Of a DNA stretch of 49,230 nucleotides, positions 1 to 49,230 are shown piece after piece. Position 1 is the first letter of the stretch. Every line of letters starts with the position of its first letter. The DNA comes from a virus. Position numbers and translations under genes: made by a program. Under the pieces are notes generated by a model. The model did no database searches. It was not told the DNA's origin and saw only the letters and a list, made by a program, of their open reading frames with translations. Where the stretch lies: positions 1-49,230 of the IMG/VR virus record IMGVR_UViG_3300031999_000038; one strand, written 5' to 3'.

Positions 1-296
1 GCTTGAACAAAATTACCCGCAAATCTTTTGTGCCAATACCAGTCATACCTATAAGCGGTTATCTGAGAACTGCGTAGTAACGTAGAAAAGGGCTCAGATC
101 CAAACAACACTACTGCACCATTAGCCTTGATCACACGCCAGTAATGTTTCCACAATGGCTCAAACGGTATCACTACGTCCCATTTGCAAGCTGTAGTGCC
201 ATACGGCAGATCAGCTAAGATCATGTCAACGGAGCCATCCGGTATCTCGCTCATGCGCTCAAGGCAATCGCCGTGCATTAGATTCACGTTAGTCAT
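1..296 (-). CDS. DNA methyltransferase, N-terminal part (cut by window end)
   Basis: About 98 residues are visible from an ATG at 296. They contain the catalytic motif IV as DLPYG near residue 34 (usual form D/N/S-P-P-Y), preceded by GDCLERMSEIPDGSVDMILA, which is typical of N6-adenine/N4-cytosine methyltransferases. The SAM-binding motif I is not here. It lies in a fragment on the same strand at the other end of the window (49063-49230). That order (IV first, I last) fits the beta class. GGAG lies about 10 bases upstream of the start. The gene follows SSB and a small membrane protein. Target base and sequence cannot be told from this part. Confidence 0.85.
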   Translation of the reverse strand, partial: MTNVNLMHGDCLERMSEIPDGSVDMILADLPYGTTACKWDVVIPFEPLWKHYWRVIKANGAVVLFGSEPFSTLLRSSQITAYRYDWYWHKRFAGNFVQ

Positions 297-302
297 AGTC
301 GG

Positions 303-515
303 TTAGCTCCGGTTGGGGGTATCAAGTAACCAAAGCCCCAAAACAGCAATCAGCCACAGCGGTACACCATCCTTTAGAAAACCAGAATAGAATTTTTCTA
401 GTGACTCAAACAAATAAGAAAAGAAGTTGATCATGATCTGAGCTTCTCTCTTAGCTCGTCTGAGCATTACGCCGGTGTCGTCACGAGTACGCAGCAGCCT
501 AAAAACCTTCGGCAT
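303..515 (-). CDS. small membrane protein
   Basis: Up to 70 residues, with one hydrophobic segment near the C-terminus (GVPLWLIAVLGLWLL). From the ATG at 515 it overlaps the end of SSB by 17 bases, but the first 27 residues are very arginine-rich. A start at 434 (43 residues, MINFFSYLFES...) has a purine-rich GAGAAG stretch upstream and is also reasonable. It lies between SSB and the methyltransferase, probably in the same transcript. No family recognised. Confidence 0.5.
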   Translation of the reverse strand: MPKVFRLLRTRDDTGVMLRRAKREAQIMINFFSYLFESLEKFYSGFLKDGVPLWLIAVLGLWLLDTPNRS

Positions 516-855
516 GGTCTGGCGGCGCTTCTTCGCGTGGGTCTAGAAACTTCACGCTATCGACTACAATCTTAGTCGACTTGACCTTAACGCCGTCCTT
601 CTCGTAGGTGTCAGTTCTTACCTTACCCTCGACAAAAACAGTCGAACCCTTGCGCAGATTCTGGGCGCAGATATCTGCCATGCCGCCCCAAGCTACTAGC
701 TTATGGTACTCGGTGTGGTGTTTCTTGCCGTCGTTAGTCTTGTGCTCGATGCGTTCCATGGTAGCGAGCGACAGATTACAGACGCTCAGACCAGACTGGG
801 TCTTGCGTAACTCTGGTTCAAAGGACAGCCGACCCATTAGGATTACTTTATTCAC
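499..855 (-). CDS. ssb: single-stranded DNA-binding protein
   Basis: 118 residues with the SSB OB-fold layout: MNKVILMGRLSFEPELR at the N-terminus, then NLSLAT, EYHKLVAWGGMADICAQNLR and KGSTVFVEGKVRT. These match the bacterial and phage SSB core. The C-terminal tail is short and ends in DHAEGF, so it is only mildly acidic and lacks the classic DDDIPF tip. It would coat single-stranded DNA during phage replication and RecT-mediated annealing. It lies in the early minus-strand operon with the VRR-NUC nuclease upstream. The start overlaps the stop of the preceding gene (ATGA-type overlap). Confidence 0.95.
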   Translation of the reverse strand: MNKVILMGRLSFEPELRKTQSGLSVCNLSLATMERIEHKTNDGKKHHTEYHKLVAWGGMADICAQNLRKGSTVFVEGKVRTDTYEKDGVKVKSTKIVVDSVKFLDPREEAPPDHAEGF

Positions 856-1037
856 TTTGTTTTACTCTCGCTTGCAAATTTACAGAACGTGGTATTCACG
901 GGCCAGTTTTTCTTAGCTTCGTCGATGGCTACTACTATAGCCCACAGGGGCGACGTGACTACGATTAAAGCGTAAAGCAGCAGAGCGCCGATTATTACGC
1001 CGACGCAGTACCCAAATTTATTACTAGTCGATTTCAC
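852..1037 (-). CDS. small one-pass membrane protein
   Basis: 61 residues. A long hydrophobic stretch (about residues 10-37: CVGVIIGALLLYALIVV... through SPLWAIVVAI) is followed by a polar, lysine-rich tail. It overlaps the SSB start by four bases and the end of the VRR-NUC gene at its own start, so it is translationally coupled in the early operon. No family recognised. It could be an inner-membrane accessory protein. Confidence 0.6.
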   Translation of the reverse strand: MKSTSNKFGYCVGVIIGALLLYALIVVTSPLWAIVVAIDEAKKNWPVNTTFCKFASESKTK

Positions 1038-1371
1038 CTAAGCCCCTAAAAAAATGCTCTACCTCGGCTAGACTTTTAACGACAGTGACAGCAGCGCCGC
1101 CGTACTTAAGCCGAAGTATCCAAGCTGCCTGCTCTGGACTTACGCGCCCTGTCTCGCTCTTGATTTCGATAGCCCAGAACCTTCCAGGCTGCTCGCGCTG
1201 CAAAAGACCAGCCAGATCAGGGAAGCCCTTAAGCGGGTTCTCTCCCCATTTTCTACCGCCGCCGTGAATCACAGGGCCTAGCGGCATGCGCCAATACTCA
1301 ATACCGCTGCGGCGTAGCCACGCTATGATAGCCCGCTGTAAGTCGGCTTCGAGCACGCGCCCTTCTCCCAT
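1024..1371 (-). CDS. VRR-NUC domain nuclease
   Basis: 115 residues, essentially a stand-alone VRR-NUC domain of the PD-(D/E)XK superfamily. The visible active-site pattern is GFPD (residues 49-52), then EIKS (69-72) with catalytic E69 and K71, then the helper VSPEQ (76-80). Family members act as structure-specific nucleases in repair or recombination and are common in phage replication modules. Here it stands directly upstream of SSB. The 98-base intergenic region in front of it carries two perfect palindromes that may control the operon. Confidence 0.85.
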   Translation of the reverse strand: MGEGRVLEADLQRAIIAWLRRSGIEYWRMPLGPVIHGGGRKWGENPLKGFPDLAGLLQREQPGRFWAIEIKSETGRVSPEQAAWILRLKYGGAAVTVVKSLAEVEHFFRGLGEID

Positions 1372-1389
1372 CGAATCACCTAAGCTGGT

Positions 1390-1447
1390 AGTATCTAGAT
1401 ACTGTGCAGCGATTCGGCGCGAGAGTAAAGAGATTAGTTATAACTAA
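1390..1447. promoter_or_regulatory. two perfect 14-bp palindromes, likely operator region
   Basis: AGTATCTAGATACT (1390-1403) and TTAGTTATAACTAA (1434-1447) are both perfect 14-bp palindromes. They lie in the 98-base gap upstream of the VRR-NUC/SSB/methyltransferase operon, 44 bases apart start to start (about four helical turns). A related GGTTATAACC follows at 1468-1477. This is the expected form of binding sites for a dimeric repressor or activator. The regulator is not identified; the RHH proteins in the window are candidates. Confidence 0.5.
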
Positions 1448-1469
1448 GTTACTACGGTTTAGCGTCCGG

Positions 1470-1715
1470 TTATAACCTTAGCTCGTCGGCAAGTATGTCG
1501 CACGTTAAAGACCCATACGGCTCGTTCCAGCCAAAGGCATTGCCCCACGCTTCGACTAGCTGCGCGCGGGTAATCGTCACTGGGTCAGATTCTACTTCCC
1601 AGTCGTCGGCTAGAACGTCCTTACGCTGAAACCATTCTTGTCGGTTTAAGTAAAATGTATCCCAATGCTTTCGCTTAAAGCGCTTACCTGATTTGAGCGC
1701 GTCAATCAGGTTCAT
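1470..1715 (-). CDS. small Tad2-like (DUF2829-like) protein
   Basis: 81 residues from the ATG at 1715, chosen because AAAGGGG sits 7 bases upstream; an ATG two codons earlier is too close to it. The first 44 residues read LIDALKSGKRFKRKHW, then WFQRKDVLADDWEVE. This resembles the DUF2829 pattern (EAL..LK.GK...R..W and, at the end, DLLAEDWE) that includes the Thoeris anti-defence protein Tad2. The central part usual in Tad2 is shorter here. The family link is by eye only, and the anti-defence role is inference. Confidence 0.5.
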   Translation of the reverse strand: MNLIDALKSGKRFKRKHWDTFYLNRQEWFQRKDVLADDWEVESDPVTITRAQLVEAWGNAFGWNEPYGSLTCDILADELRL

Positions 1716-1727
1716 ACCCATACCCCT

Positions 1728-1910
1728 TTACGCTGTCGTCCATACTTCGTGTTGCTCGATTAAGTAATTAGTAGCGTCGTTAAACTGCTTATCGTCGTCG
1801 ATATGCAGCGCAGTAAAGCGCCTGACGTAAGCTTCGGCTAGCTCTTTAGTTTGTAGTACACAGATCAAAGTGCCCGTAGGCTTGTGCTGTACCGTATAAA
1901 CTGGCTGCAT
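1728..1910 (-). CDS. hypothetical protein, 60 aa
   Basis: 60 residues, mixed charged, no membrane segment: begins MQPVYTVQHKPTGTLICVL and has an acidic middle (IDDDKQFND). Its ATG overlaps the stop of a 10-codon minigene (TAATG arrangement), so translation is probably coupled to the upstream genes. No family recognised. Confidence 0.6.
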   Translation of the reverse strand: MQPVYTVQHKPTGTLICVLQTKELAEAYVRRFTALHIDDDKQFNDATNYLIEQHEVWTTA

Positions 1911-1942
1911 TAGTTCGCTCCGCTATAGTGAGGGTAATCCAT
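1910..1942 (-). CDS. 10-residue minigene, remnant of a structural gene start
   Basis: ATG followed by DYPHYSGAN and TAA. The first residues MDYPHY are identical to the start of the structural protein encoded at 37616-38230, because this stretch lies in the 51-bp duplicated segment. Its ATG overlaps the stop of the upstream gene and its TAA overlaps the ATG of the downstream gene, so it keeps a coupled chain of stop-start overlaps intact. It is probably a scar, possibly still translated. Confidence 0.4.
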   Translation of the reverse strand: MDYPHYSGAN

Positions 1943-1976
1943 TATACCAACGTCTGTAATACTATCTCGTACCCGA
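1926..1976. repeat. 51-bp direct repeat, early-region copy
   Basis: This stretch matches 38214-38264 exactly over 51 bases; one mismatch then three more matching bases follow. At 38.2 kb the same sequence spans the junction of two head-region genes (end of one, stop-start overlap, first codons of the next). Here it supplies the last nine codons of the 1942-2202 gene and the minigene. The structural copy is therefore likely the source and this copy a transplanted fragment. Confidence 0.9.
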
Positions 1977-2202
1977 GTTGTTCTACTCGCTCGTCGCTAG
2001 CAAGCTGCTCGTCGGTAAATCCAGCGCGCTGAGCAAGACCAGCGCAGACGGACGCAGGGCCTTTATCGAACGCACAGGGGTATGCTATTTCGCTGGGCTT
2101 TAGTAGCCCCCGCCGATACAGCGCTATCATGTCCGCAAACTCTGCGTCCTCATACCCGTAGATAGATGGACATTGCGCGCAAGCTTTAAGTCGTATTCGC
2201 AT
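1942..2202 (-). CDS. hypothetical protein with transplanted C-terminus
   Basis: 86 residues with CAQCP near the N-terminus and two more cysteines in the middle. The start at 2202 has GAGGA about 9 bases upstream. The last nine residues, GYEIVLQTLV minus its first, are encoded by the 51-bp duplicated segment and are identical to the C-terminus of the structural protein at 38230-38907. The original C-terminus was therefore probably replaced in a recombination event. No family recognised. Confidence 0.6.
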   Translation of the reverse strand: MRIRLKACAQCPSIYGYEDAEFADMIALYRRGLLKPSEIAYPCAFDKGPASVCAGLAQRAGFTDEQLASDERVEQLGYEIVLQTLV

Positions 2203-2222
2203 GTTAAATAATTCCTCGATGT

Positions 2223-2420
2223 TTAAAATTGACGCGGCTGATACTTAACCTTGTCGTAGTCGCGCCTATATGCACGTAAATCATCAGGGCTATGCTTCGC
2301 TTCCAGGTCAGCTATCGCCTGACTAATAACCGCCATTATCGTCTGGCCTGTGGCTGCTGCTATCGCGCGTACTGTTTCAAGTGTTTCAGCTTCAATTGAG
2401 AAGGTAGCTTTTATAACCAC
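2223..2420 (-). CDS. ribbon-helix-helix protein (CopG/Arc type)
   Basis: 65 residues: a short beta strand (VIKATFSIEAE) followed by two helices (TLETVRAIAAATGQTIMAVISQAIADLEAK). This is the layout of RHH DNA-binding dimers, followed by a basic tail. It is two bases downstream of the DnaB helicase gene. It could regulate the early operon, perhaps through the palindromes at 1390-1447, but that pairing is inference. Confidence 0.65.
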   Translation of the reverse strand: MVIKATFSIEAETLETVRAIAAATGQTIMAVISQAIADLEAKHSPDDLRAYRRDYDKVKYQPRQF

Positions 2421-2421
2421 G

Positions 2422-3714
2422 TTAGTCGTCCTGTAGGTAGTCGGCTGTTCCCTCGAATTCTATTAGCCTACCTATGTCTTGTCTGCTCTCAAGTCTGAAT
2501 ATTTTATTACTGCCGAAGTGTCTCGATTTTTCTAGCGACATTTCGTACATGCCAGTAGGCCGTCCCGTTTCGTCGACTATCTTATGCAGCAGCAAGATAA
2601 CGTCGGCGTCTTGCTCAAATTCGCCGCAGTCTTTTATTTGATGTACAGCGGGCCTGTCGGTACGTGAAGCGTCGCGGTTAAGCTGGGCAAGGCAGAGTAT
2701 GCTTATGTTTAGTTCCTTCGCTAGCTGCTGCATCTGGGCGCTGATTTCTAGCATCATTTCGTTTCGCTTAGCGTGGCCCTTCGCTGTTCTGAACTGCTGA
2801 ATGTAGTCGATAACCAGGAAGTCTAGGCCAGTCGTGCGCGAGAGAAACCGCGAGCGAGCTACGACGCGCTCTATACTGCGATGCGTCCTGTCGTATATCC
2901 AAAGTTTGGCCGGTACTACGCCCTTCTCAATACCTCTAAAAAAAGCGTCTTTATCCCTGTCACTCCATGGCGTCGTATGAAACTTAAGTAGCGGCAGTTC
3001 GCCGCGCGACGCGATTATTTTCTCGACTAGCTTCTGCGCTGTCATCTCAACCGAAACGTAAAGCGTCTTGAACCCAGCGAGCGCTGCGGTACTGGCTGAC
3101 CAAAGGCCAACGGTAGTCTTGCCGACGCCGGTACGCGCCGCGAGTATCGAATACTGGCCACGGTCGAACCCGCCCGCTAGCACTGTATCTAGCTTGCTAA
3201 AGCCAGTCGGTATTTTCGGCGGTATTTTACCCGTTAGTAAATCTTCGACGGTATTTTCTATCACTGGCAGCAGACTGGACGCCGTCACCTCGACGTGGTC
3301 AGCTTCGGTTATGTTAAGTCGAGCTAGCGCCGCTTCGCCGTGAGCTACAATGCTGTCGAGCGGGTCGAAAATTTGGCGGTTACCGATAGCTCTAATTACG
3401 TCGCTAAGAGCGCGCTGCGCCTGCCTGCCTTTACTCGCTGCGATTACTTCGCGCGCATATGCTTTTACCGATTGCGTAATGGGACTATCCGCCATTAGCT
3501 GCCCAGCGATAGAAGTAAGGTCGGGGCTTAGTCGCTGCATCGCCGTGAAGGGGTCTAATCGTCCATTCTCGCGCGGTGTCGTGGTGAGTGTATGCCAGAT
3601 AGCCCTACAGTCTTCTCGGTCGAATGTAGCGGGCGTTACGCCTTCCAGGATCGCTAGCTCGAAATCGGCTGGCCGGTTTAACACTAGGCCGACTAAGCAC
3701 TGTTCTGGTTCCAT
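2422..3714 (-). CDS. dnaB: replicative DNA helicase, DnaB family
   Basis: 430 residues with DnaB layout: an N-terminal helical domain starting EQCLVGLVLNRP (DnaB proteins usually have EQ.vLG.ll), the linker PTGFSKLDTVLAGGFDRGQ, then the RecA-like ATPase with Walker A ARTGVGKTT (about 193-201), Walker B LDFLVIDYIQQF, and the C-terminal ILCLAQLNRDASRTDRP and FEQDADVILLLH elements. It is near normal length for DnaB. It unwinds DNA at the phage fork and is probably loaded by the initiator encoded just upstream. GGGACG lies 3 bases before the ATG at 3714. Confidence 0.95.
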   Translation of the reverse strand: MEPEQCLVGLVLNRPADFELAILEGVTPATFDREDCRAIWHTLTTTPRENGRLDPFTAMQRLSPDLTSIAGQLMADSPITQSVKAYAREVIAASKGRQAQRALSDVIRAIGNRQIFDPLDSIVAHGEAALARLNITEADHVEVTASSLLPVIENTVEDLLTGKIPPKIPTGFSKLDTVLAGGFDRGQYSILAARTGVGKTTVGLWSASTAALAGFKTLYVSVEMTAQKLVEKIIASRGELPLLKFHTTPWSDRDKDAFFRGIEKGVVPAKLWIYDRTHRSIERVVARSRFLSRTTGLDFLVIDYIQQFRTAKGHAKRNEMMLEISAQMQQLAKELNISILCLAQLNRDASRTDRPAVHQIKDCGEFEQDADVILLLHKIVDETGRPTGMYEMSLEKSRHFGSNKIFRLESRQDIGRLIEFEGTADYLQDD

Positions 3715-3779
3715 GAGCGTCCCGCTTTTACTGATAGTTAAAAATAGTAAGTACGTTTTACCGTGCGATAAAAACTAAG

Positions 3780-4805
3780 TCAAACTTCTTCGCCTGCCCA
3801 CGTTCTTTTAGGCGCAGCGTTAGACTGTCTGCCACGCTCGGCGTCCATGTCGGCCAGCATAGCTACCAGTTTCGGCGCGCCGTCAGCGAAACGGTACGGC
3901 GTGAGTAGTCCGCCCAGATTTAAAAGGGCGCGCTTCCAGTGACGATGCGTAGTAGCCCAGAGTAAGACGAGCTCTACTTGCGCTTCGTCTAAATCTGGCG
4001 CTTTAGCCTGAACTGCCTGGATGCCCGCGATCTGTTTTTCTGTCGAGACTAACGACGCCGAGAATAAAGTAGCTAGGTGATTCGCCCAGAATGTCCCTAC
4101 GCGAATCTGCCATTCTGTTGGCTGCTGCTTTACTGCTCTCGGCTTCCTAGTGCTCTTAGGCTTTGGCGTAGCGGCTGCGTTAGCAGCACCTACGCTACTG
4201 TTATACAGTAGCTCAGTATTATTATTCTTAAGAATGTCCCGAAATTGGTCGGGTTGCGGTCGGGTTGGTTTTTCAACACCGTCTTTTTTTCTGTCGTTTC
4301 GCATAGATAGCACGCCCCTCTGCTGGTCGGGTTGCGGTCGGGTTTTTATGTCACCGGTCGGGATGATTTTTTGAACACACGTTTTAACCAATGATATTGA
4401 ATCTTTAACCTCTGCCTTCACTGGTCGGGTTTCTCTATCCCGACCACTAGAGTTTTTAAAATACTCAATTTTACCGAGAAATTCGGACACTGATTCAAGC
4501 GACTCATAATGCGCTATGCGAAGCGTGAGCGTAGGCAGACGACTAACGACCGTGATTAGTTTTTGGTTCTTACAAAATTTTAGCGCAGCTACGACCGATA
4601 CGCGAGGGATGCGAGTAGATTCAACTAACTCACTAAGCGTAATTGAAATCGTACCTATCGGCGCGCCGTGGCTGTCGTCGTAAGCAGCTTGCTCGCACAG
4701 TTCGCGCCAAACTTCGTAATACTGTCTGCGCTTCGCGCCGTTGAAGGGCGACGCTGGGTCGTGTCGCCAGCCTCTTGAGAATTTGCAGTAGCCACAAGAT
4801 AGCAT
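3780..4805 (-). CDS. putative replication initiator with internal iterons
   Basis: 341 residues. The N-terminal half has a winged-helix-like stretch (LSELVESTRIPRVSVVAALKFC...KLITVV). The middle is low-complexity and polar, and contains the repeated peptide TRPQPDQ, encoded by an array of GGTCGGG repeats. The C-terminal helical part (about 230-330) is of the kind that contacts helicase in phage initiators. Position immediately upstream of dnaB, together with repeats inside the gene, parallels the lambda O gene, whose origin iterons lie in the coding sequence. An unusual CGYC lies at residues 4-7. GGGG sits 5 bases before the ATG. The role is inferred; overall family is not certain. Confidence 0.7.
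   Translation of the reverse strand: MLSCGYCKFSRGWRHDPASPFNGAKRRQYYEVWRELCEQAAYDDSHGAPIGTISITLSELVESTRIPRVSVVAALKFCKNQKLITVVSRLPTLTLRIAHYESLESVSEFLGKIEYFKNSSGRDRETRPVKAEVKDSISLVKTCVQKIIPTGDIKTRPQPDQQRGVLSMRNDRKKDGVEKPTRPQPDQFRDILKNNNTELLYNSSVGAANAAATPKPKSTRKPRAVKQQPTEWQIRVGTFWANHLATLFSASLVSTEKQIAGIQAVQAKAPDLDEAQVELVLLWATTHRHWKRALLNLGGLLTPYRFADGAPKLVAMLADMDAERGRQSNAAPKRTWAGEEV
4247..4445. repeat. GGTCGGG iteron array, candidate replication origin
   Basis: GGTCGGGTT occurs at 4247, 4258, 4325, 4336 and 4423, with a variant GGTCGGGAT at 4356 and an inverted CCCGACC at 4439-4445. The two pairs are each spaced exactly 11 bp, one helical turn. The flank at about 4200-4235 is AT-rich (a run of TATTATTATTC type), as expected for a DNA-unwinding element. 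All lies within the putative initiator gene next to dnaB. This is a lambda-like origin arrangement; function is inferred. Confidence 0.7.
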
Positions 4806-5180
4806 CCTTGCCCCTTGTGCGACTCAGCATAATTTTACGCTTGCTTATATACCCACGAGCGATGCATTATACCGATTACCACTCAAGTACAGCGCGTTTC
4901 TCGTGGGCCTTTCATCGTAAAAAATGATTGGCCGCTTTTTTTTGCTCAGTTTGAAATGTAATGCTTTAGCCAGGTCACGCTAACGACTATCGCCGCCTGG
5001 TTCAAGTAGAAATCGAATTCAGAGTAAAATAAATCCTATTTACTGCCTATTTTTTACGCAGCATTTACTATAGTAAAACCCGCGTAGTGCGCGCTGCTCT
5101 AGAGTTTCAGGCCGAATAACTGGCTGTCCAGTCGACGCGTGATATAATAGTGATCTACCAAAAAAACTGAGGGGGCTTGC
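4806..5180. other. intergenic control region between initiator and plus-strand genes
   Basis: No convincing gene. A TATAAT -10 hexamer for the minus-strand replication operon lies at 4866-4871 (reads ATTATA on plus). It is flanked by an 8-bp inverted repeat, CCCACGAG (4852-4859) and CTCGTGGG (4900-4907), that could be a repressor site. A GGCC...TCAT/ATGA...GGCC imperfect hairpin with a following run of eight T lies around 4906-4940. A plus-strand promoter lies near the right end. The rest shows nothing recognisable. Confidence 0.5.
5121..5148 (+). promoter_or_regulatory. extended -10 promoter
   Basis: TGATATAAT (5140-5148) is a perfect extended -10 element. The region 16 bases upstream, TGGCTG, is only a weak -35. 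It would drive the small gene at 5181, which has GAGGGGG just before its ATG. Confidence 0.55.
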
Positions 5181-5321
5181 ATGCTGGAATTATTCAGCGT
5201 GGCGCTAGTAATCGGCTTAGGCTGGGTTACTGCTCACGCTGTAGCGAATCTTTTTTACGTCGTGATTTACGGCTGCGTCGGCGCAGTTACTAACGCTCTC
5301 AGTAAGAGCGACGTAGAGTAG
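5181..5321 (+). CDS. small membrane protein, 46 aa
   Basis: ATG at 5181 with a strong ribosome site (GAGGGGG, five bases upstream) and an extended -10 promoter before it. The product starts MLELFSVALVIGLGWVTAHA and continues hydrophobic to residue 38, then ends SKSDVE. So it is one or two membrane passes with a short acidic tail. No family recognised. First plus-strand gene beside the replication region. It could be an early membrane-acting peptide. Confidence 0.6.
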   Translation: MLELFSVALVIGLGWVTAHAVANLFYVVIYGCVGAVTNALSKSDVE

Positions 5322-5692
5322 ACCTTTAAGCGGAGCGCTCGCGTAAGTTACGAACTACGAAAGTTACGAATTTAACGAACAGCCTAAGAGCGCCCGCTAC
5401 CCCCCCCCTTGCAAGTTAGATACCAAATTCAGCTACCAGGTAGCCGACTTTTAATAGTGTCCCTGCCAGATTAAAAATAGTGTAATCAATACAGGCGCTT
5501 AACCTTGCTTAGCGGACGCCCTTATAATAATGTCGTGATCGCTGTCTAAATATTAGACGCTGCTCGCCTCGTGTCTGAATTCAGTAGCGATACTGGGCAG
5601 TTATACGATTGTTCTAAAGCTTTTCGCGGTAGTGCCGATGAGTGATATATAAGCAGCGCGGCCCTCTAGAGAAACAAACTTGGGGGTACACT
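5322..5692. other. non-coding region with short direct repeats
   Basis: No credible gene in 371 bases. It contains two copies of AAGTTACGAA (5345-5354 and 5361-5370, 16 bp apart) followed by a partial AACGAAC, a run of nine C (5400-5408), and AT-rich stretches with a TATAAT at 5523-5528. A weak promoter-like TGATATATA at 5643-5651 lies upstream of the lipoprotein gene at 5693. These look like regulator sites and promoters for the plus-strand genes. Confidence 0.4.
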
Positions 5693-6568
5693 ATGAAACG
5701 CTTAACCATCATCGCTACTATCTCGACAGTGTTAACAGCTTGCGGCGCTCAAGACGACGCAGTACAGACTGGCGTTATGCAAGGCCGTACTACTGAAACT
5801 GCGACGACTGACGACAGCTTGTCGCTGACTACGTCGGAAAAAAATAATCTGCTTCAGTATAAAGGCGGCGAAGTCATTCGTACTGCTATCAAGACTCAGG
5901 CAATTTTCTGGGGCAGCGAATGGACAGACAAAAAATATGCAGGCGATAAAGTAACTGGCCTTACCTCGCTACTGGGCGGCATTGGTAACAGTAAATGGCT
6001 CGGCATAGTTAACGAATACGGCGCTACGTCTAGCACTAGTAACCAGGCAGCGCAATTTGACCCCTCGGTTTTTCCTACCGGCGACCTAAGCGTAGGTTCC
6101 GCAGCGGCTGAAGTCTGCAAGCTGAACAAAAATGCGCCAGACGCTTCGACTGCTTATTTTATCTACGGTACTAAAAAAGCTAAGGCTAATATCTGCGCGA
6201 CACATGGCTGGGCACAGTGCGCTAACGGTAAAAAATTTCTGCTCGCCTGGTTCCCAGACATTGACGACGCGAAATGCTTCACTCCCGACACTGTAAATAA
6301 GACGCGCTCGCAGGCCCTTAAGAACTTGGCTAACGCGACAGCCCACGAGCTAGCAGAGTTAGTAACAGACCCACGTAGAACCGGCTGGTTCGCGCCTAAC
6401 CGCGATGAAATCGCCGACCGTTGCGCCTGGACGTTCCCAGCATCTAACGTAACTCTGAGTAACGGCAGCAGCTTCCGCCTAATTAATCTCTGGTCGAATA
6501 GCGCTTACGAGAAATCGACTGGCATGATGAATGCATCACGTCAAAACGGCTGCATCGCTAGTAAATAA
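5693..6568 (+). CDS. EXORDIUM-like (PHI-1 family) secreted lipoprotein
   Basis: 291 residues from the ATG at 5693, chosen over an upstream GTG because TTGGGGGT lies 5 bases before it and the product then begins with a signal peptide. The lipobox LTAC ends at cysteine 17. After a low-complexity linker come GGEVIRTAIKTQAIFWGSEW, SKWLGIVNEYG and, most tellingly, AHELAELVTDPRRTGW with DEIADRC downstream. These match the HExAE.xTDP...W...EIAD.C block of EXORDIUM/PHI-1 proteins and bacterial relatives. The biochemical activity of that family is poorly known; the HE pattern hints at metal binding. Likely anchored in the outer membrane or periplasm of the host. Its place between replication and accessory genes suggests a moron-type gene. 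Confidence 0.75.
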   Translation: MKRLTIIATISTVLTACGAQDDAVQTGVMQGRTTETATTDDSLSLTTSEKNNLLQYKGGEVIRTAIKTQAIFWGSEWTDKKYAGDKVTGLTSLLGGIGNSKWLGIVNEYGATSSTSNQAAQFDPSVFPTGDLSVGSAAAEVCKLNKNAPDASTAYFIYGTKKAKANICATHGWAQCANGKKFLLAWFPDIDDAKCFTPDTVNKTRSQALKNLANATAHELAELVTDPRRTGWFAPNRDEIADRCAWTFPASNVTLSNGSSFRLINLWSNSAYEKSTGMMNASRQNGCIASK

Positions 6569-6621
6569 CGAGCATATGAGCAAAAGTACAGACATATAAC
6601 GCATATGAAAGGGGTACAAAT

Positions 6622-6867
6622 ATGAAACCTAACCTGAAAAATTTGGACGATTTACTAGAATTTCTGAACGGATACCGTAGCTACGTCGACTATGTTACCA
6701 GAGAAGACTTTGAGCGGAGCGCCGGGATTAATCCAACTAGGATGCCGATTTTTGACGATAGCGCCGCGCCTGCTGACACTGCTGGGGTTTATAGCTGGGA
6801 TGCTAACAGGCTGCTCGTATTTAAAAACGATGGCTATAAAATAGTCTCGCGCTTAAATCAGCAATAA
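6622..6867 (+). CDS. hypothetical protein, 81 aa
   Basis: 81 residues, acidic N-terminal half (LDDLLEFLNGYRSYVDYVTREDFER) and ending FKNDGYKIVSRLNQQ. AAAGGGG lies 7 bases before the ATG. It follows the EXORDIUM-like gene by 53 bases and is probably cotranscribed, ending at the hairpin near 7042. An open frame continues in the -1 frame after its end (6840-7016). No family recognised. Confidence 0.65.
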   Translation: MKPNLKNLDDLLEFLNGYRSYVDYVTREDFERSAGINPTRMPIFDDSAAPADTAGVYSWDANRLLVFKNDGYKIVSRLNQQ

Positions 6868-7016
6868 AACCGTGGGATGGTAGCCACGAAAAAGAGCGGC
6901 GCGAAATCGAAAAATTTAGCGTCTTGGAAGCTTTGAAATATGAGCAGGTAATAACAAAAATGTCGAGTTATCTATATAACTGCGGCGATAGGTTATCAGA
7001 CGGAACCTTGCTATAG
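6840..7016 (+). other. open -1 frame behind the 81-aa gene, possible frameshifted extension or gene remnant
   Basis: From 6840 the -1 frame relative to the 6622 gene stays open to TAG at 7014-7016. It reads protein-like sequence such as WDGSHEKERREIEKFSVLEA, then KMSSYLYNCGDRLSDG. It has no good start codon with a ribosome site. A classical slippery heptamer is not obvious, since a -1 shift before 6840 would meet a stop. Most likely the decayed tail of a longer gene, otherwise a frameshift product. Confidence 0.3.
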
Positions 7017-7041
7017 GTCGGTGTACCCCCGACTTATTATA

Positions 7042-7071
7042 CCCAGCGCTCTCGCGCTGGGTTCTCTCGTT
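7042..7071. terminator. hairpin terminator between convergent genes
   Basis: CCCAGCGC (7042-7049), loop TCTC, GCGCTGGG (7054-7061), then TTCTCTCGTTT on plus. It ends plus-strand transcripts from 6622. It abuts the stop of the convergent GH5 gene and may serve both directions. Confidence 0.7.
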
Positions 7072-8252
7072 TACAAATCGTACAGGTTCTTGAGCACGGC
7101 GTACTTTGCTTCGTCTACTGTGCGCCAGTCGTCGCGTAGTATACCGCCAGTATCGCCGCTATTTGGGTTAAGACACCAATAATAAGCGTCGACGCTTTTA
7201 ATTTTTTTCAAGTAGTCAGTAAAAGCGCCTTGCCAGATGCCGTCTAGTCCCGTGTTGCGCCCGCCCCATTCGCCTATAATTACCGGCGATTTACCAACTA
7301 GATGCGACCAGTGTTCGTTCCAGATTTCTCCCATGTTACGCGGAAAATCTGGCGCGTTAAAATAGGTCTGGCCTGCGACTGTCGGCCCGTATACGTGCGG
7401 CGAGTATACCAGCCTGCTAGCAGGAAGCCGTACTGGGTCGCGCCCAGCGTCGTATAAATTCTCGCCCCAGAAAGCGCTATGCTGTCCAGCGCCGCCCTCG
7501 TTACCCACACCCTCTACAAAAACTAAAATTTTTGGATTAGCTTTTAGGATAGCCGCGCCTGCTCGCTCCGACATGCCGCGCCACTGCTGCCAGGTTACGC
7601 CGTAGGGTTCGTTAAAAATGTCGATACCAATTATATTTGGTCGACCTTCAGCTAACTCGGCAAGTTTTACTAGGTCTGCTGTCCAGCGCGATTCGCTATA
7701 ACTGCCGCAGCTACCGACGCCAGGGGCCGGTTTATTCATGTGATTATTATTTCGGCTGCATGTATGCATGTCGAGCAGAATGCTAATGTCCCTAGTCGCC
7801 GCGTAGTCGATGAGAGCGACTAGCTGCGCTTTTGGGTTAGGATAGCCAGCGCTTCCCGGCAGTGATTCGTCGAGCGCTTCTGGCGACAGCGGTACGCGAA
7901 TAGAATTAAATTTTAGCTCTGCTACTTGATCTACAAAGCTTTCAATTGTGCGACCTGTCCACAGCCCGTGAAGCTGGGTAACTGAAGTCTCAAGCCCAAA
8001 CCAATTAATGCCGACGACGCGCTGCGACTTGCCGTTACGTTGAATCTGTCCGCCCTCTGCGCGCCATGTATCACGAGTGTCGACGCACTGGCCGTAGATT
8101 TCGTCGCAGTTAGGGCCGTCACTAGGCGGGATCGGTAGCTCGACTACCGGCGATAAATCGGGCTTATCGTCTGGGCATGAGCATTTTTTTTTACCACACG
8201 AAATAATTAACGCCAGGGTACAAAGCCCTAGCGCTATGCGCTTAAGCATCAA
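7071..8252 (-). CDS. GH5-type glycoside hydrolase (cellulase-like) lipoprotein
   Basis: 393 residues. Lipoprotein signal MLKRIALGLCTLALIISC with lipid cysteine at 19, then a lysine- and proline-rich linker. The catalytic (beta/alpha)8 domain runs from about 80 to 390. The hallmark GH5 residues are visible: acid/base in IDIFNEPYG (N214, E215), nucleophile in IIGEWGG (E328), plus HVYG at 286 and IRVPLSPEAL near 120. GH5 enzymes cleave beta-1,4-linked glucans and related polysaccharides. It has its own promoter and GAGG ribosome site, and no link to the tail genes, so it is a host-surface enzyme rather than a virion depolymerase. Substrate is unknown. Confidence 0.9.
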   Translation of the reverse strand: MMLKRIALGLCTLALIISCGKKKCSCPDDKPDLSPVVELPIPPSDGPNCDEIYGQCVDTRDTWRAEGGQIQRNGKSQRVVGINWFGLETSVTQLHGLWTGRTIESFVDQVAELKFNSIRVPLSPEALDESLPGSAGYPNPKAQLVALIDYAATRDISILLDMHTCSRNNNHMNKPAPGVGSCGSYSESRWTADLVKLAELAEGRPNIIGIDIFNEPYGVTWQQWRGMSERAGAAILKANPKILVFVEGVGNEGGAGQHSAFWGENLYDAGRDPVRLPASRLVYSPHVYGPTVAGQTYFNAPDFPRNMGEIWNEHWSHLVGKSPVIIGEWGGRNTGLDGIWQGAFTDYLKKIKSVDAYYWCLNPNSGDTGGILRDDWRTVDEAKYAVLKNLYDL

Positions 8253-8282
8253 ATTGACCTCGGAATTTATGGGTTAACCTAC

Positions 8283-8288
8283 ATTATA
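8283..8288 (-). promoter_or_regulatory. -10 element for the GH5 gene
   Basis: TATAAT on the minus strand, about 30 bases before the ATG at 8252. No good -35 is seen. GAGGTC is present as ribosome site in the leader. Confidence 0.45.
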
Positions 8289-8312
8289 CCCGCTAAATTC
8301 AAGGCCCGCACG

Positions 8313-8528
8313 TTACTGCAGGTTACCGCGCGCCAGGTAATCGCTAACTTCTGCTAATGATTTGGGTTTAAAAATAATCGCAGCGTCGATAGCGCCCACC
8401 ATTTCGCCCTCTACCGACCACGTAAAAACTGTGTTACCCGCTTCGCATAGGTACACGTTACGCTCGACTTCTACGGCTGAGTAACCTGCTGATTCTAAAA
8501 ACTCGGTTAAGTGCGCCGCTTTAATCAT
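8313..8528 (-). CDS. hypothetical protein, 71 aa
   Basis: 71 residues, soluble, with alternating hydrophobic pattern (VERNVYLCEAGNTVFTW) and a C-terminal helix (KSLAEVSDYLARG). The start overlaps the stop of the SGNH hydrolase gene by four bases, so it is coupled to it. No family recognised. Confidence 0.65.
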   Translation of the reverse strand: MIKAAHLTEFLESAGYSAVEVERNVYLCEAGNTVFTWSVEGEMVGAIDAAIIFKPKSLAEVSDYLARGNLQ

Positions 8529-9253
8529 TCCTCGCTACCTTTTTTATCTGAGTTTAAAAATGCTTCTACGAATTTATCGCTTATTCTCTGCTGTCCCTTA
8601 GCGCTTGGGTGAAAGCAGTCGACCGTACTAATGTCCTCGGCAGAGTAACTATCACGCGCGATATCGACGTAGACTACTTTCGAGTACATAACCTGCATTT
8701 TCTGCAGGCTACGGTTAATCGACAGAATGTCGTTGTCGATCTTAGCGCGGTACTCGTCGTCGCCGTTGAAATAACTGGCGCAGATAAGCTTAGGTATCTT
8801 GCAGCTAAGTGAACCACGCCGAAGCTGATAAAGCTGGCGAAAGTCGGGAAGGCTAGCAACTAGAATTTTCTCGGTATGGCTATACGCCGATAGCTGTCTT
8901 ACCATGCCGTCGATAGTCGGGACGATTTTAGCGGGGTCGACCCAGCAGATATCGTTACTGCCTATGTCTATCGTCACGTACTTAGCTTGTACGTGGTGCG
9001 CGAATTCAGCCTGGTACTGAATATAGCCGCTTAAAGCCCCTGGCAGCGCGACGTTATAGTAGTTATCTGCCGCGACGAAACTAGCGAAGCTGCGTTCTAA
9101 GCCCCATCCGGTAGCGAATGAATACTTGCCCAGCGGCGCTAACCACTGCGAGTTTAGACCACTGGTAATACTGTCGCCGATTGCGACGTAGGTACTACCT
9201 GCCAGAGCTACCGACGAATACACGAGCGATAAAACAGCTATTAGGCTACGCAT
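8525..9253 (-). CDS. secreted SGNH/GDSL hydrolase
   Basis: 242 residues. Signal peptide to about residue 18 (VYSSVALA). All four SGNH blocks are present: block I AIGDSITSG with nucleophile S28, block II glycine in ALPGA (G72), block III IGSND with N100, and block V DCFHPS with D212 and H215. The enzyme should be an esterase, lipase or acetyl hydrolase acting in the periplasm or outside the cell, for example on O-acetylated polysaccharide or lipid. It is the first gene of a two-gene unit. It sits beside the GH5 gene, so the two may attack related envelope glycans; that is inference. Confidence 0.9.
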   Translation of the reverse strand: MRSLIAVLSLVYSSVALAGSTYVAIGDSITSGLNSQWLAPLGKYSFATGWGLERSFASFVAADNYYNVALPGALSGYIQYQAEFAHHVQAKYVTIDIGSNDICWVDPAKIVPTIDGMVRQLSAYSHTEKILVASLPDFRQLYQLRRGSLSCKIPKLICASYFNGDDEYRAKIDNDILSINRSLQKMQVMYSKVVYVDIARDSYSAEDISTVDCFHPSAKGQQRISDKFVEAFLNSDKKGSEE

Positions 9254-9262
9254 CTAGACCCC

Positions 9263-10228
9263 TTATGTAACTTCACGAGCGGCGTAATGCCGGACGTGTT
9301 CACGTACCCAGATAAGTTTAATCTGCTCTCTGTTTTTGCCGCATGGTTGCCAGCGCGGGTGGGTAGAAACTAGCGTTTCACTCTTACCGTAAAGAAACGG
9401 CTTCTTATAATTAAAGCCCACAAGGGTCAGTGCTATTTTATACTCGTGTTTAGCTCGCCTTTTCCATGCCATTTGGCCCCTCGTTTCTTTTACCGCTTCT
9501 AGGTGCCTTAAATCGGGGTCGCCGCTGTTAATGTAGAGCAATGCTTTAGCGATATACTCAAAGGCTTCTGGTTTAAAATAATTCCAGTTATAGCGCTTTA
9601 GCGCGTTATGTATAGCCTCCGCTATACTGTCGTCGTCGCGTAGTGAAATCTGTATAACTGTCGACCCTATTGAATCAGAAAAACTAGATAACTTACTTGG
9701 TATGTAAAGGGTCATTGTATACGAAGCGTCGCGTATATGCTCAGTACCAGGCGTTTCTCTTAGATACTGTTTTTGGCTGTCTGAAATTTTACAGCACGTC
9801 GCATAAAATCCTTGATGATGCGACGACGGGAACAGCTTTAACGATGCAGGTAACTCTACATAACTTATTTGGTCGTTAAAATTTAGATGTTTAGCTGGGA
9901 CATTTACCGGCGCTTTATTCAAAGCGTGTCCGAATTCTCCGCAGATTTTATAAACATTAATACCGCGCTTAGACGCTAAATATAGATTCGCTAGGGTAGC
10001 CGAAAGCGTGTCGCGAAACCCGCTAGGCGCGTCTTTTTTTACTGGTATGCCTAAGTATTTAGATAATTTCTCATCGTTAAAAATCTTATTAAATGTCCAG
10101 TAAATCCTACCGCTCATGTCAGCTAGCGGCATGGTCGCGTTATTTTTTAAAAAATCTAGGTCTAGTTCCGGTGGGATATTTAATTGCGATAAATACCTGA
10201 AAGCATAATAAGAATGGGGCTGGTGCAT
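9263..10228 (-). CDS. possible AcrVA2-like protein
   Basis: 321 residues, no signal peptide. The order of elements recalls the AcrVA2 family of type V-A CRISPR inhibitors (about 320 residues): a central ISYVELPASLKLF, then HHQGFYATCCK, DDDSIAEAIHNAL, AKALLYINSGDPDLRHLE, and a C-terminal HPRWQPCG...REQIKLIWVREH. That last block resembles the H-W/R-x-G...K.IWI/KWI ending found in many mobile-element proteins of that group. The match is from memory and by eye, with weak identity. G+C is lower than neighbours (23 of 60 bases at 9901-9960), suggesting transfer. Otherwise it is a conserved phage hypothetical. Confidence 0.45.
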   Translation of the reverse strand: MHQPHSYYAFRYLSQLNIPPELDLDFLKNNATMPLADMSGRIYWTFNKIFNDEKLSKYLGIPVKKDAPSGFRDTLSATLANLYLASKRGINVYKICGEFGHALNKAPVNVPAKHLNFNDQISYVELPASLKLFPSSHHQGFYATCCKISDSQKQYLRETPGTEHIRDASYTMTLYIPSKLSSFSDSIGSTVIQISLRDDDSIAEAIHNALKRYNWNYFKPEAFEYIAKALLYINSGDPDLRHLEAVKETRGQMAWKRRAKHEYKIALTLVGFNYKKPFLYGKSETLVSTHPRWQPCGKNREQIKLIWVREHVRHYAAREVT

Positions 10229-10309
10229 TTTTGTAATCCTAAAAAAATAGACCGGCTAACACGTAGCCGATCCGAAGTCGTAATCTAAAATAGTAATTTA
10301 TGCACTGGG

Positions 10310-10570
10310 CTAAGCGTCTAGCGGAGCGTCGGAGCGCTTCATAGGCTTCTCAGTAAACGAATTAATCGCGCTTACCAGCTTGTCGTACATGCCTAGCTCG
10401 GTCGGAGGACGCGACGCAAGTAGCTTCTTGTCGACCTTGTAAAGGTAGGCGGCGAATACGCTGGCAGCTTTAAGAACGTCTAACAGGGGCGCTAAAATCT
10501 GTTCAGCTTCCTGGCCTGTAATCGCAGTACCGGCGTCTAGCTCTTTAATAATGTCTACTGGTCGCTTCAT
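10310..10570 (-). CDS. hypothetical protein, 86 aa
   Basis: 86 mostly helical residues (VDIIKELDAGTAITGQEAEQ, then LLDVLKAASVFAAYLYKVDKK). Its ATG overlaps the stop of recT by four bases, so it belongs to the recombination operon. No family recognised; a RecT-associated accessory role is possible but unproven. Confidence 0.65.
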   Translation of the reverse strand: MKRPVDIIKELDAGTAITGQEAEQILAPLLDVLKAASVFAAYLYKVDKKLLASRPPTELGMYDKLVSAINSFTEKPMKRSDAPLDA

Positions 10571-11421
10571 TTGCTCGCCTCAAATTTAGATTTAGTATTC
10601 TGTTCCCACTGCCGCGCCGCACGACGGTAATAGCTGTACGCTTTATCGTAATCTAGATTCGTAAAATCGACGCATTTTTTACCTAGCTCTAACTCTATAT
10701 CGAAACGGGTAAGACCGACAGTAGCGAAACGGCTAAGCATGCCGTCTATTCTGTCGTCCACAGTTCTGCAGCTAACCTGGTCGCCAGCGGCTACCTCAAC
10801 TACTTCGAGCGGGGCAGTGTCGGTAAAGTCTTCTGAGTCTACCGGCTGGTACTTAGTAGGCTCGATAGGCTCGACCGTCTGTACTTCGACTACCAGGCCG
10901 TCTTCGTCTACTACCGCGCCCAGTTCCTCTGGCGTATAGCTTACCCCTGCCAGGGCGTCGGGAAATATCGCCCGCGCCATTTCGGCGATAGCCCGACTTC
11001 TGCACATCGCCCGTGGGTATTTTTTCCAGCTAGGGTTACTCGTCAGACCTGCGCGCTGTGCGTCGTCTACGGTAAAACCAAATAGGCTGTTCTTATTACC
11101 GGCCCTCGTTACCTCGATTACGCAGCGTTCGTTATTCATTTCTGGGTAGCTAATCTTAGTCGCTGGATGCAGCTTTAAAATCTGCGCTAGCATTAGCTCT
11201 GCCGACATAGTGGGCTTGCCGCTAATTACGTGTATATGCTCTAGCGCTTGCATCGGCGGTATACCCAGTTCACGGCCCTTTAAAATCACGACGATTACTT
11301 GCTCTGGTCTTTTAAGTGACGACGGCAGCAGGCCAGACTGTAGTAGCGCGCTGGCTTGTCGTGATAGTAGTTCCCACTGCGTAGCGCCTGGTAGCATGGT
11401 GTCGAAAGTAATTAAGTCCAT
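10567..11421 (-). CDS. recT: RecT-family single-strand annealing protein
   Basis: 284 residues. The RecT core is clear: GRELGIPPMQALEHIHVISG, KPTMSAELMLAQI, then SWKKYPRAMCRSRAIAEMAR and VSYTPEELG. RecT proteins anneal complementary single strands and promote strand exchange with the partner exonuclease, whose gene lies just upstream (11445-12251). The C-terminal 100 residues are an acidic linker and a small helical domain (RFDIELELGKKCVDFTNLDY). Used for recombination-dependent replication or repair of phage DNA. Confidence 0.93.
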   Translation of the reverse strand: MDLITFDTMLPGATQWELLSRQASALLQSGLLPSSLKRPEQVIVVILKGRELGIPPMQALEHIHVISGKPTMSAELMLAQILKLHPATKISYPEMNNERCVIEVTRAGNKNSLFGFTVDDAQRAGLTSNPSWKKYPRAMCRSRAIAEMARAIFPDALAGVSYTPEELGAVVDEDGLVVEVQTVEPIEPTKYQPVDSEDFTDTAPLEVVEVAAGDQVSCRTVDDRIDGMLSRFATVGLTRFDIELELGKKCVDFTNLDYDKAYSYYRRAARQWEQNTKSKFEASK

Positions 11422-11444
11422 TTCATACCCCTATAAACTTGATG

Positions 11445-12251
11445 TTAAAATTCGTCGCTATCGCCTAATTCCCAAGCCGGTATTTCTAAAGTTTCTAACT
11501 GCTCGGCGTGTCCAGGCCAGACGCCTGTAGCTTCGCAGTAAAGCCACTGGCTAAGCCAGTTCTTATATAGCTTGCGGCCCCTGTCTATCAAGCGTGGGCC
11601 TGCCATAAAAGCCCTTATGCCACGGTCTTCGCCGCGCTCGACGACGAGAAAAATAAACCCTTGTACTGGCTGTCCCGTAACTCCAGCTACGACGTCGCAG
11701 TAGTAAGCTGCCTGAGCGTCGTAACCGTAGTCTTTAGCGGAGCGGTAAAACTTCAGGGCGTTAAGGTTATTAACACTCTTAACATCGACGATAAGATTAA
11801 GGTCCGGTAGCCAGATATCTGTCCTAGCTTTAAGACGCCTGCCCGAATGATGCTCATAAAACCAACTAGCTTCGGTGACAGCGTTACTTAGAAATTTCGC
11901 ATAAAACGCGCTGCCCCTAATACGCTCAGCCATTTCTCTGAAGCCGTCGTAGTCTAACCTAGCCAGCAGTTCCTTGCCGCCCGACTTCGCTTCGAGTACA
12001 GCAGCCTTACCTGCTTTAGTCGTCGCCTTTATGTCGGGCTTAGGCGCATACGTCCGCTCGTAGCGCTCTGGCTCTAGGATAGCCATATGTAGCGCCGTAC
12101 CTGCGAGCATGTCTGGCGTCGGCTGCTTAGGGTTATCAAGGTGCCATTTAGCCTTAGCTGCACAGTCGCGCATGTTTTTTAGCGCGCTAATATTAAGCCC
12201 GCCGTCTGATCTATAACTCTGTTCCGGTACGTCGTGGGGTCCGCCAATCAT
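11445..12251 (-). CDS. RecE-like PD-(D/E)XK exonuclease
   Basis: 268 residues, matching the RecE C-terminal/PDDEXK-type exonuclease family: LNISALKNMRDCAAKAKWHL at the N-terminus, LAGTALHMAILEPERY, EASWFYEHHSGRRLKARTD, catalytic VDVKSVNN (D and K of the nuclease core) and YDAQAAYYCD. These enzymes resect double-stranded ends 5' to 3' to give single strands for RecT. It stands 23 bases upstream of recT, the normal pairing. Full E. coli RecE is far longer; this is the usual compact phage form. Confidence 0.9.
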   Translation of the reverse strand: MIGGPHDVPEQSYRSDGGLNISALKNMRDCAAKAKWHLDNPKQPTPDMLAGTALHMAILEPERYERTYAPKPDIKATTKAGKAAVLEAKSGGKELLARLDYDGFREMAERIRGSAFYAKFLSNAVTEASWFYEHHSGRRLKARTDIWLPDLNLIVDVKSVNNLNALKFYRSAKDYGYDAQAAYYCDVVAGVTGQPVQGFIFLVVERGEDRGIRAFMAGPRLIDRGRKLYKNWLSQWLYCEATGVWPGHAEQLETLEIPAWELGDSDEF

Positions 12252-12268
12252 GTCTACCTCGTGTGAAA

Positions 12269-12439
12269 TTAGTTACCGTCGTCTGTCGTTAATAGTATTC
12301 GCGCGTCGTCGCTCTGCAGGAAATTCCTGATAACGATTCTAGCCTTAAGCGCTACCGCCTCGTCGTGATGATTACTGATATCGGAGAACCAATTAAGGTC
12401 TTTTATAAGATTAAGAATAGCTCTAGCGGCCCTGTCCAT
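12269..12439 (-). CDS. hypothetical protein, 56 aa
   Basis: 56 residues starting MDRAARAILNLIKDLNWFSD and ending ILLTTDDGN, mostly helical. Its ATG lies inside the end of the RHH gene at 12423-12599 (17-base overlap). Part of a run of five overlapping small genes upstream of the exonuclease. No family recognised. Confidence 0.55.
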   Translation of the reverse strand: MDRAARAILNLIKDLNWFSDISNHHDEAVALKARIVIRNFLQSDDARILLTTDDGN

Positions 12440-12599
12440 GTTTATGCCTCGCCTTGTAGCTGGTTTTTATAAAGTTACGCATTAGGTCGCGCATAACGCT
12501 GCTCATGTCGCGCCCACTACACGCCGTTTTAAAGGCGTCGCGCAGGTCGGCGTCTAGTCGCATCGACAGAGTTACTACATTAGTCGCTAGTTTTTGCAC
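12423..12599 (-). CDS. ribbon-helix-helix protein, 58 aa
   Basis: GTG start at 12599 with GGGGGT upstream. The sequence VVTLSMRLDADLRDAFKTAC followed by SSVMRDLMRNFI is a clear RHH pattern: one beta strand with alternating residues, then two helices. The tail is basic. Such proteins bind operators as dimers and are candidate regulators of this early region. Confidence 0.65.
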   Translation of the reverse strand: MQKLATNVVTLSMRLDADLRDAFKTACSGRDMSSVMRDLMRNFIKTSYKARHKHGQGR

Positions 12600-12741
12600 T
12601 TTTACCCCCGAAAGTTACTCGCATCCCTGAAACGTACCCCTTCCTAAACCCGTAGTCGTACCCACTGAATCGCCCAGCGGCGTAACCTACGACTAAAGCG
12701 ATACAGCCTATAATAAAAGTACTAACCTGTACGTCGCTCAT
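12580..12741 (-). CDS. small membrane protein, 53 aa
   Basis: 53 residues from the ATG at 12741. One membrane helix (STFIIGCIALVVGYAAG) is followed by a glycine- and tyrosine-rich tail (YDYGFRKGYVSGMR). It overlaps both neighbours, as is usual in this tightly packed run. No family recognised. Confidence 0.55.
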   Translation of the reverse strand: MSDVQVSTFIIGCIALVVGYAAGRFSGYDYGFRKGYVSGMRVTFGGKSAKTSD

Positions 12742-12850
12742 CTTTTTTAGCCTCGTAATATTGAAGTATTTTTAAACCCGCTATCGTCCCAAGGTAGGAA
12801 CATGCGCCGAGAAATAGACCGACTAAAGCTAGGCGTAAATTCTCGTTCAC
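12722..12850 (-). CDS. small membrane protein, 42 aa
   Basis: GTG start at 12850 with GAAGGG upstream. One membrane segment (LALVGLFLGACSYLGTIAGL) followed by a charged tail (YYEAKKDERRTG). It overlaps the stop of the upstream gene by four bases. No family recognised. Confidence 0.5.
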   Translation of the reverse strand: MNENLRLALVGLFLGACSYLGTIAGLKILQYYEAKKDERRTG

Positions 12851-13146
12851 CTAACTACCCTTCTGCGCCGTTCGGTGACTACGCCAGCGCGAGAGAATAG
12901 CCAGTGACGGCGTTTTTCAATTTCACGTTCAAGGTAAAGACGAAATCTTGCTACGTCGGCAAACCGTTCGCCTGGTACTACGGTAGCTTCGTACTCGGCT
13001 ATGCCTTCGTCGCTAAAGCTGCGCTCTAGCAGCGCCCAGAGCGTCCTGCAGTAGGCGCGCAGTTCCTCGTCAGTGTCGGGCGCTACGTCGTCCCAAGGTT
13101 CATCGAGAAGCGTGCGTAATAAATGGGCCTCTAGTCGGGCGTCCAT
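12847..13146 (-). CDS. hypothetical protein, 99 aa
   Basis: 99 residues from the ATG at 13146, preferred over 13197 because GAGG lies 8 bases upstream and the longer form would run over promoter-like DNA. Charged and helical: TLLDEPWDDVAPDTDEELR, then a basic C-terminus (EREIEKRRHWLF and TERRRRVVR). Lead gene of the small-gene run feeding into the exonuclease and RecT operon. No family recognised. Confidence 0.6.
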   Translation of the reverse strand: MDARLEAHLLRTLLDEPWDDVAPDTDEELRAYCRTLWALLERSFSDEGIAEYEATVVPGERFADVARFRLYLEREIEKRRHWLFSRAGVVTERRRRVVR

Positions 13147-13174
13147 GTCTTTACCTCGTGTTAAATTGTAGTGC

Positions 13175-13188
13175 ATTGTTAGTACAAT
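13175..13188. promoter_or_regulatory. inverted repeat between divergent genes
   Basis: ATTGT-TAGT-ACAAT, with five-base perfect arms, lies in the 124-base gap between the minus-strand operon (start 13146) and the plus-strand lipoprotein (start 13271). A TACAAT on the minus strand at 13165-13170 may be the -10 of the recombination operon. Operator role inferred. Confidence 0.35.
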
Positions 13189-13207
13189 ACTGTCCATACA
13201 CTGGCAA

Positions 13208-13236
13208 GCGACAATTTATAAGAAACGCTGTAAAAT
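13208..13236 (+). promoter_or_regulatory. promoter of the 13271 lipoprotein gene
   Basis: -35 GCGACA (13208-13213, four of six matching TTGACA), exact 17-base spacer, -10 TAAAAT (13231-13236). The gene start is 35 bases downstream. Confidence 0.55.
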
Positions 13237-13270
13237 ATTCAGATACCCTTTAAATTATGGAGCCAGGACG

Positions 13271-13795
13271 ATGCGTAAAAGTATTTATGCGGCGCTACTG
13301 CTGCTGTGCGGCTGCGGTAATAGCGTCGATATTCGGATAGTAGAACCCACGCCTAAGCGCCTTAAGAAGGGCGAGAAAATTCATTTTATCTTAGACCCAG
13401 CCGAGAGTAGCCAGCTTATAAAGTCGGGAAGTCTTGACCTAGAAATTGCAGAAATCACCGACACTAGGACGACGGTTAAAGGCAGAGCGCTTGTACAAAG
13501 TATTTTTGGCCCCAAGAATCAGGACATTCTAAAGGAAGTACCAAACGAAATACTAACGCTAGATTTCGTCGAGAAACTGCGTAACGAGAAACGCTACGAA
13601 GGCCCAGACCTGACCGTAACCTATAAGGCGCTTACGATACAGGGCTGCGACGAGGTAGTTATAAGTGACATTACCGGCTACGTCGGTGTCACTATGGAAC
13701 CTAGAATATGTCTTGCTAGTCAGACGATACCAGTAACCAAGGTAATTCTAGAATTCTCTGGGACGCCGGTAACAGCTACCTTTAAAAGCGAGTAA
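13271..13795 (+). CDS. lipoprotein of unknown function
   Basis: 174 residues. Short lipoprotein signal MRKSIYAALLLLCGC, lipid cysteine at about 15. The mature part has alternating hydrophobic residues typical of beta-sandwich proteins (IHFILDPAES, LDLEIAEITDTRTTVKGRAL, VTKVILEFSG) and a cysteine pair (QGCDEV and RICLAS). It has its own promoter and terminator, so it is a stand-alone unit on the opposite strand from its neighbours: a moron arrangement. Surface exclusion or envelope modification is possible but unproven. Confidence 0.75.
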   Translation: MRKSIYAALLLLCGCGNSVDIRIVEPTPKRLKKGEKIHFILDPAESSQLIKSGSLDLEIAEITDTRTTVKGRALVQSIFGPKNQDILKEVPNEILTLDFVEKLRNEKRYEGPDLTVTYKALTIQGCDEVVISDITGYVGVTMEPRICLASQTIPVTKVILEFSGTPVTATFKSE

Positions 13796-13800
13796 CGATA

Positions 13801-13822
13801 GGCCCCGCGAGGGGCTATTTTC
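13801..13822 (+). terminator. intrinsic terminator
   Basis: GCCCC-GCGA-GGGGC stem-loop (13802-13815) followed by TATTTT, six bases after the lipoprotein stop codon. Confidence 0.75.
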
Positions 13823-13835
13823 GATATCATTTTAT

Positions 13836-14942
13836 TCATGGCTTCCACACAAAATCAAAACTATAAGTAACTGATAACCTACGCATAGCTTTTGCTCGGT
13901 CGTTATCGTGAGCAATCTTACCGGCTGGAAGCTTGGCAATATTTTTATTAACTTTTGTTAGCTTCCATAATGGTGACTTAGACCTTGATTTATACATAGG
14001 AATACTAGACGCTTTAGATTTTATCTTATATCCGCGTTGAACCATGATTTTGCTAGTTTCATTTGTAAAGTTAATACCTATCCCAAGACCGCAAAAATCA
14101 GGATGTATAGTCGTTCTATTGGTGAAATAGGTATTCTGATCCCCAATAATATATGCTGCGAAACACGTGAACCCAATTTGTTCTGAGTTATGAAACAAGC
14201 CGAAGGTAAATATTTTCCCACCGGGAAGCCTATCGCTTAAATAATGATACTTGCTAAAACATCTCCACGTATTCCTATCGACTTCTTTAATGTCAAATCG
14301 AAGCCGGTCAGTACGTTCAAACGTACCAACCATGCTCCTTCTATCAATATATTTTTGAGTGTTACAATCAATTATCCAGTCGGGATTTAGCCAGTCAATA
14401 ACGTCATAGTGACAGCTATTAAGAACAACGGTTTTATTGTAACGCCTTGAATGTTTAGCCACGCAATGGCTCATAACCTTCGCTACGGTTCTATCTACTA
14501 CGCTCGTCCATTCGTCAATAACTACCACGTCTGATTTTTTGTTAGACATAGCGATAGCTGCTTCTGCTCTAGCACGTTGACCGTTCGACAGAGTGTGAAC
14601 TGGTCTTATCCAACATGGAACAGATGTTAAGCCTATGCTCATTAGCGCATTTGCACATTCATCATAAGAAAATTGTTTATCGAATTGATCAATTATTGGA
14701 TTAGTTTCGTCTATGTCTAATTCAAAGCAATCTGTTCCAAATATTTTTTTTGCTAGTGTCGTCTTTCCAGAACCACTAGAACCAACTATTAAACCAACAT
14801 TAAACTTAGTATCTAAATCTGCGTTAACTTCCAGATTATGTTTTGATTTTTTAGAAACGTCGATATCTAAACTATCTGCAGCCTTTTGGCATCGGAATGA
14901 TTTGAACACTTCACTTTCAAGATTCACTACATAATTTTGCAT
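13836..14942 (-). CDS. ABC-type ATPase fused to a GNAT (possibly Mom-like) acyltransferase
   Basis: 368 residues, two domains. The N-terminal ATPase (about 1-200) has Walker A GSSGSGKT (54-61), ABC signature LSNGQ (118-122), Walker B VVVIDEW (D143, E144) and a switch histidine in NSCHYD (H178), so it looks complete. There are no membrane segments, so it is not a transporter. The C-terminal domain (about 215-368) reads KYHYLSDRLPGGKIFTFGLF, IGFTCFAAY and HPDFCGLGIG. The last is the acyl-CoA-binding R/Q-x-x-G-x-G motif with C in first place. The KYHYLS...P.GK...FGLF block recalls Mom, the GNAT-fold protein that modifies adenine in phage Mu DNA. It overlaps the ParB-like gene by 16 bases. G+C is strikingly low (19 of 60 at 14341-14400), a sign of recent transfer. 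Confidence 0.75.
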   Translation of the reverse strand: MQNYVVNLESEVFKSFRCQKAADSLDIDVSKKSKHNLEVNADLDTKFNVGLIVGSSGSGKTTLAKKIFGTDCFELDIDETNPIIDQFDKQFSYDECANALMSIGLTSVPCWIRPVHTLSNGQRARAEAAIAMSNKKSDVVVIDEWTSVVDRTVAKVMSHCVAKHSRRYNKTVVLNSCHYDVIDWLNPDWIIDCNTQKYIDRRSMVGTFERTDRLRFDIKEVDRNTWRCFSKYHYLSDRLPGGKIFTFGLFHNSEQIGFTCFAAYIIGDQNTYFTNRTTIHPDFCGLGIGINFTNETSKIMVQRGYKIKSKASSIPMYKSRSKSPLWKLTKVNKNIAKLPAGKIAHDNDRAKAMRRLSVTYSFDFVWKP

Positions 14943-15523
14943 TTTTCGCCTCGCGATTGCATTTCGTTATAAATGTCTTGTTGATGATGTTCATCTCGAC
15001 AATTAATAACAATTAGCCATTCTTCTTTTATATCGATAGTATTATTAGCGTCTTCGTCTACTTTTTTTGTTTCAAAATATTCTTCTACAAAGTCGTCGTA
15101 ATCAATACCGCTTAGACTTGATAGTTCTAGCGCTTCGTCTACCGTTAACTCTGATTTAGAAATATACTCGTATAAGCCCTGTTCCTCTGGCTTACCAAAC
15201 GACGACGCGCCGCCCAGTAGGTCAGCCTGCGCTTCCGCCAGTGTTTCAGCTTCGGTAATGCTCACAGGCAGCGGCGGTATCGTCCAGCCGTCAGACTGCA
15301 TACGCTTTATAGTCCTGTACCTTTGGTGACCGTCGAGAATGTAGTAGCGCTTGTCGCTTGGATTAAGCCAAACGGCGAACGTAAACTTAAAACCGCGCTC
15401 AATTTGTCGGCGCAGCTTCTCATAGTTCTCGGTGTCGAGCGACTTCAGTTCGCCCTGCATTTCGTTCAGGTCAGCGAGCGCTAATACGTCAGCGCCTTTA
15501 CACTTAATTTGTAGCGTAGGCAT
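14927..15523 (-). CDS. ParB/Srx-fold protein paired with the ABC-GNAT fusion
   Basis: 198 residues. ParB-like N-domain with VWLNPSDKRYYILDGHQRY (DGHQRY at 64-69, the usual G-H-x-R core), LPVSITEAETLAEAQADLL, then a helix-turn-helix-like stretch (ELTVDEALELSSLSGIDYDD) and a C-terminal module EEWLIVINCRDEHHQQDIY...KCKIM, a tail also seen on phage ParB-like proteins linked to methyltransferases. There is no ParA, so partition is unlikely; a DNA-guiding or nuclease role in modification is more plausible. Base use changes inside the gene: 35 of 60 G+C at 15241-15300 but 16 of 60 at 15001-15060. Confidence 0.75.
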   Translation of the reverse strand: MPTLQIKCKGADVLALADLNEMQGELKSLDTENYEKLRRQIERGFKFTFAVWLNPSDKRYYILDGHQRYRTIKRMQSDGWTIPPLPVSITEAETLAEAQADLLGGASSFGKPEEQGLYEYISKSELTVDEALELSSLSGIDYDDFVEEYFETKKVDEDANNTIDIKEEWLIVINCRDEHHQQDIYNEMQSRGEKCKIM

Positions 15524-15542
15524 TGCTTTTACTCCGTTATCA

Positions 15543-15561
15543 ATTTACAGTTAGAGTAAAT
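15543..15561. promoter_or_regulatory. inverted repeat, divergent operator candidate
   Basis: ATTTAC-agttaga-GTAAAT, perfect six-base arms. It is centred between the ParB-like gene (minus) and the 15581 gene (plus), so a bound dimer could affect both. Confidence 0.4.
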
Positions 15562-15580
15562 CACACTGCAGGGGCCTACA

Positions 15581-15883
15581 ATGTCTTTAACGCATGCAAT
15601 CTGGCGGCATTCAGTAGATTTACTTGGGGGTAAAACCGTAAACCTTAGCGGAATTAGCTCGCTGACTACTACGCGCATCGCCACGCTATGGACGTATCAC
15701 CACGGGCGGGCGCGCTGGACAGCCGAAATCTGGCTTAAGTCGCTGCTGCTGCTCGGCGCTGCTAAGATAGAAGGCGGCAAGCTTGTTATCGACATTCCAG
15801 AGGGTCTAGAAATACCTGCCGCCGACGACAGAGCGCTTAGGTCGATTGGCGCTAAGGTCGCTGCTACTGCAGATGCTACGTGA
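15581..15883 (+). CDS. hypothetical protein, 100 aa
   Basis: 100 residues, tryptophan-rich N-terminal half (AIWRHSVDLLGGKTVNLSGI, then ATLWTYHHGRARWTAEIWLK) and an acidic/alanine tail. CAGGGG lies 8 bases before the ATG. It is divergent from the ParB/ABC-GNAT pair and could be its regulator or partner, but no family is recognised. Confidence 0.65.
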   Translation: MSLTHAIWRHSVDLLGGKTVNLSGISSLTTTRIATLWTYHHGRARWTAEIWLKSLLLLGAAKIEGGKLVIDIPEGLEIPAADDRALRSIGAKVAATADAT

Positions 15884-16049
15884 TATCAAGATACCAAGGA
15901 CGATTGCACTTATTTTTAGCGCTGTAAGTACCAACATAAAGCTTCCTGCATATGTATTTATAAGCCTATTCTACCACGCGGCGTCGATATGGTACGCTAG
16001 TAGAACACTAATTAAAGGGGTCTGTTATGTCCAAGCTAGACGACGTTAA
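15873..16049 (+). CDS. possible small membrane protein, 58 aa
   Basis: ATG at 15873 overlapping the end of the previous gene. The product has a hydrophobic middle (LPAYVFISLFYHAASIWYA) and basic ends (MLRDIKIPR, VQARRR). It also overlaps the start of the next gene by 23 bases and has no clear ribosome site, so coupling would be needed. It could instead be chance reading through a 143-base gap. Confidence 0.35.
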   Translation: MLRDIKIPRTIALIFSAVSTNIKLPAYVFISLFYHAASIWYASRTLIKGVCYVQARRR

Positions 16050-16230
16050 AGCTAAGTTAGTCCCGCTACTCGACGACGCAAAAAAAGAATCTACACCATT
16101 CTGGCATGCGCTCCGTTACTGCCTTGTCTGGCTTGCCTGGGTCGCCCTCGTTCCTGTCGTGGCCGTTGGCTCATGGTTATCTGAAGCCTCTAAAAAAATT
16201 AAGCCAGAACTACCGCCTAAAGGTGAATAG
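16027..16230 (+). CDS. one-pass membrane protein, 67 aa
   Basis: 67 residues: charged N-terminus (MSKLDDVKAKLVPLLDDAKK), one membrane helix (ALRYCLVWLAWVALVPVVAVG), then a lysine/proline-rich tail. AAAGGGG lies upstream of the ATG. Followed by a hairpin and the convergent lysis module. It could be a lysis-related protein on the opposite strand; no family recognised. Confidence 0.6.
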   Translation: MSKLDDVKAKLVPLLDDAKKESTPFWHALRYCLVWLAWVALVPVVAVGSWLSEASKKIKPELPPKGE

Positions 16231-16241
16231 TCTGGCTTCTG

Positions 16242-16260
16242 CGCTACTCAGGTAGCGTTT
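16242..16260 (+). terminator. hairpin between convergent genes
   Basis: CGCTAC (16242-16247), loop TCAG, GTAGCG (16252-16257), then TTT. A second inverted repeat, AGCCAGA/TCTGGCT, surrounds the end of the plus-strand gene. A weak but plausible terminator before the convergent stop at 16259. Confidence 0.5.
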
Positions 16261-16480
16261 ACTCTTGATTCGGCGGGCGACGCCACAGCGGTACTGTGAG
16301 CAGGTCCCCACATACGTCGATAGCTGAATAAGCACAAATCGCCGTTGGCACTAGAACGCCGAATAGTCCTAAAAAAGCTGCTACTAGAACATCACCTAGT
16401 AGTAGCTCACCTTTCGCCCAGCAGTGCGCCAGGTACGACAGAACGCCCGACAGATACCAGCCTAATACTATCGCTATCAT
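16259..16480 (-). CDS. two-pass membrane protein, holin candidate
   Basis: 73 residues with two hydrophobic stretches (IAIVLGWYLSGVLSYLAHCW, then LVAAFLGLFGVLVPTAICAY) and a short polar tail. Its start overlaps the stop of the secreted transglycosylase-like gene by four bases. It is last in the lysis cassette with the amidase endolysin. Size, topology and place fit a class II holin, but no holin family is recognised. Confidence 0.55.
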   Translation of the reverse strand: MIAIVLGWYLSGVLSYLAHCWAKGELLLGDVLVAAFLGLFGVLVPTAICAYSAIDVCGDLLTVPLWRRPPNQE

Positions 16481-17034
16481 GCTTTAGCCCCCACTAGGTT
16501 AGTCTGACTATCTAGATACTTCTCGAACGCCATAGCTTTACGCATCGCTTTAAGATGGCTCGCTACGTGTCTGTTACCGTACTTTCCGTTGTATGGGTCG
16601 CGCCCAGTTCGTAGGTACAGTTCTGCGCCTTTTGTTCCCTGCCTGTGAGCAAGGGCCAGCAGTTCGTAGTCGGCTAGCTTTTTACCTAGTCCGCGTCGCC
16701 TAACATCTGCTATCCAAGGTTTAACCTGCTCTCTGTAGTAAGCGTCGAATAGCCTATCTTGCTCGGCGCTCATTCTCGCAGTGACTGTAGCCGGTGCCTT
16801 CCTGGACGGAACTACCGACGACCAAGTTACGCCGCATTCACGCTGAAAAAACTTATCCCACGCCTTCATAAACTGGTACTTGCCAGAAGCCGAAGTAACC
16901 TTATTTTTAGCCGAAGGAATATTACGCGATTCGATAAACCCAAGGGCGCGGCGCTGTTTAAAATATTCTGATTCTTGACCTGCGGCGACCGTAGCGCCAA
17001 TGAACAGAGAGAAAATAAACAGAATTATTTTCAA
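16477..17034 (-). CDS. secreted lytic transglycosylase-like protein
   Basis: 185 residues. Signal peptide MKIILFIFSLFIGATVAAG. Then GFIESRNIPSAK...SASGKYQFMKAW: the catalytic glutamate would be E35 in the E-S pattern followed by the GKYQF block, as in phage lysozyme/transglycosylase domains. Basic C-terminal half. It would cut glycan strands of peptidoglycan from the periplasm. Overlaps its neighbours on both sides in the lysis operon. Confidence 0.65.
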   Translation of the reverse strand: MKIILFIFSLFIGATVAAGQESEYFKQRRALGFIESRNIPSAKNKVTSASGKYQFMKAWDKFFQRECGVTWSSVVPSRKAPATVTARMSAEQDRLFDAYYREQVKPWIADVRRRGLGKKLADYELLALAHRQGTKGAELYLRTGRDPYNGKYGNRHVASHLKAMRKAMAFEKYLDSQTNLVGAKA

Positions 17035-17261
17035 GTTTCTACCTCTCGAAACTCGTAGACCATTTTACTCCGCTTAAAATCTGGGAATATTTGGTAAAAG
17101 CTAAACCAAATTTTTTCTAGTTTTACTGGGTGCTGAACCGTAAAACCGTCGCGCCGCCCGCTGTCGGCTGTGGTCTTACTTGAAATCATGTTTACCGATT
17201 GGCCTTCCTTAAAGCGAAAAATCAGAATCACCTTAACATCCTGGTTTTTGGCTGACTTCAT
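17031..17261 (-). CDS. hypothetical protein, 76 aa
   Basis: 76 residues, basic, soluble (VKVILIFRFKEGQSVNMISS, then VKLEKIWFSFYQIFPDFKRS). The start overlaps the end of the amidase gene by 29 bases and the stop overlaps the next start by four. No family recognised; its position suggests a part in lysis control. Confidence 0.6.
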   Translation of the reverse strand: MKSAKNQDVKVILIFRFKEGQSVNMISSKTTADSGRRDGFTVQHPVKLEKIWFSFYQIFPDFKRSKMVYEFREVET

Positions 17262-17832
17262 CGCGTAGTTCCGCCATTAGTTTAGACAGTACGCCGCCAG
17301 GGTCGGCCTTGCGTCCCGCTGGTATCGCCGCTTCGTCGTGTCCACAGATATCCTTGTGACTAATACCTTTAAGAATACACCAACGTAAAAACATCGTAAG
17401 CGAAGCTTCTTGCTGCGGCGTAGCTATATGCCAGTGGTAGAGCGAGTTAGACAGGTTACCTGGCCTTCTGGCTACCTGCGACGCTTGGATAGGCGCGCCC
17501 GTCCACGCTACAAATTCGTCGCCCTTTTTAGCGACAGCGCCCCAGCTAACTAGCGCTACAGCTATGTGCTCGCGGTTAGGGCTGCGGTTATTCCACTTCG
17601 CTACGCCTGCATGCGCTACGCTGTGGCTGAAGTAACAGGTCTGATAAATAGCGCCCGCTCTGTCGATAATAATATGGTAGCCCAGACCTTCGGCGCGCAG
17701 CGCTTTAATAGCGCCCTGAGCGCTACCGTCTGCCGTATAATGCACAGTTACGCCTTTGGGTATCATACGACCAGTAGACATGCTGAGCGGGTCGACAAGG
17801 TGATTTACTGCAGCGTAAAGGTCTGGCACCAT
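17233..17832 (-). CDS. N-acetylmuramoyl-L-alanine amidase endolysin
   Basis: 199 residues. Amidase_2/T7-lysozyme-like zinc amidase: GVTVHYTADG with zinc ligand H31, LGYHIIIDRAGAIYQ, SVAHAGVAKWNNRSPN, and C-terminal ICGHDEAAIPAGRKADPGG with ligands H165 and D177 and K175 nearby. It cleaves the bond between muramic acid and the stem peptide. No signal peptide, so it needs a holin for release. Central enzyme of the lysis module. Confidence 0.93.
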   Translation of the reverse strand: MVPDLYAAVNHLVDPLSMSTGRMIPKGVTVHYTADGSAQGAIKALRAEGLGYHIIIDRAGAIYQTCYFSHSVAHAGVAKWNNRSPNREHIAVALVSWGAVAKKGDEFVAWTGAPIQASQVARRPGNLSNSLYHWHIATPQQEASLTMFLRWCILKGISHKDICGHDEAAIPAGRKADPGGVLSKLMAELRDEVSQKPGC

Positions 17833-17837
17833 ACTGT

Positions 17838-18080
17838 TTACCCTTTCACAGCGGCGGCGATTTCGCGGAATTTTTCGCCAATTAAAAGAACCTTGCCGAT
17901 ATCTAGCTGGCGTAGTTCGCCCTCGATTTTCTCAGCCCCTTCGAGCGCCTTAAAAAGCTGCTCTAGAGCGGGAATAAATTTAGGGATATCTAGGAAGTTT
18001 ACGACGCCGTCGTGTTTAGCGTCTGCGTAACACTTAGCCAGTACTTTAAGCAGGTCTAATACTTCCATAGTCTCTTTCAT
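17838..18080 (-). CDS. hypothetical helical protein, 80 aa
   Basis: 80 residues, amphipathic helices throughout (MEVLDLLKVLAKCYADAKHD, IPALEQLFKALEGAEKIEGE). AAGGA lies before the ATG, and an inner ATG four codons later is also usable. It lies between the endolysin and the membrane/coiled-coil protein, so is part of the lysis operon. No family recognised. Confidence 0.6.
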   Translation of the reverse strand: MKETMEVLDLLKVLAKCYADAKHDGVVNFLDIPKFIPALEQLFKALEGAEKIEGELRQLDIGKVLLIGEKFREIAAAVKG

Positions 18081-18277
18081 TCCGTGGTTCCTTCCAATTG
18101 TTCCAGACGACTAGATAATTCTAGCGTCCGCTTATCTAGCTGTTCGTAGTCTCTCGCTATCTGTCCTATGTCTTCTTGCACAGTCTGCAGAAGACGAATA
18201 AGCAGGTAAAAAATTACTGCTAATACGATAAGGCAGACGCGATCTAACGACGTAAGCCTGCTAGCTCTGTCGTCCAT
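18077..18277 (-). CDS. membrane-anchored coiled-coil protein, spanin-like
   Basis: 66 residues from the ATG at 18277 (GAGGTCCA just upstream; a TTG four codons earlier is less likely). One membrane helix (VCLIVLAVIFYLLIRLL), then a heptad-patterned stretch (TVQEDIGQIARDYEQLDKRT, LELSSRLEQLEG). This is the topology of inner-membrane spanins or small holin-like proteins. First gene after the lysis promoter. Confidence 0.6.
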   Translation of the reverse strand: MDDRASRLTSLDRVCLIVLAVIFYLLIRLLQTVQEDIGQIARDYEQLDKRTLELSSRLEQLEGTTE

Positions 18278-18308
18278 TGGACCTCGCAAGTTTTATGGGG
18301 ATGCAATA

Positions 18309-18314
18309 ATTATA
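18309..18314 (-). promoter_or_regulatory. -10 element for the lysis operon
   Basis: TATAAT on the minus strand, 32 bases before the first lysis gene and just downstream of the fibre-gene terminator. This suggests that lysis genes have their own promoter. No strong -35 seen. Confidence 0.5.
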
Positions 18315-18340
18315 GCGCGAATCTTAGAAGGAAGCTAATC

Positions 18341-18369
18341 GACGAAAAAAGGCGAGCCGTAGCCCGCCT
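18341..18369 (-). terminator. intrinsic terminator ending the structural operon
   Basis: On the minus strand: AGGCGGGC-TACG-GCTCGCCT (one mismatch) followed by TTTTTT, about 20 bases after the tail fibre stop. Confidence 0.85.
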
Positions 18370-18391
18370 GATTTCTATTTTTACTTAGCTA

Positions 18392-20554
18392 TTAAACTAG
18401 AGTTATTTCAGCGTCGACGACTAGGGCGTTAAGCCTAACTAGGCAGGGTTTAAGCGCCGTTATACCTGTGGCGACCGTACCAGTAGCCCACAATTGATTC
18501 CCGTAGCAGTTAGCACTAGAGAGCGCTTTGACCGATAAGTTACGCTGCGCCGCGTTACCAGTTACGCCGTTAGTAAACGCCGCCCATGCTGCGTTCACAG
18601 TGGTACTACGCATAGGCTTTGGTAGCGTCGCGTATATGTCTACGTTAGTATCTGTAGCCTGGGTAATGCCGCTTGCTATGGTGTCTGTGATAGACACGTA
18701 GTAGCGCTGGCATAAGTCTAACTCGACAGCGTAAGGACGTACTTCCATAGCCGTAGCCTTACCGCCGACTTCTAACTGGACGTTAGAAATATCGTAGTAG
18801 GTTACTGTAGTCTGGAAGTTACTAGTATTTAGACTGATAGTAATACCGATGCCGAAGCTACATGCCCCAGCGCTGAACGTAACCGACACTCGCTGCGACG
18901 TAGTATTAGCAGTAGTTACAATTGCACTAAAAAGCGACGTGTTAGTAGCGTAGTTATCTGCAGCCGTTGGCGTATATACGTCTAAGGTTACCCCGCCATT
19001 ACCAGTAGCTATAACGTCGAACGATAGCGTTACAGTTTTATTAACTAAGTCCCACGTATTGAGCGATTCAATGTAAGTACCAAGCTGCAGCGCGGTTAAA
19101 CTAGGAGCGCCCCGTAGTCTAACATTACCGCGTGTCGCAGTAACCGTTGGCGCAGAACCAGTAGCCTTAGCCCACCACCGATCGCACACAAGCTTTTTAG
19201 TTCCGGCGACTAGAGTAGTACCAGCGAAGTTAAAGCGCTGATCTACCGAGAAACTGCCGTTAATAATTCTATTCCTTAGTCCAGGTAGCGGCGCTGTATC
19301 TGTTACCGATAGCGTGTCGGTGTCGAATGTACCTGTAAGAAGCTGCTTAGCAGTACCGTCTGCAGCAGATTTGAAAAATAAATTTGTATTGTCTGGGCAG
19401 TAAATTCTAGCGCCGTCGCTAGGGGCCGTAGGTTGGCTAGACCAGCCTAAATTTAGATTGCTTGACGCAGTTAAAGTCGGTGCCTGAATTAACGTGTCTG
19501 CGTAAATTGTCGGCGCTTGCAGAGTAGTATTAAAATAAGGCGAAATTTTGCTACCTGCGATAGCTGCAGAGTATGAAACGTGAGCGTCTTTAATTCCAAG
19601 GTCAGCGACTTTTAGACCGCTAGCACTAGAAGCTAGCGTAGCCGAAGTAGCGTCGAGTTTTGCGCTAATAGTATTTGAGCTAACGGTAATAGTAGAGTTA
19701 TCGCCAGCGAGAACGCCAGCGCCGCTAAACTGTACCCATATTATCGAACTACTTCCAAGCGTTCCAAACTGATCAGAAGTACAGACCCAGCCAGAATCTT
19801 TAAGAGCGGTTCCCTGCTCGACGAATACAAACGCGCTTGGTATTTCTGTCCAAGCGTTAAAGTCTAGTGCTCTAGTCCACGCGCCAGACGCTACCAGATA
19901 AATTCCGTTATCGAATTGAAAGCCCTGGTTTTTAACTAAGACCCTATCGCCTGCAGATAGCGCTACGCCGTCGACCGTCTGAAGTCCAGAGAGTGTTATA
20001 CCTGCCGTGGTAGCTGCTCTAACCGAACCCTTCGGGTCTAGCCCTTGCGCCACAGTGTCGACGTAAGACTTGGTCGCCGCTTGCAAGTCGCTCGTAGGGT
20101 CAGCCGACAGAGTAAGTGCGCCCGTAAGAGTACCGCCTGATAGTGGTAATTTATCGTCGACTGGGCAGTGATTAATAAACACGTAGAACGTATACGGCCC
20201 GCCAGTCGGCGGCTTAATAGCTACCTTAGTCTGCTCGTATCCTGACACTGCAGCGACTAGCCATAGCGTAGACGAACCTACCTGTAGACCTGCGCTACTG
20301 GTAAAGCTAGTAACTTTGGTCGTTACTGAACCACTGACGGTATAGACAGTTACTCTAACGTCAGCGAACGGAACCTGTAGGTTATGCTCTATTTCTGTGT
20401 AGGTCTGGCCCGCGACGGCAGTATAGGCAAACCAGCGCGATGGCAGGTAGTCTGAAATCTTAGTATAGATCGCTTCGATAGAATTATAGAGCGACGCGCC
20501 GCCGGTCGTGTTTAACGGCGGGTGATCTAATTTAGCCTTACCTACGACTGCCAT
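18392..20554 (-). CDS. tail fibre / receptor-binding protein
   Basis: 720 residues. The N-terminal part (about 1-130) is tail-attachment like. LPLSGGTLTGALTLSADPTS and AATKSYVDTVAQ form a common phage fibre repeat. A beta-rich shaft follows (GVALSAGDRVLVKNQ..., a module seen in many phage fibres). The C-terminal part from about 430 has RNRIINGSFSVDQRF and a jelly-roll-like carbohydrate-binding domain (VTLSFDVIATGNGG..., YDISNVQLEVGG). It is the last gene of the tail operon, the normal place for the host-recognition fibre. AAAGGGG precedes the ATG. Confidence 0.85.
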   Translation of the reverse strand: MAVVGKAKLDHPPLNTTGGASLYNSIEAIYTKISDYLPSRWFAYTAVAGQTYTEIEHNLQVPFADVRVTVYTVSGSVTTKVTSFTSSAGLQVGSSTLWLVAAVSGYEQTKVAIKPPTGGPYTFYVFINHCPVDDKLPLSGGTLTGALTLSADPTSDLQAATKSYVDTVAQGLDPKGSVRAATTAGITLSGLQTVDGVALSAGDRVLVKNQGFQFDNGIYLVASGAWTRALDFNAWTEIPSAFVFVEQGTALKDSGWVCTSDQFGTLGSSSIIWVQFSGAGVLAGDNSTITVSSNTISAKLDATSATLASSASGLKVADLGIKDAHVSYSAAIAGSKISPYFNTTLQAPTIYADTLIQAPTLTASSNLNLGWSSQPTAPSDGARIYCPDNTNLFFKSAADGTAKQLLTGTFDTDTLSVTDTAPLPGLRNRIINGSFSVDQRFNFAGTTLVAGTKKLVCDRWWAKATGSAPTVTATRGNVRLRGAPSLTALQLGTYIESLNTWDLVNKTVTLSFDVIATGNGGVTLDVYTPTAADNYATNTSLFSAIVTTANTTSQRVSVTFSAGACSFGIGITISLNTSNFQTTVTYYDISNVQLEVGGKATAMEVRPYAVELDLCQRYYVSITDTIASGITQATDTNVDIYATLPKPMRSTTVNAAWAAFTNGVTGNAAQRNLSVKALSSANCYGNQLWATGTVATGITALKPCLVRLNALVVDAEITLV

Positions 20555-20565
20555 AACGTGCCCCT

Positions 20566-20955
20566 TTATTTACCGAACGTCGCTAGATTTATCTGCTTAT
20601 CGGCGTCCGAACGATGAGTAACCGCCGCGCTACCGTCAACGTACACACTGCTGCGCTCGCTTCTAGTGACTAGAGTCAGTCCAACTATAGACGATACCGA
20701 CGCAGTAAAGCCAATGGCTGCTGCTACCCATTCGAAATTAACGAAGTCGCTACCTGGACACTCAGCCACGACGCTAATCCGGTCGCTCGCTATGTCCTGT
20801 GCTTCGATTTCGGCGCTAACTAGGTCGCTCTGGTTATTAAAAGCAGCCATATCCGCCGCGTGCTCAGCAGGGCGCGACCACATACCGTACTTGCTCGGAC
20901 GTGCAGCGTAGTTAAACCGCCAGCGCAGGCGTATTTTATCAAAGTTAGCGTTCAT
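20566..20955 (-). CDS. putative minor tail protein, 129 aa
   Basis: 129 residues, begins MNANFDKIRLRWRFNYAARP and has a beta-rich C-terminal half. It lies between the fibre and a tail-tip protein and is probably virion-associated. No family recognised. Confidence 0.6.
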   Translation of the reverse strand: MNANFDKIRLRWRFNYAARPSKYGMWSRPAEHAADMAAFNNQSDLVSAEIEAQDIASDRISVVAECPGSDFVNFEWVAAAIGFTASVSSIVGLTLVTRSERSSVYVDGSAAVTHRSDADKQINLATFGK

Positions 20956-20957
20956 AT

Positions 20958-21647
20958 TTATGCAGTATAGCTATAAATCGTGACGAAATTAAATTGAACC
21001 GTACCGCCGCTAGTCGAACTGGTCGGCATGTAGTAGCGAAGGCGTATCATTGCCTGATCTCCTAGCGTCTGGTCGCCTGCGATCCCAATCTTGCCGGATA
21101 GTGCGCCAGTAGCAGATACCTTTGTATTACCGGATAGGTAAAAACATGCATCGGGATGCAAGGTTATTTCTTTACCAGCTATGCCTAGCTGTTGTGCAGA
21201 GTACGTTTTACCAAAAACGCGCTTTTGGCCGTTCGTTTCTCTCGTAGGTGCAAACTGTCCGGCCTGACTAATGCTATGGCTCATGTCTACATGCAGACCG
21301 CTGCTAAGGCCGTCAGTGTTATTAGCTGTACCGCCCGCATCGGCAGCGCCTGCAGCTACGATAATCGCTAAATCTGCAGCCGGTGTACTAGTACCAGGCC
21401 CGCCGTAGGTTCCAGTGTAGCTGGACACGTAAAAACCGACGTTAGTAATGGGGTCGTAAGCGGCGTTAGAGCGGATATAAAGCAGCTTCGCGCCGCCGTT
21501 ATCAGTCTGAGCGCCCGACAGCGGCGAATAACTTTGGTTAGTCGCCTGCCCTAAGTCTGCGCCCAGTGAACCGCCGCTAAGAGCGTCCGCTACGTCGCCG
21601 TCTGTACGAACCTGACTACTGCTTATGGTCAATGTTACCGCTGCCAT
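20958..21647 (-). CDS. putative minor tail / tip protein, 229 aa
   Basis: 229 residues, beta-rich, serine/glycine/alanine-rich like many virion surface proteins (LTISSSQVRTDGDVADALSG; ends RLRYYMPTSSTSGGTVQFNF). One-base stop-start overlap with the tail hub gene. Location and composition support a tail role; no family recognised. Confidence 0.6.
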   Translation of the reverse strand: MAAVTLTISSSQVRTDGDVADALSGGSLGADLGQATNQSYSPLSGAQTDNGGAKLLYIRSNAAYDPITNVGFYVSSYTGTYGGPGTSTPAADLAIIVAAGAADAGGTANNTDGLSSGLHVDMSHSISQAGQFAPTRETNGQKRVFGKTYSAQQLGIAGKEITLHPDACFYLSGNTKVSATGALSGKIGIAGDQTLGDQAMIRLRYYMPTSSTSGGTVQFNFVTIYSYTA

Positions 21648-23395
21648 TACACTAACTCCTCTGTTGTTATCGTCGCGCTGTAGCCGCCAGTCGTTCCGGC
21701 GTAGACGGTCGAACCATTATTATAAGGACATAACTGTAGTACCCAGACTTTTAGCGGCAGCTTTAGGCCCTGCGGGTCGTAGCCGATTTCTCGTACCATG
21801 GCTGGCACGTTCTCAAAAACGACGCTACCGATATCTATATTGAGGTAGATTATGTCGCCCAGTTCCAGAAGGGCGCTACGCCACGTTACGCTTAGCTGCG
21901 CGTACTCCATAGCGGAGCTACTAATTTTTAAAATTTCTGTTAGCTGCGCCTTTACGGTAGCAGCGTCGTACAAATTCGGGAATGTAATTTGTTTACTGAT
22001 TTCTTTACCGCTTAGACTACTTATAGCCGACACGTTCTTAAGTACCGGCGTGCTCTGCGCGCTCTCGCCCCTCGACGGGTGATAGTCGAACGTGCCCCTA
22101 GCCCGATTGAAGTTAGCCCTGTCGTCTAGGTAAGGGCTAAACGTGTCGGCGACTACGTCGAAGTTGGTTAGGGTAAAATCTCGCGGCGTCCAGTCTTCAA
22201 AGTGCAAGCTATTAATCGCTAGCTTTTGGTCGCGCGATATAAAAGCTTCTAGCCTGACTTGCTCTAGTAGCGATAGGGCGTACTGTATCGCGGGTTTCGG
22301 TTCGTTCTCGCAGATTCTAGATTTAATATTAGCTATAGCGCTCTGTGCTGGCGCTGCCTTGTCTCTGTACTGCTGCCAGGTACTGCCAAAACTGGCAGGG
22401 TCGACGCCGCCGTAGGTTATAAGTATGTCTCTCGCTTGCCACACAATGTTATCGGTGTACGCGCCTAAGTCCTTGCCTTTTACTCGGACGTAGAACGTAT
22501 CGCCCTGCGAGTATTTATAAGCTTCGCCGCCCTTCCATAGTCCAAGCTGCTTAACCTTGAAACGGTTGTTACCTGTACCCACTGCCGTCACTTGCGACGA
22601 CGGCACTAAGTACCACTGGTCGGACGCCTTAAGGTAGACGTTCGCGGTATCTAAGTACGACAGTGGTTGGTTAGTAACCAGCAGTTCTACGTCTTGCCGC
22701 TGGGCATCCGGTAGAACGTCGTCGTCGCCGTAGACGTAGGGGCTTGCGCCGTTAATCACTAGCGCAGGTACGGTCGCCTTATCGGGGTCTAGAGAGGTAG
22801 TCCAGTCGCCATAAATCACGGGAAGGTATTTACCTACGTTACTGTCTTCTAGGTATGGGAATGTCTCAGGCGCTTTAGTCAGTACGTCGCGCGGGAAGTC
22901 GGCTAGCATGCTGTCGAACACGTCGCGGGCTACTACTGTTACGGCCTTTATGTCGCGCTTCATACCGCCAACGTCGGTAATTCTGCCGCTAAAGATATTA
23001 AAATAGCTGCTACCTAGCTCGGCTAGTCCCATTCTTACCGACACGCTCTTATTAATCCAAGGGCTATAATCCGCGCCGCCTGGTAGGTAGCGGTTATACT
23101 TGCCATCGACGTTACTAATAGACAGCGTAATGGTAGAAAATTGCAGTTCTGGTACTAGCCAGTCGCCTAGCGTTCGAGTGATTACAGGGATGTTAGTACG
23201 CGCCTGATAAAAAGACCCGCTGCCGTCTGGGTTAACGACGTACTTATTACGGTCTGATACGTAAATTGTTTCTATGCCTGTTTCAATATCGCAGACAATT
23301 TCAAGACGACACTCTAAATTATCGTGCGACCAGTCTAGCAGGTCTTGATCTAGAACCGTCGCCGTCAAATATTTGCGTCTATCCTTGCCGCTCAT
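21647..23395 (-). CDS. tail tip / baseplate hub-like protein
   Basis: 582 residues. The early part has IYVSDRNKYVVNPDG and TITLSISNVDGKYNRYLPGG, then VSVRMGLAE...IFSGRITDVGG, a pattern found in siphophage tail-tip hub proteins (beta-barrel domains related to T4 gp27). The C-terminal part contains WRSALLELGDIIYLNIDIGS. It overlaps the upstream gene by four bases. It would close the tail tube at its distal end and connect to the fibre. Confidence 0.7.
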   Translation of the reverse strand: MSGKDRRKYLTATVLDQDLLDWSHDNLECRLEIVCDIETGIETIYVSDRNKYVVNPDGSGSFYQARTNIPVITRTLGDWLVPELQFSTITLSISNVDGKYNRYLPGGADYSPWINKSVSVRMGLAELGSSYFNIFSGRITDVGGMKRDIKAVTVVARDVFDSMLADFPRDVLTKAPETFPYLEDSNVGKYLPVIYGDWTTSLDPDKATVPALVINGASPYVYGDDDVLPDAQRQDVELLVTNQPLSYLDTANVYLKASDQWYLVPSSQVTAVGTGNNRFKVKQLGLWKGGEAYKYSQGDTFYVRVKGKDLGAYTDNIVWQARDILITYGGVDPASFGSTWQQYRDKAAPAQSAIANIKSRICENEPKPAIQYALSLLEQVRLEAFISRDQKLAINSLHFEDWTPRDFTLTNFDVVADTFSPYLDDRANFNRARGTFDYHPSRGESAQSTPVLKNVSAISSLSGKEISKQITFPNLYDAATVKAQLTEILKISSSAMEYAQLSVTWRSALLELGDIIYLNIDIGSVVFENVPAMVREIGYDPQGLKLPLKVWVLQLCPYNNGSTVYAGTTGGYSATITTEELV

Positions 23396-24471
23396 AGTGA
23401 CTCGTCTACTTCCACGCTGAACGACACGTAGTCGGCGTCGTCCGAAATAGCGTTATGCTGTTCCGAAGGTATAGAAGGCAGTTTACCAAACACTGCAAAC
23501 CGCGTAGGCATTCTCGGCGTAGGTATCCAAAGGGCCTTAAGACTAGTCCGGCAGTAAGCGAACAGCGTTTTAAGCAGAGAGTAATTAGTTTTTGAGTAAT
23601 CAAGGTTTCTAAACTCAAGGCTAACAGCGTTCTTAAGCGCCCTGTCGTTACTGACAGCAGTAAAGCCCTCGGTTTGTACCTTGTCGGCGAAGTGCTTAGG
23701 CGTCTTCGTTATGGTAGCTACGACGTTTTCGCCTTCAAGAATAGAAGCCGATCCAAATATAATAGCCCCTACCTTTAGCTGTCCGCCCGCAGTGTCGTTA
23801 AACGTAAAGCGCCAGTATCTGTAAGCAGACTGTGGTAGCGTCGGGCTAATATAGATAAGGTTCTCTGTACCGTCTGGCTTTAGCTCTAAGATTTCTGGGT
23901 TACTAAACCCTAGTTCGTTCGACGCAGTGACCGTAATAGACCCAGACACGCTTAGATTATGGCTAAGAATGGCTATCGTATCGACGTAGACGCCCGAAGC
24001 TACCTGCGTGTCACACTGAATTTCTGGGCCAATCTTGGACGCCATGCGAAACTGTTCTTCGACGATATCGGTATTAAGGTTATTAACTCCGAAGTCGCCA
24101 GATACGACGGTTCCGCTGCGTACCGTCCAGTTACTGCCGGTAGTACCCCTGCTAGCCATGTCCCAGAGTACGCGCAGGTTATACGTGTTGTAGAGTGTCC
24201 GCCTAACCTGCATCTTTAAAGACTTAGAACGTACAAATAGAATCTGTGCGCCTATCGCCTTATCGTCGTTAACCTGCCTAAAGACGCTTACCCCAGTCGA
24301 CTTAGTGCGACCGCCTACAGATCTAACGACTGAAGCGCGAGTAGCTTTAGCGACACTAGGATTAAGCGAAATCTGCATAGGAAGCGCTGCAGGCGCTACT
24401 TGATTCAAGTAGAAATCTGCTAGGTATGGTCTTTGTAGATAACCGTAATCCGCGTCGCTTCCAACTAGCAT
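23392..24471 (-). CDS. distal tail protein-like, with a galactose-binding-like fold
   Basis: 359 residues. Central region (about 110-250) reads like a discoidin/F5-8C-type beta sandwich: VDTIAILSHNLSVSGSITVT...YRYWRFTFNDTAGGQLKVGA. The flanks are beta-rich. It lies directly after the tape measure, the usual place for the Dit-type protein. Assignment is by position and fold impression. Confidence 0.6.
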   Translation of the reverse strand: MLVGSDADYGYLQRPYLADFYLNQVAPAALPMQISLNPSVAKATRASVVRSVGGRTKSTGVSVFRQVNDDKAIGAQILFVRSKSLKMQVRRTLYNTYNLRVLWDMASRGTTGSNWTVRSGTVVSGDFGVNNLNTDIVEEQFRMASKIGPEIQCDTQVASGVYVDTIAILSHNLSVSGSITVTASNELGFSNPEILELKPDGTENLIYISPTLPQSAYRYWRFTFNDTAGGQLKVGAIIFGSASILEGENVVATITKTPKHFADKVQTEGFTAVSNDRALKNAVSLEFRNLDYSKTNYSLLKTLFAYCRTSLKALWIPTPRMPTRFAVFGKLPSIPSEQHNAISDDADYVSFSVEVDESL

Positions 24472-24481
24472 TGGTTAACCC

Positions 24482-27400
24482 TTATTTGCGTACTCCGCTG
24501 GCGTAAACTATAGCCCGACCGTCGAGCGAACTACGCTTAAACTCGTCTTTAATTACTGGTATTACGCGCTGGCGAATAAATGCTTCGTCGATATTCTGCC
24601 TTGCTTCGATATTAAGCGTTACGTTAACGACTGTCGCCCCAGAACCACCGCCTGATAGACTAGCGCCGCCGTTTAGAGCACTCAGAGTAGGTACGCCGAT
24701 GTTATCTACAGCCGATTTTTTAAGCACAAATTCGCCAGGGGTAAGCATGGCTGGAATCACGTCGCCGCTGCCAGTACCGCCTACCATGCCGCCGTCAGCG
24801 AAGCCCTTTGGAGCGGCTAGAACCTGCTTTATAAATGGCGCTAGCGTCGAATTTACCACCGACTTTAGAGCGCTGCTAATTTCTTTACCAGGATTGCTTA
24901 CTAGTTTAGTAACGTCGATATTGGGGGCGAACCGTGAAACGCTATCGTAAAGGCTGCGAACCCAGTCGGGAACTAGAGCGTCGGTGATACTGGTAATCGC
25001 TGCTTTACCGGCGTCGGCTATGTCGCCGCCCGCTTTTTTCGTAGTGTCGGCAATGTCGCCGCCTGCTTTTTTACCGCTAGATACTACCTTTCCGATAACG
25101 CCACCCTTAGCGAACCGAGGGATCTCTTGACCCGCTAGCTTCATCATTACCATGCGCCTAAAGGCTTCATCGCCCAGCACAGAGCGCGGCAAGACTACCT
25201 CACCAGGGCTTAAGAGCGCTGGGACAGTGTCGTTCGACATGCTGTCGCCGGATACACTCGCAGCGCCAGGAACAAGACCGCCCTTCGAGAATGAGATAAA
25301 AGGGAAGTCCATACCGATGAAATTCTCAACAGTACCCTTGCCGCCGCCGTCGAATTTAAACAGCTTGCTCAGGACATTACCAAGACCGTCTAGCCCAGAT
25401 TTTAAGCCGTCAAATATCTTGCCGCCTAGTTTACTGAAAATCTCACCCGCGCCCTCTAGACCTTTTTTAATTCCTTCCCAGAGCTTCATACCTAGTCCGC
25501 CTAGGTCTAGCTCTTTAAAGAATTTAACTGTCTTGTCAAACCAGTCGCCGAGAGCGCCAGTAAGCGGGTCTAGTATGCCTTTTATTTTAATGAAGGCCTG
25601 CTCACCTAAAGACCAGATTTGTTGGAACCCGTCCCAGAACATACTGAACACAGCAGCGAAGCCAGACCAGATAGCCTTAAAGCCTTCTGAGAATAAATTA
25701 ACTACCGACTTACCTGCTTCCCAGACAGTAGCGAAAATGCTGCTAATCGTATCAAATAGAATCTGTCCCACTGACCACGCTGATTCAAAAATCTTACCTA
25801 CGTGATCAAATAGGGCTTGGCCGACATTCCAGACAGCGCCGAATATCGCAGTAACGCCTTTAAACATGGCATCCCAAAGCCCTATCAAAGCTTCCTGCGT
25901 GGCGTTCCAGCCTTGAAAGATTGAGCCTATTACGTCCCATAGCGCAGAGAACACGCTTGTAATAGCATCGAACACAGTCTTAGCCGCGTCCCACACAGCG
26001 CCGAAGACGCTACCAAGACTTGCGAACAGGTCGATACCGACCTGCCACACTGCAGCGAAGGCGTCTGTTACCGTGGCGAATACCGCCTTGCCTGCGTTCC
26101 AGATAGCGCCGAATATAGCGCCAGCATTCTGGAACAGCGTCCGCCCTAGTTCCCAGACGACTTTAAAAGTATTCGACAGTACGCCGCCGACGATGCCAGC
26201 AGCTTCCTTAAAGAAACCGACGCCTACCTTAAATGCTTCGGTAGCCATACCAAAGGCTGCTAGTACGTCGTGCCAGGTATCGCCTAGCGCGCTCATCATG
26301 GACTTCCAGCCTTTAGATAAATTCATTCCGGCCTTAGAGGTAGCTTCGGCTATCTGCTTACCAATGTCGGAACCGCCGCCAATGCTGTTCTTAGCAGCCT
26401 TACCCATGTCGCTAACGTCGAACAGTTTAGACGCTGCGCCGGTAAGTTTTTTTATTTCTTTACCAAGGTCTTTACCGATCTTGTCGGTATCGACCAGCTT
26501 AGGCATTTTAACGCCCTTAAGTAAATTAACTATTCCCTTAAATAATCCGGTAATCAAAGCCCAGCTAGCTTTAGCGATACCCTTTGAAATAGCTGCGACA
26601 ATATTAGGTAGCTTGGATAAAATTACCGAAATTAGCTCTGGCAGAGATTCGGCTAATACCTCGACAATCTTGGGTAGCTGCTCGGCTATCATAACTATGA
26701 AGTCGCCGATTTTTGAAACAATTGAAATCAGTAGCGCAGGTAATTTCTGCAACATTTTCTGAACAGCATCGGGCAGACTTTCGAGCGCTTTAGTTAACAT
26801 CTGATCTAGGTTAGATAGCCCTTCGATTAGCTTCGCAGGGAATTCCATTAAGCCTTGAACTATTCCAGTAAGACTGTCGACCGCGCCTAATATAGCTGCA
26901 GGCGCTTCGGCTATCATGCCTGCTACGCCGAGAACTGCAGTACCCATAGACGCACCGGCAGACATTAGACCGCCTGCCATAGAAGACATGTTAGCGCTTA
27001 GCGACTGTTCTTGCGCTGCAGCTATCTTGCCAGAGAACGCGCCCCACTGTTCGGCTGCTTTAGATACAGTCGAACCGATGAAACTAGTGTCAGCCTTCTC
27101 AGACTTCGGCGGGCCTGCCTGCTCTTTATCTGGCTTAGCCATGTCGAGCAGATTACGCGCCGCTGCAATGGCAGCCACGAGCGATTTTTCTAGACCGTCG
27201 CCAGCTTCCTTAGCCAGTACGCCGGTAGCCGCAGACATAATGCCGTAAAATTCTCTGGCGTCCGAAATCATGCCGCCCATATAAGTACGCTGCTTAGCTA
27301 GCTGAACTATCTGGTCGTCGTAGACCTTACCCGCTATGTCTCTCTGTATACTGTACTGCTGCATCAAAGCGTCAGTGATAAGACCGTGGCGGCGTGCTTC

Positions 27401-29467
27401 CTGCTCGCGCAGATTAATCTGTACTACTCCAAATTCTTTTGCTGTTTTTATCTGCTGCGCCTGCGTAGCACCTGCTGCCTTTGCAGCCGATGCCATTTGG
27501 TCGGTAATGTCTAGTTCTTTATTAAGAGCGTCTAGGCGCTTTTTATCCGCTTCGCCGTTAGCTCTGGCCTTCAGCATGTTTACTATAGCGTCGTAGTTTT
27601 TCTGAGCGACTGGCCCGAACGCAGCTTCGGCCTGTAGCTTGCACTTTATTTCGTCTACCTGCAGCTTCTCGGCTTCAGCCTTAGTATAGATCGCCTGTAT
27701 TTCGTTATCGTCTGAGTGTTTAACCTGCAGCGCTAGGCTGTCGCGCATCTTAATTAGTTCTTGTAGCTGGCCTTTCGCGTCTGCCGAAACGATTGGGGTC
27801 AACGTAGGTCTGCGGCTAGGCTTATCGGCTAGCTTCGCTGACTTCTCACTAGACTTGATATAGCGCTCTAGCGCCTTTGTTCCTTCGTCTGTGACATTCT
27901 TAATTTCTCCCCAGTATTCCTCGGCGCGCTTGCGCTCGTCTTGCTGCGTTTTTTCTAGCGCCTTGCTTATGGTGTCCGGTATTCCGACATACTCGCCCAC
28001 GCCTGCCAGCATTGAGAAAAACCCAGCGAACGACGCTGCAATTTTAGCCACACTAGCCATTATGAAGTTAAACACGTTGGCGAATACGGTCTTAATACTT
28101 GCCATAATACCGGCTATAGCTGCGCCGTTCTCCGCCAAGGCGTCGCGTATTTCTTTTAGGCCAGCGATAAAAGACGCCGTCCCGTCGCTAAGGTTAAAGC
28201 CTTCAGATAGCGACATGCCGATAGTCTCTGAAATATCGCTAATAATGTTTTTAGATTGTTCTATTTGACCGGCGTAAGTGCCCGACGCTGCCTCGGCGAA
28301 CCCTCCCATTTTCTTAGACACGTAATCGACGGCGTCGCCGTTTCTAAGCTGCGCCGCTGTAAGACCTTGTAGTTCTGGCATGATATCGCTTATACCGCGA
28401 GCTACGCCCTTGTACGTGTTTAGTAATGCCTGGAACGTAGTATCTACGTCGCGCCCTGTAGCTGCGGCTAAATCTAGCGAAGCCTTGATAAGTTTTTCTA
28501 TCTGTACGTCGCTCTTACCCGCTGCTACCCCAAGACTTGCCAGGGCTATAACGTGGTCGTCGCTTACCGTCGTCGTGTTCTGCAGTGTCTCAGACAGCCG
28601 CTTAAAGCGCTCTACGCTCGCCTCTACGTTCTGCTCGCCCATAATCTTGAGCGAGTTAGACAGCGACGTAATGCCGTCCTGCGCCTTCCTGTACTCGCCT
28701 ACTGTAGACTCTAGTACCTTCTTAAAACCGTAATACGCAGCCGTAGCAGTACCGATTACTGCGCCTATCTTAAGAAACGCCCCGCTAAAATCTGCCTTTG
28801 GCTTTGGCAGGGCGACGACGACGTCTGGCTTCTGCGCCCCAGATACTTTAGCGTCGCCCTGGCGAACCATAGCCGCCCTGGTAGCGTCGATTAGCTTTAT
28901 GTCTTGCTCGCGTAGTTGTCCTACAGCGCGAAGCCCTTTTACCTGCTCGTCGAATGCACGTAGCTCTATCTGATTTTCTAGCTTTACAGCTTCGACTAGC
29001 TGCCCGCTTCGCCGTAGTTCTTGAATCTGAAGACCTTCGCTAGTCGCCGAAAACGTCTTAAGCGTCCGGTCTTTTAAAGCTAGCGCCTGCAGTTCGGCGT
29101 TAATCCCAGCTTGCTTCGCTGCGGCTATCGACTTCTCGGCCTCTGGGTCGGGCGACCCTAGTTCGGCGTATGATGACATCATAGCTTGCGCGGCTTTTAA
29201 CTGCTCAGCAGCTTGCATGCGGTTAGCTACTACTTTATCGAATTCGTTACCTAGAACCTTGATAACGCCGATTTCGCCATTCATCGCGCTGATAGCCGAC
29301 TGCGAGCTAGAGTTAATTTTTTCTGACATGCTGGCGTACTGGGCCGACAGTTCGGCAGTTCTTACCTTAAAGTCGTTCGCAAGCGTAACTAGCTGTTCAA
29401 TACCAGCCACAGCCTTATCGGTATTGGCTGCTATCTCAATAATAAGCTGGTCTTTGGTAACTGCCAC
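24482..29467 (-). CDS. tail tape measure protein
   Basis: 1661 residues, the largest gene. N-terminal coiled-coil part (TEDxQxxxE-like helices, IEQLVTLANDFKVRTAELSA), hydrophobic segments in the middle, and about residues 1090-1290 made of tandem units of roughly 19-20 residues with pattern W-x-x-G-x-x-x-F (WNAGKAVFATVTDAFAAVW and similar). Its length should set tail length; at about 1.5 angstrom per residue that is near 250 nm. The C-terminus (VVNVTLNIEARQNIDEAFIR) is typical of tape measures. It follows the frameshifted chaperone genes. Confidence 0.93.
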   Translation of the reverse strand: MAVTKDQLIIEIAANTDKAVAGIEQLVTLANDFKVRTAELSAQYASMSEKINSSSQSAISAMNGEIGVIKVLGNEFDKVVANRMQAAEQLKAAQAMMSSYAELGSPDPEAEKSIAAAKQAGINAELQALALKDRTLKTFSATSEGLQIQELRRSGQLVEAVKLENQIELRAFDEQVKGLRAVGQLREQDIKLIDATRAAMVRQGDAKVSGAQKPDVVVALPKPKADFSGAFLKIGAVIGTATAAYYGFKKVLESTVGEYRKAQDGITSLSNSLKIMGEQNVEASVERFKRLSETLQNTTTVSDDHVIALASLGVAAGKSDVQIEKLIKASLDLAAATGRDVDTTFQALLNTYKGVARGISDIMPELQGLTAAQLRNGDAVDYVSKKMGGFAEAASGTYAGQIEQSKNIISDISETIGMSLSEGFNLSDGTASFIAGLKEIRDALAENGAAIAGIMASIKTVFANVFNFIMASVAKIAASFAGFFSMLAGVGEYVGIPDTISKALEKTQQDERKRAEEYWGEIKNVTDEGTKALERYIKSSEKSAKLADKPSRRPTLTPIVSADAKGQLQELIKMRDSLALQVKHSDDNEIQAIYTKAEAEKLQVDEIKCKLQAEAAFGPVAQKNYDAIVNMLKARANGEADKKRLDALNKELDITDQMASAAKAAGATQAQQIKTAKEFGVVQINLREQEARRHGLITDALMQQYSIQRDIAGKVYDDQIVQLAKQRTYMGGMISDAREFYGIMSAATGVLAKEAGDGLEKSLVAAIAAARNLLDMAKPDKEQAGPPKSEKADTSFIGSTVSKAAEQWGAFSGKIAAAQEQSLSANMSSMAGGLMSAGASMGTAVLGVAGMIAEAPAAILGAVDSLTGIVQGLMEFPAKLIEGLSNLDQMLTKALESLPDAVQKMLQKLPALLISIVSKIGDFIVMIAEQLPKIVEVLAESLPELISVILSKLPNIVAAISKGIAKASWALITGLFKGIVNLLKGVKMPKLVDTDKIGKDLGKEIKKLTGAASKLFDVSDMGKAAKNSIGGGSDIGKQIAEATSKAGMNLSKGWKSMMSALGDTWHDVLAAFGMATEAFKVGVGFFKEAAGIVGGVLSNTFKVVWELGRTLFQNAGAIFGAIWNAGKAVFATVTDAFAAVWQVGIDLFASLGSVFGAVWDAAKTVFDAITSVFSALWDVIGSIFQGWNATQEALIGLWDAMFKGVTAIFGAVWNVGQALFDHVGKIFESAWSVGQILFDTISSIFATVWEAGKSVVNLFSEGFKAIWSGFAAVFSMFWDGFQQIWSLGEQAFIKIKGILDPLTGALGDWFDKTVKFFKELDLGGLGMKLWEGIKKGLEGAGEIFSKLGGKIFDGLKSGLDGLGNVLSKLFKFDGGGKGTVENFIGMDFPFISFSKGGLVPGAASVSGDSMSNDTVPALLSPGEVVLPRSVLGDEAFRRMVMMKLAGQEIPRFAKGGVIGKVVSSGKKAGGDIADTTKKAGGDIADAGKAAITSITDALVPDWVRSLYDSVSRFAPNIDVTKLVSNPGKEISSALKSVVNSTLAPFIKQVLAAPKGFADGGMVGGTGSGDVIPAMLTPGEFVLKKSAVDNIGVPTLSALNGGASLSGGGSGATVVNVTLNIEARQNIDEAFIRQRVIPVIKDEFKRSSLDGRAIVYASGVRK

Positions 29468-29484
29468 GGTATCGCCCCTCTGGT

Positions 29485-29898
29485 TTAGCCCTTCTTACTG
29501 CCGTCGCCTAGAATCATTCTAGCTCTGCTAATAAATTTCTGGTCGTCGTAAAACGGCAAAAACCACGCGAGTAGTTCTATCCAGTATTCTGCCTGGTCTG
29601 ATAGCGGGCCTTTATCCAACATACTACCAGTGTGGGCGGCGACTATCAAAAGCCGATAAAGCCCTACCGCCTCATAGTCCCAAGTCGCTTTACCAGGACA
29701 GAAGCCGTAGAGCGTACCATTCTTGTGAATGTACATCGGGAACGCCGACCCGTCGTCGTCGGTGAAGTCGTCCCTGTCTTCGCGGCAGCGCCGAAGGGTC
29801 TGAATCTTAGCTGGGCATTTAGCACAGTCGAAATTCCTACCCTCGGCTTTAAGCTTTGCGTGGTCTGCGAAGCCTAGTTCTGCTAGCGCTACTATCTT
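29485..29898 (-). CDS. tail assembly chaperone C-terminal extension (T part of G-T frameshift)
   Basis: This frame has no stop between the slippery A8 at 29897-29904 and TAA/TGA at 29485. It reads from the shift as KIVALAELGFADHAKLKAEG, then a cysteine-containing part (FDCAKCPAKIQTLRRCRED), and continues through an internal ATG at 29736 to the end. As a -1 product it adds about 137 residues to the upstream 153-residue protein, giving about 289. This is the conserved arrangement of siphophage tail chaperones gpG/gpGT just before the tape measure. An independent start at 29736 would leave a 155-base gap and is less likely. Confidence 0.85.
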   Translation of the reverse strand, partial: KIVALAELGFADHAKLKAEGRNFDCAKCPAKIQTLRRCREDRDDFTDDDGSAFPMYIHKNGTLYGFCPGKATWDYEAVGLYRLLIVAAHTGSMLDKGPLSDQAEYWIELLAWFLPFYDDQKFISRARMILGDGSKKG

Positions 29899-30353
29899 TT
29901 TTTTAGTGTCTCGGCAGATTCTTTAGGGCCGACAGCAGACTGGCGCGCGCGGTACAAGTCCATTACGACGCCTGCGCCCTGCAGCTTCGCCATAAGGTCG
30001 AACGACGTATAGCTATCGCTGTGGGCTTCCCAGTTTAAACGGTCTTCTGGGGCGACTGTCTGCGGGTTCTCGACGCCGACAATACTGCAGCGGACTTCCT
30101 CTAGCATAAAGGCTGGCTGTAGGTGTACTTCGCCGCCTGCGTAGCGGAACTGCTGGTTCTGTACGCCCTGCGCAGCGCGGTAGGGTAAGACCTTGCGCAA
30201 GATAAAGCGCGTAGGTTCTGCCTCTAGCTTAAGCAGTGATTCGTCTAGAGTGTCGAGGTAGCTGTTGTAGTCATCCTGTGAACACGTTACCGCTGTATCA
30301 ATTCTAGCGATAACTTTAAACGTGTCGGTACTTGACGGTAACTTAAGCGCCAT
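29892..30353 (-). CDS. tail assembly chaperone (G-type)
   Basis: 153 residues, begins MALKLPSSTDTFKVIARIDT and ends ETLKKR. Its last codons are CTA AAA AAA AGA TAG, a slippery site for a -1 shift. The plain product and the longer fusion together coat and fold the tape measure during tail assembly in known siphophages. It stands between the tail tube protein and the tape measure, as expected. A strong terminator separates it from the tail tube gene. Confidence 0.85.
   Translation of the reverse strand: MALKLPSSTDTFKVIARIDTAVTCSQDDYNSYLDTLDESLLKLEAEPTRFILRKVLPYRAAQGVQNQQFRYAGGEVHLQPAFMLEEVRCSIVGVENPQTVAPEDRLNWEAHSDSYTSFDLMAKLQGAGVVMDLYRARQSAVGPKESAETLKKR
29897..29904 (-). other. programmed -1 frameshift site
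   Basis: Eight consecutive A on the minus strand, giving the heptamer A AAA AAA in the right phase. Slipping one base back avoids the TAG two codons later and opens the 137-codon downstream frame. Confidence 0.85.
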
Positions 30354-30365
30354 GGTCTTTACTCC

Positions 30366-30401
30366 AAAAAAAAATACAGTGGGATATTACCCCCACTGTA
30401 T
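30366..30401 (-). terminator. strong intrinsic terminator after the tail tube gene
   Basis: Perfect ten-base stem ATACAGTGGG/CCCACTGTAT with an eight-base loop, followed on the minus strand by a run of T (nine A on plus at 30366-30374). It lies inside the tail operon, so it probably lowers transcription into the chaperone and tape measure genes. Confidence 0.9.
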
Positions 30402-30422
30402 CAATAATTCGGTAAACTGTGA

Positions 30423-31655
30423 TTATTTAAATTCGACCTTGATACTGTCCGAAGCGTCTAGACTGGTAGCGTAAGCGTCGCCTTCAAACGACACTGGAAT
30501 ACTGCCGCTATCTGGAACAGAGAAGCCAGGAATCTTGAAGAAAATCTTCGGTAGGGTAATTTTCATATGGCGACCAGCAGCGTTACCGAGAACGATTTCT
30601 AGCGCCTGTGCTTCAAATTTTTGCAGACGGTTGAACAGCTTAATTGTTTCGGCGTTTAAGTTAGCTTCGACGGTTACGGTAGAAGTAACGCGCGAACCTG
30701 GCACAAAGAACGGCGACGCTAGGCCGTCTGTACCAAAAACGTAATCTACTACTTCGTGATTATTCTGGACGTTAATCGTAGCGCTGCGGAATTTAGTAGC
30801 CGTAATGCCTGCTACTGTCATCGAACCGACCAGGCCAGTTACAGGATTATTAATTCCGTTAGGCGCTGCTGGTTCGTAGTAGCTAAGGTATACGCCGCCG
30901 TCTGTACCGTCAGCGTCGGTAAGTGCAGTTCCGCTTAGAGTAACGACGTTACCAGACACTGCTAGAACTGTACGTGCGGTTCCGGTAGCTGTATCGCCAG
31001 AGCGTGTTACGCCGTCAGCCATAACTAGCATTACCGGCGACCCAACTGGGAAGTTATCGGCGTCGCCAGCTTGCAAGGTAACAGTGTTACCGCCGCTATT
31101 GTCGACGACAGATTTACCGATACCGACAAAGTACGCATCGGCAGCGTTACCCGTCCAGTCTACCTTAGCTTCGCCGTCGCCTGGTAGTCCGATGCTACCG
31201 CCTTGAATAAAACCAGCGCGTGAAATACGGGCGAATTTGTCGCCGACTTCAAATAGCGAGAACGTGTAATCTGGGGCCTTCTCATGCGTGTACTTCAAGT
31301 GTGGCGCTGTGTATTCCTTGCCCAGCAATGACTTGAAAAATACGCGGTTGGCCGTATCGATCTCAGTAGCTGAAGCAGCTACTAGCGTTTCGTCGATATT
31401 GAAGTAAGTAGAGAAACTAAAGCTGGTTTCTTTTTTCTTTTTAATTGTAGAAACGTGGCTACGGCCTGACCTGTGGCTAGACGATTCTAGGGCCTGAGTG
31501 TAGCTAATGCTACCGCCGCCCAGCGTCCAGAAGAAATCGCTGTTCTGTGGCAGAGCGATTACGCCACGAGTTGTTTCCTCGACGGCATACCAGCGCTGCT
31601 CTAGCGACAAGCTGTCGTTACTTGAACCGTAAATATCCGCATAGTTCTTAGCCAT
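30423..31655 (-). CDS. major tail tube protein
   Basis: 410 residues from the ATG at 31655, with AAGGAG 9 bases upstream (a TTG two codons earlier is less likely). Begins MAKNYADIYGSSNDSLSLEQ. An insertion-like beta domain in the middle (VTLQAGDADNFPVGSPVMLV and TVLAVSGNVVTLSG) resembles the Ig-like or beta-sandwich additions often present on tail tube proteins. It ends GSIPVSFEGDAYATSLDASD. It lies directly upstream of the chaperones. Expected to form hexameric rings of the tail tube, which accounts for the attenuating terminator after it. Confidence 0.8.
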   Translation of the reverse strand: MAKNYADIYGSSNDSLSLEQRWYAVEETTRGVIALPQNSDFFWTLGGGSISYTQALESSSHRSGRSHVSTIKKKKETSFSFSTYFNIDETLVAASATEIDTANRVFFKSLLGKEYTAPHLKYTHEKAPDYTFSLFEVGDKFARISRAGFIQGGSIGLPGDGEAKVDWTGNAADAYFVGIGKSVVDNSGGNTVTLQAGDADNFPVGSPVMLVMADGVTRSGDTATGTARTVLAVSGNVVTLSGTALTDADGTDGGVYLSYYEPAAPNGINNPVTGLVGSMTVAGITATKFRSATINVQNNHEVVDYVFGTDGLASPFFVPGSRVTSTVTVEANLNAETIKLFNRLQKFEAQALEIVLGNAAGRHMKITLPKIFFKIPGFSVPDSGSIPVSFEGDAYATSLDASDSIKVEFK

Positions 31656-31668
31656 GTCCAATCGCTCC

Positions 31669-32103
31669 TTAATTGTCCGCCGTTAGCGGCTCGTAAAATA
31701 GTGCTTCGATGTCCATGCGGACGAAATAAAACGGCTCTAGTAAATGCAGGTCGGTTTGACTTCCAAGATATCTTAGATGTATTACCCCTGGTATTGCAAG
31801 ATTAGGTATAGACCATAGCTTGCGTTCTACCGCGTACTGCGTAGACCATAGGTCTATCTGACTAACGGGCGTATCACTCGTCGAGCGTAGAACTATCTCA
31901 AGTGCTAGCTGCCACGTCTTCTTAGCTCTGCTGTGCTCATGCTGTACCGTTTCAGCGATATCTATAATCTGTACCGCAGGACAGTCGACCGACGTAAAGT
32001 CGTCGGCCCGTAAGCGTACTCTGTCGAATTCCACGCTTTTAAGCGTAGGTATAGCTTTTAGCTTCTCGACTATAGCGTTCGCTATCTGCTGTTTAATAGT
32101 CAC
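31669..32103 (-). CDS. tail terminator-like protein
   Basis: 144 residues, begins MTIKQQIANAIVEKLKAIPT and continues with WQLALEIVLRSTSDTPVSQI. Size, N-terminal helix and strand pattern, and place between the neck protein and tail tube fit the tail terminator family that caps the tail before joining to the head. Identified mostly from gene order. Confidence 0.65.
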   Translation of the reverse strand: MTIKQQIANAIVEKLKAIPTLKSVEFDRVRLRADDFTSVDCPAVQIIDIAETVQHEHSRAKKTWQLALEIVLRSTSDTPVSQIDLWSTQYAVERKLWSIPNLAIPGVIHLRYLGSQTDLHLLEPFYFVRMDIEALFYEPLTADN

Positions 32104-32618
32104 TTGATTAGCTCGTATCTAATGGAGTTTAGCAGAGCGCCAGTACGTCCGACCATGGGGCCTCTAGCCGACCCGCCTTCGCGTCTGTCCCGAATGTTTC
32201 TTACTATCTGCGCTTCAAGTAGCGTACCTATGCGAATCATAGCTACGTCAATACCTATCGGTTTTTCTCCCGACATTTTAGCCATGATAGCCCTGACCTT
32301 TTCTTGGTTCTGTTCAAGGGCTTTAAACAAAAATGGACGCTTTTTAATTCGAGCCCTGAGTACGTCGCCGGTGTAATCAAATTCGATTACGCCCTTGCTC
32401 TTATCGCGCTTGCGCTTAGACGCTGCGCCGTTCTGCTTACCCATACGCAGAATAAACCAGGCCATCTTCTCAGACCAATCAGTACCGAATTCGTGAAACT
32501 CGGCATACGGTACGCCGAACGAACCGACCCTAACGCCCTTGATACCAGACGCGCGCAGGGCCTCTAGCCTATCTGTCAGGCGCTTAATTAATTCGTCGGC
32601 TTTTTTTTCGTTTATCAT
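32100..32618 (-). CDS. HK97 gp10-like neck / minor tail protein
   Basis: 172 residues. VRVGSFGVPYAEFHEFGTDW is close to the Y.E.HE.GT pattern of the HK97-gp10 family. The basic middle and C-terminal GPMVGRTGALLNSIRYELIK are also as in that family. It joins head and tail in the neck. Overlaps neighbours by four bases on each side. Confidence 0.75.
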   Translation of the reverse strand: MINEKKADELIKRLTDRLEALRASGIKGVRVGSFGVPYAEFHEFGTDWSEKMAWFILRMGKQNGAASKRKRDKSKGVIEFDYTGDVLRARIKKRPFLFKALEQNQEKVRAIMAKMSGEKPIGIDVAMIRIGTLLEAQIVRNIRDRREGGSARGPMVGRTGALLNSIRYELIK

Positions 32619-33235
32619 GCGCCAGCATTAGCCCTATCGGTTAGGTCAAACTCTAGCCGTTTATAGTCGTCCAGTATTTCTTTAATCATAGGCGGCATAG
32701 CAGCTAGGATCCCTACCGATTCGTCGCCTTTAGACTTAGATACGCGCCCCATGTCGCCGCGTTCTCGGTGGCGGTAGTACCATTCTACAAGCCAAAGGCA
32801 GGCTAGTTCTAGCTCTGCCATTTTACCTGGATGATAAGTTGAGTTATATCCCGCCCAGTAAACTAGTTTTATATTGTAGTAGCCCTGCTCGAAATACTGG
32901 TTAAGTAAGATTACTCCGTTACCCTCGTCGCTAACGCGGTAGGCGCTAGGGTCAAGTAGCGACTGTTCTCCGAACTGATTAGACTGGTCGACGTATACTT
33001 GTTGAATCGTCGTTACCGGCCACTGCCTGCACAGCAGTATATTACTGCGCCGACCGTTTCTGTACTCAACTTGTGGGCGCTCTTTAAGCTGCCTGTCGGT
33101 TATCGTTTCGATGCGCTGCGTCGCGGCGTTAATCAGTAGCTCGATGCGTGCATTCTGCGACGTGTCGACGTTCGGTACGTTCAGATGCGACCTGGCTACC
33201 TCTAGCGTCGTTAGCGCTGACGATATAAGCGGCAT
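32615..33235 (-). CDS. head-tail connector protein (HK97 gp6-like)
   Basis: 206 residues, begins MPLISSALTTLEVARSHLNV, then NARIELLINAATQRIETITD, RRSNILLCRQWPVTTIQQVY and a C-terminal helical part (ELACLWLVEWYYRHRERGDM). This is the usual pattern of phage head-tail adaptor proteins that form a ring below the portal. Position in the neck block agrees. Confidence 0.75.
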   Translation of the reverse strand: MPLISSALTTLEVARSHLNVPNVDTSQNARIELLINAATQRIETITDRQLKERPQVEYRNGRRSNILLCRQWPVTTIQQVYVDQSNQFGEQSLLDPSAYRVSDEGNGVILLNQYFEQGYYNIKLVYWAGYNSTYHPGKMAELELACLWLVEWYYRHRERGDMGRVSKSKGDESVGILAAMPPMIKEILDDYKRLEFDLTDRANAGA

Positions 33236-33236
33236 G

Positions 33237-33443
33237 TTACTCGCCTTTGGCCTGGAAGTTTACGCGGCGTTTCGGTTTAGATTCCTCGGGTATTAGTTCT
33301 AGCTTCCCAAAGGTAGCTATAAGCGTCGCTGCTACGTCTTCCGGTACGTCGAATACTTCGCCAGGTTTAACTGCGACGATAAAATAGCTAGGCTGTTTAG
33401 TGAGCAGAACGCTAGCAGTGTCGCCAGTGAATCGTAGTTTCAT
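33237..33443 (-). CDS. small neck-region protein, 68 aa
   Basis: 68 residues, beta-rich with FIVAVKPGEVFDVPEDVAAT in the middle, a pattern seen in short phage proteins between capsid and connector genes. Basic tail. Probably a virion or assembly protein. AAAGGGC lies upstream of the start. Confidence 0.6.
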   Translation of the reverse strand: MKLRFTGDTASVLLTKQPSYFIVAVKPGEVFDVPEDVAATLIATFGKLELIPEESKPKRRVNFQAKGE

Positions 33444-33520
33444 TGCTGTAGCCCTTTAGTTTTTACTAGCCTAGGCGACTATGGTTACTACTGCAAGGGC
33501 CATGCGTAGATTACTCTGCC

Positions 33521-33862
33521 TTAGAAACTGTAGTTATAAACGACGGCAGCATAGTTAATTACTGGGCGTCCGTTAACTCGCGCACACTGGGCGACGAAGT
33601 TAATCCTATGGCTGTCCCAGAACTGGGCCGCGTCGACACTAAGAGGAACGCCGTTAAGTCTACATGGGTCTACCGACGTATAGATAGGGCGCTCGTCTAA
33701 CGGCTGTGGCCTGTACCTGAAGCCAGACGAAATAGCCCCAGACGTACGCACGTCCAGGGCTAAGACATCACCCCATGACCTGTAATAGTATACCTGGCCC
33801 CAGCATGTACTACCTAGACATGCCGCTGCATTTGTAAAACTCAGCAGTAAGAGCGTGTACAT
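33521..33862 (-). CDS. small secreted cysteine-containing protein
   Basis: 113 residues from the ATG at 33862, inside the end of the preceding CAP gene. This start gives a signal peptide (MYTLLLLSFTNAAACLG), unlike a longer upstream reading. Four further cysteines suggest disulfide bonds in the periplasm. Third member of a secreted-protein block inserted between neck and head-fibre genes. No family recognised. Confidence 0.55.
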   Translation of the reverse strand: MYTLLLLSFTNAAACLGSTCWGQVYYYRSWGDVLALDVRTSGAISSGFRYRPQPLDERPIYTSVDPCRLNGVPLSVDAAQFWDSHRINFVAQCARVNGRPVINYAAVVYNYSF

Positions 33863-34403
33863 TATCGGCGTAGCTTCCTGGCGTGTTGCCTTTAGTGTAA
33901 TACCTGCAGACGTAAAAGTTACCGCTAGCGCAAGACGCCGACGCACAGCCGACGTACTCGGTAGATCGCCAGACCATTTGGGAGAATTCAGCCATGCTGT
34001 CGGGGCCGGTAGCTTGACCGTATGGGTAAAATATTCCCGCTATGTACCAATTGTCCTGCGCCTTGATTACGTCTAGACCTGCGCCTAGTGCGACCGATTC
34101 GCCGTAGCTAGAATCTAGCAAGGGGTCTTTAGCTCCGCTGCATGTAGCGGCGTGGTTTCTCGCTGTCTGTGCCAGTGATTCATTCCATTTAATATCTGGT
34201 GCGTCGTGCCAGCAGCGCTTAAGGTTATGGAACACCATAAACTGCTGCTGCTCTACGATACCGCCGCCAGGTGTCGGCTGCTGCTCTGGTGGAAGCACAG
34301 GCCCTGGTACGCTAGGCGCTTGCTCTGTGGTGTCAGAGTTACCGCCGTTGTCGCATCCTAGCACTAGCGTAAGAACTGTAAGACATGCGAGAACACGCCG
34401 CAT
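33810..34403 (-). CDS. CAP-superfamily (SCP/PR-1-like) lipoprotein
   Basis: 197 residues. Lipoprotein signal with lipobox LVLGC (C17) and a proline-rich linker to about residue 55. Then a CAP domain of the eukaryote-like PR-1/CRISP type: IKWNESLAQTARNHAATCSG, SYGESVALGAG, FSQMVWRSTEYVGCA, NFYVCRYYTKGNTPG. CAP proteins are secreted with varied roles (lipid or peptide binding, sometimes hydrolysis). Anchored outside the inner membrane. Next to a second CAP gene of a different subtype. GGAGGTAGG precedes the ATG. Confidence 0.88.
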   Translation of the reverse strand: MRRVLACLTVLTLVLGCDNGGNSDTTEQAPSVPGPVLPPEQQPTPGGGIVEQQQFMVFHNLKRCWHDAPDIKWNESLAQTARNHAATCSGAKDPLLDSSYGESVALGAGLDVIKAQDNWYIAGIFYPYGQATGPDSMAEFSQMVWRSTEYVGCASASCASGNFYVCRYYTKGNTPGSYADNVHALTAEFYKCSGMSR

Positions 34404-34408
34404 CTAAC

Positions 34409-35014
34409 CTACCTCCAAATTACGACCCAATAATTATTAACCATGGCTGCACCGACTACCGACTGGTTTCTATCGTACATGATAGCGGCGTGACCTGGCG
34501 AATTCGTCCAAGCGTCGACAGCTTGCTTAGGCGTTCCCTGTCCGCACGCTATGATTTCGCCGTCTGCCGATGTACCGCAGCCGCTAGCGCGCGCCCACGG
34601 ACTAGAACCGTCAGACCCACTGTGGCTACACGAGCGCTTTACTCCCACGTCGTTAGCGTGACGCTGTGCAGCGCAGGTCAATTTATCTTCTACAGTAATC
34701 TGGCTAAGACCACGCGACGCCCTGGCCCGATTAATTTCGATTACAAGCTGCGCGACGGTATCAGGGTTAGTGGGTTCAGGCGCTGGCTGCTCTGGCGGCT
34801 GTGGGTTACCAGGCGACGGGAAGCCTGGAATTCCCGGTATAGAAGGGAAGCCAGGAATAGGGAACGGGAACGGACTACCGCCGCCGCCGTTAGTTGGCGG
34901 GCTAGGCTGCGTCGGGGGCGGAGTCGGCGCAGGCGCTGGCGGCTGCTTTGGTTTTTCTTTATCTCTACCGCAAGACATGAGAGCGACAAAAACTATAGGC
35001 CAAATAATTCGCAT
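34409..35014 (-). CDS. CAP-superfamily (YkwD-like) lipoprotein
   Basis: 201 residues. Lipobox ALMSC (C15). A long proline/glycine-rich linker (about 20-85) ending FPSPGNPQPPEQPAPEP. CAP domain of bacterial type: INRARASRGLSQITVEDKLTC, AAQRHANDVGVKRSCSHSGS, SPWARASGCG, WTNSPGHAAIMYDRNQSVVG. First gene of a three-gene secreted block, with its own clear GAGG ribosome site and a terminator upstream. Likely displayed on the host surface via the flexible linker. Confidence 0.9.
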   Translation of the reverse strand: MRIIWPIVFVALMSCGRDKEKPKQPPAPAPTPPPTQPSPPTNGGGGSPFPFPIPGFPSIPGIPGFPSPGNPQPPEQPAPEPTNPDTVAQLVIEINRARASRGLSQITVEDKLTCAAQRHANDVGVKRSCSHSGSDGSSPWARASGCGTSADGEIIACGQGTPKQAVDAWTNSPGHAAIMYDRNQSVVGAAMVNNYWVVIWR

Positions 35015-35041
35015 AATCTTACCTCGATAAAGTTAGTGGGC

Positions 35042-35066
35042 AAAAAAACGGGGGCCTAAGCCCCCG
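35042..35066 (-). terminator. strong intrinsic terminator after the fibre-like gene
   Basis: Perfect seven-base stem CGGGGGC/GCCCCCG with loop of four, followed on the minus strand by seven T. It separates the head-fibre gene from the CAP genes. Confidence 0.9.
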
Positions 35067-35088
35067 CCGTAAGACGATTAACTAATGA

Positions 35089-37545
35089 TTAGTTAGTCAC
35101 GCTGACGATTTTAACAAACATGTAACCGCTGTAAATCGAGCGCAGTTTAACCACGTCGCCTTCGTACCATTGCGCGTTCGTGTTAGTAGCGATTAACCAG
35201 GAAGCTGCACCGCCCTGGTTATAAAGGGTATTACCACTATCATTGCGCGAGTATTCCTGCAAACCGGCTGGAACCGTACCGCTTACAATCCACGCGCTTA
35301 AGTCTGCGTCGCTGGGTCCGGATTGCATCTCAGCAGAACCGCCGTTACCGGGAGCGTTAACGATGTTAAGAAATTTAAACTGCACGTTAGTAGAAGTTAA
35401 TTGGCAGTAGTTCGGAGCAGTCCTGTCTTCCGCTCTCTTAATCAACGTCAGGAAACCAAAATCAGAAACAGTACTGAACTCGTTCTGGGTTACTCCTGTA
35501 CCGTTGATGTTAAATGCAGGCGTCGCAGTATAGATAAAATCGACGCATGGGTAACCGAAGGCGGTTAAGTCTATTGGGTTAGGCACTGGCGCTACGCGGT
35601 AGTGTCCGGCGTCTACTAGCGACGATACGTCGACTAATGCAGTGTCAGCCGTGATATTGCCGAGAAGTACGCCCGCTGCCCAGTCGCCGCCGTTTGCAGG
35701 GTTATAATACTGCAGAATAGCCTGCTGCATCCCACCGGTGTCGCTGTGTGTCCAGTTTACGGCGATTTTATCTACGCCCATAACTGTGCTAAGTGCTCCG
35801 AAGCTAGCACTATCGATGCGCGGCAGTGCTGGCGGCGTACCGCCAGTCCCTTGAGAAACCTGGAAACTACCTGTCCAGTAGGAAGGTGTTAGATCGGCTT
35901 CCAGTGCTTGCAAACCAGCGACATAGCTTTTAGCTGGATCAAGTGCCGATAAAGCTACGATGCCAGCGCCTGCAGATGCGGAATTTAATTGCTGCACCTT
36001 AGTAAATGACTGGAATGGCACCATGCCAGTAACTTCAAATAGTGCAACAAAAGGATAGCTTGCCGCGTTTGCTATAGTCCAAGTGAGAGATGCGTTTGAT
36101 CCCATAACGGTATATGGAGGCATGCCGCCGGTTATCGTAGTTGGTCCGCCGCCGCTAGAGATCGACGCAGTAAAAGACTGGGCACTGATAACTTGAGGAT
36201 CGACCGCAGTCGTTAGATACATGTCGGTATACAGTTTCAGGCGGTAGCTATTGCCATTTGTAAGGAGTGCTTTATCAACTTGTCCGTAGCCCGCCGATGC
36301 AAGGCCAGCGCCCGCAACTAACGTCCAGCCTGGGCCGGATACGACTACTGCTACATATGTAGTACCTGGGTTCGTTACACTCCAATATATACTGTAGTTG
36401 CTACCAGATTCAAACGCGCTCATTAAATCGAGATTGGGCGCTAGTCCGCCACCGCCGCCGCCTGAGTTACCGCCGCTACCAACGCTATCGTACTGATACT
36501 GACAAGCCAGAACGTCGCCGTTTTCGAGCGCTGTTACGCCGCCTGCTGCGAAGTCGCCCAGCAGAGTAACGCGGCTAACTTCGCCAACTACAGACAGGCT
36601 GTAATCGTCGCCTTCGTAGAGGTATCCGCCGCCTTGAACGAAGATGAAGGTCGAGTTAGCGACAGCTTCATGGGCAAGGTCAACGTAGCCTTGCATAACT
36701 TCCATCTGGCCGATAACTTTTTTCTCTTTGTGGAACGCTAGGGCTTCGATAGAATCTACGCGCGTGTCCATCGCAGTATTAAGGCCGTCAGCATGAGCGA
36801 CTGCGTCGGCTTCAGCCTTAGCTACAGAACCTTCGCCGCTGCCTTCAAGAACGTCCAGGCGGTCGTCTAGAGCAGTTTGGATAGTGTCGGCATAAGCTTT
36901 AGCGTCGGCTTCGGCTTTAGCTACCGACCCTTCGCCGATGCCTTCGATTATATCAAGGCGGTCGTCTAGTCTGGTTTCGACGCCGTCAGCATAAGATTTA
37001 GCCGCGTCCAATGCGTCTTTAGCAGCTTTAGCAACGCTGCCAGCTACAGTATCTGCGCCTTCGAGCGTATCAAGGCGGTTACGGTCTAGTAGAACCTCGT
37101 CATCGGTGTACGCCTTAGCAGCGTCTAGTGCGTCCTTAGCTGCCTTAGCTACAGAACCCTCGACAGATACGCCGCCTTCGAGTGTATCCAAACGGTCGCG
37201 GATAGCGCCTAGCTGGGTAGCAAGTGAGGTAGCAAAATTTTCATCGTTACCCAGAGCAGCAGCTAATTCCTGCAGGGTATCGAGAAGCGCAGGCGCTGCC
37301 CCGATTAGGTCGGCAATTTTCTGGTCAACGTAACCCTTGCGAGCTAAATGCTGCGCGTCGGTAGGGTCTTGGGTAGCGATTGGCAGAGTAAGAAACTCTG
37401 GCACGTCGCTAGCGTTAACTTTAAGAATACTGATTACGCTAACGCCGTCAGCGGCAGAAGCGCGCAGGGCCTCACTATTCAGTAGCTTGATTTTCGACCC
37501 GTCGATAGCGTCGGGGCGAATAAACTTCTTCAGCATACGACTCAT
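35089..37545 (-). CDS. fibre-like virion protein in the head region, with coiled-coil repeats
   Basis: 818 residues. N-terminal anchor region (MSRMLKKFIRPDAIDGSKIK), then QDPTDAQHLARKGYVDQKIA, a fibre motif. Four repeats at about 110-270 follow the plan R-L-D-x-L-E-G ... GSVAKAAKDALDAAKAYTDD, giving heptad-like helices suited to a trimeric stalk. A glycine-rich hinge (GGNSGGGGGG) precedes beta-sandwich domains to the end. Gene order (between capsid-linked genes and the neck) suggests a head fibre rather than a tail fibre. It might bind host surface or glycans. Confidence 0.7.
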   Translation of the reverse strand: MSRMLKKFIRPDAIDGSKIKLLNSEALRASAADGVSVISILKVNASDVPEFLTLPIATQDPTDAQHLARKGYVDQKIADLIGAAPALLDTLQELAAALGNDENFATSLATQLGAIRDRLDTLEGGVSVEGSVAKAAKDALDAAKAYTDDEVLLDRNRLDTLEGADTVAGSVAKAAKDALDAAKSYADGVETRLDDRLDIIEGIGEGSVAKAEADAKAYADTIQTALDDRLDVLEGSGEGSVAKAEADAVAHADGLNTAMDTRVDSIEALAFHKEKKVIGQMEVMQGYVDLAHEAVANSTFIFVQGGGYLYEGDDYSLSVVGEVSRVTLLGDFAAGGVTALENGDVLACQYQYDSVGSGGNSGGGGGGLAPNLDLMSAFESGSNYSIYWSVTNPGTTYVAVVVSGPGWTLVAGAGLASAGYGQVDKALLTNGNSYRLKLYTDMYLTTAVDPQVISAQSFTASISSGGGPTTITGGMPPYTVMGSNASLTWTIANAASYPFVALFEVTGMVPFQSFTKVQQLNSASAGAGIVALSALDPAKSYVAGLQALEADLTPSYWTGSFQVSQGTGGTPPALPRIDSASFGALSTVMGVDKIAVNWTHSDTGGMQQAILQYYNPANGGDWAAGVLLGNITADTALVDVSSLVDAGHYRVAPVPNPIDLTAFGYPCVDFIYTATPAFNINGTGVTQNEFSTVSDFGFLTLIKRAEDRTAPNYCQLTSTNVQFKFLNIVNAPGNGGSAEMQSGPSDADLSAWIVSGTVPAGLQEYSRNDSGNTLYNQGGAASWLIATNTNAQWYEGDVVKLRSIYSGYMFVKIVSVTN

Positions 37546-37615
37546 TATTTACACTCCAAAAATGCCGACGCAATATTACGCCAGCAGTTAAACAGCACAG
37601 TAAAGTAAATTTAAT

Positions 37616-38230
37616 TTATCCAAGAAATGCGATACGAATATGATCGCCTGAATCGAGTAGCGTTTCAAGGTCAAGGCCAGACCAAGATAGCTTAAGACCG
37701 TCGCACGTATAGTCGACGCCGTAAAACTGAGAACATCCGCCGATTACGTCCACTACGACTTGGTCGGGGTAAGATGCGCGTAAGGGTAAAGCGACTTCTT
37801 TAGCCGCTATCATGGCTTCGCTTAGTGTCACGTATATTATCTTATACTCTGGTACTGCTGTATAGATCAGGCGCACTACGTCGCCAGCAGTCAGTAGGTC
37901 GGCTAGTTCTCCCATGCCCCAGTCGACACGAGCAGCGCTTACGGTAAAGTCGTAGCCTAGTAGCTGAGCGACCCCACCCATAATGTCGAAGGCGACGTTA
38001 CTGTAGTCTGCAATTGCGACCGACAGCATAAGCGCATTGTCTGCAGCTTCCTGCTCGGTGATAGTGCGTAGCTCTACTCTTATCGGCCCGCTACCGCCGA
38101 CCGTTGGGACGTTACGCTCTAATAGATACCTTAACGCATCCTGTACATTCTGGGCTTCAATTCCCAGCGTGTCGGCGTCTACAGCTACCTGATTAGCCGT
38201 TGGCCTGCGCGTGTAGTGAGGGTAATCCAT
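37616..38230 (-). CDS. duplicated-domain structural protein (putative head decoration)
   Basis: 204 residues. Two similar units of about 70 residues are visible. The first holds FDIMGGVAQLLGYDFTVSAA, then ADLLTAGDVVRLIY. The second holds VDVIGGCSQFYGVDYTCDGL, then ETLLDSGDHIRIAF. N-terminal MDYPHYTRRPT lies partly in the 51-bp duplicated segment. Placement between capsid and head-fibre genes suggests a head surface or fibre-base protein. No named family. Confidence 0.65.
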   Translation of the reverse strand: MDYPHYTRRPTANQVAVDADTLGIEAQNVQDALRYLLERNVPTVGGSGPIRVELRTITEQEAADNALMLSVAIADYSNVAFDIMGGVAQLLGYDFTVSAARVDWGMGELADLLTAGDVVRLIYTAVPEYKIIYVTLSEAMIAAKEVALPLRASYPDQVVVDVIGGCSQFYGVDYTCDGLKLSWSGLDLETLLDSGDHIRIAFLG

Positions 38231-38264
38231 TATACCAACGTCTGTAATACTATCTCGTACCCGA
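38214..38264. repeat. 51-bp direct repeat, structural-region copy
   Basis: Exact match to 1926-1976. Here it spans the last codons of the 38230-38907 gene, the TAATG stop-start overlap and the first codons of the 37616-38230 gene, so it is native to this place. Confidence 0.9.
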
Positions 38265-38907
38265 CTTGAGCGTTACCGCCGTCTAGATATATTTGTTTAA
38301 TTTCGCCCTTCGGCGCTATCGAAAAACTGTCGCCAGGGGCTAATCGTATCCAGTTTGCCATGCCGTCTATCGACACTTGCAAGCGCACAGCAAACGGCTG
38401 GTCTATAGTGACAGATACCGACATGTTAAGTATGCGGTTAGCTGCTACTTCCGGTACGACTGTAACGACGTTAGCCGACGTAATGCCGGTGTATACCGTC
38501 GTGTCGCCTGGTTCGCTTGCGCTCGTACCGCCGCCTGTGGCTACAGCCTGTAGGCTTTCACTCTTGAGCGTGACCCAGTGACCGTAGCTGACGTAGCCGC
38601 CGCTGATAACCGTTTTTACTCTGGGCTGATTATGAAAGCCAGAGACATTCTTTTTACTGACACTGCCAGCGGCTGTTATGGTGCCGTGGGTTACTAGGTC
38701 TACTTCGTCCTGTGGTTTTGCTGATAGCCCTACGTCGATAAAAGTAACTGTTATAGACGCGCCTTGTTCCAAGTCGTCAACGTAGACGCTAGACAGTATC
38801 GCATTGTCCTGCGCCCACAGGTCTTCGTAGTAAGTACCTGGCCCGCGCGACCCAAGACTGTGTACTGCTGTCGTGTCGTTAGTAGTAAGCGTTATTAGTT
38901 TCGACAT
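38230..38907 (-). CDS. putative head-associated structural protein, 225 aa
   Basis: 225 residues, beta-rich: begins MSKLITLTTNDTTAVHSLGS and has FIDVGLSAKPQDEVDLVTHG and VRLQVSIDGMANWIRLAPGD. The last part resembles a receptor- or decoration-type sandwich (DSFSIAPKGEIKQIYL). Directly after the capsid terminator. Ends GYEIVLQTLV, also found at the end of the 1942 gene through the duplication. No family recognised. Confidence 0.6.
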   Translation of the reverse strand: MSKLITLTTNDTTAVHSLGSRGPGTYYEDLWAQDNAILSSVYVDDLEQGASITVTFIDVGLSAKPQDEVDLVTHGTITAAGSVSKKNVSGFHNQPRVKTVISGGYVSYGHWVTLKSESLQAVATGGGTSASEPGDTTVYTGITSANVVTVVPEVAANRILNMSVSVTIDQPFAVRLQVSIDGMANWIRLAPGDSFSIAPKGEIKQIYLDGGNAQVGYEIVLQTLV

Positions 38908-38921
38908 AAGCAGCCTACATG

Positions 38922-38954
38922 AAAATGGGGGCGAAGCCTGTTACCTCGCCCCCA
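38922..38954 (-). terminator. intrinsic terminator after the capsid gene
   Basis: Nine-base stem TGGGGGCGA/TCGCCCCCA (38926-38934 and 38946-38954) with an 11-base loop. On the minus strand ATTTTC follows. Likely a partial terminator that favours capsid over downstream genes. Confidence 0.8.
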
Positions 38955-38973
38955 CAGAAATTTACCAATAGCG

Positions 38974-40398
38974 TTAGAGCGTAATATTTACACCGTAACA
39001 TACTGACGTTTCTTTTGCGCTCTGAGCGTGGCCGACGAAGTCGAGGCGCTGGTAAGCTGCAAGCAAGTAACGGTCGTAGGTAGGCAAGTCTTGAACGATA
39101 CGAAGCTGCGGAGCGCGGCGCATGCCAACCATCCAGCGACTGGCGTTAACGATAAGCAAGCTGCCTTTCGAAGATACTGCGCCGTCGAATACGCCGGTCG
39201 CTGCAAGGTCTTCTCTTAGGTGCTGGCTTACTACGATAGGAAGTCCGCCGAGAGCACTAAGCGCACCCTTTAAAATTCCCGCGTTAGGGCCGAATTTATC
39301 GACAGTCGCTACTTGCTCAAGACCCATCAATTGCGCGTATACGGCTGGGCCGCAGACGATAACTAATTGGCTTGGGTCGACGCCGAAGCGTTTCATCTGC
39401 GCGCGCATCTTAAGAAACTTCGCGTAGGTAAATGCGCCAGCTACGTCGAGAGTACCGCCGTTGGCGGAGTTACCCAGAGCAGCCGTACGCAGACCGTTCC
39501 ACAGTTTCTCAGCTTGTAGTGGGCTACCAGCTTCAATGTCGGCGTCGATATGTGGGCCAGTTGAATCGCCTGAGATAATTGCTGCCTCGACTGCTCTAGA
39601 ATGAGCGCGAATTAATTCGCTTTGGGCGATTTTCAAGAAATCAGGCGCGCTGTCTTCGTTTAACTCCTCGCTGATCTGGTGAAAGCATTCCAATTTTTTC
39701 GCGCTCATGACCAGTTTAGAAGTCTTCCACTGGCGCCCTTCGGCTGCTGCGCCTTCGGCTGCGCGCTGTGCTTTCAGTACGTCTTTAACGACTGGAATTT
39801 CGTAAGGCGACTGTGGCATTTTAATTTCAGTAAAGCGCGACTGTAGGCTAGGCTCTAGTTCGTACTCTTCGATGTACTGAGCAGACAGCAGCGTAGGTAC
39901 AAACTCAGCGCCGTAATCAGCTACGGTAGTTCCGAACGCCTTAAGGCGTGGCAGCAGTTCATTGCGACCGAAGTAGGTATCAGTTAGGTTTTTAATCCCA
40001 GCGATACGGTCTTGGTCTGGCGAAGCGCCGACATGATCTAGCGGAGCGCCGTGGAACATCTGAGCGATAGCGCGGCTAGTGTCAACCGAACGCTTCAGAT
40101 TGCGAACCATAGCCTTTAGCTCTGGGTTGACGCCTGCAAAGTGTGGCGCGCCTGTGTTGACGCGGATTAATTGCGCTACGTTAGAAACGCCGAACGCCGA
40201 CAGAGCGCGCTGCTCATCGCTGTTAGAGCGATTGCCGTAGGTGAAGTTGAGCGAATTAGCTTTGACAGATTCTACTTCCTTCTCTGCTGCGGCTTTAGCG
40301 GCTTCATTTTCTAGAAACTTTTTTTCAAGACCTTCAGCGCGGTTTTTTAGTTCCTCGGCAGCCTTCAGTAAGGACGCCACTTCTAAACTCGTCTTCAT
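38974..40398 (-). CDS. major capsid protein, HK97 fold
   Basis: 474 residues from the ATG at 40398 (GGAGTG just upstream; a start 18 codons earlier would overlap the protease). The N-terminal delta-like coiled coil (LEVASLLKAAEELKNRAEGL, then EKKFLENEAAKAAAEKEVES) is typical of a scaffold part removed by the protease. The body has FVPTLLSAQYIEEYELEPSL, the E-loop/A-domain pattern, and SLLIVNASRWMVGMRRAPQL then TYDRYLLAAYQRLDF at the end, as in HK97-type capsids. Confidence 0.9.
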   Translation of the reverse strand: MKTSLEVASLLKAAEELKNRAEGLEKKFLENEAAKAAAEKEVESVKANSLNFTYGNRSNSDEQRALSAFGVSNVAQLIRVNTGAPHFAGVNPELKAMVRNLKRSVDTSRAIAQMFHGAPLDHVGASPDQDRIAGIKNLTDTYFGRNELLPRLKAFGTTVADYGAEFVPTLLSAQYIEEYELEPSLQSRFTEIKMPQSPYEIPVVKDVLKAQRAAEGAAAEGRQWKTSKLVMSAKKLECFHQISEELNEDSAPDFLKIAQSELIRAHSRAVEAAIISGDSTGPHIDADIEAGSPLQAEKLWNGLRTAALGNSANGGTLDVAGAFTYAKFLKMRAQMKRFGVDPSQLVIVCGPAVYAQLMGLEQVATVDKFGPNAGILKGALSALGGLPIVVSQHLREDLAATGVFDGAVSSKGSLLIVNASRWMVGMRRAPQLRIVQDLPTYDRYLLAAYQRLDFVGHAQSAKETSVCYGVNITL

Positions 40399-40432
40399 AA
40401 ACACTCCATAAAAGTTAAAATCAGTGCGCCCT

Positions 40433-41650
40433 TTACGCCCCGATACGCTCATAAATGTCTCTCACACTTTTTAAGTATTCTCTTACTAGACTGGTAGTCT
40501 TGGCAAGCGCTTCGCTATCGCTGTCGGTCTTATCTGCTGGCACTTCAACCGGCGCAGCTTTAGGCGGCTGGTTATTACTCAGGTCTACAATGGCTTGTTT
40601 AACTGCCTGTATCTCAGCGACGAGTTGACCCAGTAGCACGTTAGTTTGACGCGCTAGTAAAAGCGTTTCGTTACCGTCTGTCTCTGGCGGCTGCTTAGGC
40701 AAGGCTTCCGTTGGCTGCTCGCCTTCGGCTGGCGCTTCTGCTGCCTTAGTCTTACCGTCTTCTACAGCGTCTTCGCCTTCCATGGGTTCAGGCGCTGGCT
40801 TGCAGACGCCGACCTTAGCGGTTACGCCGTTATCTAACGGCAAGTCTACGACGTTAGTAAATTCCTCGACTGGCTTAAGGGTCAGTGTCCACACGTCGCC
40901 GTCGTCTGTCAGCGCTTCGGCTTCCCAGCCGTTGGCTACTGCCCACTCTTGAACGCTGGCTTCGTCTTTAAAGTCTGCCTTTGGGAAGGTCAGCGCTTGG
41001 ACTTCTAGTTCCATTTTCTCAGCTTCAGCCTTATCAGCCTTGCCGCTCTGCTCGTCTTCGGTGCTGCTGCTATCAGCGTTCGCATCGTCTTCGCCTTCAG
41101 CCGCCGCCGCGTCTGGCGCAGGCTTCTCAGCAGCCTTAGAAGTAAGTCCATCGTGGGCCTTAAAGTAGCTCTTTACGCTGTCGTAGTCGTAACACTTTGC
41201 GACCGAAAATAATGAATCTTGATTCATAGGTAATGCGACCACGCTCAGTTCAAAAAGTTCTGCTGCTTTAATTTCGGTAACGCCCTTGTCCGACGCTTCG
41301 CTATCAATCATGTCGAAGCCGACACTGAATGCGTTCAGTACGCCCTCGTCGATAAGGTCGCGTATCTTAGTTATCTCTGGGTCGCTGCTGCCGCTGATTC
41401 TGGCCTTGACGTACAAGCCCTCGTCGCGCGCTTCGACCGCTGTAACCTTACCGATAGGTTTAGACTTATCGTGATTAAAGAGAACGATAGGGTTCTTATG
41501 AAAGTTATCTAGCTGCCATGCCGACTTTGGAATGATATCGCCGCCACGGTCTACGATGGCTTTATTAGCCCAGCCTTGAATCGTAATACCCTTGCCGCTA
41601 GTTGCGATTTTTTCGATTAGGCCGAATTCAGCCTTATGCTTTACGCTCAC
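40433..41650 (-). CDS. prohead protease with fused scaffold-like domain
   Basis: 405 residues. Residues 1-155 are a U35/HK97-type protease: NPIVLFNHDKSKPIGKV with catalytic H60, NAFSVGF with S109, and ELSVVALP. After it comes a long acidic, alanine/glutamate-rich region (about 170-350) and a C-terminal helix (LVREYLKSVRDIYERIG), as expected for an internal scaffold. HK97 itself has no separate scaffold but uses the capsid N-terminus, so a protease-scaffold fusion is a variation. Located between portal and capsid, the normal place. Confidence 0.85.
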   Translation of the reverse strand: MSVKHKAEFGLIEKIATSGKGITIQGWANKAIVDRGGDIIPKSAWQLDNFHKNPIVLFNHDKSKPIGKVTAVEARDEGLYVKARISGSSDPEITKIRDLIDEGVLNAFSVGFDMIDSEASDKGVTEIKAAELFELSVVALPMNQDSLFSVAKCYDYDSVKSYFKAHDGLTSKAAEKPAPDAAAAEGEDDANADSSSTEDEQSGKADKAEAEKMELEVQALTFPKADFKDEASVQEWAVANGWEAEALTDDGDVWTLTLKPVEEFTNVVDLPLDNGVTAKVGVCKPAPEPMEGEDAVEDGKTKAAEAPAEGEQPTEALPKQPPETDGNETLLLARQTNVLLGQLVAEIQAVKQAIVDLSNNQPPKAAPVEVPADKTDSDSEALAKTTSLVREYLKSVRDIYERIGA

Positions 41651-41651
41651 G

Positions 41652-44174
41652 TTATTCCCCTTCGGTATGCTCTTTATCTAGGTCGCCGAAGCCGATAGCT
41701 TCCGCGTCTTCTTTACTCACAGCTACTACGCGGCAGCGACACTGGATTACGTCGCCCTTCTCGCCCCTCGGATCGCGCGGGTACATAAGGTCGTTAGAGA
41801 ATGCCTTATCGCTATCGACTACCTCGCCCTGCAGCTTCCAGTGATCGAACGGCGAATTCTGGTAAAGACCGTCTGGGTTAGTCTCGCCCCTTACGCGCTT
41901 GTCGCCAGCGTTAACCCACATTTTACGCATCGGCCCTAGCACTCGCTCTGCGTCTTTAATCGCTGCGGCGTGTCCAATGCTGGCTGCTGTTAGTACCTCG
42001 GTACGCGCGATAACCATCGCTCTGCCCGATACGCTGCCGTACTGGTCGAACACTTCCTGTATCTGCTTAGCTATGTCGACGATGCGTAGATTATTTTCTA
42101 TCGCAGCTTCAATAACGCTCATGACGGCTTCGGTAGTAGTTGTAGTCGTAAGGTCGAAGGCTGCTATACCTCTAGCTTCTAGAAGTAGACGGCGGTTTTT
42201 TTCGCTGCGTTCCTTCACTGCCTGTAGCTTAGCTTCGTCCTGACTATTAAACGACATAACCACGGTACTGTCGTAGCCGACGTTGACGTGAGTTATTAGC
42301 TCGTCTGATAGGCCGTCTAGATACTGTTCCCCTAGCTCCGCAAACGATTCGGTTATGCGCTTGCGTAATTCTTTTTTGCTCGGTAGCTCTGGGTCAGCCT
42401 TCTCAGTACCTTTAATGATCCTCGCGGCAGCGGCAGCTTGACCAGCGAACACGTCTAGTACGCGCTTAAAGACTTTAGTAGTCGTATCTTCGTTAGACCG
42501 CCTTAGCTCTGCATCGGTCTTACCAAACCAGTCGCCTGCTGACTTTGCGAATAGATCGAAACGGGCGATGTTTGTCGCGTTCAATTCTAAAGTATTTACT
42601 TCCTGTTCTAAAGTCTGCTGCTCGTCTGGCGTGTCTGTCGGCTGCGCGGGCGGCTGCGTCGTGTTATCTACTGGCGGCTGCTCGCCTACCTGAGTGTCGG
42701 CAAGAACTGCCAGGGCGTCGGCTTCGCTGAGCGCGAACGATATCCTAATGATAGCTAGGGCGCTGTCTCGCGTGATTTCGCCGCGCGAGAACCTGGCGAC
42801 TATCTCCATAAGGCTTGCTACCTGCGCGCCGTTAAGGGCCTGCTGCGGCGACGTAACCTGGTTAGCTGCGGCGGCGGCTGCTATCGTCGGGTCTGCCGTG
42901 GCTGCTGCGTCGGTAGCAGGCGTCGCAGACGTAGCTGGCGCGGCTGCTGCCGTTGGCATATAGAGCGGCGCGGGGCCGACCTGGAAACCGTTAGCGACTG
43001 GGTCTAAGTCGTATAGCTTAGCCCGGACTTCGTTAAGTGTATGGGTAGCCAGTAGCTGCTGCGCTAGCACAGCCTTGTGCGCCTGGTCTTCTTGAAGTAC
43101 GTCTACGTCGGATACGTCGAATTCAAGGAAGTAGCCAGGGCCTAGCTCTTTAGCAAAAAACTTCGTTAGGCTTCCAGCGATACGGCGCATGACGCTGCGT
43201 AGCTGACCTGCCCAGAAATTCTTGATAGCTGTCTTATATTCCTCGCTACCGAGCGACCCCGATTCGGCTAAGCCTAGCTCGTGCTTCGGTACTTGGAGCA
43301 AGTTAATAATAGTTTCGCGGTTACTCTTGATGTAGTCGATAAGCTGCTGGTCGGCTAGCGTATGGGTCATCGTCTGAGCGGTTACGCCCTTTGGTAGAAT
43401 CATAGTACGGCGCTGATTAGTGCGACCGTGGTAGCTGTTTTCTACGGAGCGTAAAAGCCGTTTAGCTTTTTCCTCGTTCGTAGCTTCTGACACTTCTAGA
43501 ATCAAACCAGGCTGCGCGCCCTTCTGATAAAAGTTATTCAGGTACTGGGCCGTAAAGCGGTTAAAGAGCACTGGCATCTTGCCAGGGATAAAGGGGCTTA
43601 GGCCGTAGATGCGACTGGAAGGGTTAGGCCGCCTAATGTGGCAGATTTCTTCTGGCTTAAAGCTAATCGCCTTACGCCCTACGTCCTGCTGATAGTAAAC
43701 CCGGTATCCCTTTATGCCGCCGACAGTGTCTACATCGACGTTAGTAGCTTCACTTGGTAGTAAAATTAGCTGGCCTGTTTTTTTAGCGCGCCAGATAAAC
43801 TCGTTACCCATAAGCACGTCGTCGACTACGAGCGAGTACATGAAGGCGTGGTAGTCTTGCTCGTCGTTAGGGCTTTCCAGTAGTGTCTGTACGCCGTGGC
43901 CTTCGGCTGGCTTAACTATCTTTTTACCGTTAACGATTTCCTCGCGCATAACGCGCAGCCACTGGCTAGAAATCTTAGACGCGATACGGTCGCAGACGAT
44001 GTAGACCCAGTCTTCTGTGTAAAACAGATTCTTTAAAGCCATAGGGTCGATGGCTTGTCGTGGGTCTTGCGCGATGTAAGAGCTACCGCTATCGGCGATT
44101 ATCTCAGAGGCTAAACCTTTAGCCTGGAAGTCGTCGATCTCGATGTAGTCCACGTCGTCAGTCGTCTTCGTCAT
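41652..44174 (-). CDS. portal protein fused to a MuF-like minor head protein
   Basis: 840 residues. Residues 1-400 are an HK97-type portal (EDWVYIVCDRIASKISSQWL, IRRPNPSSRIYGLSPFIPGK, NFYQKGAQPGLILEVSEATN, VPKHELGLAESGSLG). An alanine/proline-rich linker runs to about 510. The rest carries a MuF (phage Mu gpF-like) domain with ARTEVLTAASIGHAAAIKDA, KMWVNAGDKRVRGETNPDGL and the closing VIQCRCRVVAV. The two are normally separate neighbouring genes. TerL overlaps the start by 17 bases. The portal ring forms the DNA entry vertex; MuF proteins are internal head or ejection proteins. Confidence 0.85.
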   Translation of the reverse strand: MTKTTDDVDYIEIDDFQAKGLASEIIADSGSSYIAQDPRQAIDPMALKNLFYTEDWVYIVCDRIASKISSQWLRVMREEIVNGKKIVKPAEGHGVQTLLESPNDEQDYHAFMYSLVVDDVLMGNEFIWRAKKTGQLILLPSEATNVDVDTVGGIKGYRVYYQQDVGRKAISFKPEEICHIRRPNPSSRIYGLSPFIPGKMPVLFNRFTAQYLNNFYQKGAQPGLILEVSEATNEEKAKRLLRSVENSYHGRTNQRRTMILPKGVTAQTMTHTLADQQLIDYIKSNRETIINLLQVPKHELGLAESGSLGSEEYKTAIKNFWAGQLRSVMRRIAGSLTKFFAKELGPGYFLEFDVSDVDVLQEDQAHKAVLAQQLLATHTLNEVRAKLYDLDPVANGFQVGPAPLYMPTAAAAPATSATPATDAAATADPTIAAAAAANQVTSPQQALNGAQVASLMEIVARFSRGEITRDSALAIIRISFALSEADALAVLADTQVGEQPPVDNTTQPPAQPTDTPDEQQTLEQEVNTLELNATNIARFDLFAKSAGDWFGKTDAELRRSNEDTTTKVFKRVLDVFAGQAAAAARIIKGTEKADPELPSKKELRKRITESFAELGEQYLDGLSDELITHVNVGYDSTVVMSFNSQDEAKLQAVKERSEKNRRLLLEARGIAAFDLTTTTTTEAVMSVIEAAIENNLRIVDIAKQIQEVFDQYGSVSGRAMVIARTEVLTAASIGHAAAIKDAERVLGPMRKMWVNAGDKRVRGETNPDGLYQNSPFDHWKLQGEVVDSDKAFSNDLMYPRDPRGEKGDVIQCRCRVVAVSKEDAEAIGFGDLDKEHTEGE

Positions 44175-45513
44175 CGTCTAGACCTTGATATAAGCGTTCT
44201 AACTCGCTTAGCGGCTGCGGCTGTAAGTCTTCAATGTATGCTATGTCGCTTAGTCTGGTAGCGTAGTCTAATAGCGCCATGTGAGCAAGCAACAGCGCAC
44301 AGACTGAATCGTCGTGACCCGTCGACGCGCCGTACTTAAGTAAACCGACGCTACTAGTTTGTACTTCAAAACTATCTAGCTCGGCTAAAAGCAGCGGCCA
44401 ATTCGGTATCAAGACAGCCCGCTGCTCGAACGCCGTTATAAGTCTGTTTACCATTTCTGATTTCGATGCATTAGTAAAAACTACACCTTTATAGTTTAGG
44501 TCAGTGTAGCTAAGCTGGTCGTCTATCGCCATACCTACGCCGGTCTTATCGTGGTAGACGGCTTCGCACGTTTTAAATTTACGCGAGAATAGAACTAGGC
44601 TGCGAATCGCTTCGGTATACGCCTGCCTGTGGAAGCGCTGAAAGCCAACCACCTTGCGGCTTTCAAGGTCGATTGCAATGAAGGCGCAGTAGTCGACCGT
44701 CTTCGCCCAGTCTGCCCCGATTACTACGTTCATTTCGTCGACGCCGCTGGCAAACCATTTCTGGCTGTCGCCGTACATGTCTAGCTCGTCTGTCCAGATA
44801 CACTTCCTGTACTCTGGGAACACGTCGCCCTCGTCTTCAAACTCAGCCAGGTAATACTGCCGGAACAGCCGCGCGCTTAGGTTACGCCTAGCCGATTCAA
44901 TTGCTTCTCTGGGTACGTGTGGGTTATCCGACGTGGGCGCTGTGATAAATATTTTCTTTGGTAGCCTGCCTTCGTGCTTCGCCCGCGCCATTTCGTCAGC
45001 CGCTTCCATACATTTTTTATGGAACCAGTTCTTACCCAGTGGGGTCGATATAAAAAGCATAGGCCCGCGCGTTACGGTAACCGTAGTCTTAGCCGATGCG
45101 TATACGTCGGCCTTCATCTTAGCGGCTTCGTCAAACACGTAGCCCGCTATGCCGTGTCCTTCAAGGCTTACAGGGTTCTGCGCGTGAAAAAATTGGATGC
45201 AGCTACCGTTATGCGGAACGCTTGCCTGTAGGCCAGAGTAGTTAAGCTTTACGTGCGGCGGCGGCGGTAGAATAGTTTTAACGTAAGACCAGCCTATTTT
45301 ACTCTGAGAGAAATACGGCGCCACCCAGCGAAGGATAGCCCGCTCTTTAGCAAACACGCCGTTAACGATGGCAGCCGAAGCGCTAATGGTCTTGCCCCAC
45401 TTAGTACCGCAGGCTACCCATATTTCTTCGATACCAGAGTGTAGGAACGTCTGCATGATGAAAGCCTGCTTAGTCCCGTGAGCAGCAGGCGGGTCGATAA
45501 TAAACTGCGCCAT
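44158..45513 (-). CDS. terL: terminase large subunit
   Basis: 451 residues. ATPase domain with Walker A ACGTKWGKT (34-42) and Walker B GYVFDEA (D128, E129), then the RNase H-like nuclease with acidic residues in VVIGADWAKT (D268), AVYHDKTGVG (D322) and GHDDSVCALL (D401, D402). It packages DNA into the prohead and cuts it. It lies directly upstream of the portal. The small subunit candidate is 2.5 kb upstream on the same strand. Confidence 0.95.
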   Translation of the reverse strand: MAQFIIDPPAAHGTKQAFIMQTFLHSGIEEIWVACGTKWGKTISASAAIVNGVFAKERAILRWVAPYFSQSKIGWSYVKTILPPPPHVKLNYSGLQASVPHNGSCIQFFHAQNPVSLEGHGIAGYVFDEAAKMKADVYASAKTTVTVTRGPMLFISTPLGKNWFHKKCMEAADEMARAKHEGRLPKKIFITAPTSDNPHVPREAIESARRNLSARLFRQYYLAEFEDEGDVFPEYRKCIWTDELDMYGDSQKWFASGVDEMNVVIGADWAKTVDYCAFIAIDLESRKVVGFQRFHRQAYTEAIRSLVLFSRKFKTCEAVYHDKTGVGMAIDDQLSYTDLNYKGVVFTNASKSEMVNRLITAFEQRAVLIPNWPLLLAELDSFEVQTSSVGLLKYGASTGHDDSVCALLLAHMALLDYATRLSDIAYIEDLQPQPLSELERLYQGLDDDEDD

Positions 45514-45531
45514 TGTTAGCCTAGTGTTTTA

Positions 45532-45828
45532 CTATTTCTTAAATACTAGGTTATCAAGGATGAGCCTGTAAATAGGTTCCTCTAATTTATAAATAAGGCT
45601 GTGCGGTATGTAGATACCGTATTCATACTCGATGGCGTGCAGTAGCTCGTGTATCAAAGTTACTGCCTTCTCTTCTTTACTCAAGCTTGAAACTATCACA
45701 ATTTCTTTTGTAGTATTGTTACAGACCCCGACGGCGGTAGGGTCCACGTCGATGCGCTTACAAAAAACTAAATCCCATACATTCTCGCCTACGATAATTT
45801 CGCGCGGCAAGTCACGCAGTCGCCACAT
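45532..45828 (-). CDS. small zinc metallopeptidase-like protein (HExxH)
   Basis: 98 residues with VTLIHELLHAIEYEYGI (zinc-binding HExxH, plus a downstream E in KLEEPIYRLI that may be the third ligand). This resembles compact gluzincin/SprT-like domains found in many phage packaging regions. Two bases separate it from the MPE gene. Substrate and role unknown; virion maturation or anti-host action are both possible. Confidence 0.7.
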   Translation of the reverse strand: MWRLRDLPREIIVGENVWDLVFCKRIDVDPTAVGVCNNTTKEIVIVSSLSKEEKAVTLIHELLHAIEYEYGIYIPHSLIYKLEEPIYRLILDNLVFKK

Positions 45829-45829
45829 G

Positions 45830-46522
45830 CTAGCCCCTTTCGTATGGCAGTAGGATTGGAGTTAGACCGCCGTCGACCACGACGCCTACGCCTAGCCAGG
45901 ATTTGAATTTGGAATTCTGCGAGTACGCGAAAGCGTAAGCGTCCTGATCTATCAGACAGCCTACGTTCATACCCCAGCGCCTGCCGTTATCCGTTACTAT
46001 GTGAGCGATACCGGCGTTACTGTGAAGGTGTCCGAAGACGACATTAAGGCCCTTATCTACTGCAGCCTGACGGTAGGCCGTCGACCCGCTATAGCCGACG
46101 CCGTGAAACATAAAGACGGGCTGGCGCTGCATTTTAATCAGCCAGCTATCCTTCCACTGCCAGCCAATCGGAGCGCCGAGAATTTCTTTATAGTCGCGCA
46201 TAAACTGGGCAGGGATACCAGACGCCGACGCCTTCCTAGCCCAGCGCGTACCGTGGTTACTTACGGCAAGCTTCATTTTAGGAAACGCCTTATACCACTG
46301 CCTAAGCTTGTCACGCGATTCCCTTAGCTCGCTGCTCGGCGTGTGTAGAGCGTCGGGGCTTTTATCCCACTGCCCACCGAAGTACTGATCTACCTCGTCG
46401 CCGACGTGGTAAATGCAGTCGCTAGGTATTCGGTATTCCTTAGCTACAGCTTTACAGAACCGTAGCGCGTGGTCTGCCTCGAACGGTATTTGTGTGTCAG
46501 ATATAAATAGCGCCCTACGCAT
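45830..46522 (-). CDS. calcineurin-like metallophosphoesterase
   Basis: 230 residues from the ATG at 46522; a GTG six codons earlier is possible. Metal-site motifs in order: LFISDTQIPF (D-x-Q in place of D-x-H), YHVGDEVDQYFGG (GD..D), AVSNHGTRW (N-H), VFMFHGVGYSG (H) and VFGHLHSN (GHxH). Typical phage MPE, hydrolysing phosphodiesters or phosphomonoesters; substrate unknown. The start codon lies in a short perfect hairpin. Confidence 0.85.
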   Translation of the reverse strand: MRRALFISDTQIPFEADHALRFCKAVAKEYRIPSDCIYHVGDEVDQYFGGQWDKSPDALHTPSSELRESRDKLRQWYKAFPKMKLAVSNHGTRWARKASASGIPAQFMRDYKEILGAPIGWQWKDSWLIKMQRQPVFMFHGVGYSGSTAYRQAAVDKGLNVVFGHLHSNAGIAHIVTDNGRRWGMNVGCLIDQDAYAFAYSQNSKFKSWLGVGVVVDGGLTPILLPYERG

Positions 46523-46527
46523 AGGGC
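46512..46527. promoter_or_regulatory. perfect hairpin at the MPE start codon
   Basis: GCCCTA-TGCG-TAGGGC on the minus strand: the ATG at 46522-46520 is half in the stem and half in the loop. No ribosome site is visible upstream. It could limit translation initiation or bind a regulator. Confidence 0.4.
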
Positions 46528-46613
46528 AGACCGTGTACACAGGATAGGTTTACTTTAGAACGTACAGTAATACTAGTAACTGGGTCGCATTGCCGCATTA
46601 TGTTACCCGCCAT

Positions 46614-46643
46614 TTGATCTAAACTGTGTGGTGTGGTTATTAT
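46614..46643 (+). promoter_or_regulatory. promoter of the plus-strand islet
   Basis: -35 TTGATC (46614-46619), 18-base spacer, -10 TATTAT (46638-46643), about 40 bases before the ATG at 46684. GGGGTA follows as ribosome site. Confidence 0.55.
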
Positions 46644-46683
46644 TTTATCACGCCGACATAGATTAAAGAAAACGGGGTAGCCT

Positions 46684-46872
46684 ATGGGCTTCTGTGCAGA
46701 TTGCGAACAGACGGTAAACGAGCGCGCTATTAAAAAAGAAACGCGAACTACTGTCCGAGGTAGTAGCGTCGTATCGGTAGACTTCTACTATTTCGAGTGT
46801 GAGCACTGCCACGAGCGTTACTATATAAACGGCCCTAGCTTTAATTTTGCAGAGGCTAAAAGTGACAAATGA
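46684..46872 (+). CDS. zinc-ribbon protein, 62 aa
   Basis: 62 residues with two CxxC pairs (FCADCEQ and FECEHCHERYY), as in a small treble-clef or zinc-ribbon fold. GGGG precedes the ATG by 7 bases. First gene of a three-gene plus-strand islet lying against the direction of the packaging genes. Likely nucleic-acid or protein binding; no family name. Confidence 0.65.
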   Translation: MGFCADCEQTVNERAIKKETRTTVRGSSVVSVDFYYFECEHCHERYYINGPSFNFAEAKSDK

Positions 46873-47107
46873 AAAAAAATACTGGGGCATAGACGAGCTA
46901 GCTACAGTAAAAAAAGTGTGCTTTAAGGTATGCGTAAAACAGATGGCCGACGTTAGAGCTATAGCCTACTTTCAAAAAAAGCAGATTCAAGACGTAGTAA
47001 CGCGCGCCCTCGAACTGCTCATAGCTGAAGCCACAGCCGACGCAGATATAGAAGCGATACGCCAAAAACATAACTCGTTCCTAAAGCGCCATGCGCCGAA
47101 GCTATAA
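46862..47107 (+). CDS. ribbon-helix-helix-like protein, 81 aa
   Basis: 81 residues from the GTG at 46862 (AGAGG six bases upstream, overlapping the end of the zinc-ribbon gene). The middle reads FKVCVKQMADVRAIAYFQKK, then QIQDVVTRALELLIAEA: a beta strand and two helices as in CopG/ParG-type regulators, with a basic C-terminus. Probably a transcription regulator of the islet or of the flanking packaging genes. Confidence 0.6.
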   Translation: MTNEKKYWGIDELATVKKVCFKVCVKQMADVRAIAYFQKKQIQDVVTRALELLIAEATADADIEAIRQKHNSFLKRHAPKL

Positions 47108-47258
47108 AGACAGGCTGGTAACTGCCGTTGGCGTTACGCTTCTCGTCGGAGCGTTCGCCTTGCTCGGTCTGGTAAGTCTGCTGGCTATCGAAGCTATAAG
47201 AATTCGTCACCACGCGCTTACCGTACCGGATCCGGTTCACAGGTTCAGACCTGATTAA
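47091..47258 (+). CDS. small membrane protein, 55 aa
   Basis: 55 residues from the ATG at 47091, overlapping the RHH gene. One membrane helix (LVTAVGVTLLVGAFALLGLV) between a basic N-terminus (MRRSYKDR) and a histidine/arginine-rich tail. Its end overlaps the convergent HNH gene by 14 bases. No family recognised. Confidence 0.5.
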   Translation: MRRSYKDRLVTAVGVTLLVGAFALLGLVSLLAIEAIRIRHHALTVPDPVHRFRPD

Positions 47259-47610
47259 CTAAAAACCGCTCGACGCTGGCTATGTAGTCTACCGCAGTGT
47301 CGTAGTCGTAAACTTGCGGGACGTGCAGGGCGTAGCGTACCTCTAGCCATTCCTTTAGCATGTCTGCCATGTAGACTTCGGGACAAATACCGTGATCCTG
47401 CCAGAAGCTTTTTTCGCCCTGGTCGTGAAGCTTGCGGTGATAGAACTGATTAAGCGGGACGCATCGGTAGTCGCTAGGCTTTAGACCCATGCCGCCGCCA
47501 TGCGGAGCGTAGCGACAATGGTGGGCGACTACGCCGTACTCACTCTCTGAAACAATACACGGCTTAGACCTAACGAATTCTAGATAAGATTTATCCCTCG
47601 GTGTCTTCAT
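47245..47610 (-). CDS. HNH endonuclease-like protein (Ref/DUF968-like)
   Basis: 121 residues. YLEFVRSKPCIVSE, then VAHHCRYAPHGGGMGLKPSD, YRCVPLNQFYHRKLHDQG. The HH...H..LH pattern and MGLKPSD...VPL match the Ref/DUF968 type of HNH nucleases, although the usual CxxC zinc pair is reduced to a single cysteine. HNH proteins near the terminase often assist genome packaging in HK97-like phages. ATGA overlap with the zinc-ribbon gene upstream. Confidence 0.75.
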   Translation of the reverse strand: MKTPRDKSYLEFVRSKPCIVSESEYGVVAHHCRYAPHGGGMGLKPSDYRCVPLNQFYHRKLHDQGEKSFWQDHGICPEVYMADMLKEWLEVRYALHVPQVYDYDTAVDYIASVERFLVNQV

Positions 47611-47780
47611 TCGCCGTCGCCCTCTAGCCTAGCTATCAGTAGCCTAAATTCTTTACGCGCGCCTTTATGTGAAAACACCTTACGACACTCTATACCGCAC
47701 TCGTAACACTTAAAGTAAAAACCGCCGTCGAATTCTAGTTCGGCGTACTCGCCGCAGATGCAAGGCAGGCTGTCCCTCAT
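47607..47780 (-). CDS. zinc-ribbon protein, 57 aa
   Basis: 57 residues: LPCICGEYAELEFDGGFYFK and then CYECGIECRKVFSHKGARKE, with two CxC/CxxC pairs and more cysteine, so a small zinc ribbon. Starts and ends with ATGA overlaps between the neighbouring genes. No specific function. Confidence 0.6.
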   Translation of the reverse strand: MRDSLPCICGEYAELEFDGGFYFKCYECGIECRKVFSHKGARKEFRLLIARLEGDGE

Positions 47781-47986
47781 GGTGCCTTATCCTCGCGCAT
47801 AATGATTATGTCTACGTCGTGCGGCATAAGGGCTATATGGACGCAGATCCGCCGGTAGTCCATCCAGCTTTTAAGCTGGTCGCAGATCGCGTGAATCTTC
47901 GCGTCGGACATTTCGCCCTTGGGACGCAGTATAATTACGTCGCCGTTACGAATCTGCATGGTTTCGATATCGCCCACGACGCTCAT
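47777..47986 (-). CDS. hypothetical protein, 69 aa
   Basis: 69 residues from the ATG at 47986 (GGCGG upstream; a GTG four codons earlier lacks one). Alternating hydrophobic strands (VIILRPKGEMSDAKIHAICD, HIALMPHDVDIIIM) suggest a small alpha/beta fold. Lies between TerS and the zinc-ribbon/HNH pair. No family recognised. Confidence 0.6.
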   Translation of the reverse strand: MSVVGDIETMQIRNGDVIILRPKGEMSDAKIHAICDQLKSWMDYRRICVHIALMPHDVDIIIMREDKAP

Positions 47987-48046
47987 AAGTACCGCCACGA
48001 GTAATGCAAGTTATGCTCTTATTTGAACACGACCCGCTGCAGTTAT

Positions 48047-48526
48047 CTAGTCTACCTGGCTAGCCGTGGTGACTATCTCAGCTTCGATTACTTGCTGCAG
48101 TAAACTGCTGTCGGGCTGTACCGTCGTCTTATAGATAGTGGCCTCAGTCGTATTTACCGTATGCGTATGCTGATTCAGTATCGGGGCAAGGCATAGCTTA
48201 GCCGCTTCTAGTACCGTCCGCTCGTTCGGCGATTCAAGAAGCTTCGACAGCCGCATAGCTGCCTTGCGCGCGTTCTCTCGCATAATGTCGGCAGTGGTAT
48301 GGTTCAGCTTATCAAGTGCCAGCATTAGCGCAGGCTTCTTGAGCCTAGCTGCTATACTTGCATGATGCATGCCGACGCGCTTACCAATGGTGCGGCAGTC
48401 TAGCCGTGGGTCTATACTTTTAAGCTTAAGTATCTGCTTGTCGACTACGTCTAGCTGCAGTTCTACCTGCAGCCGTTCTAGTTCCCTGAGTAGTTCCTCA
48501 TCAGTTTTTTTTTTGTCGCTACTCAT
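48047..48526 (-). CDS. terS: terminase small subunit, putative
   Basis: 159 residues: N-terminal coiled helix (TDEELLRELERLQVELQLDV), a helix-turn-helix-like stretch (CRTIGKRVGMHHASIAARLK), a helical middle (ADIMRENARKAAMRLSKLLE) and a polar tail. Size, DNA-binding fold and position upstream of HNH and TerL fit TerS, which recognises packaging sites. Sequence is diverged, so the call rests largely on context. Confidence 0.65.
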   Translation of the reverse strand: MSSDKKKTDEELLRELERLQVELQLDVVDKQILKLKSIDPRLDCRTIGKRVGMHHASIAARLKKPALMLALDKLNHTTADIMRENARKAAMRLSKLLESPNERTVLEAAKLCLAPILNQHTHTVNTTEATIYKTTVQPDSSLLQQVIEAEIVTTASQVD

Positions 48527-48812
48527 TAGTCGCCGCGTCGTCGTCTAGTTTAGTTATGTTAACAGAATGCCAGACGCCCGCGTAGTCGCAGTAGATAACG
48601 CCTTCCCAGTTCCCTTGTACTATAAACCTGCTGCCGTCGCGCGCGGTAAAAGCCGATACGTCGAAGCCGACATGCCTACCCTCGTACAGCCGACGCCTGC
48701 CGAAACAGTCGTAAAACGTCAGCAGGTAGACGCTGCCTAGTCGCGCTACCTTGACCGTCTGAGGGGCGCGGTACTTTACACAGAGAGTAAACCAGCCTGC
48801 TAGGTTAATCAT
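48519..48812 (-). CDS. hypothetical protein, 97 aa
   Basis: 97 residues, beta-rich (TVKVARLGSVYLLTFYDCFG, then FIVQGNWEGVIYCDYAGVWH). Overlaps the start of TerS and the end of the 48805 gene. No family recognised. Confidence 0.6.
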   Translation of the reverse strand: MINLAGWFTLCVKYRAPQTVKVARLGSVYLLTFYDCFGRRRLYEGRHVGFDVSAFTARDGSRFIVQGNWEGVIYCDYAGVWHSVNITKLDDDAATNE

Positions 48813-49002
48813 TGCGCGCCGCTCTTACCGCTGCCATAGCGATTAAAAAGCTGCAGAATACGCCCAAAAAAAAATCGCCAGCTTCGCTACCAGTGATTAG
48901 TCTCTTGTACGTCGTACCATTCGATGCGCCCACTGTCTCTGTGACTGTCGACGTGGATACGCCGGAACTGCTCGAAGCTGTCGTAAATGCCGATAGTAGC
49001 AT
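48805..49002 (-). CDS. small protein with one membrane helix, 65 aa
   Basis: 65 residues: a serine/threonine-rich N-terminus (FTTASSSSGVSTSTVTETVG) and a hydrophobic segment (DFFLGVFCSFLIAMAAVRAA). GGAGGG lies six bases before the ATG at 49002. Follows the methyltransferase end by 60 bases. No family recognised. Confidence 0.55.
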   Translation of the reverse strand: MLLSAFTTASSSSGVSTSTVTETVGASNGTTYKRLITGSEAGDFFLGVFCSFLIAMAAVRAARND

Positions 49003-49062
49003 TCGGTTCCCTCCAGCAGATGGCGACCCTATGTCAGGACTTTCATGTACTCGGTAAGTGAC

Positions 49063-49230
49063 TTATCCAAGGCATTCCCCAATTCTCTTTTTAGCTATTT
49101 CAAAATAGGCATCGTCTTTTTCAATGCCGATAAACTTGCGCTGGGTGTTGAGACAAGCGACACCTGTTGAACCTGAGCCCATGACATTATCAAGGACTGT
49201 CTCACCCTCGTTTGTATATGTGCGGATTAA
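49063..49230 (-). CDS. DNA methyltransferase, C-terminal part (cut by window end)
   Basis: 55 residues and a stop at 49063. Contains [20 protein letters not shown], the SAM-binding motif I of beta-class methyltransferases, and [20 protein letters not shown], the usual ending. Together with residues at 1-296 it forms one gene of typical order. Directly joining the two window ends does not keep the frame (it would give a stop), so a stretch of length 1 modulo 3, likely about 300 bases, is missing between them. Confidence 0.85.

Follow-up and report, generated by a model that had tools for sequence, protein, structure and literature searches.

Two overlapping genes on the minus strand of a viral contig of 49,230 bases, analyzed here over its whole length (the window), probably encode an ATP-gated DNA acyltransferase complex, in which a ParB clamp would bring an ABC ATPase-GNAT fusion protein to phage DNA through a short C-terminal tail. 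The upstream gene (positions 14927-15523) codes for a 198-aa partner protein, composed of a ParB-fold domain, a flexible linker and the tail (AF2 pLDDT is 81; the Foldseek matches are KorB, Noc and ParB). In the 368-aa product of the downstream gene (13836-14942), an ABC ATPase is fused in frame to a GNAT domain, as defined by the open reading frame and by profile matches. The two genes overlap by 16 nt (14927-14942), an arrangement suggestive of translational coupling. The same overlap, or one of 19 nt, is found in 18 of 27 nonredundant IMG/VR loci having a directly adjoining tail gene, and at most loci of the IMG/VR relatives the upstream frame overlaps ABC-GNAT by 16, 19 or 4 nt. An earlier note, made from the DNA sequence, had described a complete ABC ATPase joined to a GNAT domain and overlapping a ParB-fold gene, and motifs, Foldseek folds and coordinates all confirm this description.

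The ABC ATPase domain (residues 1-205, 14328-14942, minus strand, delimited by profile and conservation) contains a Walker A motif GSSGSGKT (residues 54-61, 14760-14783), the ABC signature LSNGQ (residues 118-122, 14577-14591), a Walker B motif ending in Asp-143 and Glu-144 and followed by the D-loop TSVVDR (14511-14531), and the switch histidine His-178 (14409-14411). All of these are conserved in relatives, with 93-100% conservation of the core residues of each motif among 116 fused relatives. The GNAT acyltransferase domain (residues 206-368, 13839-14327, minus strand) was modeled alone by AF2 with a pLDDT of 87, and a Foldseek search against the PDB returned GNATs with a probability of 1.00 (best E value is 2.7e-6). 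A W226..F229..H233-Y234-L235 motif (14238-14267) is 96-100% conserved in the same 116 proteins, and the segment N275-R276..HPD..G285-G287-G289 (14076-14120) holds an invariant arginine and a canonical acyl-CoA pyrophosphate loop. Phe-229, Tyr-234, Arg-276 and Trp-326 are conserved in every fused relative, and His-233, Leu-235, Pro-281, Gly-285, Gly-287 and Arg-354 in at least 95% of them.

The protein matches phrog_11143 with an E value of 6e-77 over residues 6-365 and shares with this family the full set of ABC motifs, the C-terminal GNAT fusion and homology to published exemplars. Section 3.4.7 of a 2021 review (PMC7824862), citing Iyer et al. (2013), presents this GNAT-ABC ATPase system as predicted to acylate DNA bases. 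The base-acylation idea is thus not new, having been published as a prediction for the same protein family. One exemplar, QAX98348.1, was recovered here as a homologue (locus L054), and the window protein shares 31-34% sequence identity with it and with the pT24 exemplar (E values are 2e-38 and 6e-45). The homology is full-length or nearly so, and the order of ABC followed by GNAT is the same. Unlike the jumbo and T4-like exemplars, which have no tail partner upstream, the window adds a ParB-fold partner carrying the tail. What we add to the prediction is this two-part partner with its tail, a probable frameshifting and a natural four-part fusion, although Iyer et al. (2013) may already note the ParB domain, the tail or the frame breaks.

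We found relatives in 46 viral contigs, at 431 places in bacterial genomes (GTDB genome scan) and in 55 phage records (tblastn), and their number together with the phrog_11143 match argues that the gene pair did not arise by chance. Databases label them mostly as hypothetical protein, ABC transporter or iron siderophore transporter. Terminases and portals are frequent among the downstream genes of the relatives examined, so that many of those in bacterial genomes, at least, are prophages. The family is thus large and spans many phyla, in lytic as well as temperate phages, yet its chemistry has been no more than a prediction since 2013. A literature search returned no measured modified base for any relative, nothing relevant on frameshifting in the family or on COG2401/ABC-GNAT, and no restriction data in the paper on Leptospira LE3/LE4. 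Cultured relatives include Lactococcus P335, Leptospira biflexa LE3/LE4 and Pasteurella Pmp13, and family function can be approached concretely through the tail, the swappable ParB domain, the four-part fusion and the likely frameshift. Two relatives have an unusual gene structure: Tenacibaculum phage pT24 carries an in-frame TGA within the GNAT domain of its ABC-GNAT (L051:4600-4800) and is annotated as two genes, and Pseudomonas phage phiK7B1 (L055:4001-5839) has a separate ABC gene and, two genes on, a weakly GNAT-like protein with an H-Y motif.

The essential part of the partner looks like its C-terminal tail rather than the ParB domain. This beta-alpha-beta element, which went unnoticed in the earlier note, spans approximately residues 167-198 (14930-15025, minus strand; profile search, AF2 pLDDT 94-98), and its ∼30-residue pattern, xLIVxxxxExxxxxxFxExxxRGxxCKIM, is common to the upstream frames of the IMG/VR relatives. 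We scored a tail profile, made from viral loci, in the open reading frame ending within 60 nt of ABC. It was positive in 27 of 28 nonredundant IMG/VR loci, in 15 of 23 phage loci and in 47 of 59 genome loci outside the profile-building set (with 7 more farther upstream), against a background of 1 match in 4,336 other frames. The tail is often a short stand-alone gene of ∼42-64 aa, as in Pseudomonas phage Komp_PAO1_1 and a Porphyromonas phage, and the partner is shorter than 100 aa in 21 of the 47 tail-positive genome loci. A 42-aa Porphyromonas phage "acr candidate" (L058:3864-3992) is such an ABC-GNAT tail (phrog_28816) and not evidently an anti-CRISPR protein. In Mantel tests over 21 loci, from which the last seven residues of the tail were excluded as they overlap with the next gene, tail identity tracks ABC-GNAT identity (r = 0.40, p = 0.0005); ParB identity correlates neither with ABC-GNAT identity (r = 0.19, p = 0.11) nor with tail identity (r = 0.09, p = 0.21). 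In a Gemmataceae MAG, ParB, tail, ABC and GNAT form one open reading frame of 611 aa (L080:4257-6092). On these sequence comparisons, the tail is probably a docking module for ABC-GNAT. A visible tail or ParB partner is missing in the relatives pT24, AsFcp_2, VmeM-32 and P12024S. We rejected the idea that the tail serves every kind of modification enzyme as an adaptor, as it is absent from one Porphyromonas ParB-methyltransferase and from the ParB-Mom pair of phage Appa.

The ParB/Srx-fold domain of the partner (approximately residues 8-110, 15194-15502, minus strand) contains a DGHQR motif and is joined to the tail by a linker of low AF2 confidence (residues 111-166, 15026-15193). Its best Foldseek matches in the PDB are KorB (E value is 3.9e-5), Noc and ParB. 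No canonical ParB model was matched in Pfam, the nearest entry being GmrSD_N at 7.8e-7, under its cut-off. The protein departs from canonical ParB architecture, with its HTH, dimer domain and ParA partner, in having 198 residues and a tail at its end. Within the ParB fold the choice of nucleotide (CTP, ATP or GTP) varies (PMC12704722). In phages, the window domain finds its closest matches at the N-termini of Porphyromonas phage methyltransferases (30-40% identity); such ParB-methyltransferases share the ParB-fold module, but have the methyltransferase fused to it and, in the one examined, no docking tail. Two relatives (L003 and L043) share 65-66% identity with the window in ABC-GNAT but 12-13% in ParB. 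Pairs of ParB and ABC-GNAT do occur in other phages, as the earlier note had proposed to look for, but the ParB domain is often absent from ABC-GNAT loci and the more constant element is the tail. We conclude that ParB is probably an exchangeable DNA-finder, common to ParB-methyltransferases, and since such domains are exchanged among these enzymes, it most likely sets where or when DNA is marked. A nicking role, which the note had offered as an alternative, finds no support, and the domain is dispensable at many loci.

The GNAT domain had been likened to Mom of phage Mu. The two share the GNAT fold and, in the N-terminal half, an H-Y motif, two glycines and an arginine. The window domain, however, lacks the S-F-A-D and Y..A.N..G motifs of Mom, retains a CoA loop of the canonical type and has an ABC ATPase fused to it. 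With the Pfam Mom model (PF25680) it scores 12.7 bits, well short of the 27.1 required; 16 of 27 members of our GNAT alignment match this model weakly (best E value is 3.9e-4). From the Mom invariants His-48, Tyr-49, Arg-101, Ser-136, Asp-139, Tyr-149, Asn-153 and His-173, only H-Y, the glycines and the arginine are matched. An hhalign comparison with Mom returned 82% and an E value of 1e-5, covering the N-terminal half only; as a control, generic GNATs outscored Mom with a diverse profile, and both sets were interleaved with a narrow one. Structure prediction, suggested in the note as a check, likewise favors generic GNATs, and the Mom structure (PDB ID 8bv8) is absent from the best 50 Foldseek matches of the AF2 model. 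The domain may act in a Mom-like manner, but it is not a member of the Mom family. In Microbacterium phage Appa a ParB-fold gene overlaps a true Mom homologue (genes 46-47, L187:1969-3121) and the tail is missing; a differing C-terminus with a Cys-x2-Cys motif takes its place. In Aeromonas phage PX29 (L188), a Mom homologue and an ABC-GNAT gene are both present.

In the window, the cassette is flanked by lysis and recombination genes, identified like the structural genes by a Pfam/PHROGs scan of the open reading frames: a lysis amidase (17233-17832), RecT (10567-11421) and an exonuclease VIII-like gene (11445-12251). The portal (41652-44174) and major capsid (38974-40452) genes lie farther along, and the terminase gene TerL (44158-45513) is ∼29 kb away. 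ParB-methyltransferase genes of phages lie beside the terminase, in a ParB-TerL locus (PMC6536676); the window departs from this placement, whereas many relatives do have the cassette adjacent to terminase. No ParA was found among the window frames scanned, and no transporter membrane subunit or substrate-binding partner adjoins the gene pair, in agreement with the earlier note; a transporter role was rejected on this ground. Pfam and PHROGs searches of the window frames scanned did not reveal the phage methyltransferase that the note assumed, and the amino-methyltransferase motif [DNS]PP[YFW] yielded nothing but one spurious SPPF. As a known defense system the pair was rejected as well, since the PADLOC matches, e.g. 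to mad3, were all partial and confined to the ABC region. Promoter and terminator scans gave site numbers close to those for shuffled sequence. The window also encodes neighboring GH5 cellulase-like (7071-8252) and GDSL lipase-like (8525-9253) proteins, an unusual phage cargo, and two adjacent cysteine-rich secretory (CAP-domain) proteins amid the structural genes (33810-34403 and 34409-35014).

In the mechanism that we favor, the ABC domain would dimerize with ATP and engage DNA, the beta-alpha-beta tail of the partner would dock onto ABC-GNAT, and the ParB-fold domain, a nucleotide-switched clamp in relatives, would guide the complex onto the DNA of the phage. Binding or hydrolysis of ATP could then expose or distort this DNA for access by GNAT, which would acylate an exocyclic amine of adenine or cytosine, in the simplest case with the acetyl group of acetyl-CoA, and the resulting N-acylated base may hide phage DNA from restriction. 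Membership in the family of the published prediction, the near-invariant ABC residues and the GNAT fold argue for DNA modification, as do the linkage of the tail with its Mantel correlation and the L080 fusion, the proximity of the window ParB to ParB-methyltransferases, the pairing of ParB with Mom in Appa, and the terminase and portal genes downstream of many relatives, as at ParB-methyltransferase loci. There are also two precedents. The N4-acetylcytidine synthases TmcA and NAT10 couple an NTPase to a GNAT domain and acetylate cytosine in RNA; they share this coupling with the window pair, but act on RNA with a helicase-type NTPase and have no ParB, and serve as an analogy only. DpdB, a ParB-like ATPase, serves the DpdA/DpdB deazaguanine modification of DNA (PMC12839542), and is thus another ParB-family member serving a base modifier, although with transglycosylase chemistry and without GNAT or ABC. 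The general idea of a DNA-modification cassette, put forward in the note, is backed by the published family prediction, the terminase neighbors and a ParB module that is common to methyltransferases and also paired with Mom, while its details need correcting. Counting against it, the substrate cannot be read from either sequence or fold, the GNAT domain looks generic, the window cassette lies off the usual ParB-terminase position, and several relatives have no visible tail or ParB partner.

The GNAT fold itself brings in the main rival reading. Its best Foldseek matches include RimI and other protein N-acetyltransferases, and modification of host RNA polymerase by phage GNATs has a known example in Rac (PMC7824862). 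GNAT could thus acetylate a protein, such as host RNA polymerase, a defense protein or a phage packaging protein, with ABC and ParB regulating or localizing it. We consider this unlikely in view of the DNA-linked partners, namely the ParB fold of DNA methyltransferases, the terminase neighbors in relatives and the ParB-Mom pair of Appa.

Comparison of the relatives further revealed ∼20 loci in which ABC and GNAT lie in different frames, with the break in the linker (profile positions ∼198-213) and a shift of -1 in nearly all of them (L050, L053, L063, L065, L066, L068-L072, L079, L084, L088, L093, L109, L122, L143, L148 and L153; L045 is +1, and L071 and L141 have extra breaks). Their sources are phages of Streptococcus, Lactococcus, Oenococcus, Enterococcus and Thomasclavelia, as well as Bacteroidetes, Gilliamella and a Dojkabacteria MAG; in the window gene itself, ABC and GNAT are fused in frame. 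In most shifted loci, no ATG, GTG or TTG codon precedes the conserved H-Y-L motif in the GNAT frame. Of 14 nonredundant shifted loci, a small set that includes some metagenome contigs, 12 have a zero-frame X XXY YYZ heptamer within the 75-nt linker, compared with 3 of 83 in-frame loci (Fisher p is 5e-11), a comparison biased by base composition because several shifted loci are from A+T-rich genomes. Enterococcus 9184, for instance, has A AAA AAG, and Oenococcus Vinitor-27 has A AAG GGC; in P335/Javan141-type and TR-TP2 loci a canonical heptamer is absent at the expected point. Sequencing error is an unlikely cause of the split genes, since isolates of several phyla break at the same linker and nearly always by -1, although L045 (+1) and L047, in long homopolymers of metagenome contigs, may be errors. 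Programmed -1 ribosomal frameshifting thus appears probable in several lineages, and it would give both ABC-only and ABC-GNAT chains.

An ABC-only product, as expected from 0-frame translation in these lineages, would also suit a DNA-handling ABC machine, SMC-like or concerned with packaging, in which GNAT has a structural or regulatory role and bases are left unmodified. A soluble ABC ATPase without transporter parts and the frequent terminase adjacency in relatives fit such a machine, yet it is improbable, because Arg-276, Tyr-234, Trp-326, Gly-285 and Gly-287 of the GNAT domain are 95-100% conserved in the 116 fused relatives, which would argue for catalysis. We give very little credence to an RNA-directed acyltransferase, a phage-encoded TmcA analogue modifying tRNA or mRNA: the NTPase-GNAT coupling is TmcA-like, but the ParB fold and the packaging-module context indicate DNA, and Pfam and Foldseek found no RNA-binding domain in the pair. 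Equally hard to credit is a restriction or superinfection-exclusion system whose mark licenses an associated nuclease, for although GNAT-endonuclease fusions are present among the viral fold matches of the GNAT domain and Mom-endonuclease fusions have been described (PMC7824862), no dedicated nuclease gene adjoins the window cassette or recurs among the downstream neighbors in relatives.

Returning to DNA acylation, we tentatively extend it to a modular acyltransferase, an elaboration that we rate below even chances. A single ABC-GNAT engine, writing an undescribed acylated base, would be linked by a ∼30-residue adaptor tail to swappable ParB clamps or to no clamp at all, and programmed -1 frameshifting in several lineages would set the ratio of ABC-only to ABC-GNAT chains and give asymmetric dimers. 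Should the DNA mark be real, the modified base would be a new one, and the cassette an antirestriction device made of interchangeable parts.

A formyltransferase-like gene adjoins ABC-GNAT in a subset of the cassettes, often overlapping it and commonly together with a tail-only partner. Formyl_trans_N accounts for 10 matches among the downstream neighbors of ABC-GNAT. The genome loci credited with this gene downstream (L084, L088, L093, L094, L102, L115, L122, L143 and L148) were listed by a gene of matching size and place, and the gene at L088, the only one scanned singly, matches phrog_9240. The gene is also found in Gordonia phage NHagos, Komp_PAO1_1 and a Porphyromonas phage, and was located at L052:1826-2473, L058:5116-5589 and L061:4080-4697. 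Its position hints at a possible extra member of the cassette, which may contribute other acyl groups or a second step.
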